This document shows positions 1 through 63,981 of a stretch of DNA of 63,981 bases, one piece after another. This DNA comes from Fimbriimonadaceae bacterium (GTDB lineage: Bacteria; Armatimonadota; Fimbriimonadia; Fimbriimonadales; Fimbriimonadaceae). Position 1 is the first letter of the stretch; each line of letters starts with the position of its first letter. A model generated the notes under the pieces. It did not search any database, had not been told where the DNA came from, and worked only from the letters and a program-made list of their open reading frames with translations. The position numbers and the translations under genes are program-made. The stretch lies in assembly GCA_019638835.1 (NCBI GenBank), contig JAHBTC010000002.1, forward strand, positions 1 to 63,981. The letters are read 5' to 3'.

Positions 1-422
1 ACCGCCGCTTCAATCTCATCGGATACGAGAAACTTGAGATCAAGTCCTGCTCCTTCGAACTGCCCCTTGAGCTGTCGCTGGTAGTTCGCAAACTCGTCTT
101 CGTCCATGTACCGGGCCTCGGGTTGTCGTAGGCTCGCGATCATCCCGCGGACGGCTCCTTGCCCGAGTGCTTGCATGTCCGTAATCGGCTCTTTGTAACG
201 AGACGCCATGATTTGCGTCAAGTCATAGAAGAATTTGGCTTCGGTTTCTGGCAACTCCGAATCTTTTTGGGCCGACGCAAGAGGACCGCTCAGCGCGCTG
301 ACCGTGGACAAATCGGGATTTCCCAATTCAAGCTGCGTCCGCAATCGGTGACCACCGATCAGTGCCCCGGTCAGGCCGAGGATAGCAACGGCGGTCCAGA
401 TTTGCGCGCGAGGGGAAGCCAT
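1..422 (-). CDS. S41-family carboxy-terminal processing protease, N-terminal part (runs off the window)
   Basis: The minus-strand frame starts with ATG at 420-422 and is still open at base 1, so about 140 N-terminal residues are present. Residues about 11-24 form a hydrophobic segment (AVAILGLTGALIGG), a likely signal anchor. Further on, the pattern AVRGMIASLRQPEARYMDED followed by an aromatic/Gln-rich stretch and GAGLDL matches the N-terminal helical region of CtpA-type proteases ('G-A-x-G-M-x-x-S-L-D-D-P-x-S-x-Y-M', then the start of the PDZ domain). The PDZ and the catalytic Ser/Lys lie outside the window. It begins 23 bases after the stop of the HEAT-repeat protein gene, so it is probably the last visible gene of the mtnP operon. 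These enzymes degrade or process periplasmic proteins from the C-terminus. The family call rests on this pattern alone. Confidence 0.75.
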   Translation of the reverse strand, partial: MASPRAQIWTAVAILGLTGALIGGHRLRTQLELGNPDLSTVSALSGPLASAQKDSELPETEAKFFYDLTQIMASRYKEPITDMQALGQGAVRGMIASLRQPEARYMDEDEFANYQRQLKGQFEGAGLDLKFLVSDEIEAA

Positions 423-445
423 AGGGTTACTGTATCCAACCCGTG

Positions 446-3235
446 CTAACGGGAGGAGGTTCCCCTCAATGATCGGACATAGGCCGCGAGCCATGCCCGG
501 GGTGATTGCTGGAGTTGGCTCCAAACCTCGTCGGACACTTCATCACCGCGCGCGACAAGGTTCTGGACGGCCGCCTTGATGACCCTCCGATCTTTGTCAC
601 CGGTCAATGCCACCACTTCATCCACCGTCAGAAATCGGTTTGCTTCATCAACCTCAAGAACGGCAACGCGTACGATGGCGTGCTCGTCAGCAAGCGCACC
701 CTTCATGGCTTCGGCTTCGACGTTTCGGGCACCCCAACGCCGAATCAAGTCTGCGCGTACAAATGGGCTGTCATCTCTTAAGCCACGACGGGCTTCGGCC
801 TGAACTGCGGGTTGCTCAAACTGTGAAAGTTGATCGTTCGCCGCCGCACGGATCGCTTCACTGGGGTCATTCAGAGCCGTGAACATGAGCCTTCGCCCGG
901 AGAGTTCATCTCTCGTAAACCAGTGGTTCGTTACGATGTATCTGACTCCCGCGTCGGGGTCTTGGAGGGCAAGCGTCATCGTCGGCGGGATAAGTGGCTC
1001 GGGACGACCATTCATGGCAAGGAGACCAACGGATCGCTCGCTCCATACCGACGAGGAAGCGAGGCGGTTCATAACGTCGAACATCTCGGCTCTGGCCGCG
1101 TCATCAAGACGACCAAATGCCAACGCGCGCATGTACGAGAGTGGTGCGCTTTTTGCGATGTCGATGATTGCTGCACTGTCCGTTGCTTGGTTTTGGAACG
1201 CGTCCAACGCAAGATTTAGGATCGCGGGAACGGGCATTTTAAGCGCCGGCGCGATGATGGTCATCGCCTCGGGATGCCGATGGCGCGCCAAGACAGCGAG
1301 GGCAGTAATTCGGTCAGGTTCCAACGGACTTGCAAACGCGGTCTGTACTGACTGCCACTCTTCGGCCGATAACTCATGCGGCTCATCCCTGAGAAGAGAA
1401 ACCGGCCCCATCACAACGTACGGAAGGTCAACAGCGGTGACATCCATACCAGAAACATCTGTTTCTAGCCGGGCATAGAGAACGGTAGACGTGCCGAACT
1501 CCTGACGATCGAAAAACTCCGATCCGATCGGAGGCGCGAGTCTGATCTCGGCAACTTCGCCCCTTGATTGAATCGGGCCGGTATCCACCACGACGTTCTG
1601 CCACTCGTTGTTCATGGGCACGACGAGGTTCATCGTGGGAACCTGGAGCCCGCTTACAGAAGGTGCCGAGAGCGTTCGATTGAAGAACCGATACTCGTAC
1701 AGATAGTTTCCATCGGCATCAACGAACTGAAGGGCAAGCGGTTCGCGGCTTTCCGTTCTGATTCGGAATCCGTAGCGAGTACCCAGTGTTCCTGGGCGGT
1801 CAATGACTACATAGCCGCGCGCAATGGTTTCTTGCCGTTGGATCTGAAAAACGCCGTTTTGGTTAGGGGCAGGCGTAGCCGTCATCCCGTGTGCTTCCGG
1901 TAGCGAAACTTGATCTGGCTGATTGGTGGGTTGCGGTGTGATACCAAGAACCGACTTGTCCGTGCTTCCGTCAAGGTTTCGTCCCGTGACGTCGAGGGCA
2001 ATCCATGGGAGGCGGCCGTTCTCAAGATCAATCCATCCGAGGGCCTCTAATCCCTGTTGTCCTCCAACGAGGTCTAGTACGGCGTCGAGGTACCCCGGAT
2101 CAGACAACAACACCTGTTTATTGCCCATCGTCCAAATCGCTGTCCGGCGATTGAGATGAACGTTATGGATTTCTCGGTCGTAAGAGGAACCCGACCAAAC
2201 AGCGAGCGAAATAGGATCAACATGAGGAATGCGAGCGAATACTGAACTCCATGCCTCGCTCCTCGTCAGCCGAGTTGGTTTGACTTCGGTCGCCGCATCC
2301 GCCGTAAACGTAGGCAAGGATGCATCGGCGTTAAGAAGGAGGTCACCGAGGGTGACGTTGCTCAGCCGCGTTCGCTGGCGGTAGTCGGGTGCAGTTTGGG
2401 AACCCCGTTCACCTAGTCGCATCGCGGCTTGCGCGTACATTCCTTGGACGAGAAACTGATCCAACCACATGGCGGGATCAGCGTTCGTGAATGTGTTGTA
2501 CGCCAGTACCGAGACTGGCATTCCGTCAATGTTTGCGTGATAGGTGTGGTCGTTCAGCGCGCCATGTATGACGAAAATTGCACCGTAGGGACCTGGTACG
2601 GGGGCTCCGTCAGAGGCGAAGTACGCCCGATTCGCAGCCGGTAGCACCCGTGTCCGAACAAACTCCTCCCGAAAACTATCGATCTGGAGGTTGAGGCTAT
2701 CACTGCCCGAGAGAAGATCAATGGCACGATTGCCATCGGGAAGGTCAAGCCACGTTTCATCTTCGGTGACCTCGAAGTCGATAACAATCCGTCCGAGTGC
2801 TTGCCCTTCCGCGAGAGTCTTGAACCGAGCGAGGGACGCGAGAATGGCTTGGAGTTGGCGACGCTCAATCGTGCCCCGTTTAACCGTGACTCGTCCGTCG
2901 GGAATAGCGGACACAGATGAGGTGCGAGTGTTAAGAACGACCTTGATGGGCACACGCACTGGCGGCTGTCCGGCGACCCCTGCAGGAATCAATTGTTTGG
3001 CATCAGCCCAACCACCGTCGGTGATTCGGCGTCCGGAGAGGTTTCCTTGCGCGTCAAACTCAAGTTTCCATCCTTGCCACTCGTACGCAGAGTACGGCTC
3101 TCCCCAGTTTGCGTTTGGCGAAGGCTGGACAATGATCGGCTGCTCGAGTAGCCGAACAAAGGCTGGCGGATCTTGCGCCCCTGCTACCGCACTCACAAGG
3201 GTGAGGGCACCAAAAACCAAGCCGAATCCTTTCAT
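446..3235 (-). CDS. Secreted protein with C-terminal HEAT-like repeats, function unknown
   Basis: A 929-residue protein. Residues 1-20 form a signal peptide with a likely cleavage after AGA, so it is exported. The middle is beta-rich without a motif I recognise; a segment around residues 470-620 reads like a carbohydrate-binding or jelly-roll module (inference). The last 250 or so residues are short helical units with Ala/Leu periodicity and recurring D-P / D-D-S-P-F-V-R-A-style turns, typical of HEAT or PBS-lyase-like repeats, which serve as protein-protein scaffolds. The ATG overlaps the stop of mtnP by 4 bases (ATGA), so the two are translationally coupled, and an S41 protease gene follows. 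The coupling to MtnP does not explain its job. No catalytic motif is seen. Confidence 0.7.
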   Translation of the reverse strand: MKGFGLVFGALTLVSAVAGAQDPPAFVRLLEQPIIVQPSPNANWGEPYSAYEWQGWKLEFDAQGNLSGRRITDGGWADAKQLIPAGVAGQPPVRVPIKVVLNTRTSSVSAIPDGRVTVKRGTIERRQLQAILASLARFKTLAEGQALGRIVIDFEVTEDETWLDLPDGNRAIDLLSGSDSLNLQIDSFREEFVRTRVLPAANRAYFASDGAPVPGPYGAIFVIHGALNDHTYHANIDGMPVSVLAYNTFTNADPAMWLDQFLVQGMYAQAAMRLGERGSQTAPDYRQRTRLSNVTLGDLLLNADASLPTFTADAATEVKPTRLTRSEAWSSVFARIPHVDPISLAVWSGSSYDREIHNVHLNRRTAIWTMGNKQVLLSDPGYLDAVLDLVGGQQGLEALGWIDLENGRLPWIALDVTGRNLDGSTDKSVLGITPQPTNQPDQVSLPEAHGMTATPAPNQNGVFQIQRQETIARGYVVIDRPGTLGTRYGFRIRTESREPLALQFVDADGNYLYEYRFFNRTLSAPSVSGLQVPTMNLVVPMNNEWQNVVVDTGPIQSRGEVAEIRLAPPIGSEFFDRQEFGTSTVLYARLETDVSGMDVTAVDLPYVVMGPVSLLRDEPHELSAEEWQSVQTAFASPLEPDRITALAVLARHRHPEAMTIIAPALKMPVPAILNLALDAFQNQATDSAAIIDIAKSAPLSYMRALAFGRLDDAARAEMFDVMNRLASSSVWSERSVGLLAMNGRPEPLIPPTMTLALQDPDAGVRYIVTNHWFTRDELSGRRLMFTALNDPSEAIRAAANDQLSQFEQPAVQAEARRGLRDDSPFVRADLIRRWGARNVEAEAMKGALADEHAIVRVAVLEVDEANRFLTVDEVVALTGDKDRRVIKAAVQNLVARGDEVSDEVWSQLQQSPRAWLAAYVRSLRGTSSR

Positions 3236-4068
3236 TCAAAAATACGGACGTCGAAGGGGCCCACCGCGTGTCCGTCGCCCCGGGTCATTTGCAAGGCTTG
3301 CCGTGACATGAATTGATCCAAGTCGGCTGGAAGTCGATCGATAAAGTCTAAAACAACTCGTCTTGCATTCTCCGCGTTCTTCTGGAAGACTTCAAGGACG
3401 CTGTGAGCTGTGACGGCCTCCGTGTCGGCCACGATGCCGCTATCAAAGTCGGTGACGAGCGAGAGATTCACGACACCCATTCCCAATTCATGACAAAGGT
3501 AAGCCTCTGGATACTGCGTCATGTTGATGATCTGCCAACCCATGTCCGTGAACCACTTAGATTCGGCTTTCGTCGAGAATCGGGGACCCTGAATGACAAC
3601 CACGGCACCGCCGTTGTGAACGGTAATCCCGGCTGCGGCGCACGACTGCACCATAAGATCACGAAGGCCCGAGTGATACATGTCAGCCGGGGAAACGTGC
3701 GCGGTGATCGGGCCATCGTAGAAAGTGTCGTCGCGCCCTTTTGTGCGGTCTACAAATTGGTCGGCAAGCACGAAATGTCCGGGCTCTATGTGTCTCTGCA
3801 GTGAGCCAACGGCGCAAGGGCTCACAATCACTTTCACGCCCATGCGATGCATGGCCCAAACGTTTGCGCGATAGTTAATCTTGTGGGGCGGAATGGTGTG
3901 TCGCCGTCCGTGACGAGGCAAGAACGCGACCCGTCGCCCCGAAACGGTGGCCATGAGAATAGAGTCGCTCGGCGCCCCGTAGGGAGTGTCGACTTTCACC
4001 TCCGTGACGTCATCAAGAAGACTATAGAAGCCGGAGCCTCCAAAGACCCCAATTTCTGCGTGAGACAT
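3232..4068 (-). CDS. mtnP: S-methyl-5'-thioadenosine phosphorylase
   Basis: A 278-residue cytosolic protein of usual family length. It phosphorolyses methylthioadenosine, the by-product of polyamine synthesis, to adenine and 5-methylthioribose-1-phosphate. Visible signatures: IGVFGGSGFY at the N-terminus (phosphate-binding loop), FLPRHGRRHTIPPHKINYRA, SPCAVGSL, the QGPRFSTKAE segment, the INMTQYPEAYLCHELGM segment with the substrate-binding Met, and VTDFD. The Asp pair in VTDFD is typical of MTA/6-aminopurine phosphorylases; 6-oxopurine PNPs have Asn there. The upstream binding-protein gene ends 39 bases before and may be co-transcribed; the downstream HEAT protein overlaps by 4 bases. No other methionine-salvage gene is nearby. 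Confidence 0.93.
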   Translation of the reverse strand: MSHAEIGVFGGSGFYSLLDDVTEVKVDTPYGAPSDSILMATVSGRRVAFLPRHGRRHTIPPHKINYRANVWAMHRMGVKVIVSPCAVGSLQRHIEPGHFVLADQFVDRTKGRDDTFYDGPITAHVSPADMYHSGLRDLMVQSCAAAGITVHNGGAVVVIQGPRFSTKAESKWFTDMGWQIINMTQYPEAYLCHELGMGVVNLSLVTDFDSGIVADTEAVTAHSVLEVFQKNAENARRVVLDFIDRLPADLDQFMSRQALQMTRGDGHAVGPFDVRIFE

Positions 4069-4107
4069 TGAGGCGGTTCTACCTTCTTTGAGGGTGGGAG
4101 GCGCGTC

Positions 4108-4971
4108 TTACGGTTGTCGGTCCGCCCAAGCGATCGTCTTGAGAGTGATGTTCTGCATCACCAAGTCAAGTTGAGCAAGGCGCACGAACGGTTTCTCTTG
4201 AAGTGCGAAGACCTGAGAGTCCTTCACCGCAGCGACCGACGCTAACCGAGGATCTTTGATGACCCGGTCTGCACCGTCTCCAACCACAAATACAATCTGC
4301 GGATCCCACGCAATCAGTTGCTCTACATTCACTGTTTCGTATCGATCACCATCGGGGCCAAACAATTCCGTGCCGGACTGACGAATCAAATCTCCGGGGA
4401 GACCATTCTTACCGGCTGCCATGTATTCGCCGGAACCAGCGAGAAGCAAAACGGCGCGCGGGCGCTTTTTCTGCGCGAAGGTGTTGTTCACGCGAGCGAA
4501 CGTAGCATCAATGGTGTCGAGATACTCAGAGATTCCTACTTCATTCTTGATCATTGCCGCAAGGCGGACGATCATTTCTTTATGTTCGGCGTAGGATTTC
4601 GTGTTGAAGTCGAATGTCTCTGCGCCGGTACTCTTGATTTTCTCGATTTCCGAGGGGCCAAACAACATCGAATCGTAGACAATCAAGTCGGGCTTTGCTT
4701 CGACGAGGGCCTCTTCGTCTATCTTGGTGTTCTTAACAACCTTGGGTCTATCCATGACGCCACCTTGGTCGTCGGCGTCGGTAATTCCGACAATTGGCTT
4801 TGCGGATTCCAACCGAACAATCAAGAAATCGGTGATTGCGGGCGACATGGAAACGATTCGATTGAACTCTTTGTCGCGGGGAACTCCACCCACTGCCGGC
4901 GCCGATTTCTGACACGCGGTCACCAACAACAAAAGCGGCAGGATGGCGACGATGAATCGAATGGCCCTCAT
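4108..4971 (-). CDS. ABC transporter substrate-binding lipoprotein, TroA/BtuF-like (iron-chelate or cobalamin type)
   Basis: A 287-residue lipoprotein: a hydrophobic leader ending in the lipobox LVTAC (Cys about residue 20). RIVSMSPAITDFL and the spaced segments EALVEAKPDLIVYD, GDLIRQSGTELF and VNVEQLIAWDPQIVFV match the two-lobed, helical-backbone binding proteins that hand Fe(III)-chelates or vitamin B12 to an ABC importer. The ligand cannot be decided from sequence. It is an orphan here: no FecCD/BtuCD-type permease or ATPase gene lies beside it. The ATG at 4969-4971 is chosen because it gives a complete lipoprotein signal. It is followed by mtnP after 39 bases, so co-transcription is possible. 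Confidence 0.85.
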   Translation of the reverse strand: MRAIRFIVAILPLLLLVTACQKSAPAVGGVPRDKEFNRIVSMSPAITDFLIVRLESAKPIVGITDADDQGGVMDRPKVVKNTKIDEEALVEAKPDLIVYDSMLFGPSEIEKIKSTGAETFDFNTKSYAEHKEMIVRLAAMIKNEVGISEYLDTIDATFARVNNTFAQKKRPRAVLLLAGSGEYMAAGKNGLPGDLIRQSGTELFGPDGDRYETVNVEQLIAWDPQIVFVVGDGADRVIKDPRLASVAAVKDSQVFALQEKPFVRLAQLDLVMQNITLKTIAWADRQP

Positions 4972-5037
4972 GGAAGTCTCAAGTTTACTGATCGGAGCCT
5001 ATGAGTTCAGGGCTCGCGGGTATCATGGGCGTCCCGC

Positions 5038-5113
<76 letters not shown>

Positions 5114-5124
5114 GTCAAACATTC

Positions 5125-5880
5125 TTAGTGATCGGCTCGAATTGAGTCCGCGAGTTCAACCAATCGGTTAGGTGTGGAATCGCCTGCAACAACCAGCGAA
5201 ACACCGCCATTACACCACGACACGGTGTTCAGCCCATTCATCTGTCCAATCGTATAACGGCCTTGCTTCTTTCCCGCAACATTGAGTTTGCCGCTTGCGT
5301 TCTCAATGGCTACGATATAGAACTGCTCTCCCTGACTGTCTCGAACCACGAGGCGAGCAAACGCTCGGCCTTCAAAGGCACCTTTCTCCATGGATACAGC
5401 CCGAAGTTCTTCAGCAGGGGAAATATGAACTGACCCTAAACTTTGGTTGAGTTGACGGAAAGCGTCTGCCGCGCGAATCGAATCAAGATCCTGAGTATTC
5501 CTGGCCGGGGCGGCTCCTCCGACGATAGATGCCACTTGAGTATCACCCAGCCCTTGGCCTTGGAATGAGCGCTGTGCGAGAGTGCCTCCAACAATCACAA
5601 CGGCAAGCGCACCCGTAAGGGCCCACGCATGCCTCGTGACAAATGTCTCCGTCCGCTTCGATTTCTCAATTGCGGCGATCCGCTCCATACAAGTCGCCAA
5701 TAATGGATCGTTCTCTTTCGGTGTGCACTTTGTCGATACGACTTGCTTGACGAAAAGCATCCAGTGGTAAGTGGCCTCAACGTCAGGATTGGATTGCCGC
5801 TCTTGATGGATGGCGGCGCCCTCATTGGCGTCGGTATCGCCATCAATCAGACGACATATTCGTTCCGTCGAGTCACTCAT
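5125..5880 (-). CDS. Probable membrane anti-sigma factor for the adjacent ECF sigma factor
   Basis: A 251-residue protein with a cytosolic N-terminal part of about 80 residues, one transmembrane segment at about residues 84-101 (WALTGALAVVIVGGTLAQ) and an extracytoplasmic C-terminal domain. This is the layout of RseA/RsiW-type anti-sigma factors. The gene begins 3 bases after the ECF sigma stop, which is the usual sigma/anti-sigma arrangement and the main basis for the call. No HxxxCxxC zinc motif is visible, so it is not a standard ZAS-domain protein. The C-terminal domain may sense an envelope signal (inference). Confidence 0.65.
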   Translation of the reverse strand: MSDSTERICRLIDGDTDANEGAAIHQERQSNPDVEATYHWMLFVKQVVSTKCTPKENDPLLATCMERIAAIEKSKRTETFVTRHAWALTGALAVVIVGGTLAQRSFQGQGLGDTQVASIVGGAAPARNTQDLDSIRAADAFRQLNQSLGSVHISPAEELRAVSMEKGAFEGRAFARLVVRDSQGEQFYIVAIENASGKLNVAGKKQGRYTIGQMNGLNTVSWCNGGVSLVVAGDSTPNRLVELADSIRADH

Positions 5881-5883
5881 TTC

Positions 5884-6444
5884 TTAGTCCTGCCTCAGAT
5901 AACCACGTTCAATCGCAAACCGTTCCAGCGACCCACGCAAATGCGCCCGTCCCCGCGCGATTCGGCTCCGCACCGTGCCAACAGGGATTTCCAGCATTTC
6001 AGCGATTTCGTCATAGGATGCGCCCTCAATATCACTCAAAACCACGGCCGTGCGGAAGATTTCGGGAACAGCCGCAAGCGCGGCTTCCACCTCATCTTCT
6101 AGTAAATTCGCTAGGATTTGCTGATCGGGGATTTCGGTCAACGCGGCGACTGGTTCATCCATCGTTTCTTCGTCTAACGATGGTTGGTTGCCCGTCCTTT
6201 GGCGTTGCCTGTACTTATTGATGTAGAGGTTGGTGAGAATGCGGAGCATCCACGCCTTGAAGTTCTGTCCATCAAACCTCTCGAATGCGTCAAACGCTCG
6301 GACGGCGGCTTCTTGGACGAGATCAGCCGCGTCGTCGCTATCCCTTGTTAAGCGAAGCGCGGTACCGTTCAGGGAAGGGAACACCGCTTTGAACTCCCGC
6401 TCGAACCGGTCGCGCAGGCGATCCCGCCCGGTTCGAAATAGCAT
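5884..6444 (-). CDS. RNA polymerase sigma factor, ECF subfamily (RpoE/SigW-like)
   Basis: A 186-residue protein with the two ECF domains. Region 2: [20 protein letters not shown] followed by [19 protein letters not shown] (core binding and -10 recognition). Region 4: [20 protein letters not shown], then [20 protein letters not shown], a helix-turn-helix that reads the -35 element. It lacks region 3, as expected for ECF factors. The ATG at 6442-6444 is kept because it gives a normal-length N-terminus. It is coupled to the membrane anti-sigma gene. The divergent intergenic space of 180 bases also serves a prepilin-like gene, which could be a target, but no clear ECF promoter is visible to me. 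Confidence 0.93.
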
Positions 6445-6554
6445 GCATTGATGCTACCTCTGAGGTCGGAGGTATTCGGGAAGCCCGTACTCCTACTAGG
6501 GTTTCGGCTATATACAGGTCAGGTCTCAATTGGTTGGCCCAATTCGTGTATCAT

Positions 6555-6624
6555 CGGCGGTTACGCGTCACCGTGTATTGCGGGGCAGCCTCAAATTGCC
6601 GCCGACGCCCATTTGAGACGAAAC
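6555..6624 (+). promoter_or_regulatory. Candidate structured leader of the prepilin-like gene at 6625
   Basis: CTCAAAT (6590-6596) and ATTTGAG (6611-6617) can form a 7-bp stem with a 14-base loop. The loop contains CCGCCG (6599-6604), complementary to CGGCGG at 6555-6560, so a pseudoknot is possible. The 3' arm includes the only Shine-Dalgarno-like GAG, 8 bases before the ATG. It matches no riboswitch class I know. It is worth listing because two other prepilin-like genes in the window have recognisable riboswitches. Hand pairing only. Confidence 0.3.
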
Positions 6625-7455
6625 ATGAAGCGCTCTGCTTTTACCTTGATCGAACTGCTCGTTGTGATTGCAATCATTGCGATCCTCGCTGCCATCCTCT
6701 TCCCGGTTTTCGCGAAGGCGAAGGAAGCCGCCAAGAAGACCCAGTCCATCAACAACCTCAAGCAGGTGGGCACCAGCACCCACATCTACTTGAGCGACTA
6801 CGACGACGTGATGCCGCTGAGCGCTTACCCGCAGCCGACGACGACCGGAATGTCCATCTTCAGCGTGTACGACGCTCTTCAGCCGTACATGAAGAACATC
6901 CAGATCCTTGTCAGCCCGAATGATCAGCCGGGTCAATCCTGGAAGGATCGTTTGAACGCCCTCGGACTCCAGAGCGCAACGGTCGAGCGAGCGTCGTACA
7001 TCCCGAACCTTGGTCTTTTCGCAGACAACCTTTGTGGACTTCCGATCAAGTCGGCTTACACCCCGACCACGAGCCACTCGTCCTTGAGCGAGCCGGTCTT
7101 CACGATCATGTTCTTCGATGGCTACATCAAGCAGGGCGTCCCCGCGTTGGACTACTACACCTTCCTTGGCCAACCTCGCCATAGCAAGGGCCTCGTGTTG
7201 AACTTCGCTGACAGTCACGCCAAGTTCTATCAGTGGAACGGAATTCCGAACGGCGGCGCCACTCCGGCGGGCTCACGTGCGGCGGTTTACTACGATTGGA
7301 AGCGAGTTGAGCCGGCCTGTGGTACGGACAACCTTTGCGAATCCAATCAGGAACTGCAGAACGTGCCGAGCACGGCTGCCAGTCCGTACAACGACCTTCA
7401 CGGTGTTCCCGGAACCGGTATCACCGACTCCGAAGACACCATCCCCTGCCCGTAA
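6625..7455 (+). CDS. Prepilin-like protein (N-terminal methylation/cleavage domain, H-X9-D C-terminus)
   Basis: A 276-residue protein. The ATG at 6625 is chosen because it places the prepilin signal [20 protein letters not shown] directly after a short basic leader (MKRS). The upstream in-frame extension is non-coding leader. The type III signal (cut before the Phe) and the hydrophobic helix are those of type IV pilins and pseudopilins; the globular part is of the large 'processing-associated H-X9-DG' type, with [16 protein letters not shown], His and Asp separated by nine residues. Such proteins are abundant in Planctomycetota and Armatimonadota and their function is not established. No pilus assembly genes are near. 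A strong terminator follows at 7476-7514. Confidence 0.88.
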
Positions 7456-7475
7456 TCCACAGAGGGAATGCAACG

Positions 7476-7514
7476 GCCGGACCGGGACTCATGTCCCGGT
7501 CCGGCTTTGTTTTT
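7476..7514 (+). terminator. Rho-independent terminator of the 6625 prepilin-like gene
   Basis: A perfect 13-bp stem, GCCGGACCGGGAC (7476-7488) with GTCCCGGTCCGGC (7493-7505), a TCAT loop and then TTTGTTTTT. It separates the first prepilin-like gene from the TPP riboswitch unit. Confidence 0.95.
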
Positions 7515-7554
7515 GATTATTGATGTTGTAGAAACGCGATAGCGAAAGCACTGC

Positions 7555-7646
7555 TCGCAGGGGGCGCCGTAAGGCTGAGATGATCCGGGAATGACCGGAC
7601 TGTCCCCTTGAACCTGATCCGGGTCATGCCGGCGGAGGGAATGCGG
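7555..7646 (+). promoter_or_regulatory. TPP riboswitch (THI element)
   Basis: The TPP aptamer core is present in order: GGGGCGCC at 7561-7568, the pyrimidine-sensor loop GGCTGAGA at 7573-7580, a variable P3 hairpin (GATCCGGGAATGACCGG region), the conserved segment CCTTGAACCTGATCCGGGT (about 7606-7624), CATGCCGGCG, and GGAGGGAATGCG closing onto CGCA at 7556-7559 (P1). All conserved blocks of the family are recognisable, so the aptamer is probably functional. Unlike almost all known members, the next gene downstream is a prepilin-like protein and not a thiamine gene. Confidence 0.95.
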
Positions 7647-7674
7647 GATGCGACGATGACTCTTTGGGGAGATT

Positions 7675-7700
7675 GCCGCGCCCGATCGGCGCGGTGATTT
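7675..7700 (+). terminator. Putative expression-platform terminator of the TPP riboswitch
   Basis: CCGCGCC (7676-7682) and GGCGCGG (7688-7694) form a 7-bp G/C stem with loop CGATC, followed by TGATTTT. The 5' arm bases GCGCCC (7678-7683) are also complementary to GGGCGC at 7562-7567 inside the aptamer. The aptamer fold and an antiterminator pairing are therefore mutually exclusive, which would give a ligand-OFF switch. The U-tract is short. Hand-drawn inference. Confidence 0.55.
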
Positions 7701-7713
7701 TGGCCTGAAGAAA

Positions 7714-8493
7714 ATGAAACATCATCGTCCGAACCGAAATTCCGGTGCATTCACGCTTATCGAACTCCTCGTTGTGATCGCGATCATCGCGATCCTTGCC
7801 GCAATCTTGTTCCCCGTGTTCGCCCGGGCAAAGGTGGCCGCCAAGAACTCAGCGGACATCAGTAATGGGCGGCAGGTAGCCATTGGTTTGGTGATGTACC
7901 TCTCAGATTACGACGATCAAATGCCGATTTTCTACGCGTACAACAGCATGCCGCCCGCGGGCGATCCTGCACACAAAGGAGTCGAGGTTCAACTCTTTCC
8001 GTACCTGAAGAACAAGGATGTTTTCCGAAGCCCGTTCGACGTAGGTGGACCCTATACGGACATTGACGTTCCGGGGGCCGGAAGCTATTGGAAAGCGTAT
8101 GGGTCGTCGTACCGGTTCACTCAGTGCCTCTATACCGTTGTCCAAGGCGAATCGAGCCAAAACAATACGGCCATGACTTTTGATCGTCCGGTCAATGCGG
8201 GGCAGATTGAGTACCACAGCGAGACGCGGGCAATGAGGTCCGAGATGATGGCGTTTTTCTCTCGGGACAAAGACCCTGGATGCGCAAGGTATGGCTATGA
8301 TTGTGACCCTCCGTACAACTACTTCCGGATGTGGAGTCCTACTGGCGGGGTAACGATCCTTTTGGATAGCCATGCCAAGTTTGCGACCGGTTCGGCCACG
8401 TTTGACGACCAGCGGATTACACCAGATGGTCGCAAGTCTGGCGAACCCGAAGCTACTTCGTGGTCAGGCACGGTCTACGGAATCTGCGACTAA
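7714..8493 (+). CDS. Prepilin-like protein downstream of the TPP riboswitch
   Basis: A 259-residue protein. It starts [19 protein letters not shown]: a basic leader, the prepilin peptidase site before Phe, and a hydrophobic helix nearly identical to the other three paralogues here. The C-terminal H-X9-D motif is degenerate: the Asp of LLDSHAKF is kept, but the His position is Ser. The globular domain shows YLSDYDDQMPIFY and other blocks shared with the paralogues, plus four Cys in the last third (CARYGYDCD, and single Cys elsewhere). The 5' leader carries a TPP riboswitch and a terminator-like hairpin, so expression should fall when thiamine pyrophosphate is plentiful (inference). No thiamine synthesis or transport gene follows; MutS2 comes next after about 80 bases. 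Confidence 0.88.
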   Translation: MKHHRPNRNSGAFTLIELLVVIAIIAILAAILFPVFARAKVAAKNSADISNGRQVAIGLVMYLSDYDDQMPIFYAYNSMPPAGDPAHKGVEVQLFPYLKNKDVFRSPFDVGGPYTDIDVPGAGSYWKAYGSSYRFTQCLYTVVQGESSQNNTAMTFDRPVNAGQIEYHSETRAMRSEMMAFFSRDKDPGCARYGYDCDPPYNYFRMWSPTGGVTILLDSHAKFATGSATFDDQRITPDGRKSGEPEATSWSGTVYGICD

Positions 8494-8572
8494 CGTGACA
8501 TTCCCAGATTTCTCCCTTTGAGGAGATGGTCTGGCATTACGAAAACCTGCAAAGGCTTCACAATAGGGTTTG

Positions 8573-10915
8573 GTGAGCCACGCGCTAGATGTCCTCGATT
8601 TCGGGGAAATACGGAATCAGCTTGCGGCCGAGTGCGAGACCTCGCTCGGTCGCCCGCTTGCGCTGACCATCGCACCCACTTTTGATGCAATGCTCGCTCA
8701 ACAAAAGGTTGCGCGAACGAGGGAGGCGACCGAATGGCAAGACCGTGGGTGGGGCAGCATGGCGGGGCTTCACGATGTGCGCGAGCCCGTTCGCTTAGCC
8801 GGGAAGGGAGGCACTCTTGAAGGTTTGGTTCTCGCGCGAATTGCGCGTTACCTTGAAATTGCAGGGGAGTTTCGCGAATCTCTGATCAGCGGCAACGCTT
8901 GGCCGCAGTTGGTCTTGCTTGCAGAAAGCCTCCCCCAACTGGCCACCCTCAAGCAGAAATTAGATCGTAGCCTCGATCTTGATGGGAACGTAAAAGACGA
9001 AGCGAGCCGTATTCTCGGCGGATTGCGCTCGAAGCGAAACACTTTGGCGCAACGCTCGCTAGATCGCATTCAATCCTATCTCTCAGGTTCAACCCGTGCT
9101 TTGCTGAGCGACCCGATCTACACCCAACGCGATGGTCGTTACGTTCTCCCTTTGAAGGCAGAAAACAAAGGGAAAATCAAAGGGATCGTGCACGACACGA
9201 GTGCAAGCGGTTTGACGGTGTTCGTCGAGCCTCAGGATGTCCTCGCCCTAACAAATGACTTGCGAGAAACCGAGGGCAAGATTCGGGAAGAAGAGCGACG
9301 GATTCTCACCGATCTCAGCCGCGCGGTGGGTGGGGAAGTGGAAGCCCTGCAATCAGGGTTGGACGCTTTTGCAGAGATCGATTTGGTGCGGGCCATAGTC
9401 CGACTCGGGGACAAACAGGGCGGATGCATCCCGGAAGTTGGAGACGGTCCATGGATTAAGATTGAAACCGGTCGCCACCCGCTGCTGGATCGACAGATTG
9501 CCGTTCCCTTTTCGCTCGAAATTGGCGGGGAAATCGATGTGGTCTTGATTACTGGTCCGAACACCGGTGGGAAGACCGTGACCATGAAAGCCGTTGGGCT
9601 AGCGGTTGCGATGTCTCAATGCGGGATGATGCCCTGTGCCCGGTCGGTCTCGATGGGTTGCTTCCGGCAGATATGGGCAGACATAGGAGACGAGCAAAGT
9701 TTGCAGCAGTCGCTCTCAACTTTTAGCGGCCACATCAAGCAGATTGCCGCTGCCCTTGCCGAGATCAAACCCCATGCTTTGGTTTTACTTGATGAAGCGG
9801 GTGCCGGAACCGATCCGGCGGAAGGCTCAGCGCTTGCGCGGGCGATTCTACTGGCTTTCCAGGAGGCAGGGGCAAAAGTGTTGGCAAGCACACACTACGG
9901 CGAACTCAAGCTCCTCGCTACGCAGTCACCTGGCTTCCAGAACGCGAGCATGGAGTTTGATCGAAAGTCGCTCCGCCCGACCTATCGATTGCTTGTCGGA
10001 GTTCCGGGTTCAAGTCATGCGTTCCACATTGCCGAAAGGTATGGCATACCGAAATCTGTAATTGAGACGGCCGAAACGGCGATTGACCCGGAAGTCAAGT
10101 CGCTTGCGGAGACGATTGCTCGTCTCGAGCAGTCCGAGAAACTTGCCCGGACGGCGCAGAGTGAAGCCGATCGGCTTGCGGCAAGATTGAGAGTTGTCGA
10201 AAAGGACTTGGAAGAAAAGGTAGCGGAGGCAACGGAGGTTCGCACAAAGGTTCGTTCCAGAGCCGCGACCGAGCTAGAAGAAGTACTGCGGGAAATCCGG
10301 ATAGAGGCAGCCGATGTGTTTGCCAGTCTCAAGAAGGATCGAAGTGACGAGGCATTGACAAAAGCGAGAAAGCGACTGGACGACCTCCAGGATGTTGGCC
10401 AATCGTTTGTCAAGGAGATGCGACCGGCAATTGCAAAACCCAAGCCAGCGATTGTCAACCAAACGGTGGTAAAGGGGAGCAGAGTTCGTTTGCGCGGCCT
10501 GAACCAAGAGGGCACTGTGTTGGACGAACCAAAAGGAAAGGCAGTCGCAGTTCAGGTAGGTTCCCTACGAATGAATGTTGCCTTATCTGAGTTGGATATT
10601 CTGGCCGCCCCTGTAACTCCAAAATCCAATCCGAAGGCAAGTAGAAGCGGACACGTCCAAAGGGCGCAGAATGCGCAACGTGAACTGCATTTACGCCGTC
10701 TTCGGGCTGAGGAGGCGGCGGACACTTTGGAAAAATTCATTGACGATGCGGTGTTAGCGGGTTTGCCAAATGTACGAATTGTTCATGGCAAAGGCGAGGG
10801 AGTCCTGCGGGGTCTGACCCGCGACATCTTGCGCGCACACAAAGATGTGAAATCCTTCGGTGACGCGGCCGCAGACCAAGGCGGTGACGGAGTGACGGAG
10901 GCAGAGTTGCGATGA
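8573..10915 (+). CDS. mutS2: MutS2 family ATPase/endonuclease with C-terminal Smr domain
   Basis: 780 residues, the normal family length. Domains in order: the MutS2 core/lever region (residues 1-310); the ABC-type ATPase with Walker A GPNTGGKT, the ADIGDEQSLQQSLSTFSGH signature region, Walker B ALVLLDEAGAGTDP and the STHYGELK switch; a long coiled coil (about residues 500-640) rich in Glu/Lys/Arg; and a C-terminal Smr nuclease domain with LHLRRLRAEEA and IVHGKGEGVLR. MutS2 proteins suppress homologous recombination and, in some bacteria, rescue collided ribosomes through Smr. A GTG at 8573 is preferred; a TTG one codon earlier is equally possible. The stop overlaps the cdd start by 4 bases. 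Confidence 0.95.
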   Translation: MSHALDVLDFGEIRNQLAAECETSLGRPLALTIAPTFDAMLAQQKVARTREATEWQDRGWGSMAGLHDVREPVRLAGKGGTLEGLVLARIARYLEIAGEFRESLISGNAWPQLVLLAESLPQLATLKQKLDRSLDLDGNVKDEASRILGGLRSKRNTLAQRSLDRIQSYLSGSTRALLSDPIYTQRDGRYVLPLKAENKGKIKGIVHDTSASGLTVFVEPQDVLALTNDLRETEGKIREEERRILTDLSRAVGGEVEALQSGLDAFAEIDLVRAIVRLGDKQGGCIPEVGDGPWIKIETGRHPLLDRQIAVPFSLEIGGEIDVVLITGPNTGGKTVTMKAVGLAVAMSQCGMMPCARSVSMGCFRQIWADIGDEQSLQQSLSTFSGHIKQIAAALAEIKPHALVLLDEAGAGTDPAEGSALARAILLAFQEAGAKVLASTHYGELKLLATQSPGFQNASMEFDRKSLRPTYRLLVGVPGSSHAFHIAERYGIPKSVIETAETAIDPEVKSLAETIARLEQSEKLARTAQSEADRLAARLRVVEKDLEEKVAEATEVRTKVRSRAATELEEVLREIRIEAADVFASLKKDRSDEALTKARKRLDDLQDVGQSFVKEMRPAIAKPKPAIVNQTVVKGSRVRLRGLNQEGTVLDEPKGKAVAVQVGSLRMNVALSELDILAAPVTPKSNPKASRSGHVQRAQNAQRELHLRRLRAEEAADTLEKFIDDAVLAGLPNVRIVHGKGEGVLRGLTRDILRAHKDVKSFGDAAADQGGDGVTEAELR

Positions 10916-11319
10916 GTGAGAAGTTACTTCTCGCGGCGCGGGCGGCTCAGTTGCGCGCTTACTGCCCATATTCAGGATATCAGGTCGGAGCGGCGGTCGA
11001 AGACGCAGAAGGACGCATCTATGCCGGATCGAACATTGAGAATCAATCTTACGGGGCCACGGTTTGCGCGGAAAGAGTTGCGCTCTGGAACATGGTAGCG
11101 GCGGGCTCACAACAGTGGGTTCGCCTTGCGGTTGTGACCAAGGATGGGGGCACTCCATGCGGACTTTGTCTGCAAGTCATGTCTGAGTTTGCGGCGAATG
11201 ATGAGGTTGAAGTTGTGATCGCAACTCCCGAAGAGCAAAAGCGGATCCTTACCCTGCACGATCTCATGCCGATTCGATTCGAAAGCGATGAAGTCCAGAG
11301 GAGTTCCCAAGTAAACTAG
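10912..11319 (+). CDS. cdd: Cytidine deaminase
   Basis: A 135-residue homotetrameric-type cytidine deaminase, which converts cytidine or deoxycytidine to uridine or deoxyuridine in pyrimidine salvage. Signatures: YCPYSGYQVGAAV, GSNIENQSYGATVCAERVAL (zinc Cys and catalytic Glu in CAE) and PCGLCLQVMSEF (the other two zinc Cys). Its ATG overlaps the mutS2 stop by 4 bases and the cyclase-like gene starts 11 bases after it, so these three genes form one unit. Confidence 0.95.
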   Translation: MSEKLLLAARAAQLRAYCPYSGYQVGAAVEDAEGRIYAGSNIENQSYGATVCAERVALWNMVAAGSQQWVRLAVVTKDGGTPCGLCLQVMSEFAANDEVEVVIATPEEQKRILTLHDLMPIRFESDEVQRSSQVN

Positions 11320-11329
11320 GACCCTGCGA

Positions 11330-12568
11330 ATGTCGCTCGAACACGTCACGCCTGAATCGGTGGACAATCCGGAATCTGTCCGCGATCTCTTGAATCTCGC
11401 CATGAGGTTGAAGGGCGGGGACAGTGGTCTTGACGACGACATGATTCTCGCGCTGTCCGAACTCAGCGGACACTCGCCCGACATCCTTAAGATGGCCTCG
11501 CGCTCGCAGGTCGTTTCTCCAAGGGCAAGTTTCTTTGACCGCCTCAAAGCGCAATATCACTCGTTCGACCCGAGCATGAGGCGATATGTTGCGGCTGTCG
11601 TATTCGGATTGATGGCCGGTGCATTTGCCGCTGCATCTATGCCGTTCGGGGACTCAAGTGGCTTCATTGGTGCGCTCAGCACTCTCTCGTGGATCGGCGC
11701 GATCTGGAACTGTGCTCAAGCCCGCAACATCCGGGTTGGAATCGGCGCGGGCACGATCACAGGAACGGTTGCCTTCCTCATGTTCACGGCAACAATCTTT
11801 GTGATCAACCTCATGCCAACTTTGAGTGTCCGAGGTTTGCCAGGGCCACTCTTGATGGTAATGGCGGCGGGTGGCGCAGCGCTTGGCGGCTTGGTTCAAG
11901 CCGGCGCGACAGCCTTCCGGAGGCGCCTCGGCCTCAAAGACCCGGCCTCCCAGCGCCGGGAATTGCTGGAAAAACTGTTGGCGATTCAGGAAGAACTCAA
12001 GGCAGTGGAGCGATACGTCACATTCGTTAGCGTTGACGTTGTTGGCAGTACGCGGATCAAGAAAGAGTCGGACACTTTGAGCGCCGAATACTCGTTCAAC
12101 GAGTATCACCAGTTCATTGAAACCCTGACTCGAAGACATGGAGGTCGGGTGCATAGCACGGCGGGAGATGGAGTGACGGCGGCGTTCGATACTCCCGAGA
12201 ATGCTTTCCGAGCCTCACGCGCGATGCTTGCCGGGCTGTTTGAGTTCAACGCCTTTCGGAACAAGACTGGTCATGACTTTGATCTTCGAATCGGCATCCA
12301 CACAGGAACGGTGATGGCACCCGACCAAGATGTAAAGCAGGTGAACTTCGCCTCGGTGATTGACATAGCCGCCCACATGCAAAAATGTGCCCCGAACGGC
12401 ACTTTAGCGATCAGCGAAGTCTCGGTGTCGGGGATGCCTCCGGGCGAATACGGCCTGACCGACGAGCAAGTGGACTGCAACGGAATGACGGGATACATTT
12501 GGCGTCCACGTCGTGTTGATGCCCCCATCGCGAAGGCCGCCACCGAAGCCCTGCCCGAGAAGATCTAG
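11330..12568 (+). CDS. Membrane protein with class III nucleotidyl cyclase domain, atypical catalytic residues
   Basis: A 412-residue protein. The cytosolic N-terminus (about 80 residues) resembles a small helical anti-sigma-like region. It is followed by four hydrophobic segments (about residues 84-106, 110-128, 138-162 and 168-190) and a C-terminal class III cyclase homology domain (about residues 228-395). Metal-binding Asp residues are kept: Asp236 in VSVDVVGST and Asp280 in AGDGVTAAF; RIGIHTG is also present. At the transition-state positions, where active enzymes have Asn and Arg four apart, this protein has Asp345 and His349 (IDIAAHM). It may therefore be inactive, use another substrate or act as a receptor. 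Its stop overlaps the convergent lipoprotein stop in the 4-base CTAG. Confidence 0.8.
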   Translation: MSLEHVTPESVDNPESVRDLLNLAMRLKGGDSGLDDDMILALSELSGHSPDILKMASRSQVVSPRASFFDRLKAQYHSFDPSMRRYVAAVVFGLMAGAFAAASMPFGDSSGFIGALSTLSWIGAIWNCAQARNIRVGIGAGTITGTVAFLMFTATIFVINLMPTLSVRGLPGPLLMVMAAGGAALGGLVQAGATAFRRRLGLKDPASQRRELLEKLLAIQEELKAVERYVTFVSVDVVGSTRIKKESDTLSAEYSFNEYHQFIETLTRRHGGRVHSTAGDGVTAAFDTPENAFRASRAMLAGLFEFNAFRNKTGHDFDLRIGIHTGTVMAPDQDVKQVNFASVIDIAAHMQKCAPNGTLAISEVSVSGMPPGEYGLTDEQVDCNGMTGYIWRPRRVDAPIAKAATEALPEKI

Positions 12569-13776
12569 CCACCAATCGGTTGGCTTTCCAGCGTGACATC
12601 GGGTGTCATACCGTCCCGATCTGAGTCACCGCCGTCATCCAAGCCGTTTGCACCGACGCTGTATAACCGGAATTCTCGACCGGCCGCCCGATACAAGAAC
12701 GACTTTAACGAGTAAGGGTCTGTCGTGAGAGAAGGGGGGTATTTGCTCAGGTCGGCAGGTGCTTTGCCGTCCCTCTTAGTATCGGCCACGATAAGTGCCG
12801 TTAGCGCGAGAAGGCGGGTCTTCGCCAGATAGGTTCTTTCCAGCGCAGGTAACAGTCGTACTTGGGCGAGATAGTTTTGGGTGAGATCCCCCCAGGGCCG
12901 TTCTTTGCTGGGGTCATACCACTTGCGCCCTGCCGCCGCCGGCTTGGCGGGTTCGCGAACTTCGGCTTCCGCTTCTTCAATGTGCCGGTCTAGTTCGCCC
13001 TGTAGTGCCCTGAGCCAATCGTTTCGGTCGGCGGCACTCAACCTCTTCAGGCTCGCGATCGTTTGTCCCCCCCGGCTTCCCAACTCGTTGGCTATTGAGT
13101 CGGTTTGATTGCTCTCCAATCGGTCGAAGAGGGATTCAAGGTTCAATGCGCCCTGTTGCCGCTCAAACTCAAAGGCTGGACTCAGGTCGGGCGTTTCTTC
13201 TAGAGTCCTTTGAAGGGATGTCGCTAGTCGCCGCAATTGGCCCTCGCCCATGGTTGCAAGATTAGGCGCGATCGCCCGGCGGACACGTTCGAGCGCATTT
13301 CGACCAAGTAGCGCCCCTGCCACTCCATTTTGGGAAGTGCGAGCCCCCAGGCGGGCGAGGGTTTCGGCGAGAGGGAGAACCTTTTCCCAATCGCGTTCGC
13401 GGGCGGCGGCTTCCATCCGGTGAGACGTAGTTTCGACAAGAAGACGCCAACCATCGGCATAGGGAGGGGTTGATTCGGGGGAGACTGGTTGGGCTTCGCT
13501 ATTGTACGTTTGAGCATTGGCTTTCACCAACTGGTTGACTTCAGGACCAAGGGATTCGTCCAGTTTCTTGTAATCGGCGGGCCATAGGCGCGTTGAACGC
13601 TGAATCTTTTCGGGGATCTTTTTCTCTGCTGAAGCCGCCGCAAGAGCATACGTGTCGTAAGCGTTGCCAGAGTTCGGCGTCGGAGTGTAGGTGGCCGGTG
13701 GTGCCACGTTCGGCCGGACGACAGGAGCAGATTGCTTGCATCCCGCAACGAGCAAGCATAAACACGCGAGGGACAT
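12565..13776 (-). CDS. Lipoprotein of unknown function
   Basis: The ATG at 13774-13776 is chosen because it starts a lipoprotein signal, MSLACLCLLVAGC (lipobox LVAGC), giving 403 residues. Upstream in-frame codons would add a non-signal stretch. The body is mostly helical. The last 50 or so residues contain DPYSLKSFLYRAAG, FRLYSVGANGLDDGGD and SDRDG, a pattern seen at the C-terminus of type II secretion pseudopilin G-like and related secreted proteins, where Asp residues bind calcium. The rest is not recognisable. It is divergent from the nucleotidylyltransferase gene with 136 bases between starts. Confidence 0.65.
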   Translation of the reverse strand: MSLACLCLLVAGCKQSAPVVRPNVAPPATYTPTPNSGNAYDTYALAAASAEKKIPEKIQRSTRLWPADYKKLDESLGPEVNQLVKANAQTYNSEAQPVSPESTPPYADGWRLLVETTSHRMEAAARERDWEKVLPLAETLARLGARTSQNGVAGALLGRNALERVRRAIAPNLATMGEGQLRRLATSLQRTLEETPDLSPAFEFERQQGALNLESLFDRLESNQTDSIANELGSRGGQTIASLKRLSAADRNDWLRALQGELDRHIEEAEAEVREPAKPAAAGRKWYDPSKERPWGDLTQNYLAQVRLLPALERTYLAKTRLLALTALIVADTKRDGKAPADLSKYPPSLTTDPYSLKSFLYRAAGREFRLYSVGANGLDDGGDSDRDGMTPDVTLESQPIGG

Positions 13777-13912
13777 CACCCCGTAAACCAAATGGAAACG
13801 CTCACGTGACTTCCGTGTCACAAGTCGCAGGATACCGCGCCTGTCAATTCTCTCGTGCCAAACTTGACTTCGGCACTCCCGCTTTTCGGGCGCGATTGCT
13901 ACCGAGCCCAAC

Positions 13913-14845
13913 ATGAAAGGAGTTATTCTCGCCGCCGGAAAGGGGACGCGTCTCTACCCGGTTACTCGCGTTATCCCAAAGCCACTCTTGCCGATCGCGA
14001 ATCGAATGACACTGGCGTACTCCTTTGACCAAATGAAGGGAGCCGGGATACGCGAGATCGCGATTGTTGTGAGTGAGAACGAATCCGCCATGCGCGAAGC
14101 GCTTGGCACCGGCTCGGATTTCGGGGTGAATCTGAGCTACATTCGCCAACCTGAACCCAAAGGGCTCGCCCACGCGGTGTCGTTTGCCCACGATTTTGTG
14201 AACGGCGATGACTTCGTCCTCTATTTAGGTGATGCAATTTACGGCCAGTCGATGGCTCCTTTCATTCAGCAGTTCAAGGATTCGGGATCAGCAAACCTAA
14301 ACTTGGTCAAAGCAGTGGATGATCCGCGCCGGTTTGGGGTAGCGAATGTGACCGACGGTCGAATTGTAAAACTCGTCGAAAAGCCATCCGAGCCAGAGTC
14401 GAACCTGGCGATGGCTGGTCTTTATGTCTTTGGCCCTCAAATCTGGTCGGTCTTGCCAGACCTCAAACCGAGCGCAAGAGGTGAGTTTGAGATTACCGAC
14501 GCGATTCAAATGCTGATTGATCGGGGTGAGACAGTCATCCCCGGAATCTACGACGGTGCGTGGTTCGATACGGGCACGCTCCCATCGTTCTTGGAAACAA
14601 GTCGGTTCCTCACTCAGAGCAAACCGCTCATTGGTACCGAAGGATCGTGCTCGGCGGAACTCTCCGGTCACGTAGTTATCGGAGACAAGGCTTCAGTGAG
14701 TTGTTCGGCGATCGAAGATTCAGTGATCTTGCCGGGGGCTAAGGTCGAAGTCAGCGGCGAGATTCGGGGATGCCTACTTAGCGGAGAGATACGTGTTGAT
14801 GGTGACCTTGTGGATTGCGTCCGGCACGGCGACCTCACCGAATAG
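13913..14845 (+). CDS. Sugar-1-phosphate nucleotidylyltransferase (RmlA/StrD-like)
   Basis: A 310-residue cytosolic enzyme. MKGVILAAGKGTRLYPVT is the nucleotide-binding loop, PKPLLPIANRM the sugar-phosphate signature, LYLGDAIYG the metal-binding Asp, and FGVANV followed by LVEKPSEPESNLAMAGLYVF the sugar pocket. A short C-terminal repeat region (residues about 240-305, with hexapeptide-like SAELSGHVVIGDKA) matches a left-handed beta helix, as in the long StrD-type enzymes, but is shorter than usual. The likely reaction is glucose-1-phosphate + dTTP or UTP to NDP-glucose + PPi; the nucleotide is not certain. No rml cluster neighbours are seen. Confidence 0.85.
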   Translation: MKGVILAAGKGTRLYPVTRVIPKPLLPIANRMTLAYSFDQMKGAGIREIAIVVSENESAMREALGTGSDFGVNLSYIRQPEPKGLAHAVSFAHDFVNGDDFVLYLGDAIYGQSMAPFIQQFKDSGSANLNLVKAVDDPRRFGVANVTDGRIVKLVEKPSEPESNLAMAGLYVFGPQIWSVLPDLKPSARGEFEITDAIQMLIDRGETVIPGIYDGAWFDTGTLPSFLETSRFLTQSKPLIGTEGSCSAELSGHVVIGDKASVSCSAIEDSVILPGAKVEVSGEIRGCLLSGEIRVDGDLVDCVRHGDLTE

Positions 14846-14864
14846 GCTCATCCTAATAAAGTCG

Positions 14865-14894
14865 AGCCGCCCTGACGCAAGCGTCAGGACGGCT
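14865..14894. terminator. Shared hairpin terminator between convergent genes
   Basis: AGCCGCCCTGACGC (14865-14878) pairs with GCGTCAGGACGGCT (14881-14894). It lies between the convergent nucleotidylyltransferase and small lipoprotein genes. Read on the minus strand it is followed by CGACTTTATT, a weak U-tract. It probably serves both genes. Confidence 0.75.
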
Positions 14895-14916
14895 AAGTTA
14901 CGAACCCAGATCCGGA

Positions 14917-15045
14917 TTATTCGCCCGAGTCGGCGCCAGTTGTTTCCGCCGGAGTATCGGCGTCGGCTTCTCCGCCCGACGAGCAGGCGGTCAGGGAGAA
15001 CGAAAGCAGCGTAAGGGCTGCCAGGATCACGAACATTTTCTTCAT
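14917..15045 (-). CDS. Small lipoprotein, 42 residues
   Basis: A very short gene: ATG at 15043-15045, stop TAA at 14917-14919. It has an excellent ribosome binding site, GGAGGAAA, about 7 bases upstream. The protein starts MKKMFVILAALTLLSFSLTAC, a complete lipoprotein signal with lipobox SLTAC, and the mature part is only 22 residues, acidic and low in complexity (Ala, Asp, Glu, Ser, Thr). Function is unknown; such peptides can be envelope-anchored tails. The combination of SD, signal and terminator makes it a credible gene despite its size. Confidence 0.8.
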   Translation of the reverse strand: MKKMFVILAALTLLSFSLTACSSGGEADADTPAETTGADSGE

Positions 15046-15226
15046 CGTCAGATTTCCTCCTTGCAGAGTGGAGCCTGAATTGCTTCCGACTCCCTTCTAT
15101 TACCGTCCGGAGAGTCCGAACGATGCGCGGATTATGCGCATTCTTTTCGATTTTCGCAAGTCCTAGCCTCGTTGGGGCCCGTTTTTGCAACCTTCAAGCC
15201 AAGAAAGCGATATTCTCAGGTTATCT

Positions 15227-16972
15227 ATGCGCGGGACCAAGTTAGCGGCGGCTCTCTTGCTGACTGTCATCGCGCACGCCACTTACGCCATGGAGATCGT
15301 TGCGACGGTCCCCGACGTACCTTGGCCCTCTCCCGTGGTGCCCGTAACGGTCACTTTGACAACAGAGGCGGAGACAAGAAGCGGCGCAGTGGTCATCCGT
15401 GACGGCACATTCCATATGCGTATCCCGGTGGATATGCCACCGAATACGACACGCGAACTAAGTTTTCCGCTTCCCCGTAACCTGCGGAACTACCAAATGT
15501 ACTTTGACGGCGGTGGATTGCCTCAACAGATTCAGGCCCCATCCCCGGAATACGGTCGAACCGAGTTGTTCGTTACGATCGGCGATACGCCAGGAATGCT
15601 CAACGTCCTTCAGGAAGAAAGAACGACCGAGGACTTTGTCAATTCTCGGACAGCGACTTGGCACTGGGAACCGGGGAAGGTTCCACTGCAACCCGCCGTG
15701 TTGATGGGGATTGAAGCGGTCACGCTAGGAGACGGAGCGGAGCGACTCAAAGATGAAGAAGTGCGCGCGTTGCGAGATTACGTCTTGCTTGGAGGCACAC
15801 TGGTCATCCCAGGCGGTGCGGCGGCAACGGTGGCACGAGACCCCCGTTGGTCGGCTTGGCTACCGGCATCGTTGGGTGATCCGGTTGTTCTTCCGGCTTC
15901 TGACTTGGGCTTTGCCGGTTCAGCGCAATCCCAATTCACGGTCCGATCCATGTCCTTGAATCCGGATGCGGTTGCCCAAAGTAGATTCGTTGCCAGGAAA
16001 GCGTTTGGGATTGGTGCCGTCGTTCTGACGGGATTCGACCTCTTAGAAACGAATCTAAGAGCGGATTCCAAGTTTAAAGAGCAGTTCAGGGTGATCGCTG
16101 CTCCCGTTTCTGATCGCATCGTCAACAACGCTCAGTTCTCGGGCGGATACGTCGCCGAACCCGGCGAGACATTCCGAGTTCGACCCCCCGGCTTTTGGCA
16201 GATTTTCGGATGGCTACTCGCCTACATCTTGATCGTCGGGCCCATCAACTTTCTCGTCCTTTCAAAGCTGAAGCGCAAAGAGTTGGCATGGTTCACCGCA
16301 CCAATCTTGAGCGTCGCCTTTGCAGGCGTGGTCGTTGCTCAGTCGCAGGTGCGTCGTACTACGGGGGCGGCTCATGCGGTTGAGGGGATTGTCGTCGCCG
16401 ATAGCACTTCTAACCGGGCGATCATTTCCGGTCAGCAATTGCTTTTCTTCCCCGATGGCGGCCGATACGACCTGAAAATGCCAAATGTGACTTCGGTTTG
16501 GTTCGGCGGAGGGCGGAATGACAACCCGTTGGCCCAAATTGCGGGTAACCGAGGCATCTTCGCAGACGGCATTGTCTACAGCACGCATTACGATTTTTCC
16601 AGTGTGATGGCAAAATCGCTAGCCTACGAACAGTTCTATTTCGTGCAAGAGATCGAGCGTCCATTGCAGGTCTGGGCCCACATTGATCGGATCTCGCAAG
16701 GGGTGTTCAACGTGACGGTGCGAAACCAGGGGGCAGAACCACTTCGTGGCGTGTCGGTGAATGCCGTTTCCGGTGTTCGGTCAAGCGTTGTCGCCGAGAA
16801 TCTCGTGCCAGGTGAAGAAGTGAGGAAGGAGATTCAGATCCGCGAGAATGAGCAAACGGGCCTCTCTGAGCTACTTCTCAGTGCAAGTATTCAGTCAGGC
16901 GGGGCCGAGGTCGGACGAGGCGAATCAAATCTACGATATCAGCAGGTCGTGTTGGTCGGAGGCAAACTGTGA
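15227..16972 (+). CDS. Exported/membrane accessory protein of the ABC-2 exporter operon
   Basis: 581 residues from the ATG at 15227, which opens a signal peptide (MRGTKLAAALLLTVIAHATYA). A large extracytoplasmic part follows, with a segment around residues 170-240 (LRDYVLLGGTLVIPGG) that resembles the GATase-like/GldG-type extracytoplasmic domains. Two transmembrane segments lie at about residues 325-375 (FGWLLAYILIVGPINFLVL and a following helix), then a beta-rich C-terminal part. It is the first gene of a 15-kb co-directional array, and its stop overlaps the permease start by 4 bases. By position it resembles GldG-like partners of ABC-2 transporters in Bacteroidota and PVC-group bacteria (inference). 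Confidence 0.7.
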   Translation: MRGTKLAAALLLTVIAHATYAMEIVATVPDVPWPSPVVPVTVTLTTEAETRSGAVVIRDGTFHMRIPVDMPPNTTRELSFPLPRNLRNYQMYFDGGGLPQQIQAPSPEYGRTELFVTIGDTPGMLNVLQEERTTEDFVNSRTATWHWEPGKVPLQPAVLMGIEAVTLGDGAERLKDEEVRALRDYVLLGGTLVIPGGAAATVARDPRWSAWLPASLGDPVVLPASDLGFAGSAQSQFTVRSMSLNPDAVAQSRFVARKAFGIGAVVLTGFDLLETNLRADSKFKEQFRVIAAPVSDRIVNNAQFSGGYVAEPGETFRVRPPGFWQIFGWLLAYILIVGPINFLVLSKLKRKELAWFTAPILSVAFAGVVVAQSQVRRTTGAAHAVEGIVVADSTSNRAIISGQQLLFFPDGGRYDLKMPNVTSVWFGGGRNDNPLAQIAGNRGIFADGIVYSTHYDFSSVMAKSLAYEQFYFVQEIERPLQVWAHIDRISQGVFNVTVRNQGAEPLRGVSVNAVSGVRSSVVAENLVPGEEVRKEIQIRENEQTGLSELLLSASIQSGGAEVGRGESNLRYQQVVLVGGKL

Positions 16973-17784
16973 ACGTTTGGTACAAGGCAGAGGAGCGTAA
17001 CCCTATGCTGGTGGAAACTCGCCAAGCAACCCTCCGTATGCTCGGGATACAGAATCTCAACGCCAGTGCCCGGTGGAATGTCGCGATGGTTGGGGTCGTT
17101 TTCCTTGGATTGACAGCGCTCGCCATGCGCTATCCAGGGGTCGTGATGCCGAACATTCTGATGGCAATGCTCTTGGTGCTACTCAACTTCATCTTGCCGG
17201 TTGTGCTGCATGGAGTCATCGCAAAGGAGCGCGAAAAGCGATCCATTGACATCTTGCTTTCGTGCCCGGTTTCACCGCAGCAAATCGTGAATGGAAAGGC
17301 ACTCCGGGCCGCCCCGTGGTTCCTTTTGATTTCGGGTCTGATCATGCTTCCTTTACTCGGGTCGTTATTGGCGCGAGCGGTCATCAAGGAACCGATGCCG
17401 GATGCCCGGTATGGACTTGCCGGGACACTGCTGATCGCGTTTGTATTGCTCATTTCAAGCAGTGCTTTCTTTAGCGCGATCACGATCTTGGTGTCGTCAA
17501 TGGTCAAGCGAGCCCACCTTGCGCTCATCGGCACCATGGGGATTTTCTTCCTTCTGTACTTTGTCGGGCCAGGGATGATGGCGATTTTGAACATCAACTA
17601 CGGCTATGAGATCTATCACCCGTATGTCGCAATGACCCTGCTTTTTGAAGGAACCACCGACTTCCTTGGTCCGTGGTGGGTGATTCTTATTCAGACCGTT
17701 TTGACGGCTGTGTGTTTGTTCATGGCCGCGAAGAACGTGAGCCGTGATTATCGAGAAGGAGACCGGAAGATCAACCGTGCTTGA
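16969..17784 (+). CDS. ABC-2 type transporter permease
   Basis: A 271-residue membrane protein with about six transmembrane helices. KEREKRSIDILLSCPVSPQQIVNGKAL is the amphipathic coupling-helix region typical of ABC-2/GldF-type permeases; the KERE...T/S-x-x-x-L-L-x-x-P-V pattern lies just after the second helix. The GTG start overlaps the upstream stop by 4 bases and the downstream ATPase overlaps its end. With the ATPase and the second permease gene it likely forms a heteromeric exporter of unknown substrate. Confidence 0.85.
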   Translation: MNVWYKAEERNPMLVETRQATLRMLGIQNLNASARWNVAMVGVVFLGLTALAMRYPGVVMPNILMAMLLVLLNFILPVVLHGVIAKEREKRSIDILLSCPVSPQQIVNGKALRAAPWFLLISGLIMLPLLGSLLARAVIKEPMPDARYGLAGTLLIAFVLLISSSAFFSAITILVSSMVKRAHLALIGTMGIFFLLYFVGPGMMAILNINYGYEIYHPYVAMTLLFEGTTDFLGPWWVILIQTVLTAVCLFMAAKNVSRDYREGDRKINRA

Positions 17785-18706
17785 AGTCCAAAATCTATCC
17801 AAGACTTACGGCGGGTTGAACGCCGTTTCAAATGTTTCGTTCACGCTGCAGCCTGGAGATATCTTTGGGTTCATCGGAAGTAACGGTGCCGGCAAAACTA
17901 CGACGATCAAGATGATTTCGACGTTGCTTGAGCCCACAGCCGGGACTGCGGTGCTTGATGGCTTCGATATCATGAACGACCCCATGGAAGTCCGGCGACG
18001 CATTGGTTACATGCCGGATTTCTTCGGTCTTTATGATGACGTCCGGGTTTGGGAGTACCTCGACTTTTTTGCGACGATCTATCGAGTTCCGGCATCGGAG
18101 CGACAAGGCGTCATCTCAAACGTACTGGAGTTGACTGACCTCACCTTCAAGCGGGACGCGATGGTCGCCTCGCTCTCGCGAGGAATGCAGCAACGGCTTT
18201 GCCTTGCCCGCTGTTTGGTCCATGATCCGACTTTGCTTCTTCTTGACGAGCCAGCATCGGGGCTTGATCCTCGGGCGCGGGCTGAACTCAAAGAACTGCT
18301 TGCGGAGCTTGGCCGGATGGGCAAGATTATTCTCGTCAGTTCGCACATCTTGCCTGAGCTTGCGGATTTTTGTACTAAGGTTGGCATCATTGAGCGCGGA
18401 GAACTACTTGCTTTCGGTCCGGTCAATGAGATCGCGCGGGGGATGGAGGCCACAAAGGTCTTGGAAATCAGATTGACAGACCGGGCAGGCGATGCGAGCA
18501 TGTTCTTGCACGGCAAGCCAGGAGTGAACCATACGTTCCTCATGGGAGCTTCGACAGTGAAGATCGACTTTTCGGGCACCGAGCACGATCAGGTCGAGTT
18601 GTTACGCACTTTAGTCACCTCCGGCTTCCCTGTGATGGACTTCCGTGAGCAGGGGGCTGACCTTGAAGATGTGTTCCTCAGGGTGACGAAGGGGGCCCTG
18701 AATTGA
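17777..18706 (+). CDS. ABC transporter ATP-binding protein
   Basis: 309 residues from GTG 17777, which is preceded by GGAAG about 9 bases upstream and overlaps the permease by 8 bases. An alternative GTG at 17744 would add 11 residues. Complete nucleotide-binding domain: Walker A GSNGAGKTT, signature LSRGMQQRL, Walker B LLLLDEPASGLDP and a switch His in SSHILPEL, then a C-terminal extension of about 90 residues (FLHGKPGVNHTF and beyond) seen in ABC-2/GldA-like ATPases. It powers the flanking permeases. Confidence 0.95.
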   Translation: MLEVQNLSKTYGGLNAVSNVSFTLQPGDIFGFIGSNGAGKTTTIKMISTLLEPTAGTAVLDGFDIMNDPMEVRRRIGYMPDFFGLYDDVRVWEYLDFFATIYRVPASERQGVISNVLELTDLTFKRDAMVASLSRGMQQRLCLARCLVHDPTLLLLDEPASGLDPRARAELKELLAELGRMGKIILVSSHILPELADFCTKVGIIERGELLAFGPVNEIARGMEATKVLEIRLTDRAGDASMFLHGKPGVNHTFLMGASTVKIDFSGTEHDQVELLRTLVTSGFPVMDFREQGADLEDVFLRVTKGALN

Positions 18707-20253
18707 CGAAGTACTCGTGGATCGCGGAACAACGACGCATATACACGGAGAATGCGGGTGTGATCCGTGATTTCCGGTCACAAATGCGTACGTTCCGTCC
18801 CTTCTTCGGCTGGATCGCTTACCTTGGGATTGTCTTTCTTGTTACCGGGATCAGTTATTACGCGATTAGTTCGACTTCAAACTTGCAGGCCGCTCAACTT
18901 CAGGATCGGCTCGGCCAACTCTTTATCGTTCTAGTCTGGCTCCTCGGGATCCTTGTCTCGATGACGACTCCGGCTCTTACGATATCCTCCATCATTGCAG
19001 AGTTCGAGCGCGGTTCGATTGACTTGGTCATGTCGGCCCCGGTTCATCCCAAGTACTTATTGGTCGGCAAGCTTCTTAGCGCCTATCGCTACGCTTGGTT
19101 GCTCTTGATCCTCGCGCTTCCGTTCGCAGCTACTGGCGTTGTCATGGGTGGTTTCACCTATATGCAGGTGCTGCAAATTTTCTTCTGCATGTCCCTTCAA
19201 GCCTTGATCGCAGGGGCCGTAGGTTTGGCGGTTTCAACGCTGACCCGTAAGACCGTGAACGCGTTGATGCAGACGTACGCGATCCTTTTTTTGGGGTCGC
19301 TGGTTCTGTCGGCATTTGGGTTGACGACGATTCTGTCGGGGGCGATGTCAGGAACTCGTGAGGCGCCTTTCTTCGGTCTGCTGGTTCCTGGAATGTGCTT
19401 GTTTGCGCTGGATACGTTCACCCGAATAGGTAGCTGGGAAGTTCCCAACTGGATATTGGCGACCGTGTTCACCCTTGGAGTTGTTCGTTTGTTGCTACTG
19501 GGCGCGGCTTCGGGACTTCAATTCACCCTGAATAAGGAGATCATCGGGCTGAGGATTGGTGGGCTCATTGCCGCATTCCTCGTCATGATCCTTCTGAGTT
19601 CCGGGGGGTCGGCCGCATTTGCGGGTCTTGGTCCTGGAATGTCCGTGGTGACAGGTCAGCAACTCGCGGCCTCGTTTGTCGTGATCACGGGGCTCGGATT
19701 GCTGGCTATCATGAACTACCTGTCCTGCTGGCAGTTCGTGGGTGACCGCAAGTATCTGAGCAATGGCTTTTTCGATCCGAGACTTATGTTGCGCGGTACC
19801 CCAGCCGGCAACGTGCCCTACATGTTGGCCCTCTTCATGGCGGCTCTCGGCGGCTATGTGACTGGCGGGATACTTGGTCGAATGAACCTGGACGGTAGTT
19901 TTTGGCTGCACATGACCTGGGCCCCTGCGTTTTGGTTGTTCTTTCTGGGATTGGGATGGTGGTCTTCGGTGTTGAACAAAGTGAATGCACAGGCGGCACG
20001 ACGCTTGCAGGGTGCATTTCTTGTAATCATGCTCGCCGTATCTTCGGTTGCGCTTAGCTTTGTTCAGGCCAACACAATGGGGATGGAGATTATTTCGGTC
20101 TACCATCCGCTTGCTGGCGCAGTGACGAGCGAGGCAAACGTTGCGATCATTCACACGAGCCTGTATGCGGCAACCGGCGCAGTCTTGCTCCTTACAGCCG
20201 AAATGAAGCGTAGAGAAATCATCAGGAGTTCATATGGCAGTCCTCTCCCTTGA
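18703..20253 (+). CDS. ABC-2 type transporter permease, large
   Basis: A 516-residue membrane protein with about twelve hydrophobic segments, roughly twice the length of the first permease. EFERGSIDLVMSAPVHPKYLLVGKLL at residues about 100-125 is the ABC-2 coupling-helix region. The second half may be a separate membrane module. The TTG start overlaps the ATPase stop by 4 bases. Its end overlaps the next gene by 20 bases. Confidence 0.85.
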   Translation: MTKYSWIAEQRRIYTENAGVIRDFRSQMRTFRPFFGWIAYLGIVFLVTGISYYAISSTSNLQAAQLQDRLGQLFIVLVWLLGILVSMTTPALTISSIIAEFERGSIDLVMSAPVHPKYLLVGKLLSAYRYAWLLLILALPFAATGVVMGGFTYMQVLQIFFCMSLQALIAGAVGLAVSTLTRKTVNALMQTYAILFLGSLVLSAFGLTTILSGAMSGTREAPFFGLLVPGMCLFALDTFTRIGSWEVPNWILATVFTLGVVRLLLLGAASGLQFTLNKEIIGLRIGGLIAAFLVMILLSSGGSAAFAGLGPGMSVVTGQQLAASFVVITGLGLLAIMNYLSCWQFVGDRKYLSNGFFDPRLMLRGTPAGNVPYMLALFMAALGGYVTGGILGRMNLDGSFWLHMTWAPAFWLFFLGLGWWSSVLNKVNAQAARRLQGAFLVIMLAVSSVALSFVQANTMGMEIISVYHPLAGAVTSEANVAIIHTSLYAATGAVLLLTAEMKRREIIRSSYGSPLP

Positions 20254-22297
20254 CCTGAAAGCCTTTCAACGGCGTATTCGACTCGTTCGCGCATGGAGAA
20301 CGATGGCGTGGGGTGGAACTGCGGGGGCTGGGCTCGGTTCGGTCGCACTAGGTCTTGACCTTTGGACCAATGTCATCGTGCCCGCAAACCTTGGTGCCGG
20401 ATTGGTGTTAGGCGGGCTGTTCGCAGGAACTCTCATTGGTTTCATATTGCCGGTAGCTGCGCGCGACGTGATGCGAAGCGTAGACCGTCGGGCGGGCCTG
20501 AAAGATCGATTGACCACTGCCCTCGATTTGGCGGATTCGGCAGACGAGATGGCGGACGCACAGCGGCGTGACGCTGATCGAGCCGCCCAATCGGTTCATC
20601 CGAAGGGGGTCTATCCATTCCGATGGAGCCGGACGCATACCATTTGGGTAATTGCGACAGTAATTGCGATGTCATTCCAAGTCATGGCGATGACGGGGGT
20701 CGGTCGTCTCGGTAGCCAACTTGAGCAAAAGGCGGACCTCGCAAGTTCAGCAGTCCAAGTGCGCCGTATTGAACGGGAACTTATGAACCGTTCCGCGCAG
20801 TTACCGCCGACGAAGATCGAAGAGCAACTCGCCGCTGGGATGGCTTCGCTCGCCGAGAAGCTTGAAAAAGGGAAGATTAGTCGCGAAGACGCGCTCAAAG
20901 AAGCGGACAAACTCGCCCAAAAGGCGGAAGACGCAGCGAAAGAGCGGGCTTCAGTTGCCGGTACTCACCTTGACAATGCTGAGAACGCGGCCCAGCAAGC
21001 CCAGCAACGGGCGTTCAAGGAAGCTGGGCTCCGAGAAGACCAGGCTCGCAAAATGGACCTTAGTTCAGAGCAGCGAGAGCTCCTTAACCGTTTGGTGGAC
21101 GCGGAAGAGTTTGAGAATCCGGTCAGTACGTTCGATCCGGCAACATTGCGGGCGGCGGGGATGCAGAATGCCGACCAAAACCTGATGGGGATGAATCGGG
21201 AGCAAACGGAACAGGTTCGTCAAAGTCTCCAGAACCAGATGAACGAGTTGCAGGCACGCATGAACGAAGGTGCAATGGACTCCACGCAACGACAGCAGTT
21301 GGAACAGCAGGTTGAGGATCTAAAGCTTAGTCCCGAGGCAAGACAGACCCTCGAACAGATGCAGCAACCGGGTCAATCAGCCGAGCAGATGGCTGACCTC
21401 GCTCAACGACTTCAGGAACTCGCACCAAACATGAGTCAAGAGATGCAACAGGCCCTTCAGCAGATGGCTCAGCAATCAATGTCTCCGGAACAGATGCAAG
21501 CAATGTCTGAAATGTTGCAGCAGGCACTTGAGAACAACACCCTGAATCAGGAACAGATGGAGCAGTTGCAACAGCAGTTGGAGCAACAGATGACCCCTGA
21601 GCAAATGCAACAAGCCCAACAGCAGATGCAACAGATGCAGCAACTGATGGAGTCACTGGCGGCGAATCAAGATGTGAGGCAGGCACTCCAACAAGCGATG
21701 CAGTCTGACCAAATGCAACGCGTGGCGGAGGCGATGCAGGGAATGCGTGAAGCCCAACAAAACCTACAAGAAGGACAAGGCATGTCTCAGCAACAACAAG
21801 AGCAGTTGCAGCAGCAGATTGAACAAGCAGCGAGCGGGATGAACGACCCGCAACTGCGTGAGCAGTTCCGGCAACAGATGCAGCAGGCCATGGAACAGAT
21901 GCAGGCGGGTACCGGCAATTTGCAGGCGGCCCAGCAGATGATGCAAGCCCTTGGGCAACAAGCAATGCGGGACGCGATGCAAAGCGCTCGGGAAGGGAAT
22001 GACAACCAAACTGGCGATTTGCGAGGGAATATCACCCGCGACACAATGCCGTGGGAACCGGGTGGCACGACTGTCCGCACGGGTATTCGGGGTGAACGCC
22101 GCGAGTCCGATGCAAATGAAGACTACGTTGAGGTGCGGGCACCCGCGCAGAACAACGGACCGAGCAGAGTGCCGTATCAGCAGGTCTTGCCTCAATACCG
22201 CCGAGAAGCAGAGCGCTCGACGACTGGGAACCGTTTGCCCAAGGAGCGACGGGACCGAATTCGCGAGTATTACGACTCGATTCAAGGGAAGAAATGA
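20234..22297 (+). CDS. Membrane protein with long Gln/Met-rich coiled coil (DUF4175-like)
   Basis: A 687-residue protein. Three hydrophobic segments lie within the first 160 residues (about 19-40, 50-75 and 137-157). A Lys/Glu/Ala coiled coil follows, and then from about residue 320 to 590 a striking low-complexity coiled-coil tract dominated by Gln, Met, Glu and Ala with repeated QQMQQ, EQMQQ and PEQMQ units. The tail is polar and ends EYYDSIQGKK. The ATG at 20234 has AGGAG 7 bases upstream and lies inside the permease gene end. Its position just before MoxR-DUF58-VWA genes matches DUF4175-type proteins of PVC-group bacteria. Function is not known; the tract suggests an oligomeric scaffold. 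Confidence 0.75.
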   Translation: MAVLSLDLKAFQRRIRLVRAWRTMAWGGTAGAGLGSVALGLDLWTNVIVPANLGAGLVLGGLFAGTLIGFILPVAARDVMRSVDRRAGLKDRLTTALDLADSADEMADAQRRDADRAAQSVHPKGVYPFRWSRTHTIWVIATVIAMSFQVMAMTGVGRLGSQLEQKADLASSAVQVRRIERELMNRSAQLPPTKIEEQLAAGMASLAEKLEKGKISREDALKEADKLAQKAEDAAKERASVAGTHLDNAENAAQQAQQRAFKEAGLREDQARKMDLSSEQRELLNRLVDAEEFENPVSTFDPATLRAAGMQNADQNLMGMNREQTEQVRQSLQNQMNELQARMNEGAMDSTQRQQLEQQVEDLKLSPEARQTLEQMQQPGQSAEQMADLAQRLQELAPNMSQEMQQALQQMAQQSMSPEQMQAMSEMLQQALENNTLNQEQMEQLQQQLEQQMTPEQMQQAQQQMQQMQQLMESLAANQDVRQALQQAMQSDQMQRVAEAMQGMREAQQNLQEGQGMSQQQQEQLQQQIEQAASGMNDPQLREQFRQQMQQAMEQMQAGTGNLQAAQQMMQALGQQAMRDAMQSAREGNDNQTGDLRGNITRDTMPWEPGGTTVRTGIRGERRESDANEDYVEVRAPAQNNGPSRVPYQQVLPQYRREAERSTTGNRLPKERRDRIREYYDSIQGKK

Positions 22298-23298
22298 AGG
22301 GTCAAGAAGCAGCGGAGTGGTTCCGTAATACCGTCAGCAAAGTTCGGACTGAGATTGCGAAAGTCATCGTCGGGCAGGACGAGGTCGTTGAAGGAGTCCT
22401 AGTGGGATTAGCCGCCAATGGCCACATTCTGCTCGAGGGGATGCCGGGACTTGGCAAGACCCTTTTGGTCAAGACTCTCGGTGAATGTCTTGGACTGGAA
22501 GTCCGCCGAATCCAATTCACGCCTGACCTGATGCCTGCCGATGTGACCGGAACAAACGTATTAGCGAGCGACGATGCGGGTGGTCGCCGATTCGAGTTCC
22601 GTCCCGGCCCAATCTTCGCGAATCTCGTGCTCGCTGACGAAATCAACCGGGCAACGCCAAAAACGCAAAGTGCAATGCTGGAGGCAATGCAGGAACGATC
22701 TATCACGGTGGGCGGTCACATGCATACTCTGGATGAGCCGTTTCTTGTCATGGCCACACAGAACCCGGTGGAGCAAGAAGGTACTTATCCGCTACCGGAG
22801 GCCCAACTTGACCGTTTCTTGCTCAAAGTCACGGTGCCATTCCTTGATCGTGGAGGGCTCGCCGAGGTCGTGCGTCGAACCACGGGAACGGCCACGAGTT
22901 CAGCGAGTCAAGTCGCTTCGCGCGAAGACGTATTGCAACTGCGAGAAGTTGTGAAGGAGGTTCCGGTTGCCGACGACGTATTGCAATACGCCCTGACTCT
23001 GATCTTGGCGACTCATCCCGAATCCAAAGAGGCTCCAGATGAGACTAAGAAGTACGTTCGCTATGGTTCGTCTCCTCGCGGGGCGCAAGCCATCGTCACC
23101 ACGGCAAAGGTTTACGCCTTGATGGACGGTCGCTACAACGTATCCAAGGACGACTTGAAGCGAGCGGCGATGCCGGCGCTGCGACACCGAATTCTATTGA
23201 ACTTTGAAGCGGAAGCGGACGGATTGAACACCGACCGGATCGTTCGTCACGTACTGTTGCAGGCCGATCTCGCAGATAAGGACCCGATCCACGCCTAA
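22294..23298 (+). CDS. MoxR-family AAA+ ATPase
   Basis: A 334-residue AAA+ ATPase. Walker A GMPGLGKT, the MoxR hallmark RIQFTPDLMPADVTGTNVL, Walker B LADEINRA followed by TPKTQSAMLEAMQE, sensor-1 ATQNPVEQEGTYPLPEAQLD and the C-terminal lid SSPRGAQAIVTTAKVYALM. MoxR proteins are chaperone-like ATPases that act with VWA proteins in metal insertion or complex assembly. ATGA overlap with the upstream gene; DUF58 follows after 15 bases. Confidence 0.95.
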   Translation: MKGQEAAEWFRNTVSKVRTEIAKVIVGQDEVVEGVLVGLAANGHILLEGMPGLGKTLLVKTLGECLGLEVRRIQFTPDLMPADVTGTNVLASDDAGGRRFEFRPGPIFANLVLADEINRATPKTQSAMLEAMQERSITVGGHMHTLDEPFLVMATQNPVEQEGTYPLPEAQLDRFLLKVTVPFLDRGGLAEVVRRTTGTATSSASQVASREDVLQLREVVKEVPVADDVLQYALTLILATHPESKEAPDETKKYVRYGSSPRGAQAIVTTAKVYALMDGRYNVSKDDLKRAAMPALRHRILLNFEAEADGLNTDRIVRHVLLQADLADKDPIHA

Positions 23299-23313
23299 GG
23301 GGACAAACCGATC

Positions 23314-24186
23314 GTGTCGGTAACCCTCTCCCCCGCAGAACTTCGTTCGGTGCAAGGATTACGCCTTGTCCCTCGCCGAACGCGGACAGGGCACCACCGG
23401 GGTGAGCGGATCACGAAACGAAAAGGGATTAGTCTTGAGTTCGCGGATCACCGAGACTACGTGGAAGGTGACGATTTACGCCACCTTGACTGGAACGTCC
23501 TTGCAAGGTTAGGTCAGCCGGTCGTGAAAACCTATCAGGACGAAGAAGATCTCTCGGTTTACCTTTTGGTGGACACGACTGCATCTCTTGATTTCGGTGA
23601 GCCCGCGAAGTATGTGTTGGCCCGAAAACTCGCGGCAGCCGTAGCAATGGTAGCGCTCGCGACTGGGGACGCTGTTCGTCCATACCCCCTTGGATCTACT
23701 GCGAAGACAGTACCGCTTTATCGTGGGATGGCGAACTTCGGGCGGGTGATGGCACAAATCAACTCATACCCAAGGCAACAGAAATCAAGTGTCTCTGAGT
23801 CGCTTCGACAGTTTGCGCGGGTAGATTTGCCACCCGGAGTCGTCGTCATTCTCAGTGATGGTCTTGATCCCGAATTCCCCGAAGCACTCCGCGCCGTTGC
23901 GTCCAGAGGACACGAGCCTTGGCTCCTGACCGTGCTTTCACGCAATGAGTTGGAACCCGACCTTGAAGGTGAGTTGAAACTTCTAGATGCTGAGTCCAAC
24001 GAGGCGGTGGAAGTAACGGCAAATCGCTCTGTCGTCGAGGAGTATCTCAACAATCTAGATGTCCACCTGAAATCGCTTCGGGACGCTTGCGTTCGCGGCG
24101 GAGGTCGATTCGCTCACACGGCTAGCGATACGCCATTGGAGAGCGTGATCCACCGGGCCCTGCGTAAAGAGGGGTGGGTGGCGTGA
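23314..24186 (+). CDS. DUF58 domain protein (degenerate VWA-like)
   Basis: A 290-residue protein from GTG 23314 (GGGGAC upstream). RTGHHRGERITKRKGISLEF is followed by HRDYVEGDDLRHLDWNVLAR, the DUF58 signature (D-Y-x-x-G-D-D-x-R-x-I-D-W), then VYLLVDTTASLDFG, a VWA-like segment with DTTAS in place of DxSxS. It is the standard partner of MoxR. Its end overlaps the BatA-type gene by 4 bases (GTGA) if that gene starts at 24183. Confidence 0.92.
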   Translation: MSVTLSPAELRSVQGLRLVPRRTRTGHHRGERITKRKGISLEFADHRDYVEGDDLRHLDWNVLARLGQPVVKTYQDEEDLSVYLLVDTTASLDFGEPAKYVLARKLAAAVAMVALATGDAVRPYPLGSTAKTVPLYRGMANFGRVMAQINSYPRQQKSSVSESLRQFARVDLPPGVVVILSDGLDPEFPEALRAVASRGHEPWLLTVLSRNELEPDLEGELKLLDAESNEAVEVTANRSVVEEYLNNLDVHLKSLRDACVRGGGRFAHTASDTPLESVIHRALRKEGWVA

Positions 24187-26003
24187 GTTGGTTGAATCCA
24201 GGAGCAGCCCTATGGGCGATTCCCGCCGTCGGAATCATCGTCTTGCTCTACATTCTCCGGATGTTGAGGCGCGATTTGATCGTTCCCGCAACCTTCCTTT
24301 GGCCGGCGAGGACCGAAGAGATTCGAGCGAACGCTCCTTTCCAAAAGCTCAAGTTCAACTGGCTGATGATGGTCCAGATCCTTGCCGCGCTTCTACTGGT
24401 CGCGGCCTTGATGCGACCACAATCTCGCCAAAGCGGTCTGGGCGGTGGCGCAACGGTCATCATTCTTGATTCAAGCGCGAGTATGGGAGCAACCGATGTG
24501 GCCCCTTCTCGCTTTGCCGAAGCGACCTCACGCATCGGATCGCTGATTGATTCGGCTGAGCCCGGCGCACCCGTGGCTCTCATTGAAGCCGGGGCGACGC
24601 CTCGCGTTGTCTTTCCGATGAGCAGTGACCCGGCCGCACAACGCCGTGCGCTCGAAACAGTGAGCACAACCGACGCGGCAAGTGACATGGGAGAATCGCT
24701 TAGGCTTGCCGCCGAGTTGGTGAATCAGCAGGCTGGCGGACGAATCATTGTCTTCACCGACGGCGTTTTTGGAGCGGTGGAAGACTTTGCTCCTGGGCAG
24801 GCAAAAGTCGAAGTGCAACTTGTCGGTGAACGCAACAAGAACCTTGCGATTCAGGCACTCGGCTCGACTCGTACTGCTCGGGGTCAATTGCTCTTCGCTC
24901 GGGTGAAAAATGTGGGTACCGAGCCCATGCGAGCGCAACTCACAATGCGGGCAGATAACCAGGTGGTGGATGCGTCTTTCAAAGAACTCTCGCCAGGTGA
25001 AGAGTGGCCCCAAACCGTTTCGGTGCCGCCCGACGCGACGCTCTTCACCGCCGACCTCGCCGATGAAGATGATTTTCGGGCCGACAATCATCGGGCTGCC
25101 CTCGCCGCCGACTCGCAGCAACTTCGCGTGTTACTTGTCTCAACGGGGAATCTCTTCCTAGAGAGGGCGATCGCTCTTGACCCTCGCGTAACCCTTGACA
25201 TGGCCCCTGCGGTGCCGGATCAAGAGAGAGCAGAGACACCCGGAGCAGGGATCTACGACATCGTGGTGTTTGACGCCGGGACGGCGGTTCCCGTCAAAGC
25301 AAAAGGGGTGCTCGCATTTGGCGCAAGTGGTGCCTTGCCCGCAAAGGTCGGTGCCGTCAAGGAGACTCCCGTATGGAGTGGTTCGGAGTCGAGCCCCTTC
25401 ACCGCCGGAGTAGATTGGAATGGCCTCTATGTCGGACGTGCTCTGGCGTTGACTCCTGCGCCCACGAGCCGGGTTTTAGCTCGCTTTGAGTCCGGCCCCG
25501 CAGTAGTGATTACCGAGGGATCCCAGACTGTGATCCAGGTTGCTTTCGGGACGATGCAGAGCGACATGCCTCTGCGCCCCGCATTCCCCATTTTCATTGC
25601 AAATGTATTGGATGGATTAGCGGGTGAGACCGTTCAAGACCAAATCGTGATTCCGGCCGGGAGGTCGTTCTCTCTTCCGGCTCCTGAGGGTTCCACCGCA
25701 AGGTTAGTTTCGGGGCAAGACGCGACGGAACTTGAGGAGACGGACGGTCGATTTGTCGTGAGTAGTCTCAAAAGGGTTGGTGAGTCCCAACTTGAGTTAG
25801 GCGATCGTAAGATTTCAATCCATGTGAATCTCGCCGACAGCACTGAATCGCTTATTCAGCCTCGCCGTGAGTTGAATTTGGGCGCGTCGGCAGTGAACGC
25901 TTCCGGGCAGTTAACGCGTTGGAGCGAAGCATGGCGATGGGTTCTCCTCGCATTGCTGGGCGTGTTCGGTTTGGAGTGGTGGTTGTACGCCCGGAGGTCA
26001 TAG
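24183..26003 (+). CDS. BatA/VWA domain membrane protein
   Basis: 606 residues from GTG 24183, which overlaps the DUF58 stop in GTGA; a GTG three codons earlier is possible. The N-terminal BatA module (LNPGAALWAIPAVGIIVLLY helix, FLWPARTEE, then a second helix near residue 60) leads into a VWA domain with MIDAS DSSAS (TVIILDSSASMGA). Extracytoplasmic beta-rich domains follow, with a final transmembrane helix (WRWVLLALLGVFGLEWWLYA). BatA-type proteins work with MoxR in the envelope; targets are unknown. Confidence 0.88.
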   Translation: MSWLNPGAALWAIPAVGIIVLLYILRMLRRDLIVPATFLWPARTEEIRANAPFQKLKFNWLMMVQILAALLLVAALMRPQSRQSGLGGGATVIILDSSASMGATDVAPSRFAEATSRIGSLIDSAEPGAPVALIEAGATPRVVFPMSSDPAAQRRALETVSTTDAASDMGESLRLAAELVNQQAGGRIIVFTDGVFGAVEDFAPGQAKVEVQLVGERNKNLAIQALGSTRTARGQLLFARVKNVGTEPMRAQLTMRADNQVVDASFKELSPGEEWPQTVSVPPDATLFTADLADEDDFRADNHRAALAADSQQLRVLLVSTGNLFLERAIALDPRVTLDMAPAVPDQERAETPGAGIYDIVVFDAGTAVPVKAKGVLAFGASGALPAKVGAVKETPVWSGSESSPFTAGVDWNGLYVGRALALTPAPTSRVLARFESGPAVVITEGSQTVIQVAFGTMQSDMPLRPAFPIFIANVLDGLAGETVQDQIVIPAGRSFSLPAPEGSTARLVSGQDATELEETDGRFVVSSLKRVGESQLELGDRKISIHVNLADSTESLIQPRRELNLGASAVNASGQLTRWSEAWRWVLLALLGVFGLEWWLYARRS

Positions 26004-26006
26004 CGC

Positions 26007-28835
26007 ATGCGTTTCTTGGCCCCCATGTATCTGCTTCTGCTCCCCATCCTTGGGTTGGCATTGGCTTGGTCTTGGCGTCGTGTAGGTGGCCTTGCCGCCG
26101 GAAGAAAGCGTTGGGCTTTCATCTTGCGAACGATGGGCTTGATTGCCATTTGCGTTGCCCTTGCGGGCCCTCAGTGGAGGCAGCCAAACCGAGGGCAAAC
26201 CGTGGTGTTTGTCGTCGATCGCTCGGACAGTATCCCTGAGACCGATCGCCGCCGCGCAGAGCAGTTCGTCCGCGATGCCGTAAACCGGCTTGGTCCGGAT
26301 GACTTGGCCGCAGTCGTAACCTTTGGCGGTCGGCCCACGATTGAGTCCTTGCCTGCCGGAAAGCGGTCGGTCGGTACCTTCAGTGCAGAAGTAAAGGGGA
26401 ACGCTTCGGACTTATCGGCGGCAATTCGATTAGGGTCGGCGCTTTATCCTGAGGGTCGATCCCGTCGAATGGTGCTGCTTACGGATGGAAATGAGACGGC
26501 CGGCGACGCCATCCAAGCGGCGCGGGTCGCTTCGAGTCAGGAGATCCAAGTGGACACCGTTCCGCTTGGTACACGTCAAGGTACCGCCGAAGCTTGGATC
26601 GTTCAAGTTGATGTACCGAGCGAACGACAAGCGGATGAACCATTTGGTGTAGCCGTCGAAGTAGAGTCTACAGTGGCTCAGAAAGCCATCCTAACCCTTG
26701 ACCGTAACGGCACAGTTGTAGATCGCGCACAAGTTGACCTCCGGGAGGGCCGAAGCCGCTTTGTTTTTGATCAACGAATCACCGAGCCGGGCTTCTTACG
26801 GTACCGCGTAACTCTGGAACCTACGGAAGACGCCGATGTTCGGAACAACTTGGGTGCGGGTTTCGTGGCGGTTCGAGACCGATCGCGAGTATTAGTGTTG
26901 CAGAGCCCAGAAACTCCCGGCGAGTTGGGGACTGCGCTTCGCGCCAGTGGGCTGGCGGTAACAGTTCGCGGGCCGGAGGGTATCCCAGTCCGCTCCGAGG
27001 AATTGCAAGCCTACGACGCGGTGATCCTCAACGACACGAACGCGAAGTACTGGGAGACGCGGTCCATGGAGTTGCTACGGGGGGCGGTCCGTGAGACGGG
27101 CATCGGCCTTGTGATGGTGGGGGGAGAGAATAGTTTCCTCCCTGGGGGTTGGTACCGAACGCCGATCGAAGAAGCGCTTCCGATCTCCATGGATGTCCGC
27201 CAAAGGAAGACATTCCCCAGTACGTCCATCCTCATCGTGATTGATGCCAGCGGCTCGATGTCGGCCACGGAAGACGGGGTTGTCAAGTTGCAGTTGGCAG
27301 CAAAAGCTGCCGAGGACTCGACGCGCCTCCTCGCACCGGTGGATCGGTTGGGAGTTGCCGGAAGCACAGATCGTATCGAACTTGTCGCGCCGATTGTCGA
27401 ACTCAAAGACAAGGATGAGGTGATCCGAAACATCCGGACGATTCGACCTGGTGGCGGCGGCATCTATGTCGAGCCGTCCATGCAGTTCGCAGCGGAAGAA
27501 CTGGCAAAACAAAACACGAAGGTTCGTCACTTGATTTTGCTCGCCGACGGTAGCGACGCCGATTCCCATGGCACGAGTTTGGAGATCGCCCAAAAAATGC
27601 GCGCCGATAAGATCACCACTTCGGTCGTTGCGATCGGAGATGGCAAGGACGTTTCATTTCTGCAGCAACTTGCGAAGGCAGGTGGTGGAAATTTCTATCT
27701 GGTGACTAAAGCGGGGAAGCTGCCCGCCATTTTTACTCAGGACGTTGCGATGATGTCTCGATCTGCCATAGAAGAGGCAGTATTCGTTCCCAAGCAGGTC
27801 GGCGGAGACGAGGCTCTCAACGGCATCAGCGAGATGCCAGCCCTGCTTGCCTATTGCCTCGCAGACGCGCGACCGCTCGCTCGCGTGTCATTGGCTTCCC
27901 CCAAAGATGACCCCATCCTGGCCCAATGGCAATACGGTCTCGGCACGAGTTACGCGTTTATGAGCGACGCCCAAAGCAAATGGGCGCGTCGCTGGGTGGG
28001 TTGGGACGGCTTTGGAAGTTTCTGGAGCCAACTCGCGCGGAATGTCGTTCGTCGAGGGACGAGTAACAACTATGCAATGCGGGTCCGGCAGGATGGCCCT
28101 CAGTCGCGCGTTGAGATTACGGCTACCGACAACGCAGGCAATCCCATTCAGTTACAGCCAAGCGATGTCAACGTAAGCGGCCCAGACGGAAAGCCGGTCG
28201 AAGTGACTCTTGACCAAACCGCGCCGGGGGTTTACGAGGCGCAAGTGGCAAGCGGCGATATCGGAAGTTATCTCGTCACGGTCAAAGAAGGTAGTAGCGA
28301 GTCTCCCAGGGTGGCGACATCGGGTTTCAGCGTGCCTTATCCGCCGGAATACCGTTCGATGACAACCAATACCGCTCTCTTAGCGCGCGTGTTAGAGGTT
28401 GCCGAGGGGCAATCGCTTGATGCTCCCGAAGATGCGCTTCGGCCCCGGTCAAGGCCCGGCGAAAGTGTCCGCGACATCTGGGCTTGGTTTGTGGCGTTTG
28501 CGCTTGCTCTGTTTCCCATTGACATCGCGGTACGGAGGCTCACTGTTCCGTGGGCGCAGATTTTCGCCCGATTCCGGCGTGAGGAACCAGAATCAAGTGC
28601 GGACACGAGGATTGAGCGATTGCGCGCCGCAAAGGATCGCTTACCCAAGCGACCGGACGATGCACCCGTTGCGCGAATCTACGTGTCACCAAATGAGAAT
28701 TCGGATACGGCAGGGAAGGAGCCAGCAGCCGTCGTACCCCCATCTCCAGCCTCAAATCTATCTGGAAGTCTGGGCGCCGAGTTGATTAAGCGGCGCAAAG
28801 GGGCGTCCGCCGAGAATTCAAAGGACAACGAATAG
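26007..28835 (+). CDS. Large membrane protein with two VWA domains and GATase-like segment
   Basis: 942 residues; GGAGGT precedes the ATG. Two N-terminal helices (residues about 5-20 and 33-50), a first VWA domain with DRSDS (VVFVVDRSDSIPETD), a beta domain, a GATase-1-like segment around residues 310-390 (SEELQAYDAVILNDTN, GLVMVGGENSFLPGGWY), then a second VWA domain with a full MIDAS DASGS (IVIDASGSMSA). A C-terminal helix (IWAWFVAFALALFPIDIAV) and a Pro-rich cytosolic tail follow. This order is known from PVC and Armatimonadota proteins beside MoxR operons. Likely a metal-dependent binding scaffold; ligand unknown. Confidence 0.88.
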   Translation: MRFLAPMYLLLLPILGLALAWSWRRVGGLAAGRKRWAFILRTMGLIAICVALAGPQWRQPNRGQTVVFVVDRSDSIPETDRRRAEQFVRDAVNRLGPDDLAAVVTFGGRPTIESLPAGKRSVGTFSAEVKGNASDLSAAIRLGSALYPEGRSRRMVLLTDGNETAGDAIQAARVASSQEIQVDTVPLGTRQGTAEAWIVQVDVPSERQADEPFGVAVEVESTVAQKAILTLDRNGTVVDRAQVDLREGRSRFVFDQRITEPGFLRYRVTLEPTEDADVRNNLGAGFVAVRDRSRVLVLQSPETPGELGTALRASGLAVTVRGPEGIPVRSEELQAYDAVILNDTNAKYWETRSMELLRGAVRETGIGLVMVGGENSFLPGGWYRTPIEEALPISMDVRQRKTFPSTSILIVIDASGSMSATEDGVVKLQLAAKAAEDSTRLLAPVDRLGVAGSTDRIELVAPIVELKDKDEVIRNIRTIRPGGGGIYVEPSMQFAAEELAKQNTKVRHLILLADGSDADSHGTSLEIAQKMRADKITTSVVAIGDGKDVSFLQQLAKAGGGNFYLVTKAGKLPAIFTQDVAMMSRSAIEEAVFVPKQVGGDEALNGISEMPALLAYCLADARPLARVSLASPKDDPILAQWQYGLGTSYAFMSDAQSKWARRWVGWDGFGSFWSQLARNVVRRGTSNNYAMRVRQDGPQSRVEITATDNAGNPIQLQPSDVNVSGPDGKPVEVTLDQTAPGVYEAQVASGDIGSYLVTVKEGSSESPRVATSGFSVPYPPEYRSMTTNTALLARVLEVAEGQSLDAPEDALRPRSRPGESVRDIWAWFVAFALALFPIDIAVRRLTVPWAQIFARFRREEPESSADTRIERLRAAKDRLPKRPDDAPVARIYVSPNENSDTAGKEPAAVVPPSPASNLSGSLGAELIKRRKGASAENSKDNE

Positions 28836-28892
28836 GCAAACCCTAAGAAACCGCATGAGGTCTGCCGAAAATTCCATGGAGGAAGAGTGTCG

Positions 28893-29861
28893 ATGGAATT
28901 ACCTGAACTCACCGAATGCGCGCCCGACTCGCCTCGATTTGATCGCTTGCGTTTACTCCTAAGCCAACTGCGAACTACCTGTGACGAGATTGAGTCAGAG
29001 ATTCAACTCTTGAGCGAGGCAGCCGAGACACACTTCACCGATGCTTTCACGGCTCGCGAGGAGCCTTCGAACGATTCCGAACCCACTGACGACGTGGCGG
29101 AGATGTTGGATAGCAATCTTATGGCGGAGATGATCGCGAATCAACTCCCAGATCCAGTCGATTCCACGTCTGAATCGGAGGCTAAAGACGAGCAAGAAGG
29201 TGTCGCGCTTGAACTGCCCACCGAGGAGTCTGCCTTATTGAATCTCTCGGAAAACGAACTTGGCAGTGTCTTGGAGTCGTTCACCGATGAACCGGCAGAA
29301 GTTTCCTCCGAGGCGAGCGTAGAAGCTGCCCAGGCATTGCGGGCAGAAAGTGAGCCTATAACCGGAGTGAGTTCCGAACTAGAGCCCGAAAACGAGTCTG
29401 TCAATATCAGCGCGATGTTAGAGAGCCGCACTCCAACAGAGGCTGTTGTCCCGCCGGCAGAAGGTGGCACCGTACTCAGCGAGGATGAGTTGCTTGCGAT
29501 GCTTTCCGAAGCCGAGAGCCGAGCGGAAGATATCGATGGGGAAGAAGGGGACGAAGAGTCGCAACTGACCGTTATCGAAGGTGGCAACTCGGAAGGCAAC
29601 GACGCGAATCAGCCTGTAACGTTTGATGAGACACTTGTCGCTTCTGTCCCGGCAGTCCTCGCTTTGGCTGCCCTCGCGGTACCCGTGCGAAAAGATGGAG
29701 ATACGCTTGTTCTAGCGGTCGCTGAACCCATCGATCCGGTGGCAATCAGCAATATCGAATCTCATCTTGGTTCTTCGGTTGCTACCGAACCCCGCCCGAT
29801 GGTTGAAATTCTGGAACTACTACGAGCGATTTACAAAGATGGCAAGGTTCCGGTCGCCTAA
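28893..29861 (+). CDS. Very acidic protein with C-terminal GspE N-terminal-like (T2SSE_N) domain
   Basis: 322 residues from the ATG at 28893; GGAGGAAG ends 7 bases before it, which favours it over the GTG two codons earlier. The first 240 residues are extremely acidic (Glu, Asp, Ser, Ala, Leu), probably disordered with short helices such as EMIANQL. The last 75 residues, VASVPAVLALAALAVPVRKD, GDTLVLAVAEPIDPVAISNI and RPMVEILELLRAIY, match the domain found at the N-terminus of type II secretion/type IV pilus ATPases. No ATPase domain follows and the c-di-GMP-binding RLGxLL...Q motif of MshEN is not seen. It may be a decoy or adaptor for a pilus ATPase (inference). Confidence 0.72.
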   Translation: MELPELTECAPDSPRFDRLRLLLSQLRTTCDEIESEIQLLSEAAETHFTDAFTAREEPSNDSEPTDDVAEMLDSNLMAEMIANQLPDPVDSTSESEAKDEQEGVALELPTEESALLNLSENELGSVLESFTDEPAEVSSEASVEAAQALRAESEPITGVSSELEPENESVNISAMLESRTPTEAVVPPAEGGTVLSEDELLAMLSEAESRAEDIDGEEGDEESQLTVIEGGNSEGNDANQPVTFDETLVASVPAVLALAALAVPVRKDGDTLVLAVAEPIDPVAISNIESHLGSSVATEPRPMVEILELLRAIYKDGKVPVA

Positions 29862-29876
29862 CCATTCGGGAGTATT

Positions 29877-30689
29877 GTGAGCACGCGCATCATTTCAGTG
29901 ACAAGTGGCAAGGGAGGGACCGGCAAGTCCGTCGTGGCCGCAAATCTAGCTTGGGCTCTGGCTTGCGCAGGAAAGTCGACCCTGTTGATCGACGCCGATA
30001 CGGGCCTAGCGAACCAAGACATCCTGCTCGGGGTTGAGCCGGTGGGATCTCTCGTCCATGCAATTCGCACCGAGACGGGATGGAAGGAGAACTCAGTCAG
30101 CCCCAGAGAGAACCTAGACGTGATCGCGGGTACCGAACCTTTTCAGGAGTCGGCAACGCTTGATCCTCTGGTTCTAAGCAGCCACCTTGGTCGAATTGTC
30201 TCTCAGGCTCCTCATGAATTTGTGATCTTGGATACGCCAAGCGGACTCAGTCCGCTAACGGTGATGTTCGCTTCCTTCGCGCAAGTCTCTTTGCTCGTGA
30301 TCTCACCCGAGCCGACGAGCCTTGCCGATGGCTTTCGGCTGATCGCAGCGGTGGAGGGCGCAGATGTACTGGCGGACTGGAAAGTCTGTCTCAACATGGC
30401 GCCGCGTACTGCCATAGCAAGCGACCTCTTGCGTCGCTTTCGACAAGCGGTTGCGGGAGAGTATTCCGTTCAGACGGAAGAATGGGGATCGATTCCCGTT
30501 GACCCTGCCGTACTGAAGGCGGTACGTCAGCGTGAGCCGTTGCTCACCGCTGCTCCGAAGTCTCCTGCTGCGAACGCCATTGCGTCCTTGGCTTCGCGTT
30601 GCGCTAACTGGACGCCTTCCGAAGACGAATCAACTTCGATCCTTGACACACTGAGAACGGCAGGATTGGAAGATAAGAAGGCCGCGTAA
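29877..30689 (+). CDS. MinD/ParA-like ATPase (FlhG-like)
   Basis: 270 residues from GTG 29877 (GGGAG upstream). The deviant Walker A VTSGKGGTGKSVVAANLAWA with its signature Lys, TLLIDADTGLANQDILLG, and FVILDTPSGLSPLTVMF (Walker B region) define the MinD/FlhG/ParA class. The C-terminus carries no recognisable membrane-targeting amphipathic helix, as far as I can see. Members position pili, flagella, chemoreceptors or DNA. Downstream of a GspE-N-like protein, a role in pilus or secretion machine placement is plausible. Last gene of the array; a terminator follows. Confidence 0.88.
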   Translation: MSTRIISVTSGKGGTGKSVVAANLAWALACAGKSTLLIDADTGLANQDILLGVEPVGSLVHAIRTETGWKENSVSPRENLDVIAGTEPFQESATLDPLVLSSHLGRIVSQAPHEFVILDTPSGLSPLTVMFASFAQVSLLVISPEPTSLADGFRLIAAVEGADVLADWKVCLNMAPRTAIASDLLRRFRQAVAGEYSVQTEEWGSIPVDPAVLKAVRQREPLLTAAPKSPAANAIASLASRCANWTPSEDESTSILDTLRTAGLEDKKAA

Positions 30690-30759
30690 GGCGAGATCAC
30701 TCCTCAAATTTCCCAGGATCTCTGGCTGCGCTTTGGCGCTTACGACCTTCTAGAACGGA

Positions 30760-30798
30760 GAACCCGGGGAGCAAACGCACTCCTCGGGTTCAGTTCTT
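30760..30798. terminator. Hairpin terminator between the ATPase array and the convergent diguanylate cyclase
   Basis: GAACCCGGGGAG (30760-30771) pairs with CTCCTCGGGTTC (30780-30791) with one G-U pair, followed by AGTTCTTT. It ends the 15-kb plus-strand array and may also serve the converging minus-strand gene. Confidence 0.8.
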
Positions 30799-30814
30799 TG
30801 GCTTCCGTAGTAGT

Positions 30815-33800
30815 TTAGGCGGCTTGACCAAGATCCATGTCTTTGGCGTGCGTGACCTGATTACGGCCGCTCTCTTTCGACCGATACAGGGCCATATCTG
30901 CGCGGTTCGCAAACTCGGTTCGGGTCGTCTCGGTATCGAGCAAGGTTGCCACGCCAATACTCACGGTGATTTCGCGGTGAGTCCAGTGATTCTTGGCTAT
31001 CGCCAGCCTTGCCTTTTCGACCGCTTTCACAGCTGTCTCGGGCTTCAGGCCAGGTAAGAGGACGATGAACTCCTCACCTCCATATCGGGCAACGACTCCT
31101 TTCTCTCCGATGGCAGCGGAGAGGATCTTCGCCACGGAGCGAAGCACTTCGTCGCCCTCCAAGTGGCCAAATGTATCGTTGAACTTCTTGAAGTGATCTA
31201 CGTCAATAAGCGCGAGGCTAAGCGGCTGATTAGCGGCTCGACTTGCCTCCATCGCTTTCTCAAGGGTCTCTTGGAAGTGCCGGTGATTCATGAGACCGGT
31301 CAACCCGTCGGTAGTCGCGAGTTCGTTGAGCCGTTCATTGGCTCGTTGCAGTTCCATCTGCTGATTCAGCAATTCCTCTTGCTTGCATTCAAGATCGTTT
31401 TGCGTTTCTTGCAGTTGCACCAAGTGCTTGAACATTTGTTCTTCCATGATGCGGCGCTCTGTGACGTCGGCAAAGATGGTAACGGCAGCGTAAGGCTCGG
31501 AATCCCCTGGTCGGAACAAGGGTGCCGCACTCATTTCAATCCACTTCGGTTCAGGGCCCTGATTCTTCAACCCAACGAGCACATCTGCCGTCGGCTCTCC
31601 GGTATTCAGGGCACGAATGGTCGGGAATTCTGAGCGAGCGAATTGTCCGCCGCGTTCATCCAAAGCACCATCGAGGAAGCAGTCTTCTCTTCCGTCAATG
31701 AGCAACTCAAGTGGTACGCCGGTGATATCGGCTGCCTGTGGGTTGGCCATGCGAATTCTTCCATCACGTTCCTGTAGGATGAACCCTTCACGCAAAGCGG
31801 TGATTGCAGACCGGAATCGAGTTTCGCTTTCCTCAAGGTTCAGTGCGGCAAGCTTTTGCTCGGTGATGTCGGTGACCAAGCCGATCATTCGCGTCGGACG
31901 TCCTTCAGCGGTCGAACCCACAACCTTGCCCCGATCGTGGAACCATCGCCATTCACCCGACTTATGTCGCATGCGGACAACAATGCTCAACATATCGGTT
32001 CGGCCGCTGAGGTGATTCTTGATCTCTTCGAGCCAAAGTGATTTGTCGTCCTCGTGAATGCAACTCTCCCAAGCCGAGAAACTGTCTTGGAACTCAGCGT
32101 CAGAGTAGCCGAGAAGGCTCTTCCACTGCCTTGATAGGAACACGGACTTCGATTCGATGTTCCAGTCCCAAACTCCGGCTCCACTACCTTCGAGAGCGAA
32201 GTTCCAGCGCTGTTCGCTGTCAGCCAGTTTCTGCTCGGCGTCTTTCCGTGCACCAATGTCCGTAAACGTACCGATGAATCTCCTCGGTTGATCGTCGGCA
32301 TCCGATTTGATCACCTCACCCGTCACGAGGGTCCAGGCAAGAGACTGATCGTCGCCGCGTAGACGGTGCTCGTTGTGGATGGATGTACTGGTGCCGCTCC
32401 GAACCGATTCGATCTGCTCAAGCAGTGCCTCGCGATCTGGTTCAAAAACACGATCCAGCCACTCATCGTAGTTGGAGGACGCTTCGCCGGGGAGGAAGCC
32501 AAAGAGCGTCTCCATGTCACTGGATAGCTGAAGATGGTTTGCCGCGATGTCCCAGTCAAAGGCGGCGGACCGGCTATTCCGTAAAGCGAAGTCAAATCGC
32601 TCACGGCTTGTGGCGATCTCATTCTGAACCTCGCGAACCGAGGTGACATCGTCCAAGATTGCAACGTAGTGCGATAGTTGGTGATCGGAGGTATGGACGG
32701 GCGTCACACTCACCGATAGCCAGAACAACTCGCCATTCTTCTTCTCGGCTCGAAGGTCTGCCTTTACGTGTGTTCCGCGCTGCAATGCGTGATCAAACGA
32801 CGCCCATCCCTCTTGTCCGGGCACGATAATGCTTTCGAGCATCAATCCGTCGGGCCCGGTGACTTCGCGAATATCGTAGCCCGTGATCTCTCCGTATGCG
32901 GGGTTCGCGAACAAGATTTGCCTGCGTGGATCGGCAATGACAATGGCACTGCTGTTCTTTTCGGCCACAACACTGAGAAGACGAAGTCGCTCTTCGTCGG
33001 CACGACGCTGAGTGATGTCTTCTGCCGAGCCGACAACCTGGGAAACACGACCCTGATCGTCGCGTTGGAAGACGACTTCGCGAGTCCTTACCCAGCGATA
33101 GCTCCCGGAGACATGAAGGACACGGAACTCTACTTCAAAGATTCGCTCCTCTTCGCTGTTTTGAATGCCCTCGTAGTGCGCGGTCACCAAGGACTCGTCG
33201 TCCGGATGCACGAGTTCCCTCAGACTGGTTGAGCGCCACGACATCTCTTGCGCTGACATACCGATTAGCCGGCTGATCTGACTGTTTGCGTAAGAGAGGT
33301 TGAAAGTGTCTAGATCGAGCACGTAGGCAATCTGCGGACTCGATTCCATCATGCGTGAAACGAGGGTGCGACTCTCGTTCAGTTGTACTTCGGCGACTTT
33401 CCGCTCGGTAATGTCAACTGCAGCGGTGAGAACTCCGGTTACGTTGCCCGAGATATCGGTAATCGGGATGGACTGATTGATGATCCACCGCTTTTCACCG
33501 TCCAATCGAGTGATCTGTGTTTCCGCTTCGCCGGCCGCCTTGCCAGTAAGGGCCTTGTTGAACTGGCTACGTACAAATTCTGCATCTTCTCCGCGAAGCA
33601 CAGCATCCCATGGTGTATTCCGAAGCGCTTCTGCCTCCGAGATACCGAATACCTTCTCACATGCCGAGTTCCACTCATAGATCTCGCCTGTCTTGCGCAT
33701 CGCGTAACACGCGACGGGAAGGCCGGCAAAGAGTGATTGGAACTGATTGGCGTTTGATCGGTAAAGGCGGGAGAGCTCTTCGAGATCGTGCTTCTGTTCC

Positions 33801-34504
33801 TCTGCGAGGGCTGTTTGTTCGCGTAACTTGATGTTTTGGGTTTGAAGTTCCGCGCGTTGCGTTTCGATTCGACCGAGTGCCTCTTCAAACTGGAAATAGA
33901 ACTTCAGCAACTTCTTCGCAGTTGGATGAAGGAACAGGATATAGCCAGAAAGGAAAGCGCCAACAGAGAAGAGCAACAGATAGAGCCGTGTCTGATTCAT
34001 TGACTCAGAGGTAAGGCGCATTTCTTCCGTTGCCCGCCGGCTCATACTGGCAAACTGGAATGATGTCTTGGCTGCGGCGGATGTCACCTGCCAATTCGAC
34101 TCATTCGAAAGTTGCTTGCCAGTCTTCCAGTTCGGATCTTTGGAGAGCCCTTTGATCGTTGCTTCAAAATTTCGAACCGCACCATTGGCAACGTTATTGT
34201 CCGTTTGCTTCCGTATCCAAGCGAGTTTGATCTCGATTTCGGCAACTCGATTGGCTCTTTCTTTGAGCGACATCGGTGCCGTCAAACTGAGGGCGAGACT
34301 TGAGACTGAAGAGACTCGATCCTGAACATAAGTAGTCTCAAGTGCCTTAAGCCGTTGAAAATGGGCGTCTTGGCTGAGTTTCCAAGAAGCGATTTGCGCC
34401 GCAAGCATAAAGACCAAGAGGCCCGTCAGCCAACAAGCGCTCCGGCGCAATAGCCCCGTAAACGCTGCCCGCTCTCCTGTAGTTTGGCCCCTTCGCTTAA
34501 ACAT
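30815..34504 (-). CDS. Diguanylate cyclase with six PAS domains and a membrane sensor region
   Basis: 1229 residues from the ATG at 34502-34504; an in-frame TTG at 34522 would add six. N-terminus: one helix (residues about 20-38), a periplasmic helical sensor of about 130 residues and a second helix (LLLFSVGAFLSGYILFL). A coiled coil and six PAS/PAC units follow, beginning at about residues 245, 375, 495, 625, 755 and 885, recognisable by repeats such as GEIYEWNSACEKVFG and GRIRMANPQAADITG. A second coiled coil leads to the GGDEF domain with RYGGEEF. The GGEEF active site is intact. The RxxD inhibitory site normally five residues upstream is absent (GEKG there), so product inhibition is unlikely. 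No EAL domain. Confidence 0.93.
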   Translation of the reverse strand: MFKRRGQTTGERAAFTGLLRRSACWLTGLLVFMLAAQIASWKLSQDAHFQRLKALETTYVQDRVSSVSSLALSLTAPMSLKERANRVAEIEIKLAWIRKQTDNNVANGAVRNFEATIKGLSKDPNWKTGKQLSNESNWQVTSAAAKTSFQFASMSRRATEEMRLTSESMNQTRLYLLLFSVGAFLSGYILFLHPTAKKLLKFYFQFEEALGRIETQRAELQTQNIKLREQTALAEEQKHDLEELSRLYRSNANQFQSLFAGLPVACYAMRKTGEIYEWNSACEKVFGISEAEALRNTPWDAVLRGEDAEFVRSQFNKALTGKAAGEAETQITRLDGEKRWIINQSIPITDISGNVTGVLTAAVDITERKVAEVQLNESRTLVSRMMESSPQIAYVLDLDTFNLSYANSQISRLIGMSAQEMSWRSTSLRELVHPDDESLVTAHYEGIQNSEEERIFEVEFRVLHVSGSYRWVRTREVVFQRDDQGRVSQVVGSAEDITQRRADEERLRLLSVVAEKNSSAIVIADPRRQILFANPAYGEITGYDIREVTGPDGLMLESIIVPGQEGWASFDHALQRGTHVKADLRAEKKNGELFWLSVSVTPVHTSDHQLSHYVAILDDVTSVREVQNEIATSRERFDFALRNSRSAAFDWDIAANHLQLSSDMETLFGFLPGEASSNYDEWLDRVFEPDREALLEQIESVRSGTSTSIHNEHRLRGDDQSLAWTLVTGEVIKSDADDQPRRFIGTFTDIGARKDAEQKLADSEQRWNFALEGSGAGVWDWNIESKSVFLSRQWKSLLGYSDAEFQDSFSAWESCIHEDDKSLWLEEIKNHLSGRTDMLSIVVRMRHKSGEWRWFHDRGKVVGSTAEGRPTRMIGLVTDITEQKLAALNLEESETRFRSAITALREGFILQERDGRIRMANPQAADITGVPLELLIDGREDCFLDGALDERGGQFARSEFPTIRALNTGEPTADVLVGLKNQGPEPKWIEMSAAPLFRPGDSEPYAAVTIFADVTERRIMEEQMFKHLVQLQETQNDLECKQEELLNQQMELQRANERLNELATTDGLTGLMNHRHFQETLEKAMEASRAANQPLSLALIDVDHFKKFNDTFGHLEGDEVLRSVAKILSAAIGEKGVVARYGGEEFIVLLPGLKPETAVKAVEKARLAIAKNHWTHREITVSIGVATLLDTETTRTEFANRADMALYRSKESGRNQVTHAKDMDLGQAA

Positions 34505-34550
34505 AACGTAGCCCAGGCGCAATTTGCCCGTATAGTGAAGTATCGGACGG

Positions 34551-35267
34551 ATGATTCGGCGTTCTCAGGTATCGCGCTACGCACCTCGTAGAATTGCGTT
34601 CACATTGATTGAGTTGCTTGTTGTGATCGCAATCATTGCGATCCTCGCAGCAATTCTCTTTCCTGTTTTTTCGCGGGCCAAAGCGGCGGCAAAGAAGGCG
34701 GAGTCCGCAAACGAATTCCGGCAAATCGGTGTGGCGATGTACCTTTACCTCTCAGATCATGATGACCGGATGCCCGATCGTCGAGACTTGAAGACGGACC
34801 TTCCCGGTGGCTACAAGCCTTGGACAGGCTGGCCCCCGTCTGACCCTCGAACGGGATGGGCAAGGGAAGTGCTGGGTGTGTACGCAAAGGGGACGTTGTT
34901 TGCGTTTCCGGCGACTAAGTCGGCATTTGGAGACGCGGTTCAGGTGCAGCAACAGACGTCAAACGGCGAGAATGCATTGGGATGGATGTGGCGTTTCGAT
35001 CGACCCGATGATCCGATTCCCGGCGATAACTTTTGGGGCAAATCACCGGAACTGGCGACTGAACATCTGATAGCCGAAAACAACCCATTTATCGGGGTGC
35101 CAACGGGAGTCGCCGACGTTGAACTTGCGGTAGAGCCTTACTTCCCCCGAACCGTGAGTCCAAGTCCGCTCAACCTCCGGGGCCGCGCCGTTCATTTTGG
35201 TGGTCGAAACCGCCTCTTTCTCGATGGCCACGTCAAGTTCTTGCGAGACGTCCGGACCGACCCTTAG
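34551..35267 (+). CDS. Prepilin-like protein (H-X9-DG), divergent from the diguanylate cyclase
   Basis: A 238-residue protein. A basic 15-residue leader (MIRRSQVSRYAPRRI) precedes [20 protein letters not shown], the prepilin cleavage site and hydrophobic helix. The C-terminal motif is complete: HFGGRNRLFLDGH, His and Asp-Gly separated by nine residues. Only 46 bases separate its start from that of the divergent cyclase gene, leaving no room for a riboswitch. Its stop overlaps the convergent glycosyltransferase stop by 4 bases (TTAG). The start could in principle be slightly further in, but the leader is plausible as drawn. Confidence 0.87.
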   Translation: MIRRSQVSRYAPRRIAFTLIELLVVIAIIAILAAILFPVFSRAKAAAKKAESANEFRQIGVAMYLYLSDHDDRMPDRRDLKTDLPGGYKPWTGWPPSDPRTGWAREVLGVYAKGTLFAFPATKSAFGDAVQVQQQTSNGENALGWMWRFDRPDDPIPGDNFWGKSPELATEHLIAENNPFIGVPTGVADVELAVEPYFPRTVSPSPLNLRGRAVHFGGRNRLFLDGHVKFLRDVRTDP

Positions 35268-36418
35268 CGAACCGAAGCCCGGCTACGCGGAAGCATCTTG
35301 CTTCTTGTTTCGGCGGGCGGCCCAGCGCGATCAATTAAGGCATCCACAATAATTTTTGCGGCTTGTGGCTGGCCGTGCTTCTTCGCGGCTTGACTCATTG
35401 TCAACCGAATGGTTGGGTCGGCCACAAGCTTCGTCGCCGTATCGGCAAGGTCATCGAACTCGTAGCAACGAATGCCGGCGCCACAGTTTTCCAAAAACTC
35501 CGCGTTTCCCTCTTCTTGACCAGGGATGAGAAGCGGCATGAACACCACAAAGGGTGTGCCTAAAGAAAGCGCCTCGCAGGTGGTCAGTCCTCCCGCTTTG
35601 GCGACCATAAAATCGCACGCTTGCATGTAGAGCGCCATCTTCTCGTGTTCGACGTGTCCGAGAGGGATCACTCCCGGAAGACCAAGCTTCTGCAGGCGCT
35701 GGCGCTTGGCTTCGTGCCGCCCACAGACAGCGGCTACCTTTGCTCCGGTCTTGCTCAATACTTCGGCCGCCTCTATGATCGGGCCGCCTCCGATCCCACC
35801 GCTCTGAAGCAGGATCACGTTTTCGTCAGGTCCGAATCCAAGCGCTTTTCTCGATTCCTCCCGGCCGATGGGGTTCGCGAAACCGTGGGCAATGGGAATG
35901 CCTGAGACAACGATTCTTCCCTTGCTCCACGGAAGGCGTTGTTCCAAGATCTCTTGTGACCAATCACCGGGCACGCAGTAGAGGTCTGGGCGACCTCGGA
36001 GCCACATCTTGTGCGGGTAAAGGTCGGTGACAACCACTGCAGTTTGGAACCCGTATGTTTTTCGCAAGCCCCGCAATCGGGGTTGGGCAACCGAATGGGT
36101 GGTCACGACCCATTGCGGCTTGTTTTCCCGCATCAACTTAGCCAAGGGCAACGTGCAGTACTGGTCAAGAAAAGTCTGAACGTAGTATTCAGGAGATGGC
36201 TTGTCGCTCTTTTTGTAGAGGTAACCCCAGGTTTCCGGGCTCCGACGAACAAGCATTTCGTAGCCATTCTTGAACCAGCGTCGAAACGCTTTCGGAGTGT
36301 GGTCCAGCACATCAATCACAGGTGCACGGAACCCTCGGGCTTCGGCTTCTTCAGCGATGGCGCGGGCGGCACTCGTGTGTCCGTTCCCCGTGCTGGCGGT
36401 CAGAACTACGATGTTCAT
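35264..36418 (-). CDS. Glycosyltransferase, MGDG synthase / processive diacylglycerol glucosyltransferase type
   Basis: 384 residues from the ATG at 36416-36418, which overlaps the upstream stop (ATGA) and begins MNIVVLTASTGNGHTSAARA, the N-terminal glycine-rich loop of the GT28 MGDG-synthase/UgtP group. Further signatures: WVVTTHSVAQP, AVVVTDLYPHKMWL, VNVILLQSGGIGGG-type loop (ENVILLQSGGIGGG), and the nucleotide-sugar site KAGGLTTCEALSLGTPFVV. Likely transfers glucose or galactose from UDP-sugar to diacylglycerol at the inner membrane face. It is in an operon with an LpxH-like phosphoesterase, consistent with membrane glycolipid work. Confidence 0.88.
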   Translation of the reverse strand: MNIVVLTASTGNGHTSAARAIAEEAEARGFRAPVIDVLDHTPKAFRRWFKNGYEMLVRRSPETWGYLYKKSDKPSPEYYVQTFLDQYCTLPLAKLMRENKPQWVVTTHSVAQPRLRGLRKTYGFQTAVVVTDLYPHKMWLRGRPDLYCVPGDWSQEILEQRLPWSKGRIVVSGIPIAHGFANPIGREESRKALGFGPDENVILLQSGGIGGGPIIEAAEVLSKTGAKVAAVCGRHEAKRQRLQKLGLPGVIPLGHVEHEKMALYMQACDFMVAKAGGLTTCEALSLGTPFVVFMPLLIPGQEEGNAEFLENCGAGIRCYEFDDLADTATKLVADPTIRLTMSQAAKKHGQPQAAKIIVDALIDRAGPPAETRSKMLPRSRASVR

Positions 36419-37245
36419 GATTGGCGACCACCAAATCTGCGGAGGAGAATCATAGTCCGAACACGATGATATCGCTGTAGGAGAGAAAGCCACAGGTCGC
36501 CCCAGGCGATCACCAACATATAGAATGCCCAAATCCATTGCTGGTGGACAATGAACGAATAGGCCGGAGGCAAGCTGTACGCAAACCCGGTCAGATGGAC
36601 AAACTCGGCGGCTCGCGTTCCCTTTTCGAACCGGATGAGTTCCGTCAAACTCGGATGATCAAACTGCTCAACGTGCTCCCGGGGGTCGTGGGTTGCCCTC
36701 GCTTTCTTCACAAATGCAACCGTGCGGTCCTGCGCCCATTCCATGCCGAGAAAACGATAGAACTCCCGCTTCTCCCACTTCTTCGGTGAAAACCAGAAGT
36801 GATGCTTCGGCATTTGCGGATCGGGATCCTCAGGTCGCTCGATCGAATCATCAGGCTCTTGAATTTCCGTCAATGCTCGCTTATATCGCTCGGTGAGTAT
36901 GGAGACCATTAGGTAAAGCGATAAGTGCGCCATGAGCGCAAATGAGAACCACGCTTTGAGCATGAACAGGTAGGTTGCGGGGGGCAACGCCATCATGAGC
37001 CTTACCGCGTTGGCAACCTCGTAGTACCGCGCATCGTTGCGGACGCTTCGGATCAAGTAGCCCGCTACTGGCCCCTCGTGACGGGCATCCGGCAACGTTT
37101 CGGCATCTCCGAGGCTGGAGATCCACAGATAGAACCGGCGAATACCGATCGCTTCGTAGAATCTCCCGTTCCTTTCGAATCCGCGAAGTTTGAGGTAGCC
37201 GTCCACCCAGTTCATGGGTCGAACTTCGGTGGGGCGGTCGGTCAT
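36415..37245 (-). CDS. Membrane protein, possibly CrtO-like acyltransferase family
   Basis: A 276-residue protein. Hydrophobic segments at about residues 92-130 (ATYLFMLKAWFSFALMAHLSLY region) and 222-258 (YSFIVHQQWIWAFYMLVIAW). A central cytosolic region is rich in charged and aromatic residues. The C-terminal LLQRYHRVRTMILLRR recalls the IQRYNR-x-R element of glycosyl-diaponeurosporenoate acyltransferase (CrtO)-like proteins, and RFYEAIGIRRFYLW near the N-terminus recalls its start. The resemblance is weak. It overlaps both neighbours by 4 bases, so it belongs with the lipid enzymes. Confidence 0.6.
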   Translation of the reverse strand: MTDRPTEVRPMNWVDGYLKLRGFERNGRFYEAIGIRRFYLWISSLGDAETLPDARHEGPVAGYLIRSVRNDARYYEVANAVRLMMALPPATYLFMLKAWFSFALMAHLSLYLMVSILTERYKRALTEIQEPDDSIERPEDPDPQMPKHHFWFSPKKWEKREFYRFLGMEWAQDRTVAFVKKARATHDPREHVEQFDHPSLTELIRFEKGTRAAEFVHLTGFAYSLPPAYSFIVHQQWIWAFYMLVIAWGDLWLSLLQRYHRVRTMILLRRFGGRQS

Positions 37246-38033
37246 CGTGGTGTTGCGAGGGCGGCTTCGGCGAGGGAAGCCTTAACGTCCGCCCATTTCT
37301 CTAGCGTAACCCGGCCGTCCATGTGTTCAGCAATGAACGTGCAGTGGTCGGTCCAGTCGCCGCAGTTCATATACAGTATGCCGTTGTTCGCGTTTCGAAG
37401 GGCCGGTGCGTGAATATGTCCGCATACGACGCCGTCAAAACCGTTGTCTTTGGCGTGTTCGGTGATGTTGTCCTCAAAACTTGTTAGGCGTTGGGTGACG
37501 CGCTTTACCATCTTCTTTAACGCATGTGCGAAGTTGGTCGGTGGGCGTTGTGCCTTCGCTCTGCGAGCGTTGATACGCTGATTGAGGACGGTGAAACCTT
37601 CGTGAAGCCAGGTGCCGATGAACGGCAAGATTACGGACTTCGCAACGGAGGCATCGTAGAGGTCGCCATGAGTCACCATGAAACTGCGACCGTCAAGTGT
37701 CTCGTGCACGAACAGTTCATCGACAAGGAAGTGACCAAATTCCAGCCCGAGGACCTGCCGGAGGAATGGATCGTGGTTGCCGGGGCAGTAGTGAACATCG
37801 CAGCCGTGGGCCGCGTGATCCAGCACCGTTCGGATCACTTTGGTGTGCTTCTCGTTCCACTTAGACCGGAAATAGACGTCCATGATGTCGCCCACCAAAT
37901 ACAGGTGCTCGCACCGCAACCGCTTCAAGAAGTCCGTGATCTCTTCCACGTGCGAGGATGCCGCGCCTAAATGAAAGTCAGACACGAATACCGCACGGTA
38001 TTGAACGAGGGCTGTCGGAGGTAGTTCCGGCAT
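37242..38033 (-). CDS. Metallophosphoesterase, UDP-2,3-diacylglucosamine pyrophosphatase (LpxH)-like
   Basis: A 263-residue calcineurin-like phosphoesterase with all five metal motifs: SDFHLG, GDIMD, GNHD, THGDLYD and GHIH. The spacing and the GDIMDVYF and CPGNHDPFLR variants match the LpxH/YbbF-like family, which hydrolyses UDP-diacylglucosamine or related nucleotide-lipid bonds. No other lipid A genes are visible here, so the true substrate may be another phospholipid headgroup. First gene of a three-gene overlapping operon with a membrane protein and a diacylglycerol-type glycosyltransferase. Confidence 0.85.
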   Translation of the reverse strand: MPELPPTALVQYRAVFVSDFHLGAASSHVEEITDFLKRLRCEHLYLVGDIMDVYFRSKWNEKHTKVIRTVLDHAAHGCDVHYCPGNHDPFLRQVLGLEFGHFLVDELFVHETLDGRSFMVTHGDLYDASVAKSVILPFIGTWLHEGFTVLNQRINARRAKAQRPPTNFAHALKKMVKRVTQRLTSFEDNITEHAKDNGFDGVVCGHIHAPALRNANNGILYMNCGDWTDHCTFIAEHMDGRVTLEKWADVKASLAEAALATPR

Positions 38034-38088
38034 GGACGCAAGCCGATCTATGGCTCACCTCGCATTATGACGAGTGCGAGACTATCCT

Positions 38089-39084
38089 CTAAGGTCGCGT
38101 AATGGTGTCGTAGATGCTTTGCAGGACACGCTCATCCATTTCGGCGGGAGTAGGTGGACGAAGACGGTTGATCTTGCCTCTCACGTCGCGAAGCAATTGG
38201 TCTAGCGCCGTGAAGCCAAGGTCAGCGATTCGGTATGAGAATCCGCTACTGATCCGTTCTCCGGTTGAACTACTCTCATTGATTCGACCGTACGGAGTAT
38301 CGAACTCGCCACTTGCGCTCGCATTGAACGTCGCTCGCCCTTGGTTGTCCCATCGCCCGCCGATGATCGTTACACGGATGATGCCCCGAGAGTGACTGCC
38401 GTATCGAACTACTCCCCGTAGTCGCTCTAACTGGCGCTCAATTTGCGATTCGATGCTGTACTCAAGGCCGCGATTACATGCCGAGGGGCGGCCCGAGTTC
38501 TCTATCCGCACATCCACGTAGTAGTCGGAGAAGGTAACGGTGCGGTCCCAACCGTCGCCAGGGTCTTGAATCTCCGAGAACGTAGAAGGCTTGCGATCGG
38601 TTGCCTGAAGAACCTCCTTGAGATTCTCGGCCGAACAGAGGAAGGCAGTTCGAGGTGCCTCGTCCCCTACGGTATAGAGCCAAACGCCACGGCGTGGGAA
38701 AGCGATAAGCTTCCAATCAGAATAACGCTCCTTCGCAAAGAGAGTTACAGGGTCTTCGTCGTACAAAAGCGACATCGTACGGTGGTTTGGACCCGCCTCT
38801 TTGAACTCAACGCGAAGGGCGCGAACGACAGCGTTTTCACCTCGCCCGTCCAAAAGTGCATCCACCACAAAGGGTCCAGTGACACCGATGCGGCGGGCTT
38901 CTGGACGAACGGGCGAACCAGAAGTCGGGAACTTTGCTTTCAGGTCGCCATCTCTTGTCTGACCGAGGGTGATGCCGGACCACGTTTGTCCATCGAACCG
39001 CTCAAGCGGTTGGGGCACCATCGGGTCTGCCGCGAATGCAAACGTGACACTCCCCAGGGCGATCAGACACAGAAGATGCTTCAT
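38089..39084 (-). CDS. Secreted protein of unknown function
   Basis: 331 residues from the ATG at 39082-39084, chosen because it opens a clear signal peptide (MKHLLCLIALGSVTFAFA, cut after AFA); the upstream in-frame codons are not signal-like. The mature protein has no motif I recognise. The N-terminal third (WSGITLGQTRDGDLKAKFPT) resembles short beta modules found in other secreted proteins that compare a 'key' position with a length threshold. The C-terminal 100 residues are helical with conserved-looking Arg/Leu spacing. It is divergent from the LD-carboxypeptidase gene. Confidence 0.65.
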   Translation of the reverse strand: MKHLLCLIALGSVTFAFAADPMVPQPLERFDGQTWSGITLGQTRDGDLKAKFPTSGSPVRPEARRIGVTGPFVVDALLDGRGENAVVRALRVEFKEAGPNHRTMSLLYDEDPVTLFAKERYSDWKLIAFPRRGVWLYTVGDEAPRTAFLCSAENLKEVLQATDRKPSTFSEIQDPGDGWDRTVTFSDYYVDVRIENSGRPSACNRGLEYSIESQIERQLERLRGVVRYGSHSRGIIRVTIIGGRWDNQGRATFNASASGEFDTPYGRINESSSTGERISSGFSYRIADLGFTALDQLLRDVRGKINRLRPPTPAEMDERVLQSIYDTITRP

Positions 39085-39143
39085 GAACGTCAATTCTGAC
39101 GAATGAGTAGGCTGGAGCGTGAGAAACGGGCTGGAGAACATAC

Positions 39144-40160
39144 GTGATCTCACGGCGCGAGGTGCTTGGTGGGCTCGCGGCGGTAGGGCTCACAGGAGCC
39201 TTGTCGGGGCAATCTGCCCCTGCCGACTCTCGAATCCGGTTGCCAAAGGCGTTGACGCCGGGCGACAAGGTGGCGATCGTGGCACCGGCGGGCAAGGCAA
39301 GTGGGCAAGCCCACGTAACGCTGGCGGCGGCGAAAGTTCGCTCATTGGGATTCGAACCCGCACCAAGCCGGAATATCCTCGCGCGCCACGGATACTTTGC
39401 GGGCACCGATGAACAACGAGCAAGCGACATGAACGATGCGATCCGCGATCCATCCATCCGGGGCATCATTGCGTTGCGTGGAGGATACGGGGCGATGCGA
39501 ATTCTTGATCAGTTGGATTATGAGGCATTGCGCCGTGATCCGAAGGTGTTGATCGGGTTCAGCGACATCACCGCCATACATTTGGCATTCGTGGCCGAAG
39601 GGGTAGCAGCGTTCCACGGTCCGTGCGCCGAATCGTCGTGGAGCGAGTATTCGCGCGCGACTCTCCCGGTGGTCACACGGAATCAACCGTATGGTGGATG
39701 CGCCAGGGTCTCCGGTGGCGATCCGCTCGTGGAACTGGTGCCGGGGCGCGCCGAAGGAGTGCTCACCGGAGGCAATCTTTCGATGGTGACGGCGATGGTC
39801 GGTACGCGGTACTCAGCGAATCTCGAGGGATCGGTAGTGGTTTTGGAGGATATCGGCGAGGACTCGTACCGCGTAGACCGGATGCTAACCCAGTTGCTCC
39901 TAGCGGGACTGAATAAGGCGGCGGCAGTGGTGTTCGGCAACTTCCGTCCTCGAGCGCGACCGGGTTCAGAACTTGTGGACCCTAGCGAGTTCACGATTGG
40001 TCAGGTGTGGCGAGATCGGGCGAAGGCAATCGGTGTACCGTGCTTTGCGGGCCTGCCATTCGGTCACGTCACTGCGAACCACATCCTGCCCTTAGGGATT
40101 CGGGCGCGGGTGGACGCTACGGCGTGTACGCTCTCAATTCTCGATCCGGCTGTGGGCTAA
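39144..40160 (+). CDS. LD-carboxypeptidase (S66 family), Tat-type export signal
   Basis: 338 residues from GTG 39144 (GGAGAA upstream). The N-terminus MISRREVLGGLAAVGLTGAL has a twin-arginine motif (SRREVL), so it is probably exported folded. S66 signatures: KVAIVAPAGKASG, ALRGGYGAMRILDQLDY, LIGFSDITAIHLAF with the nucleophile Ser, FHGP, LEDIGEDSYRVDRML with the catalytic Glu and LPFGHVTANHILPLG with the His. These enzymes trim the terminal D-Ala from muropeptides in peptidoglycan recycling; related members cleave microcin C. Usual members are cytosolic, so export is notable. Stop overlaps the convergent gene by 4 bases. Confidence 0.9.
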   Translation: MISRREVLGGLAAVGLTGALSGQSAPADSRIRLPKALTPGDKVAIVAPAGKASGQAHVTLAAAKVRSLGFEPAPSRNILARHGYFAGTDEQRASDMNDAIRDPSIRGIIALRGGYGAMRILDQLDYEALRRDPKVLIGFSDITAIHLAFVAEGVAAFHGPCAESSWSEYSRATLPVVTRNQPYGGCARVSGGDPLVELVPGRAEGVLTGGNLSMVTAMVGTRYSANLEGSVVVLEDIGEDSYRVDRMLTQLLLAGLNKAAAVVFGNFRPRARPGSELVDPSEFTIGQVWRDRAKAIGVPCFAGLPFGHVTANHILPLGIRARVDATACTLSILDPAVG

Positions 40161-41473
40161 GCTTCTCGACTAAATCGATACGGAATTTCCGGCAATTCCC
40201 AGCCCTTCGTGTGCACCGGGCGAATGAAATCGTCCAGATCTGGGCGACCGATCGCACGGCCCTCGTGAGCATCCCAAGACATCTTTCCTCCCGCCTGAAT
40301 CGCCACATTGCCGAGTAACACGAACTCCGTAAGTGCCCCCGAAGTGTGGACGATGTTGCTACGCGGCATCGGCCCCCCTTGGATCGCTTCGGTCCACTCT
40401 TGCATGTGTCCCGGCGACTTCACAAACGGAACGCTTTCGAGTGACTTTCCGCTGAGCAATCGAGGGGTCGTACCGTATGCGTCTTCGTAATACAGTGTGT
40501 CTTTTTCGCCGATGATGAGCCCACCGTTGCCGCCGTAGACAAGGTCGCCGACGACGGGTGGCTTACGCCCCCCGTCGTACCAACTCATCACGAAGTCATT
40601 GAAGTGATATCGGATCGTGGATTCGTCGGGATAGGTGTCTAGCGGGGAGGGACTGGACTCGGCTTCCACGAAATGCGGCGCGGCCAAATCAAGGGCGTGC
40701 CAGAGCAGGTTTAGGACGTGACAACCCATGTCTCCGAGAGCACCGGAGCCAAAATCTCGGCGACCTCTCCAAGCAAACGAGTGGTAGCCGTCCGCGTACG
40801 GGCGGTACGGTGCGGGGCCCAGCCAGCAGCGCCAATCAAGGTTCAGGGGAGCGCGTTTGCCTTCCGGACGGGGAGCACTTTGGGGCCACCAGCCTTTGGC
40901 ACGGTCTGTCCAACAATGGACTTCGCGGATGCGCCCGAGGTTGCCTTCCCGAACGTAGTTCGCGGCGCGGCGGAGGTTGTCGTTCGCGGTGCCCTGGTTC
41001 CCCATTTGGGTAGGCACTCCCGTCACGCGGGCCATCTCCTTCAGATAGCGAGCCTGACCGATGGTTCGCGTGAGTGGCTTCTCGCAATAAACGGCCTTTT
41101 TGGCGCGCATGGCGAGGGCGGCCGCTACGACGTGGTTATGGTCAGGGATTGCGATCGTCACCCCATCAAACCAGTCCGAAGGCTCGGTCAAGAGGGCTCG
41201 GTAATCCGTATAGAGGTAGGCATCCGGATAAGCAGAAGCGGCTTTTGCGAGGAACCCCTTGTCCACGTCACAAAGGGCAACGATCTGTCCTAGATCTTTC
41301 GCTTGGTTCAGGAGGGCTTCGCCCCGACCCGCGACCCCAATGATCGCGATGCGGGGTCGCTCATCGGCGAGGCGCGAAAATGGGCGGGCGTTCGCCACCA
41401 ATGGGGCAGCAATCGTCGCTCCCACGGCGGAGCGCAAAAGATCGCGTCGGCTGATCCGGGACATCACCGCCAT
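40157..41473 (-). CDS. Gfo/Idh/MocA family oxidoreductase with Tat signal
   Basis: A 438-residue protein. The N-terminus has SRRDLLRSAVGATIAAPLVA, a twin-arginine signal. Rossmann fold: IAIIGVAGRGEALLNQA, ALCDVD, then IAIPDHNHVVAAALAM and CEKPLTRTIGQARYL with the catalytic-region Lys of EKP. The C-terminal domain includes GSGALGDMGCHVLNLLWHAL. These NAD(P)-dependent enzymes act on sugars or inositols; the Tat-exported group is common in Planctomycetes and Armatimonadota with bound cofactor. The substrate is unknown. ATG at 41471-41473; an in-frame ATG three codons later is also possible. Confidence 0.92.
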   Translation of the reverse strand: MAVMSRISRRDLLRSAVGATIAAPLVANARPFSRLADERPRIAIIGVAGRGEALLNQAKDLGQIVALCDVDKGFLAKAASAYPDAYLYTDYRALLTEPSDWFDGVTIAIPDHNHVVAAALAMRAKKAVYCEKPLTRTIGQARYLKEMARVTGVPTQMGNQGTANDNLRRAANYVREGNLGRIREVHCWTDRAKGWWPQSAPRPEGKRAPLNLDWRCWLGPAPYRPYADGYHSFAWRGRRDFGSGALGDMGCHVLNLLWHALDLAAPHFVEAESSPSPLDTYPDESTIRYHFNDFVMSWYDGGRKPPVVGDLVYGGNGGLIIGEKDTLYYEDAYGTTPRLLSGKSLESVPFVKSPGHMQEWTEAIQGGPMPRSNIVHTSGALTEFVLLGNVAIQAGGKMSWDAHEGRAIGRPDLDDFIRPVHTKGWELPEIPYRFSREA

Positions 41474-41500
41474 TGTAGCCGGAAAATGCCCCGGACTCGC

Positions 41501-43135
41501 TTAGTCTTCGCTGCTCAAGAACGGGTAGCGATAGTCCACCGGGGGAACGAATGTTTCCTTTATGGTTCGGGCGCTCAGCCAACGGTAGAGGTTGAGTGCC
41601 GAACCGGCTTTATCATTTGTTCCGCTGGCTCGCGCCCCACCAAATGGTTGCTGTCCAACAACGGCTCCGGTCGGTTTGTCGTTGATGTAGAAATTACCGG
41701 CGGCATTACGCAGACGGTTGGTAGCCTCTTCGACCGCCCCTCGATCGCGTGAGATAACGGCACCCGTGAGCGCGTATGGCGACGTAGTATCCACGAGGGT
41801 TAGAGTCTCATCCCACTTGTCGTCGTCGTAGACGTGCATCGTGAGTACAGGACCGAAGATCTCCTCGCACATGGTGCGGTACTTGGGGTCGGTGGCCTCA
41901 AGCACCGTAGGTTCGACAAAGTATCCCACCGATTTGTCGGCACCTCCGCCTACCAGTACGTTTACTCCACTGTCTGACTTGGCTTGGTCAAGATACGACT
42001 TGATTTTGTCGAACGAACGCTCATCAATTACCGCGTTGACGAAGTTCCCGAAGTCTTCAACCGAGCCCATCTGAAACGATTTGACGCCTTCGATCAACCT
42101 TTCCCGCACTTGATCTGCCATAGATTTCGGGATGTAGGTGCGGGAAGCCGCACTACACTTTTGCCCTTGATATTCGAAGGCACCGCGAAGAAGAGCGGTC
42201 GCAACGACCTGGGGGTCAGCACTCGGGTGGGCAAGAACGAAGTCCTTTCCGCCCGTTTCTCCAACGATGCGTGGGTAAGCGCGGTAGTCGGCCATCTTCG
42301 CGCCGATGGTCTTCCACATCGTGTTGAACACTCCGGTTGATCCCGTAAAGTGGACACCCGCGAAATCGGGATGATTGAAGCAGACGTCGCCGATCAAGGG
42401 CCCGTCCGCGTAGACAAGGTTGATGACGCCATCGGGCAGGCCGGCTTCCTGCAACACCCGCATGAACATCTGGGCGCTATAAATTTGGGTGTTGGCGGGC
42501 TTCCAAACAATCACGTTCCCGCACATCGCGGCACTGGTCGGTAGGTTCCCGGCAATGGCCGTAAAGTTGAATGGCGTGACGGCGAGAACAAACCCTTCAA
42601 GCGGTCGCCACTCCAGCCGGTTATGCATTCCGGGGGCACTTTGGGGTTGCTGCCGATAGATTTCGCTGAGGAAGTGAACATTGAAGCGGAGAAAGTCGAT
42701 GAGTTCGCAAGCCGCATCAATCTCGGCCTGGAATGCGTTCTTGCTCTGCCCGAGCATAGTTGTGCCGTTGATTTGGTACCGGTACTTAGTAGCGAGCAGG
42801 TCGGCAGCCTTCAAAAAGATGTGGGCTCGATTCTCCCAACTCAGCGATTGCCAGTGTGCGCGGGCATTGAGGGCGGCTTCGATAGCCTGCTCAACATGGG
42901 TTGCCTTGCCGCGATGGGCCTGACCCAGCAAATGACCGTGCTCGTGGGGTGGTCTCAGGTCAATCAGATCTCCGGTCGAAACGTCCTTCCCGCCAATCAC
43001 CATCGGGGCGTCAGTTTGGTTTGCTTTTAGCTCCTTGAGAGCCTGCTTGAGCTTCGATCGCTCCGGTGAGCCAGGAGCATAACTGAGGACAGTTTCGTTC
43101 GCAGGAGTGGGATAAGCGAAGGTACCGATGGACAT
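41501..43135 (-). CDS. pruA: L-glutamate gamma-semialdehyde dehydrogenase (1-pyrroline-5-carboxylate dehydrogenase)
   Basis: A 544-residue aldehyde dehydrogenase. The length and the N-terminal segment (SYAPGSPERSKLKQALKELK) are those of the PruA/P5CDH group, which oxidises glutamate semialdehyde from proline to glutamate with NAD+. Motifs: FNFTAIAGNLPTSAAMCGN, WKPANTQIYSA, FTGSTGVF, ETGGKDFVLAHPSADP with the general base Glu, QGQKCSAASRTYIP with the nucleophile Cys, and EEIFGPVLTMHVYDD. The proline dehydrogenase partner is not in the window. Single gene; upstream 128 bases hold the divergent BON lipoprotein promoter. Confidence 0.93.
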   Translation of the reverse strand: MSIGTFAYPTPANETVLSYAPGSPERSKLKQALKELKANQTDAPMVIGGKDVSTGDLIDLRPPHEHGHLLGQAHRGKATHVEQAIEAALNARAHWQSLSWENRAHIFLKAADLLATKYRYQINGTTMLGQSKNAFQAEIDAACELIDFLRFNVHFLSEIYRQQPQSAPGMHNRLEWRPLEGFVLAVTPFNFTAIAGNLPTSAAMCGNVIVWKPANTQIYSAQMFMRVLQEAGLPDGVINLVYADGPLIGDVCFNHPDFAGVHFTGSTGVFNTMWKTIGAKMADYRAYPRIVGETGGKDFVLAHPSADPQVVATALLRGAFEYQGQKCSAASRTYIPKSMADQVRERLIEGVKSFQMGSVEDFGNFVNAVIDERSFDKIKSYLDQAKSDSGVNVLVGGGADKSVGYFVEPTVLEATDPKYRTMCEEIFGPVLTMHVYDDDKWDETLTLVDTTSPYALTGAVISRDRGAVEEATNRLRNAAGNFYINDKPTGAVVGQQPFGGARASGTNDKAGSALNLYRWLSARTIKETFVPPVDYRYPFLSSED

Positions 43136-43263
43136 GTTGAGTTCAGGATACCGAGCGAGGTGCGATGAGGCTCGGGCGCCAATGTCTCAACTTACAACTG
43201 CCGATTCCGTCCTCAGTCCCTCGCGGGGCCCAGTTTTTCTGCGAATTGACGTTATAGGTGTTG

Positions 43264-43686
43264 ATGAAACGCGCTATTGCCCTTGCATTTCTCGTCGCAA
43301 CCACCAGCCTCTTCGTAATTGGCTGTAACGACACCGCCCAAGGCGTGGTCGAGGACACCCAAGAAAACACGCAAGCCGTCAAGGAAGGAGCGGAAGTCGC
43401 CGGACAAGCAATTGAGGAAGGAGCCGAAGAGGTTGCTCAAGCTACAGAGGGAGCGGTTGACGCTGCGAAACTCACTCCGCAAATCAAGACGGCCTTTGTT
43501 GCCGACCCGTTCCTAAATGAAGATGGAAACACCATTGACGTGGACACGACGAAAGACGCGGTGTACTTAAAGGGTCACGTGATGACGGCCGAACTCAAGG
43601 CGAAGGCGGAGGCCACCGCTCAGAAGATCCTTGACGAAAACAAGGCACCGCACAAGATCATTAACGAACTCGAAGTTAAGAAATAA
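43264..43686 (+). CDS. BON-domain lipoprotein
   Basis: 140 residues from the ATG at 43264. A lipoprotein signal ends in VIGC. A central Glu/Ala-rich helical segment (residues about 25-75, repeated EGAE/VAQA units) is followed by a C-terminal BON domain: LTPQIKTAFVADPFLNEDGN, IDVDTTKDAVYLKGHV and AQKILDENKAPHKIINELEV. BON domains bind phospholipid or protect the envelope under osmotic stress. Terminator at 43712-43742. Confidence 0.85.
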   Translation: MKRAIALAFLVATTSLFVIGCNDTAQGVVEDTQENTQAVKEGAEVAGQAIEEGAEEVAQATEGAVDAAKLTPQIKTAFVADPFLNEDGNTIDVDTTKDAVYLKGHVMTAELKAKAEATAQKILDENKAPHKIINELEVKK

Positions 43687-43711
43687 CTCAGTTTCGTTGA
43701 TTTCCTCTGAT

Positions 43712-43742
43712 CACCCGCTGGCTTTGGCTGGCGGGTGTTTTT
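43712..43742 (+). terminator. Rho-independent terminator of the BON lipoprotein gene
   Basis: CACCCGC (43712-43718) pairs with GCGGGTG (43731-43737), followed by TTTTT. Confidence 0.88.
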
Positions 43743-43768
43743 CGTTGTCCGCTGACTCGCTTTCAGAT

Positions 43769-43812
43769 AAAAAAGAAGCCCCCGACCAAACTTGGTCGGA
43801 GGTTGCTTCTTT
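43769..43812 (-). terminator. Rho-independent terminator of the glycine-zipper protein gene
   Basis: GAAGC...CCGACCAA (43775-43789) pairs with TTGGTCGG...GCTTC (43792-43809), with a run of A at 43769-43774 that reads as a T-tract on the minus strand. The plus strand also has TCTTTT after it, so it may work in both directions. Confidence 0.88.
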
Positions 43813-43829
43813 TGCGGAGCAAAGAGGTT

Positions 43830-44312
43830 TTAGTCGTCGATTCGCTTGCCGGTCTTGTCGTCAATCTTGTCGCCGGTCAAAGCGTCTGCGATCTTCTCGG
43901 TGATACCGCGGGTATCAGGCGTTCCGTCAACTGCGTGTCCGCCAGTCTGAATGCCGGGTGTATTGTTGGTGTCCATTGCGCGATCGACACGCTCACGGAA
44001 CTCGTTCGCCTTATCGGCAATCTTGTCCTTCGCGTGATCGAGCCGGTCGTTACGCACGCCCGAGACCGTCGCGTCATCGTCGTGCTTGTCTACGGCATCA
44101 ACGGCGGCACCGGAAGCGGCTGCACCTGCCAGGCCACCGACAACGGCTCCGACAACGGTTCCGCCCGGACCTAGCGCAGAGCCGGCTACTCCTCCAACGA
44201 CCGCGCCACCGACTCCGCCGATCTTGGCTCCCGTCTTGGCGTCTTCATGGTCATCGTGGTGTTCCACCACGGTTCCGTCGGGTCTGGTTTCGAGATGGAT
44301 TTTGTCTTCCAT
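43830..44312 (-). CDS. Glycine-zipper protein with hydrophilic tail
   Basis: 160 residues. A charged N-terminus (MEDKIHLETRPDG...HHDDHED) is followed by a glycine-zipper membrane segment at about residues 30-72 (GGVGGAVVGGVAGSALGPGG and GAVVGGLAGAAASGAA). The hydrophilic tail is rich in Asp and Lys and resembles stress-type CsbD/late-embryogenesis-like proteins. No signal peptide. Glycine zippers form oligomeric helical pairs in membranes. Function is not known. It lies between a terminator and the cobalamin riboswitch of the divergent unit. Confidence 0.75.
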   Translation of the reverse strand: MEDKIHLETRPDGTVVEHHDDHEDAKTGAKIGGVGGAVVGGVAGSALGPGGTVVGAVVGGLAGAAASGAAVDAVDKHDDDATVSGVRNDRLDHAKDKIADKANEFRERVDRAMDTNNTPGIQTGGHAVDGTPDTRGITEKIADALTGDKIDDKTGKRIDD

Positions 44313-44427
44313 ACAAAGTTACACGTCCGCAAATTCACGGGGCCAGTGGGTTGCGCGAGATGTAAGAGATTTTTTACGGATAGGTCAGACTTGATGCCCA
44401 ATCGGGGCGAGAGGACGCTATACTGAC

Positions 44428-44545
44428 CCTCGATTCAGGGCCCCAAGATTTTTTTGGGGCAGCTGGGGGAAGTCCGGTCGAATTCCGGCGCTGTGCCGCA
44501 ACGGTAAGGGAGAAAACACTCCAAGCCCGAATGCCCGCTTGATTC
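44428..44545 (+). promoter_or_regulatory. Cobalamin (B12) riboswitch
   Basis: The conserved B12-box core is present: GGGGGAAGTCCGGTCGAATT (about 44465-44484), CCGGCGCTGTGCCGCAACGG (44485-44504), TAAGG, and CCAAGCCCGAATGCCCGC (44521-44538). This matches the family order 'GGGAA - GGTGxAAxTCC - GCxGxxCCCGCxACxGTAA - AGxCxGAxxACCxGCC'. A hairpin CCCCAAGATTTTTTTGGGG precedes the core. The outer boundaries are approximate because I cannot place the P1 closing stem. A -10-like TATACT is at 44419-44424. The next gene, at 44664, is a prepilin-like protein and not a cobalamin gene. Confidence 0.93.
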
Positions 44546-44570
44546 AAAAGCAAAGACATTTGACGTCATC

Positions 44571-44666
44571 GCCGACGAGCATCGGCAGGGGCGGGAGCAA
44601 GGCATCGGCCCTTGGTCACCGGTTCTGGATTTGCCCGAGAGCGGTGGCCCATTAGGGTTACCGATG
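44571..44666 (+). promoter_or_regulatory. Putative expression platform of the cobalamin riboswitch
   Basis: CATCGG occurs twice (44580-44585 and 44603-44608). Both copies are complementary to CCGATG at 44661-44666, which contains the start codon. GCCGA at 44571-44575 can instead pair with TCGGC at either copy. Mutually exclusive pairings of this type would control translation start. Drawn by hand, inference only. Confidence 0.4.
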
Positions 44667-45455
44667 AAAAAACGAAGCGCAGCGTTTACGCTGATTGAAC
44701 TCCTTGTCGTCATCGCAATTATCGCGATCCTCGCCGCGATTCTGTTCCCCGTTTTCGCGCAAGCCAAACAGGCGGCCAAGAAGACGCAATCTCTCGCCCA
44801 ACTCAAACAGATTGGCCTTGCCTGGACGCTGTACTCCGGAGATTACGACGACACCCTGATGAGGGCATCGGTGCCTGACGGAACTGCGATCAAGTATTGG
44901 TGGGGTCGTTTTGATGGCGCGAAATTGGACGAGAAAGAGGGACTGCTCTTTCCATACATGAAGAGCACGCAGATTCAGGCCGATCCAACTCAACCCGCGA
45001 GTTTCCGAAGCGCGATCGGATTGACCGGATACGGCTACAACTATGGATATCTCGCGCCGTCAGTCTATGCGCCTCCAACCTACGAAGAAACACCGGTTGC
45101 GGTCAACGAAATCCAAATAGAGCGCACATCCGAAACGATCGTGTTTGGATCGGCGGCGCGCCTGAACAACTGGGAGTTCGCTACTCCAAAACTTGAAGGG
45201 AACACCTATCTGGAAGCACCATCTGTTGACTTCCCGTCCGTTCATGGGCGACACGGAGGCGGCATGGCCGTCCTTGTATGGGCAGATACTCACGCATCGG
45301 CCCGAAAGCCCAATCTGCGTACCGGTGCATTCGGTTATGGATTCAATGGCGAGGATTTCATCGGCCCGAACTTGGGAGACTTGCTCCCCGCAGACTGTTC
45401 CTTCGACGAGGCCTGCGAGGATGACCTGTTCTCACTGACAAAGTCCGGTAACTGA
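44664..45455 (+). CDS. Prepilin-like protein downstream of the cobalamin riboswitch
   Basis: 263 residues from the ATG at 44664. This start gives the leader MKKRSA before [20 protein letters not shown]; a TTG at 44631 would add 11 residues before the leader and is less likely. The C-terminal motif is [14 protein letters not shown], His and Asp here separated by ten residues. Segments LYSGDYDD and [15 protein letters not shown] align with the paralogues. The C-terminal tail has two Cys ([12 protein letters not shown]). The leader contains a cobalamin riboswitch and a possible start-codon-sequestering stem. The stop lies only 5 bases from the convergent pullulanase stop. Confidence 0.88.
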
Positions 45456-45460
45456 ACTCG

Positions 45461-47974
45461 TTATCGGTACAAAACGGTCGCTGAGTGTCCTGGTAGTTCC
45501 CAGCGACCGTTTGCCGATCCAATGGAACCGTTGCGGGCAAGATCGTTCATGACGGCAATCGACCAGGATCCCTCCGGTAGACCGAACTCTCTTACTTCAC
45601 CAGAGTTGATGAGGATCAGGATCTCACGCCACGAATCGCCCACGGACGCACCATCAATCCGTACTACGAGCAAGCCCGGTTCGGCGACCGGGAATCTCAG
45701 GTTCTGACGGATTTGCTCGGCGTCGGACATTCGAAACGCCGGGTGGGCTCGTCGAATGTCAATGAGGCCCCGAACGAAGTTTGTCATGTCAGCAAACCGA
45801 GGCGCGGCTTCCCAGTTGTATTGGTTGATCAGGTCGCCCCCGTTATAACTATTGTGGTTTCCGCCTTTTGTGCGGCCCATCTCGCTTCCGCCTTCGATGA
45901 ACGGAACCCCTTGGCTCAGCAGAACCGTGGAGAACGCCAGTCTCGCTGCGGCCATCCGTTGATCATATGAATCCGCTTCGAGACCGATCCGATCCATAAG
46001 TGTCAAGTTGTCATGGGCTGAGACGTAGTTCACGGACTCGCCGGGTTGGGCCGCGAAGTCTTTGACACCTTCAGCGTAATCGATTGAGCCGGAAAGAGCG
46101 CGCTTCAATCCGTTCTCGTCGAATGAGCCATTCATCAATCCCGGGCCAGGTTCGTCAAGATTCCCGCGCACTGTGCCTCGAAAGTGGTCATTGAAGACCC
46201 CGACATTGAGCCCGACCTGGGAGCCTTTAGGGAACCGGAGCGGACCGCCCCCGGTCCATGGTTCACCGTAGATTAGCGCGTCCGGATTGACAGCCCGGAC
46301 CGCCCTCGCCCAGTCGGCAACAGACTCTGGCGTGTGCATGCCAAGTAGGTCGAATCGGAATCCGGCGACCTGATACTCCTTAGTCCAGTAAACGAGTGAA
46401 TCTCGAATGAATTTGCGGACCATCGGGCGTTCATCGGCAAGGGCGTTGCCTACACCCGATTCATTCAGCACCTCGCCCCGATCATTGGTGCGGAAGTAGA
46501 AGTAGGGAACCGATTGCCAAAACGCGGAACGTTCGCCTTGGGACGGCACCGAATGGTTGTAGACCACGTCCATCACCGTTCCAATGCCGTTCCTTGCGAG
46601 CGATGCGACGACCGTCTTGAACTCAATAATTGGATCGGTTGGGTGAGTTCCTACCGCGTATTGCTCTTCGGGCACATTGAATTGTGTGGTTTCGTAGCCC
46701 CAGTTGTAGTCGTTCGAATGGTCCGGATTGAAGTCGTGGACCGGAAGCAGGTGGGCGTGAGTAATGCCGAGCGACTTCAGATAATCCAAACCGGTAGGGA
46801 TATCTGTTCCGGGCAAAGTCGTCCCGGATAGAGCGAGCCCGAGGTACTTTCCGCGAAGATGTTCCGGCACCCCAGACGAGGGGCTAGCAGTTAAATCACG
46901 CACGTGGAACTCGTAAATGACTGCGTCGGTTGCCTTGCCGCTAAACGGAAGCGGCTTGGGTGGCCAGACCTCGGGATTCGTCCGAGATACATCCACGACC
47001 ACAGATGTCATCGAATCTTTCGTTGATGCCTTGCCGTAGATATCGCTTGCGATCCGCCGCTCGCCATAAGAGTTAAACTCAAACCGATAGGGTTGCCATT
47101 TCGGTACTTCATTGACCGTAACGTACCAAACGCCTGCGGTTCCTCGCGTCATGGGGATTCGGCGAGGCGGGTTACCATAAAGGAGCGTCGCAGACTTCGA
47201 GGGAGGGCTCCAAACTTTGAAGGTCATACTTTGGGGCCGAATCGTCACGCCGAGATCTTCGCGCGGATAAAGGAATTGTCCATCGTTGAGTACGTCGCGT
47301 AGATAGATGCGGCGGGTCTCATCGCCTATCGACACGCGCAAGTCCCCTGTCATTGCTTTGGCCGTAAGAGATTCATTGAGGGTGATCACCACGGAATCCA
47401 ATAAGTCGGAGGATTGTTCTGGCTGTCGTGCCGCAACGGTGGTAGGGGTATCCACGAAGTCAGGATGGTTGATTGAGTCTCGGACCCAACCTTCGTTGAA
47501 GTTGACGAGGAATCTCACGTTCGTACCGTCTCGCGCGACGACGAGAGGGATGTTTGGGCCGCCCGAGATGAAGTCGCGGCCCCAGTTTTGATCCCACGAA
47601 CCTCCCTTCGCAACCTTGTACTCCCAGGCGCCAGCCGGAAAGGTTGCCTCAAATCGATACTGGCCATCGGCCGTTTTGGTCATTTCCGTAACGGCACCGT
47701 TGGGATCCCACTCGTTGCCGCCGAGAGCGCGCTGAATCGAGCCGGGGAGGACGACGCGGTTCGGGTCTCTCGGTCGCGCCGCCGGAGTGCCGGGTGCTAC
47801 CGAGTTGATGACGAGTGGATTGCCATCGAGAGTGACGGTGACTCCGGAAACGGATGGTAACGCACCGGCAGATTCTAAGGCGACCGTCACCCGGCTTGGA
47901 GAATCGAGAAAGGCAGGAGGCAGACTGGCGGACTGTGTGGAAACGAGGAGGGCCGCCGCCAGAAGCGAAGTCAT
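45461..47974 (-). CDS. pulA: Type I pullulanase (GH13), secreted
   Basis: 837 residues from the ATG at 47972-47974, chosen for its signal peptide (MTSLLAAALLVSTQSASLP). N-terminal beta modules include a starch-binding-like domain (YRFEATFPAGAWEYKVAKGG), then a CBM48-like domain (FKVWSPPSKSATLLYG). The GH13 barrel carries the pullulanase type I motif YNWGYET, MDVVYNHS, FRFDLLGMHT with the nucleophile Asp, LIYGEPWTGG with the acid/base Glu and NYVSAHDNLTL with the third Asp. It cleaves alpha-1,6 branches of pullulan, starch or glycogen. The upstream in-frame extension toward 48484 overlaps the TspO gene and lacks coding character. Confidence 0.93.
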   Translation of the reverse strand: MTSLLAAALLVSTQSASLPPAFLDSPSRVTVALESAGALPSVSGVTVTLDGNPLVINSVAPGTPAARPRDPNRVVLPGSIQRALGGNEWDPNGAVTEMTKTADGQYRFEATFPAGAWEYKVAKGGSWDQNWGRDFISGGPNIPLVVARDGTNVRFLVNFNEGWVRDSINHPDFVDTPTTVAARQPEQSSDLLDSVVITLNESLTAKAMTGDLRVSIGDETRRIYLRDVLNDGQFLYPREDLGVTIRPQSMTFKVWSPPSKSATLLYGNPPRRIPMTRGTAGVWYVTVNEVPKWQPYRFEFNSYGERRIASDIYGKASTKDSMTSVVVDVSRTNPEVWPPKPLPFSGKATDAVIYEFHVRDLTASPSSGVPEHLRGKYLGLALSGTTLPGTDIPTGLDYLKSLGITHAHLLPVHDFNPDHSNDYNWGYETTQFNVPEEQYAVGTHPTDPIIEFKTVVASLARNGIGTVMDVVYNHSVPSQGERSAFWQSVPYFYFRTNDRGEVLNESGVGNALADERPMVRKFIRDSLVYWTKEYQVAGFRFDLLGMHTPESVADWARAVRAVNPDALIYGEPWTGGGPLRFPKGSQVGLNVGVFNDHFRGTVRGNLDEPGPGLMNGSFDENGLKRALSGSIDYAEGVKDFAAQPGESVNYVSAHDNLTLMDRIGLEADSYDQRMAAARLAFSTVLLSQGVPFIEGGSEMGRTKGGNHNSYNGGDLINQYNWEAAPRFADMTNFVRGLIDIRRAHPAFRMSDAEQIRQNLRFPVAEPGLLVVRIDGASVGDSWREILILINSGEVREFGLPEGSWSIAVMNDLARNGSIGSANGRWELPGHSATVLYR

Positions 47975-48027
47975 GTGTTCAGTTTGGCAAATTGGGGATC
48001 TGCCGTCGTGGAATATTCTCGGTTGCC

Positions 48028-48519
48028 CTAACGGTTCAAGACAACGATTCCCGCATTGAGATACGTGGCAAAGCAAACCCAGAGTAAGTACGGAGTTAGC
48101 AACCCGGCCGAGACGGGAGCGGCTTTGTGAAACGCTCTCATCATGAAAACAATGCTTGTAAGTAGTCCAAGAATTACGAAAAGTCCACCAACTGGTGAAC
48201 GAGCCCCGAAGAACACGATAGACCAAAGCCCATTGAGTACCACCTGAATCGCGAAGGGGAAAACAACGGATTTGAGGTGGTCGTTGGCGCGAGAGGCCAG
48301 GACGAAGGCAACTGAGATCAAGACATAAAGGATCGGCCAGACAATTCCGAACAAAAAGCTTGGTGGTTGGAGTGGAGGTTTGACCAAGCTTCCATACCAT
48401 CCATCCTGAATGCTTGGCGCGGTGAACAGCGAGCCAAGGGCCCCGGCCGCGAACACGGCCACAACGCCTGCGACACCAATCCAAGGACTCCTCTCAGCAC
48501 CTGCTTTCCTTGCCTCCAT
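48028..48519 (-). CDS. tspO: TspO/MBR family tryptophan-rich sensory protein
   Basis: 163 residues from the ATG at 48517-48519. Five transmembrane helices fill the whole protein. Family landmarks: GWYGSLVKPPLQPPSFLFGI with the W-Y...K-P-x-x-x-P-P pattern, WPILYVLISVAFVL, NGLWSIVFFGARSPVGGL and the C-terminal LLWVCFATYLNAGIVVLN. TspO binds tetrapyrroles such as haem and protoporphyrin IX in the membrane and takes part in stress responses. It is divergent from the yceI gene with a 129-base gap. Confidence 0.92.
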   Translation of the reverse strand: MEARKAGAERSPWIGVAGVVAVFAAGALGSLFTAPSIQDGWYGSLVKPPLQPPSFLFGIVWPILYVLISVAFVLASRANDHLKSVVFPFAIQVVLNGLWSIVFFGARSPVGGLFVILGLLTSIVFMMRAFHKAAPVSAGLLTPYLLWVCFATYLNAGIVVLNR

Positions 48520-48648
48520 AGTGAAGAAAACGTGGCGTAGACTGGTTACATCAGCGCAGAGTCGGGCCCTTTGGGGCAACGGCAAGCCTTTTGCAACGGG
48601 AAGTGGCGTAGTAGGTGATAGTTGTATCTGCAACTGCTTTGGAGACAC

Positions 48649-49287
48649 ATGAAAAAAGCCTTTGCCCTCTTCGCTACCGCCCCGATTGTTGCGGCAACCG
48701 TCATCGCATTCCACCCCGGAAACGCAGTCGCCTCATCAAGTCCGCTCCGATTAGATTCGGCACCGACTGCTTATGTACTTGACCCAAACCACGCAAGCAT
48801 TGGCTTCGACATTCAGCATATCGGGTTGTCGCAAGTACACGGTCGCTTCAACAAGTTCACCGGGACGGTAAACCTTGACTCAGCGGACATGACCAACTCA
48901 TCGGTTGAGTTCACGGTTGATGTCGCCTCTGTTGACACGGCAGTGGCGGCCAGAGACAACCATCTTCGAACGGCCGACTTCTTCGAAGTTGAGAAATTTC
49001 CTTCGATGAAGTTTGTGAGCACGGGCGTTCGCAAGGATGGCGAGCACTACGTGGTAGACGGCAATCTGACGATCAAGGAGACAACGAAATCGATTTCGAT
49101 TCCATTCAAAGTGATGGGGCCGGTCGATGGGATGCAGGGCGGCAAGGTGATGGGAGTCATCGCCGAACCATTTGTCATCAAACGCCTTGACTTTGGGGTG
49201 GGTAACGACCAGAAGTTGCCGAACGGAGCGATGGCTCTCGGAAACGAAGTCACCGTACGAATCTCCTTTGAGGCAAAGAGTTCCTGA
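48649..49287 (+). CDS. YceI family periplasmic isoprenoid/lipid-binding protein
   Basis: 212 residues from the ATG at 48649, with a signal peptide (MKKAFALFATAPIVAATVIA ... VASS). The mature part is a YceI lipocalin-like beta barrel: YVLDPNHASIGFDIQHIGLS, VHGRFNKFTGTVNLD, SVEFTVDVASVDTAVAARDN, HLRTADFFEVEKFPSMKFVS, and a C-terminal FKVMGPVDGM...FVIKRLDFGV. The barrel binds polyprenyl lipids; the role in vivo is not settled. It is followed 23 bases later by the lysozyme gene. Confidence 0.92.
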   Translation: MKKAFALFATAPIVAATVIAFHPGNAVASSSPLRLDSAPTAYVLDPNHASIGFDIQHIGLSQVHGRFNKFTGTVNLDSADMTNSSVEFTVDVASVDTAVAARDNHLRTADFFEVEKFPSMKFVSTGVRKDGEHYVVDGNLTIKETTKSISIPFKVMGPVDGMQGGKVMGVIAEPFVIKRLDFGVGNDQKLPNGAMALGNEVTVRISFEAKSS

Positions 49288-49310
49288 CGGTTTGGCGATA
49301 GACTAACGAA

Positions 49311-50063
49311 ATCGCCCGTTCAGTTTCACCCCGAAAACGATTTGCCAGACGCCTCCTTCTCGGATTCGCTGGCATCGTTCTCGGGGTTGTTTGTGCGTTT
49401 GCATGGCTGATGCTCTCGGGACGCTGGTCGTACGCAAGATACTTTGGTCAGCGGTACGAAACTCAAGGAATTGATGTATCAGCGCACAACGGTGAGATTG
49501 ATTGGACTGCGGTAGCGAATGACGAAATCGACTTTGTTTATATAAAGGCAACCGAGGGCGGGGACTGGGTGGATGCTCGCTATTCAGACAATAGCCGGAA
49601 AGCAAGAGCCGCCGGACTCCATGTGGGTGCGTACCACTTCTTCACCTTGAAGACTCCAGGGCATGACCAGGCCAAGCATTTCATTGCAACCGTTCCAAAA
49701 GAGCAAGGCATGCTCATCCCTGCCGTGGACCTGGAGTTTCACGGAAACTCAGAGGTTCGTCCAAGCGTTCGCGACTTTCAAAAGGAATTGCTCACCTTCA
49801 TGGAGATGATCGAGTCTCACTATGGAGTCGAGCCGATGGTTTACACCGTGCCCGACTTCGCATCGGCATACTTGCGCGGAGTTCCATTCCGGCGGTTATG
49901 GATCTGCGAGACATACATCAAACCTTGGGGATTTGCGTCGGGATGGTGGAGTGTTTGGCAATATTCCCATCAAGGAAGTGTCGCAGGCATAGAAGGTCCG
50001 GTCGACCGCAACGCGCTTCAGCCTGGGGTGAGCATCGCGCTGCCGTCACAGGTCAGCGAGTGA
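49311..50063 (+). CDS. GH25 lysozyme with N-terminal anchor; unusual start codon likely
   Basis: The GH25 domain is clear: IDVSAHNGEIDWTAVAND, FVYIKATEGGDWVDARYSDN, GLHVGAYHFFTLKTPGHDQA, IPAVDLEFHGN with the catalytic D-x-E, and WSVWQYSHQGSVAGIEGPVD at the end. These enzymes cleave peptidoglycan glycan chains. The first ATG in frame (49410) would start inside a hydrophobic segment. The open frame continues upstream through codons for SPRKRFARRLLLGFAGIVLG, a classic positive-then-hydrophobic export signal, but with no ATG, GTG or TTG. I place the start at ATC 49311, directly after an in-frame TAG, with low certainty about the exact codon. Confidence 0.75.
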   Translation: MARSVSPRKRFARRLLLGFAGIVLGVVCAFAWLMLSGRWSYARYFGQRYETQGIDVSAHNGEIDWTAVANDEIDFVYIKATEGGDWVDARYSDNSRKARAAGLHVGAYHFFTLKTPGHDQAKHFIATVPKEQGMLIPAVDLEFHGNSEVRPSVRDFQKELLTFMEMIESHYGVEPMVYTVPDFASAYLRGVPFRRLWICETYIKPWGFASGWWSVWQYSHQGSVAGIEGPVDRNALQPGVSIALPSQVSE

Positions 50064-50100
50064 CCCTTACCGTCTATCCTGCGTAGTTCATGATGAAGTG

Positions 50101-51930
50101 ATGAGTTTGGAAGCAGGCGGAAGCGGGGTCATCCCGCAAGACCCGACCCCTGGTCTGAAGCGGTTGTGGCGATATGCCGGACCGCACCGCCCGCAAGTAA
50201 TCGCTGCGGTCACATATACGACCTTCGGCAAAGTGATGGACGTAGTGCCGGAGATCCTGATCGGAGCGGTACTCGATGTCATCGTTCGGGGCCAGGCTTC
50301 TTTCGTTGCTGTCCAATTCGGCATCACCGACAAGTGGAATCAACTCATCCTACTTGCTGTATTGAACTTGTTTGCTTGGATCTTTGAGTCGTTGTTCGGC
50401 TATCTCAGTGCGGTAACTTGGCGAAATCTCGCCCAAACGATGGAGCACGAGATTCGACACCAGTTGTATTCGCACGTTCAATCCCTTGAGGTCTCATGGT
50501 TCGAAGATAACACCAGCGGTGGCCTACTGAGTGTCCTCAACGACGATATCAACCAATTGGAGAGATTTCTGGATGGGGGGGCGGCGAGCATCCTTCAAGT
50601 GTTCTGGAACATCATCCTTGTAGGCGCGATGTTTGCGGCGAGCTCGTTGCTATTGACGTTGCTCGCATTCCTGCCCATTCCCATTATCGTTGCAGGCTCC
50701 GTAACGTATCAAAAGCGGTTGCAACCTCTCTACGGTCGGGTGAGAGAAGCGGTAGCCGACCTGAGCGCGGCACTCAATGCAAATCTCAGCGGCATCCAGA
50801 CAATCAAAGCGTTCACGGCTGAAGAACGAGAAGCGAAGCGAATTAGCCAAGTATCCGAGGATTATCGGGTAGCCAATCGCGACGCCATCAAGTATTCGTC
50901 GGCGTTCGTTCCGCTCATCCGAATGGTGATTCTCGCGGGGTTCACTTGTACGTTGGTGATCGGTGGCTGGCTCGTTTTGAACAATCGAATGGAGGTGGGC
51001 ATTTACGCAGTGCTCGTCTTCATGACGCAACGCCTGCTGTGGCCGCTCACCCGTCTCGGAGAAACGCTCGACCTCTACCAACGGGCAATGGCCTCTACTC
51101 ATCGCATCTTTGGCCTGCTCGACGTAAGCCCAGTAATGAAAGAAGGTGTCTCTCCACTGCCCCTGCCCGCGCGAGGAGAAGTTTCGCTCGATGATGTCAC
51201 TTTCGGGTACGGCAATGGCCCAGACATCTTGCGTTCCATCACGATGGAGATACCCTCAGGTGAGTCCCACGCGATTGTGGGGGCTACAGGGTCGGGCAAG
51301 TCCACACTGGTGCGGCTATTGCTTCGGTTCCACGATCCTCGATCGGGCGTTGTTCGGATAGACGGAATTGATGTGCGAGAGTTGACATATGCCGGACTGC
51401 GCGGCGCAATGGGTTACGTCAGCCAAGACGTGTTTCTCTTCCACGGCACAGTGAGCGAAAACATCGCTTACGGTCGGCAGGGGGCAACGCGAGAAGAGAT
51501 TGAGAACGCGGCGCGGTCTGCCGAAGCGCACGACTTCATCCTGGATTTGGCGGATGGCTATGACACTATTGTCGGCGAACGCGGACAGCGTCTTTCTGGT
51601 GGGCAGCGCCAAAGAATCTCCTTGGCGCGTGCGATTTTGCGCGACCCGGCGGTCTTGGTGCTTGACGAGGCGACATCTGCCGTGGACAACGAGACCGAGG
51701 CTGCGATCCAGCGTTCGCTGGCCAATGTAACGGTAGGGAGGACGACCGTGATGATTGCTCACCGGCTCTCTACGGTGCGTGACTGCGACCGGATCTGGGT
51801 GTTGGAGCGCGGGCAGATTGCGGAAGCGGGAACGCACGACGAACTCATCGCCATGGGAGGGCTCTACGCGGCCCTATGGCGGGTACAGACCGGCGAAGCG
51901 ATTCGGGTGTTTGCGTCCGAGCCCGGCTAG
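50101..51930 (+). CDS. ABC transporter, fused permease and ATPase (MsbA/lipid-exporter type)
   Basis: A 609-residue half transporter: six transmembrane helices in the N-terminal 330 residues, then a nucleotide-binding domain with Walker A GATGSGKS, Q-loop YVSQDVFLFHGTVSENIAYG, signature LSGGQRQR, Walker B VLVLDEATSAVDNET and the switch His in IAHRLSTVRDCDR. It acts as a homodimer or with a partner and exports lipids, peptides or drugs. The coupling segment EVSWFEDNTSGGLLSVLNDD is typical of MsbA-like exporters. The ATG at 50101 is preferred over a GTG one codon earlier. It is not clearly coupled to its neighbours. Confidence 0.95.
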   Translation: MSLEAGGSGVIPQDPTPGLKRLWRYAGPHRPQVIAAVTYTTFGKVMDVVPEILIGAVLDVIVRGQASFVAVQFGITDKWNQLILLAVLNLFAWIFESLFGYLSAVTWRNLAQTMEHEIRHQLYSHVQSLEVSWFEDNTSGGLLSVLNDDINQLERFLDGGAASILQVFWNIILVGAMFAASSLLLTLLAFLPIPIIVAGSVTYQKRLQPLYGRVREAVADLSAALNANLSGIQTIKAFTAEEREAKRISQVSEDYRVANRDAIKYSSAFVPLIRMVILAGFTCTLVIGGWLVLNNRMEVGIYAVLVFMTQRLLWPLTRLGETLDLYQRAMASTHRIFGLLDVSPVMKEGVSPLPLPARGEVSLDDVTFGYGNGPDILRSITMEIPSGESHAIVGATGSGKSTLVRLLLRFHDPRSGVVRIDGIDVRELTYAGLRGAMGYVSQDVFLFHGTVSENIAYGRQGATREEIENAARSAEAHDFILDLADGYDTIVGERGQRLSGGQRQRISLARAILRDPAVLVLDEATSAVDNETEAAIQRSLANVTVGRTTVMIAHRLSTVRDCDRIWVLERGQIAEAGTHDELIAMGGLYAALWRVQTGEAIRVFASEPG

Positions 51931-52059
51931 CGAAGATTCTGAGGATTAGGCACGGTTCATCAACAGATTATTTGCCATTCAGATCAGTGTCAGAAACCGG
52001 GGGTTCGCGATACGTTGGAAGGGGCAGAGCCGCAAAGGCTTCAAGAAACGAAGGAGAAC

Positions 52060-52644
52060 ATGAAAATGATCAAAACCCCAGCCACGTTGTTGATGGCGAC
52101 GGTCGCAATGGCCGGATTAGCGACGCTCGCAATCGGTCAAGCCCGCATGAATGTTGACAACCCGATGGTCGGCGGCATGGCGATGCTTCCGAGCAAGAAT
52201 ATCGTTGAGAACGCCATAAACAGCAAGGATCACACGACTTTGGTGGCTGCCGTCAAAGCCGCCGGACTCGCGGAAGCGCTGATGGGTGAAGGCCCGTTCA
52301 CGGTCTTCGCCCCGACAAACGATGCGTTTGAGAACCTGCCCGATGGCACCGTTGGCAAACTTCTGATGCCGGAAAGCAAGGACATGCTGGTCGGCGTTTT
52401 GACCTCGCACGTGGCCCAAGGCACCTGGACGTCGGAGAGAATCAAGATGGCAATCAAGGACGGACGCGGTACGGCGGAGATCACCACTCTTAGTGGGCAC
52501 AAACTCTGGGCGAGCATGAATGGCCCGACCAACATCGTCCTCAAGGATGAGATGGGTGGTTGGTCAACAATCAGCACCTACGATGTGATGCAGAAGAATG
52601 GTGTGATCCATGTGGTGAACTCGGTTCTGCTCCCGAAGATGTAG
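52060..52644 (+). CDS. Secreted fasciclin-domain protein
   Basis: 194 residues from the ATG at 52060 (AAGGAG 4 bases upstream). A signal peptide (MKMIKTPATLLMATVAMAGLATLAIGQA) is followed by one fasciclin (FAS1) domain: IVENAINSKDHTTLVAAVKA, LMGEGPFTVFAPTNDAFENL, LTSHVAQGTWTSERIK and the C-terminal VMQKNGVIHVVNSVLLPKM. FAS1 proteins mediate adhesion. The leader has two short hairpins near 52029-52053. A terminator follows. Confidence 0.92.
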   Translation: MKMIKTPATLLMATVAMAGLATLAIGQARMNVDNPMVGGMAMLPSKNIVENAINSKDHTTLVAAVKAAGLAEALMGEGPFTVFAPTNDAFENLPDGTVGKLLMPESKDMLVGVLTSHVAQGTWTSERIKMAIKDGRGTAEITTLSGHKLWASMNGPTNIVLKDEMGGWSTISTYDVMQKNGVIHVVNSVLLPKM

Positions 52645-52680
52645 CTGGAACCATTGAGACGCAGACTCGTCTGAAGAGAG

Positions 52681-52733
52681 GAAGCGGAGCGTTGCCCTAC
52701 GGAGACGGCAACGACTTCGCTTCTTTTCTTTTG
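52681..52733 (+). terminator. Rho-independent terminator of the fasciclin gene
   Basis: GAAGCGGAGCGTTGCC (52681-52696) pairs with GGCAACGACTTCGCTTC (52707-52723) with small internal mismatches, followed by TTTTCTTTT. Confidence 0.88.
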
Positions 52734-52744
52734 CAGGTCAGCAG

Positions 52745-52775
52745 AAAAAACCCCGCTGGCAAATTGCGAGCGGGG
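52745..52775 (-). terminator. Rho-independent terminator of the PEP-CTERM gene
   Basis: CCCCGCT (52751-52757) pairs with AGCGGGG (52769-52775); AAAAAA at 52745-52750 reads as a T-tract on the minus strand. Confidence 0.9.
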
Positions 52776-52795
52776 AACGGGTTACATTATCCGTC

Positions 52796-53518
52796 TTACG
52801 CGCGGTTGCGTCGTCGTCGGACCAATGCAAGAGCACCGAGACCGAGAGCAACCATGCTGGCAGGTTCCGGAACCGCTTCGCCCGTCAGGGTGAGTTGCGG
52901 ACCAATCAGCAACGGGTTGGTGTTCGAATATCCGGCATAAGTGGCGGCGGTTGTCGGGTCATCAGGTGCGATTACGATTCGAACGTTTGAGTCACCCAGA
53001 TACATCGCGGTCAGCATTGCGCTAGCCCCCGCGCTCAGGGAGTTGAAGGTGTACTCATCCACTTCGCCGGTCGCTACTTCGGTAAAGGTTCCGGAGCCAA
53101 GGAACTCGATCGGATTGAGTTGATCACCAATGCCGTTCTCACCCCCGTTTGGGAAATCGTAGATGATGTCCGCTCCGTCCGCGATGCTGCGCAGATTGCT
53201 GGTCACGAAAAAGCTAAGGGGGCCATCAAGCGTAAAGCCTGCGTTGGACTGGGTGAGCGTAATAGTAATTCCCGTGATCACGTCCACTTGGTTGCCACCA
53301 AAGTCAATCATGGATCCATCGAAATCGGCAACGCCGAACGAAGCGAAGTCACCGTTTGCGCTCCCTTCAATGTTCATGAATGCCCGGCCACTACTGCCGG
53401 TTCGGGGACCGGTGGGGCGCACCGTTGCGTTGTCAAAAGCTTCAAATGGCGTGCTTACAAATGCATGACTCGTGGCGACGAGTGCGAGAAGAGGAAGTGA
53501 GAGTGCGATTTTCTTCAT
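52796..53518 (-). CDS. PEP-CTERM sorting domain protein
   Basis: 240 residues from the ATG at 53516-53518. It has a signal peptide (MKKIALSLPLLALVATSHAF), a beta-rich body with no catalytic motif that I recognise, and a textbook C-terminal sorting tail: VPEPASMVALGLGALALVRR, then a short run of basic residues. In the established model, PEP-CTERM tails are recognised by exosortase and the protein is moved to the surface or biofilm matrix. No exosortase gene is in the window. SD GAGAGGA precedes the start. Confidence 0.9.
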   Translation of the reverse strand: MKKIALSLPLLALVATSHAFVSTPFEAFDNATVRPTGPRTGSSGRAFMNIEGSANGDFASFGVADFDGSMIDFGGNQVDVITGITITLTQSNAGFTLDGPLSFFVTSNLRSIADGADIIYDFPNGGENGIGDQLNPIEFLGSGTFTEVATGEVDEYTFNSLSAGASAMLTAMYLGDSNVRIVIAPDDPTTAATYAGYSNTNPLLIGPQLTLTGEAVPEPASMVALGLGALALVRRRRNRA

Positions 53519-53630
53519 ACGTGTCCTCTCCGCCAAGGGGAGACCCCTCCACGGACGAGGACAAGTTACTTGCCCAGGGTTAATAAAATGTTATGTCATG
53601 CAAAAACAGGACAAAAACCCCAGATCGTTC

Positions 53631-54581
53631 TCACTGCTGCTGTTGTTGTTGGGCCTGTTCAACGACTTGCCCCTGTAGAGATGTGGTTGCCCGTGCCGGT
53701 ACCTTCGTATATACGGGGACCTCAATGGACCCAAGTTGATCGCGCATGGGACGCACCTCGTCTTCAGTGATTACCCGTGTTCGCACTTCTGCGGTGAGGG
53801 TTTCGGATGCAAATCCTCGGAACACCCCTTTATTGGGTGGCACATCGTCGTAGTTCCGTCCGACAGCCACAACGACGTGGTGATTCGTGGGATAGATGTG
53901 GTTCGTGGGATCAAAAGCGCACCACCCTCGTCCCGGCACCCAAAATTCCACCCACGCATGGCTCTCGGCCACATCGGTCTTTTCGACGTGAAGATAGCCG
54001 TTCACGTAGCGGGCGGGAATGCCACGCAACCGGAGCACGCCAATCATGATCTGAGCGAAGTCCTGGCAAACCCCAGCCTTTATCTCAAGTGCGTGATCAA
54101 TGCTTGAGTCGTACTGAGTTACATTCGGCAGATACTTCAGTTCCGACTTCATTGCTTCGCTGATCTCTTGGATCATGTCACCGATCGTCTCAGCTTTTTG
54201 GGGGATCTTGGCGTTGAACGCTTGAAGTGCTTCCGAGTTCTCAATTGGGCCGCCGAACAGAAGCATGTCTCGCTCCGGACCATCTACGGCTTCGGGATAC
54301 ACGGCAAACGCCGAGGGATCGTATTCCGGGCGATGGATATCTACGATGCTACGCGATAGGATTTCGATCCGGTTATGGAACTTGGCGATGCTGAATGTAT
54401 GCACGACGTTGCCTAACCAATCGGTGAATGCGTTGACCGTGCTCGGTGGTCCGATCGCAAGGAAGTAACTCCGAAGCGTTTGCTCGGGAGTTGCTTTGGG
54501 CTCGACACGCAACTCCATCCATGATTCATTGATGAAGTCGCTGTAGTCAAAATGAATCTTGTGTTCGATCTCCAGAAGCAT
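53631..54581 (-). CDS. Transglutaminase-like protein of the ATP-grasp/alpha-E operon
   Basis: A 316-residue protein. The N-terminal beta domain (MLLEIEHKIHFDYSDFINES) is typical of bacterial transglutaminase-like proteins. The core has the catalytic Cys in AGVCQDFAQIMIGVLRLRGI, then ARYVNGYLHV, the His in ESHAWVEFWVPGRGW and the Asp in FDPTNH. The C-terminus ends in a short Gln run (QAQQQQQQ) encoded by CTG/TTG repeats, not expected for the family. It follows the alpha-E gene after 2 bases, the standard three-gene order. A role in cleaving or forming isopeptide bonds is proposed for this family. Confidence 0.92.
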   Translation of the reverse strand: MLLEIEHKIHFDYSDFINESWMELRVEPKATPEQTLRSYFLAIGPPSTVNAFTDWLGNVVHTFSIAKFHNRIEILSRSIVDIHRPEYDPSAFAVYPEAVDGPERDMLLFGGPIENSEALQAFNAKIPQKAETIGDMIQEISEAMKSELKYLPNVTQYDSSIDHALEIKAGVCQDFAQIMIGVLRLRGIPARYVNGYLHVEKTDVAESHAWVEFWVPGRGWCAFDPTNHIYPTNHHVVVAVGRNYDDVPPNKGVFRGFASETLTAEVRTRVITEDEVRPMRDQLGSIEVPVYTKVPARATTSLQGQVVEQAQQQQQQ

Positions 54582-54583
54582 GT

Positions 54584-55546
54584 TTAGAATTCCGTATCCG
54601 CGTTGATGATGGCATCGTGAGCCCGATTCAGGCTCGTGCTCACTTCCATCAGGAAGGGAGTGAGATCAGAGATTTCCAGAATCTCGTCTCGATCATATTC
54701 CAACCGAGCTGCGAGTTTTCCGATCAGCTTTCGAGCAAGACTCAACCCCGCACTCTCTTTGGGCAATTGGTTGAGATACCCCTGCATTCGCTTGAGGCCG
54801 CAAAGGACGGACCTCGGAGCACCAGCGTTGAACAGCAAGAAGCTTATGACTTGTTGCTCTGTGAATCGTGGGCCGTTCAATTGGCGATAGTTTTCCAAGC
54901 TGCCAAGGTTGGTCAACAGACTCCTCCACTTCGCGTAATGGACCGGTGCTGCGTCTGCCTCTACGTCATTCATAAGTGAAGGCAATCGTGCGGCCATCAC
55001 ACCGACCGTTCGATTCGTGCGCTCCATTGCTTCTCCCAGCTTTTGGTAACACCAGCCCTGATCTCGGGTGAGTGTGAGTTCAATGGCACCGAGCATGCTC
55101 TGGATGTCGCGGTTCAATTCGGTGACGTAATCAATCGCTTCACTTTCATCGGAGAATCCAACCGATGAAAGGCTATTGAGTCGGCGGTAAGTGTCATTGA
55201 TGCTTACGTACACCTCGCGGGTAAGGGTTTCATTCACTGCTCGGGCATTCTCCCTTGCTTTTCCGAGAGTTGAAACCACCGAGACATCGTTCTTTGGATC
55301 AAGGAGATAGGAATTTGCGAACGCGAGGAGAACAGAACTTCTCGCCTGGGGCAAGATCGGTGCAGCATCTCCGGCGGGAAACACTTTGAGGAAGTGCCGC
55401 CATTCGGAGCGGGCGTCTTTAGGGGCGATCCCCGAAAGTTCGAGGTAGATGTCGTAGGTGAACTGCAGTTGGCGGCCGGTATTTTCGGCGCGCTCAATGT
55501 ATCGCCCCATCCAGTAGAGGTAGTGGGCGACGCGAGTCAATAACAC
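54584..55546 (-). CDS. Alpha-E domain protein (DUF403)
   Basis: A 320-residue all-helical protein. MLLTRVAHYLYWMGRYIERAENTGRQLQ is the defining N-terminal motif, with RYIERAENTGR being near-invariant in the family. The GTG start directly abuts the stop of the ATP-grasp gene, with zero spacing. Its biochemical role is unknown; it always co-occurs with a circularly permuted ATP-grasp and a transglutaminase-like gene. Confidence 0.93.
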   Translation of the reverse strand: MLLTRVAHYLYWMGRYIERAENTGRQLQFTYDIYLELSGIAPKDARSEWRHFLKVFPAGDAAPILPQARSSVLLAFANSYLLDPKNDVSVVSTLGKARENARAVNETLTREVYVSINDTYRRLNSLSSVGFSDESEAIDYVTELNRDIQSMLGAIELTLTRDQGWCYQKLGEAMERTNRTVGVMAARLPSLMNDVEADAAPVHYAKWRSLLTNLGSLENYRQLNGPRFTEQQVISFLLFNAGAPRSVLCGLKRMQGYLNQLPKESAGLSLARKLIGKLAARLEYDRDEILEISDLTPFLMEVSTSLNRAHDAIINADTEF

Positions 55547-56977
55547 TTACTCGTCCTCCAAGACCCAGGTGTCTTTGGAACCGCCGCCTTGGCTGGAGTT
55601 CACGACGTACGAACCTTCCCGGAGGGCAACTCGGGTCAGCCCTCCCGGTAGAACCTTGACCCGATCACCGTACAGAGCGAAAGGCCGTAGATCAACTCTC
55701 CGAGCTTTGTATTCGGCATCGAGATATGTCGGGTGCGCCGAGAGTTGAATCAAGGGCTGAGCGATGTAGTGCCCCGGATCGTCAACAATTTGCTTTCGGA
55801 ACTCCTCTTGCTCTTCCTTGGTACTCATCGGGCCCATCAACATTCCGTAACCGCCCGCACCATCAGTCGTCTTCACAACGAGTTCATCCAAATGGTCAAG
55901 AATGTACTTCAGGTCGTCGGGCCGGAGCCCCATATAGGTTGGCACTTGGCCGATGATTGGTTCCTCATCCATATAGAACTTGATGGCATCCGGTATGAAC
56001 GGGTAGACGGCCTTGTCGTCGGCGACACCCGCGCCTGGAGCGTTGGCAATCGCGACGTTTCCGGCTCGATAAGCCGAGATGATTCCGGGGACTCCCAGGA
56101 TGGAGTCACGGAGGAAGACAAGCGGATCCAGGAATGGGTCATCAATTCGACGGTAGATGACATCTACTCGGTGTCGGCCCTCGGTTGTGCGGACGAACAC
56201 GATGTTGTCTTCAACGATCAAGTCGGGCCCTTCTACAAGCAAAGCACCCATCTCCCGAGCCAAGAAACTGTGCTCAAAGTACGCTGAGTTGGCGCGGCCC
56301 GGCGTGAGAACTACGACACGCCCTCGGGGGCCGAAACTATGCCCCGAGTGTTCCAAGGCTTCGAGCAACATGTCGGGATAGTTCCGTACTGGCGCAACTT
56401 TGTACTTGGTGAACAACTCAGGGAAAGTCCGTTGCATCAGTTGGCGGTTTTCAACGACATAACTCACACCGCTTGGGCAACGGCAGTTATCTTCGAGAAC
56501 AAGGTAGTCGCCGTTATCGTCGCGAATGAGGTCAGTGCCCACAACGTGGGTAAACACACCGCCTGGGGGAGTGATCCCTAGCAATTCGCGGCGGAACTCG
56601 CCTCGGGTGTAAATCAGGTCGTAAGGGATGACGCCTTCTTTGAGAATGTTCTGCTCAGTGTAAATGTCTTGCAGAAAAAGATTAAGTGCTGTGACTCTCT
56701 GGATCAATCCTTCTTCAAGTTTCTTCCACTCAAATCCGGGGATGATGCGAGGCACAAAGTCAAAAGGGAAGACCTTTTCTTCGCCTTCTTGATCGCTGTA
56801 CACATTGAACGTGATGCCTTGATTGCGCAGGGCCAATCCGACAAGGTCTTCGCGTTGCTTGATCTTCTGTTTTGTCAGTCGACCGAGGGAATCAATGACC
56901 GGTGAGTAGTGATCGCGGGGTTTACCGCCTGCTTGAAAGGCTTCATCGAAGCCGCGTAAAGTTGTTGTCCATTCCAT
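55547..56977 (-). CDS. Circularly permuted type 2 ATP-grasp protein
   Basis: A 476-residue protein, first of a three-gene operon. Signatures: FPFDFVPRIIPGFEWKKLEE, LNLFLQDIYTEQNILKEGVI, VVGTDLIRDDNGDYLVLEDNC, RVVVLTPGRANSAYFEHSFL, LVVKTTDGAGGYGMLMGP and DLRPFALYG. Comparative work (the amidoligase analyses of the ATP-grasp superfamily) suggests ATP-dependent peptide or amide bond formation, perhaps on a small peptide; no substrate has been shown. The promoter region upstream is unusually AT-rich. Confidence 0.93.
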   Translation of the reverse strand: MEWTTTLRGFDEAFQAGGKPRDHYSPVIDSLGRLTKQKIKQREDLVGLALRNQGITFNVYSDQEGEEKVFPFDFVPRIIPGFEWKKLEEGLIQRVTALNLFLQDIYTEQNILKEGVIPYDLIYTRGEFRRELLGITPPGGVFTHVVGTDLIRDDNGDYLVLEDNCRCPSGVSYVVENRQLMQRTFPELFTKYKVAPVRNYPDMLLEALEHSGHSFGPRGRVVVLTPGRANSAYFEHSFLAREMGALLVEGPDLIVEDNIVFVRTTEGRHRVDVIYRRIDDPFLDPLVFLRDSILGVPGIISAYRAGNVAIANAPGAGVADDKAVYPFIPDAIKFYMDEEPIIGQVPTYMGLRPDDLKYILDHLDELVVKTTDGAGGYGMLMGPMSTKEEQEEFRKQIVDDPGHYIAQPLIQLSAHPTYLDAEYKARRVDLRPFALYGDRVKVLPGGLTRVALREGSYVVNSSQGGGSKDTWVLEDE

Positions 56978-56992
56978 AAAAATACTGTTATC

Positions 56993-57034
56993 TATTGTAC
57001 CGGATTTGTAGAAAATGTAATATATAATAACAAT
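56993..57034 (-). promoter_or_regulatory. AT-rich promoter region of the ATP-grasp operon
   Basis: On the minus strand, TACAAT (56994-56999) is a -10-like box, with TTACAT (57015-57020) 15 bases upstream; the spacer is short. The whole stretch 56980-57060 is much richer in A+T than its surroundings. Start and strength are inferred. Confidence 0.35.
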
Positions 57035-57093
57035 TCTTGCACAAAATCAAACCACCAAATGGTGAAGGCTGGTAAGTTAGCTAAACTGGAGAG

Positions 57094-57864
57094 ATGATTC
57101 TGTCCGCGCTCATCTTCGCGGTCACACAAGTGGAACCTGAGTTGCTTTGGTTTGCCCATGCGCACAACGATTATCTGCATGAAAGACCCTTGCACGATGC
57201 GTTATCCAAGTACTTCGCGAGCGTGGAGGTAGATGTCTTTCTCGTGGACGGTGAACTTCGAGTGGGTCACGACCGCGAGAGTCTAGAGGCCGGAATAACG
57301 ATCGAGAGCCTTTATCTCAAACCTCTGGCTGAACGTGCGAAGCAGTTCGGTGGACAGCCTTACTATTCACACGCAGGGCCGCTTTGGATCCTGGTTGACA
57401 TCAAAGCGGATGGGGTTGCGGCATATGCCGAGTTGAAACGCGAACTTGCGCGCTACCCCGAACTGAAATCCGAACACTTCCGCTTCATTATCAGCGGAGA
57501 TCGCCCGGTGGAGGAGATTGTCAAAGACGGTGGCAAATTTGCCGCGCTAGACGGTCGTTGGAACGATTTAGGAAAGGGGTATTCGAAAGAGTTGATGCCA
57601 TGGGTCAGTGAGTCGTGGTTCTCCCACTTTCAGTGGCTCGGGGTTGGTGTGATGCCCGCTGAGCAGCAAGAGAAACTGGATCAGATGGTGAAGGACGCGC
57701 ACGGAGACGGCCGCAAACTCCGATTTTGGGGCGCGCCGGATATGCCCAATTTGTGGGAAACCCAGTTCAGAGCGAAGGTGGATTGGATCAACACTGATCG
57801 GCTTGCCGATCTTAGCCGTTGGTACGGGGACTACCAGCAGAGGAGTAGCGGTGGTCGACTTTGA
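57094..57864 (+). CDS. Glycerophosphodiester/PI-PLC-like phosphodiesterase (AIM6-like)
   Basis: A 256-residue protein. A short hydrophobic N-terminus (MILSALIFAVTQ) is a probable signal. AHAHNDYLHERPLHDALSKY, SVEVDVFLVDGELRVGHDRE and TIESLYLKPL are the signature of the AIM6-like branch of the PLC-like phosphodiesterase fold, with two conserved His and an Asp/Glu metal site. The substrate is not known; the family is related to glycerophosphodiesterases. GGAGAG lies directly upstream of the ATG. It is followed by the M14 peptidase gene after about 50 bases. Confidence 0.85.
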   Translation: MILSALIFAVTQVEPELLWFAHAHNDYLHERPLHDALSKYFASVEVDVFLVDGELRVGHDRESLEAGITIESLYLKPLAERAKQFGGQPYYSHAGPLWILVDIKADGVAAYAELKRELARYPELKSEHFRFIISGDRPVEEIVKDGGKFAALDGRWNDLGKGYSKELMPWVSESWFSHFQWLGVGVMPAEQQEKLDQMVKDAHGDGRKLRFWGAPDMPNLWETQFRAKVDWINTDRLADLSRWYGDYQQRSSGGRL

Positions 57865-57912
57865 ATGAGTTTGCTTGCGTAGTCTAGTGCCCGCCTGTGC
57901 CATGATTCGGCT

Positions 57913-60504
57913 ATGCGTTGGTTGGCCCTGATCGGTGTCGCTGTAGGTTCCGTTGCTCTTGCCCAAAACGATGCGGCGTACGGAGCAAAGATCAAGGAAT
58001 ACACGACAGAGACATTCTTTCTGACCGAGATGGTAGATCACCTGCCGGCGAGCCGAACTGTGCCGACTCCGCTGCAGCACTTCGGCGAAATCATCGGTGC
58101 CCCGAATGTCCTCCACCATACGGCGGATTTCTACGCTTACTACCAGAAACTCGATGCGGCATCGCAACGGGTAATCGTGCGTAAGATCGGTACGAGCGAA
58201 GACGGCAGAGACATGATCGTGGCGATCATTTCTGACGAAGCAAATCTGGCTCGTTTAGACCGGGTCAAAGAGATCAATGGCATCCTGGGCGATCCCCGAC
58301 GCTTGTCCAGTGCGGCCATGCTTGCCGGGGCAGACGAAAAAGCAGAGCCACTGATCAAGGAAGGCTTACCGATTTATTACGCAACCGCTGGTATGCACTG
58401 TACGGAAGCAGGGCCACCGGAAATGCTGATGGAACTGGCGTATCGGCTCGCGGTGAGCGAAGAGCCGATGATTCAAGACATCCGACGAAACTCAGTCGTG
58501 ATGCTGACCCCAACCCTTGACCCGGATGGTCGTGATCGGTATGTGGACACCTACATGTATCGGAAGCAGAATCCGGAGAAGCCCGCGATTCCTTTGGTCT
58601 ATTGGGGAAACTACGTCGCGCACGATTCGAACCGCGACAACATGGGGATGTCACTTGCCCTCAGTAAGTACTTGATGCAAACCTGGCTCGAGTTCAAACC
58701 AACTGTCCTCCACGATTTGCACGAGTCGGTGCCGTATCTCTACATTTCGACAGGCACCGGACCATACAACGCGTGGCTTGACCCGATCACCATTGACGAG
58801 TGGCACATGATGGCGTACGAAGAGGTCAATCAAATGACCCGGCGCGGCGTGCCAGGAGTGTGGACACACGATTTTTATGATGGCTGGGCACCCAACTACG
58901 CGTTCTATATTGCGAACGGACACAACGCAATCGGTCGGTTTTACGAAACCTTTGGAGCGGGTGCCGACTCCGGAATTCGTACCGTGGGCTCACAATCACA
59001 GCGAGCGTGGTACCGCCCGAATCCGCCTTTCCCGTCCGTCCGCTGGTCTTTGCGCAACAACACCAATCTGATGCAATCCGGAATCCTTCTCGGGATGCAT
59101 AACCTTGCGGAGAATCGAGAGAAGTTCCTTCGCAACTACTACTTGAAGTCGAAACGAAGCATCCTCAAAGCCCAAGCGGAAGGACCGGCGGCGTACGTCT
59201 TGTCGGCGAAGCCGGGACGAGAATGGAATCTTTCGGAGATGCGAACGCTGATGAACCGGCAAGGGGTCGAGGTTGCAAATTTGAACTCAGACTTTGAGTT
59301 CAATGGCGAAATGTTGAAAGCGGGAAGCCTTGTCATTCGGATGGACCAGCCGTATTCACGGATGGCGGACATGCTGCTTGATAAGCAGTACTACCGCGCG
59401 GATGACCCCCGACCCTACGACGACACAGGCTGGACGCTTGGTCCCCTGTTTGACATCAAATCGGTTCGAGTAACGGATGCGAAGATCCTCGCTCATACGA
59501 GTGCGGGTGAACCGGCCAGATGGATGGAGGCGGCTAAAATTCCGCAGCCTCGACGATCTCCGGTTCGCACAGCGCTGGTTCACACGTGGCAAAGCACTCA
59601 AGACGAGGGTTGGTTCCGACTCGCGTTTGAGTCGGCCGGAGTGCCCTATGAATACATATCGGTGCACGACCTCCGCGACACGGTGAGATTGCGAGATCGG
59701 TTTGACGTGATCGTGCTTTCACCCACCCGAGGCTCGGCTCAGAGCATTGTCAATGGAGTGAGCAAGGAAGGCGAACCGATTCCGTGGAAGCCGCTTCCTG
59801 GGTTCCCCCACCTTGGCGGCGTAGATCAAACGGACAACATTCGGGGCGGAATTGAGCTTCAAGGGATGCTCAATATTCAACGCTTTGTTGAGGAGGGTGG
59901 TCTGCTGATCTGCGTTGCTGGAACCTGTGCAATCCCGATCGAGTACGGCATCGTCTCCGGAGTCTCGATCGCCGAGCCAACCGAACTGTTTGCTCCGGGC
60001 GGTGTTTTCCGGACTGACAACGTGGCGCGAAACTCACCGGTTACCAAAACATTCGACGAAGAAGTCGGTGTGTACTTCTCAACCGGTCCGCTTCTCAACG
60101 TTGGCGGCGGCGGATTTGGCGGTCGTGGCGGCGGTGGTACGACGGGACGGCCGACGGGACGCGGGGATGATAACGATGCGGATGTGGTGCAAGGGCGCCC
60201 CCCATACACTCCGCGCCGTGAGCCTTCCGATCAGGCACCTACAGTTAATCAGCAGCCGACGGTGAGGCCGGAGGTCTTGTTGAGATTCTCAGATCTTGAG
60301 AACCTCTTAATCAGCGGTGCGCTTGATCATGGTGATGAGTTGGAAGGGAAAGCGGCACTTGTTCGATGCCCCGTCGGTAAAGGCAACGTTTTGCTGTTTG
60401 CCATCAATCCAATGTGGCGGCATACAACAATTGGGTCGTGGCCCCTCGTTTTCAACGCGGTTTGGAATTGGGACAACTTGGCGTCGCCCGAACCTGAAAA
60501 CTAG
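57913..60504 (+). CDS. Secreted M14-family zinc carboxypeptidase
   Basis: 863 residues with a signal peptide (MRWLALIGVAVGSVALAQ). M14 zinc site: His162 and Glu165 in GMHCTEAGPPEM; a third ligand is in HDLHESVPYLY (His267 or His270). TPTLDPDGRDRY follows the classic substrate-binding Asn/Arg region. The large C-terminal part is a GATase-like/beta domain (residues about 540-700). A Gly/Arg-rich flexible insertion at about residues 732-770 (GGGGFGGRGGGGTTGRPTGR) is followed by a final domain. This architecture occurs in a family of long M14 proteins of bacteria that degrade proteins. Confidence 0.9.
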   Translation: MRWLALIGVAVGSVALAQNDAAYGAKIKEYTTETFFLTEMVDHLPASRTVPTPLQHFGEIIGAPNVLHHTADFYAYYQKLDAASQRVIVRKIGTSEDGRDMIVAIISDEANLARLDRVKEINGILGDPRRLSSAAMLAGADEKAEPLIKEGLPIYYATAGMHCTEAGPPEMLMELAYRLAVSEEPMIQDIRRNSVVMLTPTLDPDGRDRYVDTYMYRKQNPEKPAIPLVYWGNYVAHDSNRDNMGMSLALSKYLMQTWLEFKPTVLHDLHESVPYLYISTGTGPYNAWLDPITIDEWHMMAYEEVNQMTRRGVPGVWTHDFYDGWAPNYAFYIANGHNAIGRFYETFGAGADSGIRTVGSQSQRAWYRPNPPFPSVRWSLRNNTNLMQSGILLGMHNLAENREKFLRNYYLKSKRSILKAQAEGPAAYVLSAKPGREWNLSEMRTLMNRQGVEVANLNSDFEFNGEMLKAGSLVIRMDQPYSRMADMLLDKQYYRADDPRPYDDTGWTLGPLFDIKSVRVTDAKILAHTSAGEPARWMEAAKIPQPRRSPVRTALVHTWQSTQDEGWFRLAFESAGVPYEYISVHDLRDTVRLRDRFDVIVLSPTRGSAQSIVNGVSKEGEPIPWKPLPGFPHLGGVDQTDNIRGGIELQGMLNIQRFVEEGGLLICVAGTCAIPIEYGIVSGVSIAEPTELFAPGGVFRTDNVARNSPVTKTFDEEVGVYFSTGPLLNVGGGGFGGRGGGGTTGRPTGRGDDNDADVVQGRPPYTPRREPSDQAPTVNQQPTVRPEVLLRFSDLENLLISGALDHGDELEGKAALVRCPVGKGNVLLFAINPMWRHTTIGSWPLVFNAVWNWDNLASPEPEN

Positions 60505-60587
60505 GTGGCTCTCAGGAGATTCTCAAGAAAGTCGAGTGGACTAAGACTAAGTAAGGGTTATTGGGTCCACACAAGTAATCTTTAGCA

Positions 60588-61592
60588 ATGACCCGCGAAG
60601 ACTATTGGTCAATGCCGAAAGTCGAGTTGCACGTGCACCTCGAAGGCTCGATCCGCCCGGAGACGGTCCTCACTCTGGCCCGCAAGAATGGCGTCGGTTT
60701 GCCAGCGGATACGGTCTCCGGATTGCGGGAGTGGTATCGCTTTACGGGATTCGAGCACTTTGTGGATGTTTATACTGAGGTCTCGTCTTGTATTCGGTCG
60801 GCCGAAGATGTCGAGTTCGTGGCTCGCGAGTTCTTGGACGGGCAGCGAGAACAGAATATCCTTCATTCCGAGGTCACTTACACCGCATTGACAATGCGGC
60901 GACTTGCCGGCATTTCATTTTCGGACCAGATGAAAGCGTTGTCCAATGCTATGGCATATGGTGAGTCGGAACTCGGAATCTCAATGGGATTGATCCTAGA
61001 CTTCACGCGTGAAACGACTCCTGAAGAGGCACTGGAGATAGCGCAACTCGCCGTTAGATACCAGGGTCAAGGGGTGGTTGCGCTTGGGCTCAGCGGTTTT
61101 GAAGGGATTGTCCCGTTGGAGGTTCACCGAAGTGCCTTTGAACTGGCTCAGGCCGCCGAGTTGCCGATTGTTCCTCACTGCGGAGAAACGCAAGGCGCGG
61201 AGAGTATATGGGATGCACTCCGACACTGCGATCCGCCAAGAATTGGCCATGGCGTTCGGTGCCTTGAGGATCCGTTGTTAGTGAGGGAATTGAAGCAACG
61301 AGATGTCGCTCTGGAAGTATGCCCGTCCTCGAATGTGTGCCTCAACGTCTTTGAATCCATCGCGGACCACAATATCAACCGTTTGGTAGAGGAGGGGCTA
61401 TGTGTGACGATCAACTCAGATGACCCTCCCATGTTCGAGACAACGTTGAGTGATGAGTTCTCTCGTTGTGCGGAGGCGTTTAGCTGGAAGGAAAGCCGAG
61501 TACGATCCGTTGCCCGAAACTCCGTCGAGCGAGCCCTGGTTAGCGATGCCCGGCGTACTACCCTTCTCTCCTTGATGTCCGAAGCATGCTGA
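60588..61592 (+). CDS. add: Adenosine deaminase
   Basis: A 334-residue enzyme converting adenosine to inosine. Signatures: KVELHVHLEGSIRPETVL with the first two zinc His, LIVPHCGE-type segment (LPIVPHCGETQGAESIW) with His and catalytic Glu, RIGHGVRCLEDP, EVCPSSNVCLNVF, and INSDDPPMFETTLSDEF with the last zinc Asp pair. The length is normal. The stop overlaps the start of the next gene by 7 bases, so a purine salvage link to the P-loop kinase is plausible. Confidence 0.94.
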   Translation: MTREDYWSMPKVELHVHLEGSIRPETVLTLARKNGVGLPADTVSGLREWYRFTGFEHFVDVYTEVSSCIRSAEDVEFVAREFLDGQREQNILHSEVTYTALTMRRLAGISFSDQMKALSNAMAYGESELGISMGLILDFTRETTPEEALEIAQLAVRYQGQGVVALGLSGFEGIVPLEVHRSAFELAQAAELPIVPHCGETQGAESIWDALRHCDPPRIGHGVRCLEDPLLVRELKQRDVALEVCPSSNVCLNVFESIADHNINRLVEEGLCVTINSDDPPMFETTLSDEFSRCAEAFSWKESRVRSVARNSVERALVSDARRTTLLSLMSEAC

Positions 61593-62098
61593 TCATCTTT
61601 TCGGGCTTGCCGGGAGTCGGGAAGACAACTATTGCCAAAGAACTCGCAAGAAGGTTAGGGGCAGTTTATCTCCGGGCCGATACGGTCGAGCAGGCGATGG
61701 TCGAGGGGGGCATTCCGATGGGCGAGATCGAAGGGAAGGGATATCTTGTGGCGATGAGGGTAGCGACCGAGAACCTTCGGCTCGGTCGGGTCGTGGTGGC
61801 AGACTCCGTAAACTGTTGGCGGCTGACTCGGGAATGGTGGAGGAGTGCTGCGACCGACGCGAACGCACCGTTTCTTGATGTTGAAGTGATTTGCTCTGAC
61901 GAAGAAGAGCATCGCCGCCGAGTGGAAGACCGACGGGCAGATATTGCAGGGCATGACTTACCCGACTGGCGAGCCGTGGTCGAACGTGACTACCACTCCT
62001 GGGATGAACAAGTACTAGTGGTTGATACGGCTTATCTGTCGCAGGAGAAGTGCGTCCGCAAAATCTTGGATGCCATCAACGGTCCTCCATCGGGGTAG
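61586..62098 (+). CDS. P-loop kinase-like ATPase (Zeta/AAA_33 type)
   Basis: A 170-residue protein. Walker A IIFSGLPGVGKTTIAKELA, DTVEQAMVEGG (substrate Asp), VVVADSVNCWRLTREWW (Walker B-like) and the lid EEEHRRRVEDRRADIAG. The fold is that of small-molecule or toxin-type kinases (AAA_33). No antitoxin gene is beside it; overlap with adenosine deaminase suggests a nucleoside or metabolite kinase. Its 3' end overlaps the convergent gene by 23 bases. Confidence 0.82.
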   Translation: MLIIFSGLPGVGKTTIAKELARRLGAVYLRADTVEQAMVEGGIPMGEIEGKGYLVAMRVATENLRLGRVVVADSVNCWRLTREWWRSAATDANAPFLDVEVICSDEEEHRRRVEDRRADIAGHDLPDWRAVVERDYHSWDEQVLVVDTAYLSQEKCVRKILDAINGPPSG

Positions 62099-63981
62099 GC
62101 GGCAAGATTCCTTTTGCGATGGGATCGTGGACGAGCCAAGTGTTTCGGAATTGAACTCCACCTTCTGCCTCCGTATGATGGTCTTGAAGAAGTAAGGGCA
62201 TAGGGTCTGGACCTTCCGCAACGCTCAACCCCGTTTTATCCAGAATTTCTTCGTCATTGTGAACGAGTACTCCGTTCCAATAGAGGGTGATTCGCGCATT
62301 CGCTACCTTCTTGTCACCTTCCCAGCGGGCGGCAGTGAACCAGATGTCGTAGGTTTGCCAAACGCCTGCGCCGAAACTAGGATTCCAACGAGGGGCCGTC
62401 TGTCGGTAGATCGAACCAGCCTCATTGAATTGGGCTCCTGGAGAAGCGAGATCAATGATGCCGGGTGCGTTCATGATCTGAATCTCGTAACGGCTTTGTA
62501 GTTTGATTCCGCTGTTTCCGTTTGATTGAATGGCGAGATTGCCCCCCGCTGGGCTAAGCCATTCAAGATGTACCCGTATGTCCCCGTGGTTGAAAGGAGT
62601 GACTTGATCTGAGCCACCGATATCTGCGGAAGCGTCATGGACTACTTCCAACGCATCTCCGATAACGCGCCACCTCGGTGCATCAGGATGGATCGGCACA
62701 AGTTCACCTTGCCCCTTCTCTCCGATGAGAGTGATTGCATTCTCGGGACGAGCAAAGCGATCGGGCTGCCGAAGTGGTGATTCAATGAGCGGATCAGGAA
62801 GCCGCTGAAGCGTGTAGAACGCCTCCGGACTCCAAAGATAATCTCCGCCCAATGACTTCAGGTCGCCGAAGTGGAAGTGGATGACTCGCTTCTCTGCGAG
62901 CCCGTCAATGGATATGAATGCGGTTCTTCCGCCATTGGAGAGTGTTACGTCGGAGACCGCAAGCGTCTTTTCATCGCGCTTCGGCCCGCCGTAATCCATC
63001 ATGGGAACATAGGCGAACGACTTGACTACGGCCTTGCGGAGAGTCTCTTCAGAACCGCCTGCGAGCGGTTGCGTAAAGTTAACTTGGAAACCGTTTGGGC
63101 GCACACTGAGTTCAAGCACTTCGAACGGAACGACACCAGTCGGACGAAGTCTCTCCAAGCCAAACTTGTGCCCCAAGTGATTCCAGTTACCGTTGCTGCC
63201 GATCATGCCGACGTAAAGGCAATTATCCGGTCCCCAAACCAAACGGTTGACGCCTGCCTCCAATCCTTGTGAGTGGCGGTAAACGGCGCCTTGATACTTC
63301 CCATCTACTTTTTCGAGTTGGACACGTTGTAAGCCGCCGTACGTCACATCTCCAATCAGCATCTGCCCTCGGTACGCTCCGTCTGGGATCAAGATCATTT
63401 GGGAAGGACTGTTTCCAATCTCTCCGTGGGGGAACCAGACGGCAACGTTGTCCGTGGGCGATTCGCCGCCAGGTTGCTCTCGGTGTAAGTAAGTCGCACC
63501 CTCTTCGAGGCAATAGAGGGGGGAGGCGGGCAGCCATGTGCCCTGATTGTCCGCCATGAAAATGCGCCCATCGACACCGATGTTCATCCCGTTTGGAGTG
63601 CGGAGCCCAGTCGCAATGCTCTCAAACTCCCCGGTTGCCGGGTTTATCTTGTAGACCCGCCCCGGTCCCTCGGGCGTCGAATATGCCGGTAATGCTCGAT
63701 CGTCTTGAGGGGTGTAGTTCGTGTGACCGCCGCGCAATGGCACGCTGGAACTGATGTAGAAACGATCCTGAAATGGCAGGAGGTTGAACGTAAACTCGTG
63801 ATAGTTTGGGCTAACCCCCCATCCGTAAGCGACCGTTAGAAACTCGTCGGCTCTACCATCTTCGTCAGTGTCTCGAAGCCGGGTCACCTCACCTTTCTGC
63901 GTGACGTATACATCGCCTTTCCAATATGCTATGCCAAGTGGTTCGCCCAGACCGTCCGCAAACAGTTCTACTTTCGCGGGG
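62076..63981 (-). CDS. PVC-type protein with NHL/beta-propeller and DUF1080 (3-keto-disaccharide hydrolase-like) domain, partial
   Basis: The frame is open at the window's right end: codons from 63981 read PAKVELFADGLGEPLGIAYW and continue to VTRLRDTDEDGRADEF, the typical start region of PVC-type 'membrane-bound dehydrogenase' propellers, so the 5' end lies outside. Propeller motifs: GRVYKINPATGEFESIATGL, GVDGRIFMADNQG, NRLVWGPDNCLYVGMIGSNG. The C-terminal 180 residues (WRVIGDALEVVHDASADIGG, GIKLQSRYEIQIMN, FRNTWLVHD) are the DUF1080 lectin-like fold, which binds or cleaves 3-keto-sugars. Likely exported and active on oligosaccharides; the Tat-type Gfo/Idh/MocA enzyme elsewhere in the window would be a natural partner in 3-keto-sugar chemistry (inference). 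Confidence 0.87.
   Translation of the reverse strand, partial: PAKVELFADGLGEPLGIAYWKGDVYVTQKGEVTRLRDTDEDGRADEFLTVAYGWGVSPNYHEFTFNLLPFQDRFYISSSVPLRGGHTNYTPQDDRALPAYSTPEGPGRVYKINPATGEFESIATGLRTPNGMNIGVDGRIFMADNQGTWLPASPLYCLEEGATYLHREQPGGESPTDNVAVWFPHGEIGNSPSQMILIPDGAYRGQMLIGDVTYGGLQRVQLEKVDGKYQGAVYRHSQGLEAGVNRLVWGPDNCLYVGMIGSNGNWNHLGHKFGLERLRPTGVVPFEVLELSVRPNGFQVNFTQPLAGGSEETLRKAVVKSFAYVPMMDYGGPKRDEKTLAVSDVTLSNGGRTAFISIDGLAEKRVIHFHFGDLKSLGGDYLWSPEAFYTLQRLPDPLIESPLRQPDRFARPENAITLIGEKGQGELVPIHPDAPRWRVIGDALEVVHDASADIGGSDQVTPFNHGDIRVHLEWLSPAGGNLAIQSNGNSGIKLQSRYEIQIMNAPGIIDLASPGAQFNEAGSIYRQTAPRWNPSFGAGVWQTYDIWFTAARWEGDKKVANARITLYWNGVLVHNDEEILDKTGLSVAEGPDPMPLLLQDHHTEAEGGVQFRNTWLVHDPIAKGILPPTPMEDR

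Follow-up and report, generated by a model that had tools for sequence, protein, structure and literature searches.

An acidic protein ending in an MshEN_C domain and its conserved pairing with a MinD/FlhG-like ATPase in Fimbriimonadales

The window analyzed here is a stretch of 63,981 nucleotides from a Fimbriimonadaceae bacterium (GenBank assembly GCA_019638835.1, contig JAHBTC010000002.1, positions 1 to 63,981 of the forward strand). It carries a row of genes in which a MoxR-type ATPase, a DUF58 protein and two vWA proteins, the second of which we term vWA2, precede an acidic protein, here called the adaptor, and a MinD/FlhG-like ATPase (Table 1). The adaptor gene lies 57 bases 3' of the vWA2 gene and 15 bases 5' of the ATPase gene. 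A preliminary description of this DNA, made from its letters alone, had placed a diguanylate cyclase and a prepilin-like gene close by, and both were found. Neighbors were identified by Pfam in the window only, and elsewhere by their similarity to the window genes.

Table 1. Genes of the adaptor locus and features within the adaptor, in window positions.
Feature	Position	Strand	Remarks
687-aa protein	20234..22297	+	First gene of the row examined; no Pfam match at E 0.001
MoxR-type AAA+ ATPase	22294..23298	+	Same row; Pfam
DUF58 protein	23314..24186	+	Same row; Pfam
BatA-like vWA protein	24174..26003	+	Same row; Pfam
vWA + glutamine-amidotransferase-like protein (vWA2)	26007..28835	+	Upstream gene, often conserved beside the pair; Pfam
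Acidic MshEN_C adaptor protein, 322 aa	28893..29861	+	ATG start; alternative in-frame GTG start at 28887
N-terminal long helix, adaptor residues 14-55	28932..29057	+	AlphaFold2; pLDDT block means 96 and 93 in residues 21-40
Weak FliM-like peptide LSENELGSVL, residues 118-127	29244..29273	+	Low-confidence predicted helix 120-129; outside the counting regex
FliM/FliY EIDALL-like peptide LSEDELLAML, residues 195-204	29475..29504	+	Overlaps predicted helix 197-214
MshEN_C / ND1 domain, adaptor residues 241-314	29613..29834	+	Pfam PF05157, hhalign, structural alignment to 5htl
MinD/FlhG-like ATPase partner, 270 aa	29877..30689	+	Deviant Walker A GKGGTGKS
Multi-PAS GGDEF protein (diguanylate cyclase), 1235 aa	30815-34522	-	Between the pair and the prepilin-like gene
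Prepilin-like gene	34551-35267		

The adaptor has a pI of 4.05, with 75 D+E against 15 K+R in the whole chain and 52 D/E against 4 K/R in residues 56-240. An AlphaFold2 model computed with nine orthologues reached a mean pLDDT of 62.3 and a pTM of 0.30 over the entire chain; the linker is of low confidence and includes short helices such as 120-129 and 197-214, while residues 251-310 form a confident alpha/beta domain (block means 90-95). For the predicted N-terminal helix, the structural matches listed were long helices of unrelated complexes only. The early account of about 240 highly acidic residues ahead of the domain thus stands as to acidity, although residues 14-55 are a confident helix outside the disordered acidic part.

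A Pfam scan of the adaptor gave MshEN (PF05157) as its sole match, on residues 245-297, where its score of 33.8 bits exceeds the curated cut-off (23.1). By hhalign, 13 orthologous domains align at 97.7% probability, over 72 columns, to MshEN stretches taken from four further ORFs of the genome, which are 579-623 aa long and of GspE/PilB type as judged by length and by the sequence of one. Moreover, the domain superposes on residues 71-145 of MshE (5htl; VIA-align) with a Z of 10.6 and an rmsd of 1.7 over 74 residues, and also on Thermus PilF GSPII-B and Xanthomonas PilB ND1; P8, A12, L16, P19, P34 and Y69 of its core are invariant in 13 sequences of the window's type, hereafter type I. These results confirm that the adaptor ends in an N-terminal-type domain of GspE/PilB/MshE, namely the C-terminal half of MshEN (MshEN_C/ND1). 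A GspE N-terminal-like domain had been proposed at this C-terminus, to be abandoned if a profile search gave no such match; the match was obtained, and what had been described as the N-terminal domain of secretion/pilus ATPases is its MshEN_C half, the rest of MshEN being absent. It had also been stated that no ATPase follows, and indeed just 8 residues remain in the ORF beyond the domain, the next gene being the MinD-like one at 29877.

Two other explanations were discarded. A chance domain match is ruled out by the Pfam score, the structural superposition and hhalign; the gene is not a broken PilB either, since its orthologues end at the same place.

According to the available portion of PMC5013675, c-di-GMP binding by MshE relies on MshEN_N (residues 1-64) with its two motifs of 24 residues each, whereas its MshEN_C contributes one dispensable contact. 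The 24-residue RLGxx... motif, relaxed or strict, was found nowhere in the window adaptor, which rules out c-di-GMP binding via MshEN motifs there, and even the relaxed form was found in no type I protein (13 examined) and in no fused protein (7 examined). At least one motif copy is present in the upstream protein in 20 of the 43 MinD-like cases treated below, and two copies in 11. The window protein is the docking half without the sensor half, a half that it may have lost rather than never possessed.

By profile, the type I adaptor occurs in 25 of 291 genomes of the phylum, all in one family (f1). This count comprises 24 genomes at E <= 2.2e-21 plus one (G146) at 1.1e-16, the E-value line having been chosen by us; if the window genome's own paralogue (2.6e-18) is set aside, what follows are four-domain paralogues and ORFs of PilB length, at 5e-16 and weaker. 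Named relatives belong to Armatimonadota/Fimbriimonadales. Full-length identity among type I proteins is low, at 23-33% to the window protein (alignment A4), and the window's genus lacks a basic C-terminal tail that most relatives have. Both features speak for the adaptor being a degenerate remnant, an MshEN protein minus its sensor half that drifts and is retained only by its operon. That explanation is very improbable in our judgment, as the domain core is conserved (the invariant residues given above), the protein is found in those 25 genomes of one family, and the linker peptides described below recur in otherwise diverged linkers. Of note, the adaptor ORF at L148:12768-13610 (Uphvl-Ar1) has 281 aa against 629 aa in the near-identical locus L144, and is probably broken or mis-sequenced.

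To look at the association from the side of the ATPase, 61 genomes (own included) were searched with the window MinD-like protein at E <= 1e-15, yielding 44 matches in 35 genomes, of which 43 were classed, the one at G008:C1:2049159 being left out as it falls outside the fetched regions. MshEN_C was found in the upstream gene of 33 of these related MinD/FlhG-like ATPases and fused in the same chain in 7, using a profile built from type I domains in three search rounds on fetched regions; the three with neither belong to G021, G029 and G030. From the adaptor side, 12 other type I regions were searched with a MinD profile built from the pairs themselves, and in 11 of them a MinD-like ORF adjoins the adaptor; the neighbor in G016 is only a weak match (E 2.3e-9), and none was found in the region of G015. 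The fused MshEN_C-MinD protein of G003 aligns co-linearly over both window genes (29604-30605, query 27-384 of 412, with an intervening stop), which makes a good case for joint action of the two products.

Upstream partners take four forms: acidic type I proteins, short full MshEN proteins, MshEN plus a kinase-like region (a label given by sequence appearance, Pfam returning MshEN alone for the one such protein scanned) and fusions. Of 14 genomes from other phyla, 9 gave MinD-like matches; in this small set, whose flanks are short, MshEN_C was seen at none of the 12 loci retrieved from the nine. Our results show that MshEN_C and the MinD-like ATPase form a conserved pair, sometimes a fusion; the earlier remark that the adaptor sits with a MinD-like ATPase is thereby extended to 40 of 43 cases as seen from the ATPase. 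This conservation of the pairing and the FliM-like peptides reported below are additional to that description.

Other MshEN_C proteins were observed in the window genome. One is an acidic protein of 930-948 aa (G000:C153:8230-11019, also L052:8230-11019) with two MshEN_C stretches by Pfam and four by eye; a similar protein exists in both congeners, the FliM-like regex used below finds no match in it, and its gene adjoins one that we take to be PhoU-like. Another (G000:C122, L087:6323-7810) is a vWA-domain protein with a C-terminal MshEN_C, a second vWA-MshEN_C link in this genome. Several upstream partners (e.g. L050, L039, L054, L055) carry short basic amphipathic C-terminal tails such as SLLDKVKLLFRRSS and FWRRLFGKRAA, which resemble membrane-targeting helices.

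The partner ATPase belongs to the MinD/ParA superfamily, its SGKGGTGKS agreeing with the deviant Walker A pattern KGGxGK[ST]. It matches Pfam PF10609 with 58.5 bits (cut-off 27.1) and stays below the curated cut-offs of the MinD families (90.8 vs 212.9 bits for TIGR01968, 112.6 vs 201.75 for TIGR01969); its best solved relatives in the PDB are FleN/FlhG, with 105.6 and 84.6 bits. The N-terminal DQAxxLR activator helix of FlhG/FleN, as given in the part of PMC12826062 at hand, is absent from the partner ATPase, whose N-terminus reads VSTRIISVTSGKGG. In one congener (G001, Uphvl-Ar2; L128:13286-14143) the MinD-like gene is split over two frames, representing a frameshift, a pseudogene or a sequencing error.

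FlhF was matched at 1e-30 in 14 of the 61 genomes, 13 of them among the 14 genomes of family f2, and in none of the 37 family f1 genomes searched, the window genome included. As a side observation, MinD-like matches at 1e-15 are distributed the other way, being found in none of those 14 family f2 genomes and in 27 of the 37 of family f1. FliM is present in the window genome, as it is in 55 of the 61 (own included); with FliM and no FlhF match in the window genome, a flagellar role is unproven.

The linkers of type I proteins contain recurrent short peptides, for example ILSEDEIAALL and MSDDEIQQLM, or VLSEDELLAML in the window, where the predicted helix over LSEDELLAML has block means of 70-82. 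They resemble the N-termini of local FliM proteins (ILSQAEIEALL, with 28 of 30 proteins yielding a motif; LSQAEIESLM in the window genome's own FliM). A FliM-like regex, composed after the sequences had been inspected, gave 22 matches over the 5,012 aa that the 13 type I linkers make up, where shuffling predicts 0.04, and 11 of the 13 proteins had at least one. Eight held-out orthologues (2,528 aa) gave 18 matches, with 0.01 expected, spread over 7 of the 8. This held-out set is without L127, L128 and L137 (the proteins of G002, G001 and G031) and includes the near-identical pairs L144/L148 and L153/L165, with L148 only a partial row, so that the number of independent matches is nearer 13 than 18. 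Among 717 other ORFs picked mechanically (250,123 aa), the same regex matched 5 times, one match being FliM itself; 33 acidic ORFs with 10,777 aa in total gave none. There was no match in the fused and c-di-GMP-type partners, hence the pairing as such does not need the peptides.

The regex and BLOSUM scoring were adopted after a FliM PSSM proved too stiff (28 near-identical FliM N-termini), the best score of the window protein being attained there by 81 of 1000 shuffles. Under the fairer BLOSUM62 scoring, which compares each linker with the consensus of local FliM proteins, the best stretch is matched by <=12 of 2000 shuffles for 7 of the 13 linkers; the best of the window, VLSEDELLAMLSE, was equalled by 27 and that of G016 by 62 of 2000, and G034, G031, G023 and G015 were unremarkable (646-1947 of 2000). 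Judged by these sequence comparisons, the family of FliM-like peptides in type I linkers is real, and its identity with EIDALL is likely.

EIDALL of FliM/FliY is the CheY-P site in the available text of PMC9126983, and similar peptides recurring in type I linkers might bind phosphorylated CheY in the same manner, coupling receptor signals to the ATPase as a CheY-P sink or chemotaxis link. FliM, present in those 55 genomes including that of the window, would be in keeping with this; nevertheless it is found both with and without type I adaptors, so there is no special co-occurrence, and we consider such a role distinctly unlikely.

The other ligand to be considered is the ATPase itself. FliY binds FlhG through its N-terminal 36 residues, which are both necessary and sufficient for this; on the side of FlhG, K177, R207 and F215 are needed, one place printing R277 (PMC12327844, in the portion available). 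To place these residues we tried offsets from -12 to 12, just one of which agrees with all three letters. The corresponding positions read A, R and E in the window ATPase, Q/K/A in two congeners and E/A/Q in G011; of the 8 listed ATPases of type I, 5 retain both K and F, and among 42 aligned homologues (a table which leaves out one of two G026 sequences) the lysine is kept in 32 and the phenylalanine in 28. Two of the three FliY-binding residues being lost in the window's genus, the putative step from peptide to ATPase is weakened there, and this loss, as read from the alignment, is the main result against it in that genus.

We also examined how far the gene neighborhood is conserved. In the 12 other type I regions, a set unconditioned on vWA2, vWA2 is adjacent in 4 (G001, G002, G011 and G031), and about 7 kb off in 2 (G005 and G017); in the remaining 6, which include two contigs of ~7 kb, no vWA2 was found. 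The named loci were fetched through the vWA2 alignment, which means that gene order there is conditioned on vWA2: out of 80 such loci, 10 have adaptor and ATPase, three of these ten being genomes already in the earlier set, while L131 has only a weak adaptor match and the match at L186 is a 587-aa ORF of PilB length. In 8 of the ten the adaptor directly follows vWA2, and in L129 and L130 it lies ~6 kb further; MoxR, DUF58 and vWA precede it in 9, L127 beginning inside the row. A prepilin-like gene homologous to that of the window is near the pair in 4 of the 12 regions (G001, G002, G008 and G011), with the order of cyclase and prepilin-like gene kept in both congeners and no cyclase beside the pair in G008 and G011. 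Partial cyclase matches occur just 3' of the pair in L132, L144 and L148, and there may be a looser link of the pair to GGDEF/PAS proteins.

The prepilin-like gene in those four regions bears on the proposal, made in the preliminary description, that the adaptor competes with or recruits the pilus ATPase. In such a scheme its MshEN_C head would fill the PilM/PilZ-type site on which PilB ND1 docks, and the MinD-like ATPase would time this. The four MshEN-bearing ORFs of PilB/GspE length in the genome also favor it, and one of them stands in what we take to be a PilM/N/O-like gene row. The adaptor domain moreover matches PilB/GspE ND1, and because the ND1/MshEN_C surface is the docking site of GspL/EpsL (PilM-family) and PilZ in known systems (PMC8389850, available portion), pilus competition keeps a minor share of the probability; we hold it to be unlikely, though less so than the CheY-P sink. 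No pilus-assembly genes were seen beside the pair by Pfam labels in the window, a weak argument, and the recurrent partner is a MinD-like ATPase. An adaptor role agrees with the conserved pairing, then, while the part concerning the pilus ATPase finds no direct support.

The explanation that we favor, to which we give an even chance, is that the protein is an adaptor coupling its MinD-like ATPase to an envelope machine, and that it derives from a c-di-GMP-gated pair. It would act as adaptor or scaffold for the ATPase encoded directly 3'; the ancestral pair would have been a c-di-GMP-gated MinD-type switch, of which the window's subtype may have become c-di-GMP-independent. The long acidic linker could serve as a flexible arm bearing short amphipathic helices of FliM-like sequence; these would hold the ATPase in the way that FlhG is held by the N-termini of FliY/FliM, or else a CheY-like protein. 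The MshEN_C head might dock on the envelope machine, possibly a pilus platform or the neighboring vWA/MoxR system, so that the ATPase cycle would place or license it.

More tentatively, and with less confidence than in the coupling role itself, the pair may represent an undescribed two-protein switch of Fimbriimonadales in which MshEN and a MinD-type ATPase set the placement or number of a surface machine; many copies would be c-di-GMP-gated, and the window's subtype, without the gate, would use FliM-mimic peptides, often repeated, on an acidic arm, to be read by the ATPase or CheY like a flagellar C-ring. MinD-type ATPases place flagella, pili and other cargo, and how each of them learns its cargo and timing is an open question. 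Such a switch, if true, would connect pili, flagella and the MoxR-vWA system, and the pair, one branch of which lacks the sensor half and carries peptides like those of the flagellar switch, offers a way to test how a second messenger may control a positioning ATPase and how short peptides may decide the choice of partner. The parts are known; the pairing of MshEN with a MinD-like ATPase, and their combination, were not met in the literature searched, the coverage of which leaves most subscription journals and bioRxiv preprints outside.

Among known systems, the FleN/MinD-type ATPases linked to type IV pili in archaeal T4P loci are likewise MinD-like regulators, with no MshEN_C partner described in the available portion of PMC4858521. 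FlhG/FleN (YlxH) is closest to the partner ATPase in the PDB, and the linker peptides resemble local FliM N-termini; in contrast to FlhG/FleN, the partner ATPase is without the DQAxxLR helix, has FliY-binding residues partly lost in the window and comes from a family with no FlhF match (1e-30) in 37 genomes searched. Compared with the FliM/FliY ligand, the window-type peptides reside in another protein and are often repeated. The MshEN domain of Vibrio MshE (PF05157, 5htl) corresponds to the adaptor in its MshEN_C half, while the adaptor is without MshEN_N, its two c-di-GMP motifs and the trailing ATPase. ND1 of PilB/GspE (7lko, 4pht, 2bh1) has the same fold, although the adaptor domain is free of the motor ATPase, lacks ND2 and is C-terminal on an acidic arm. 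Finally, TadZ/CpaE, which consists of a receiver-like domain and a MinD ATPase and places Tad pili, shares by description the arrangement of a small N-terminal docking domain before, or fused to, a MinD-type ATPase, the docking domain in our case being MshEN_C instead of receiver-like.
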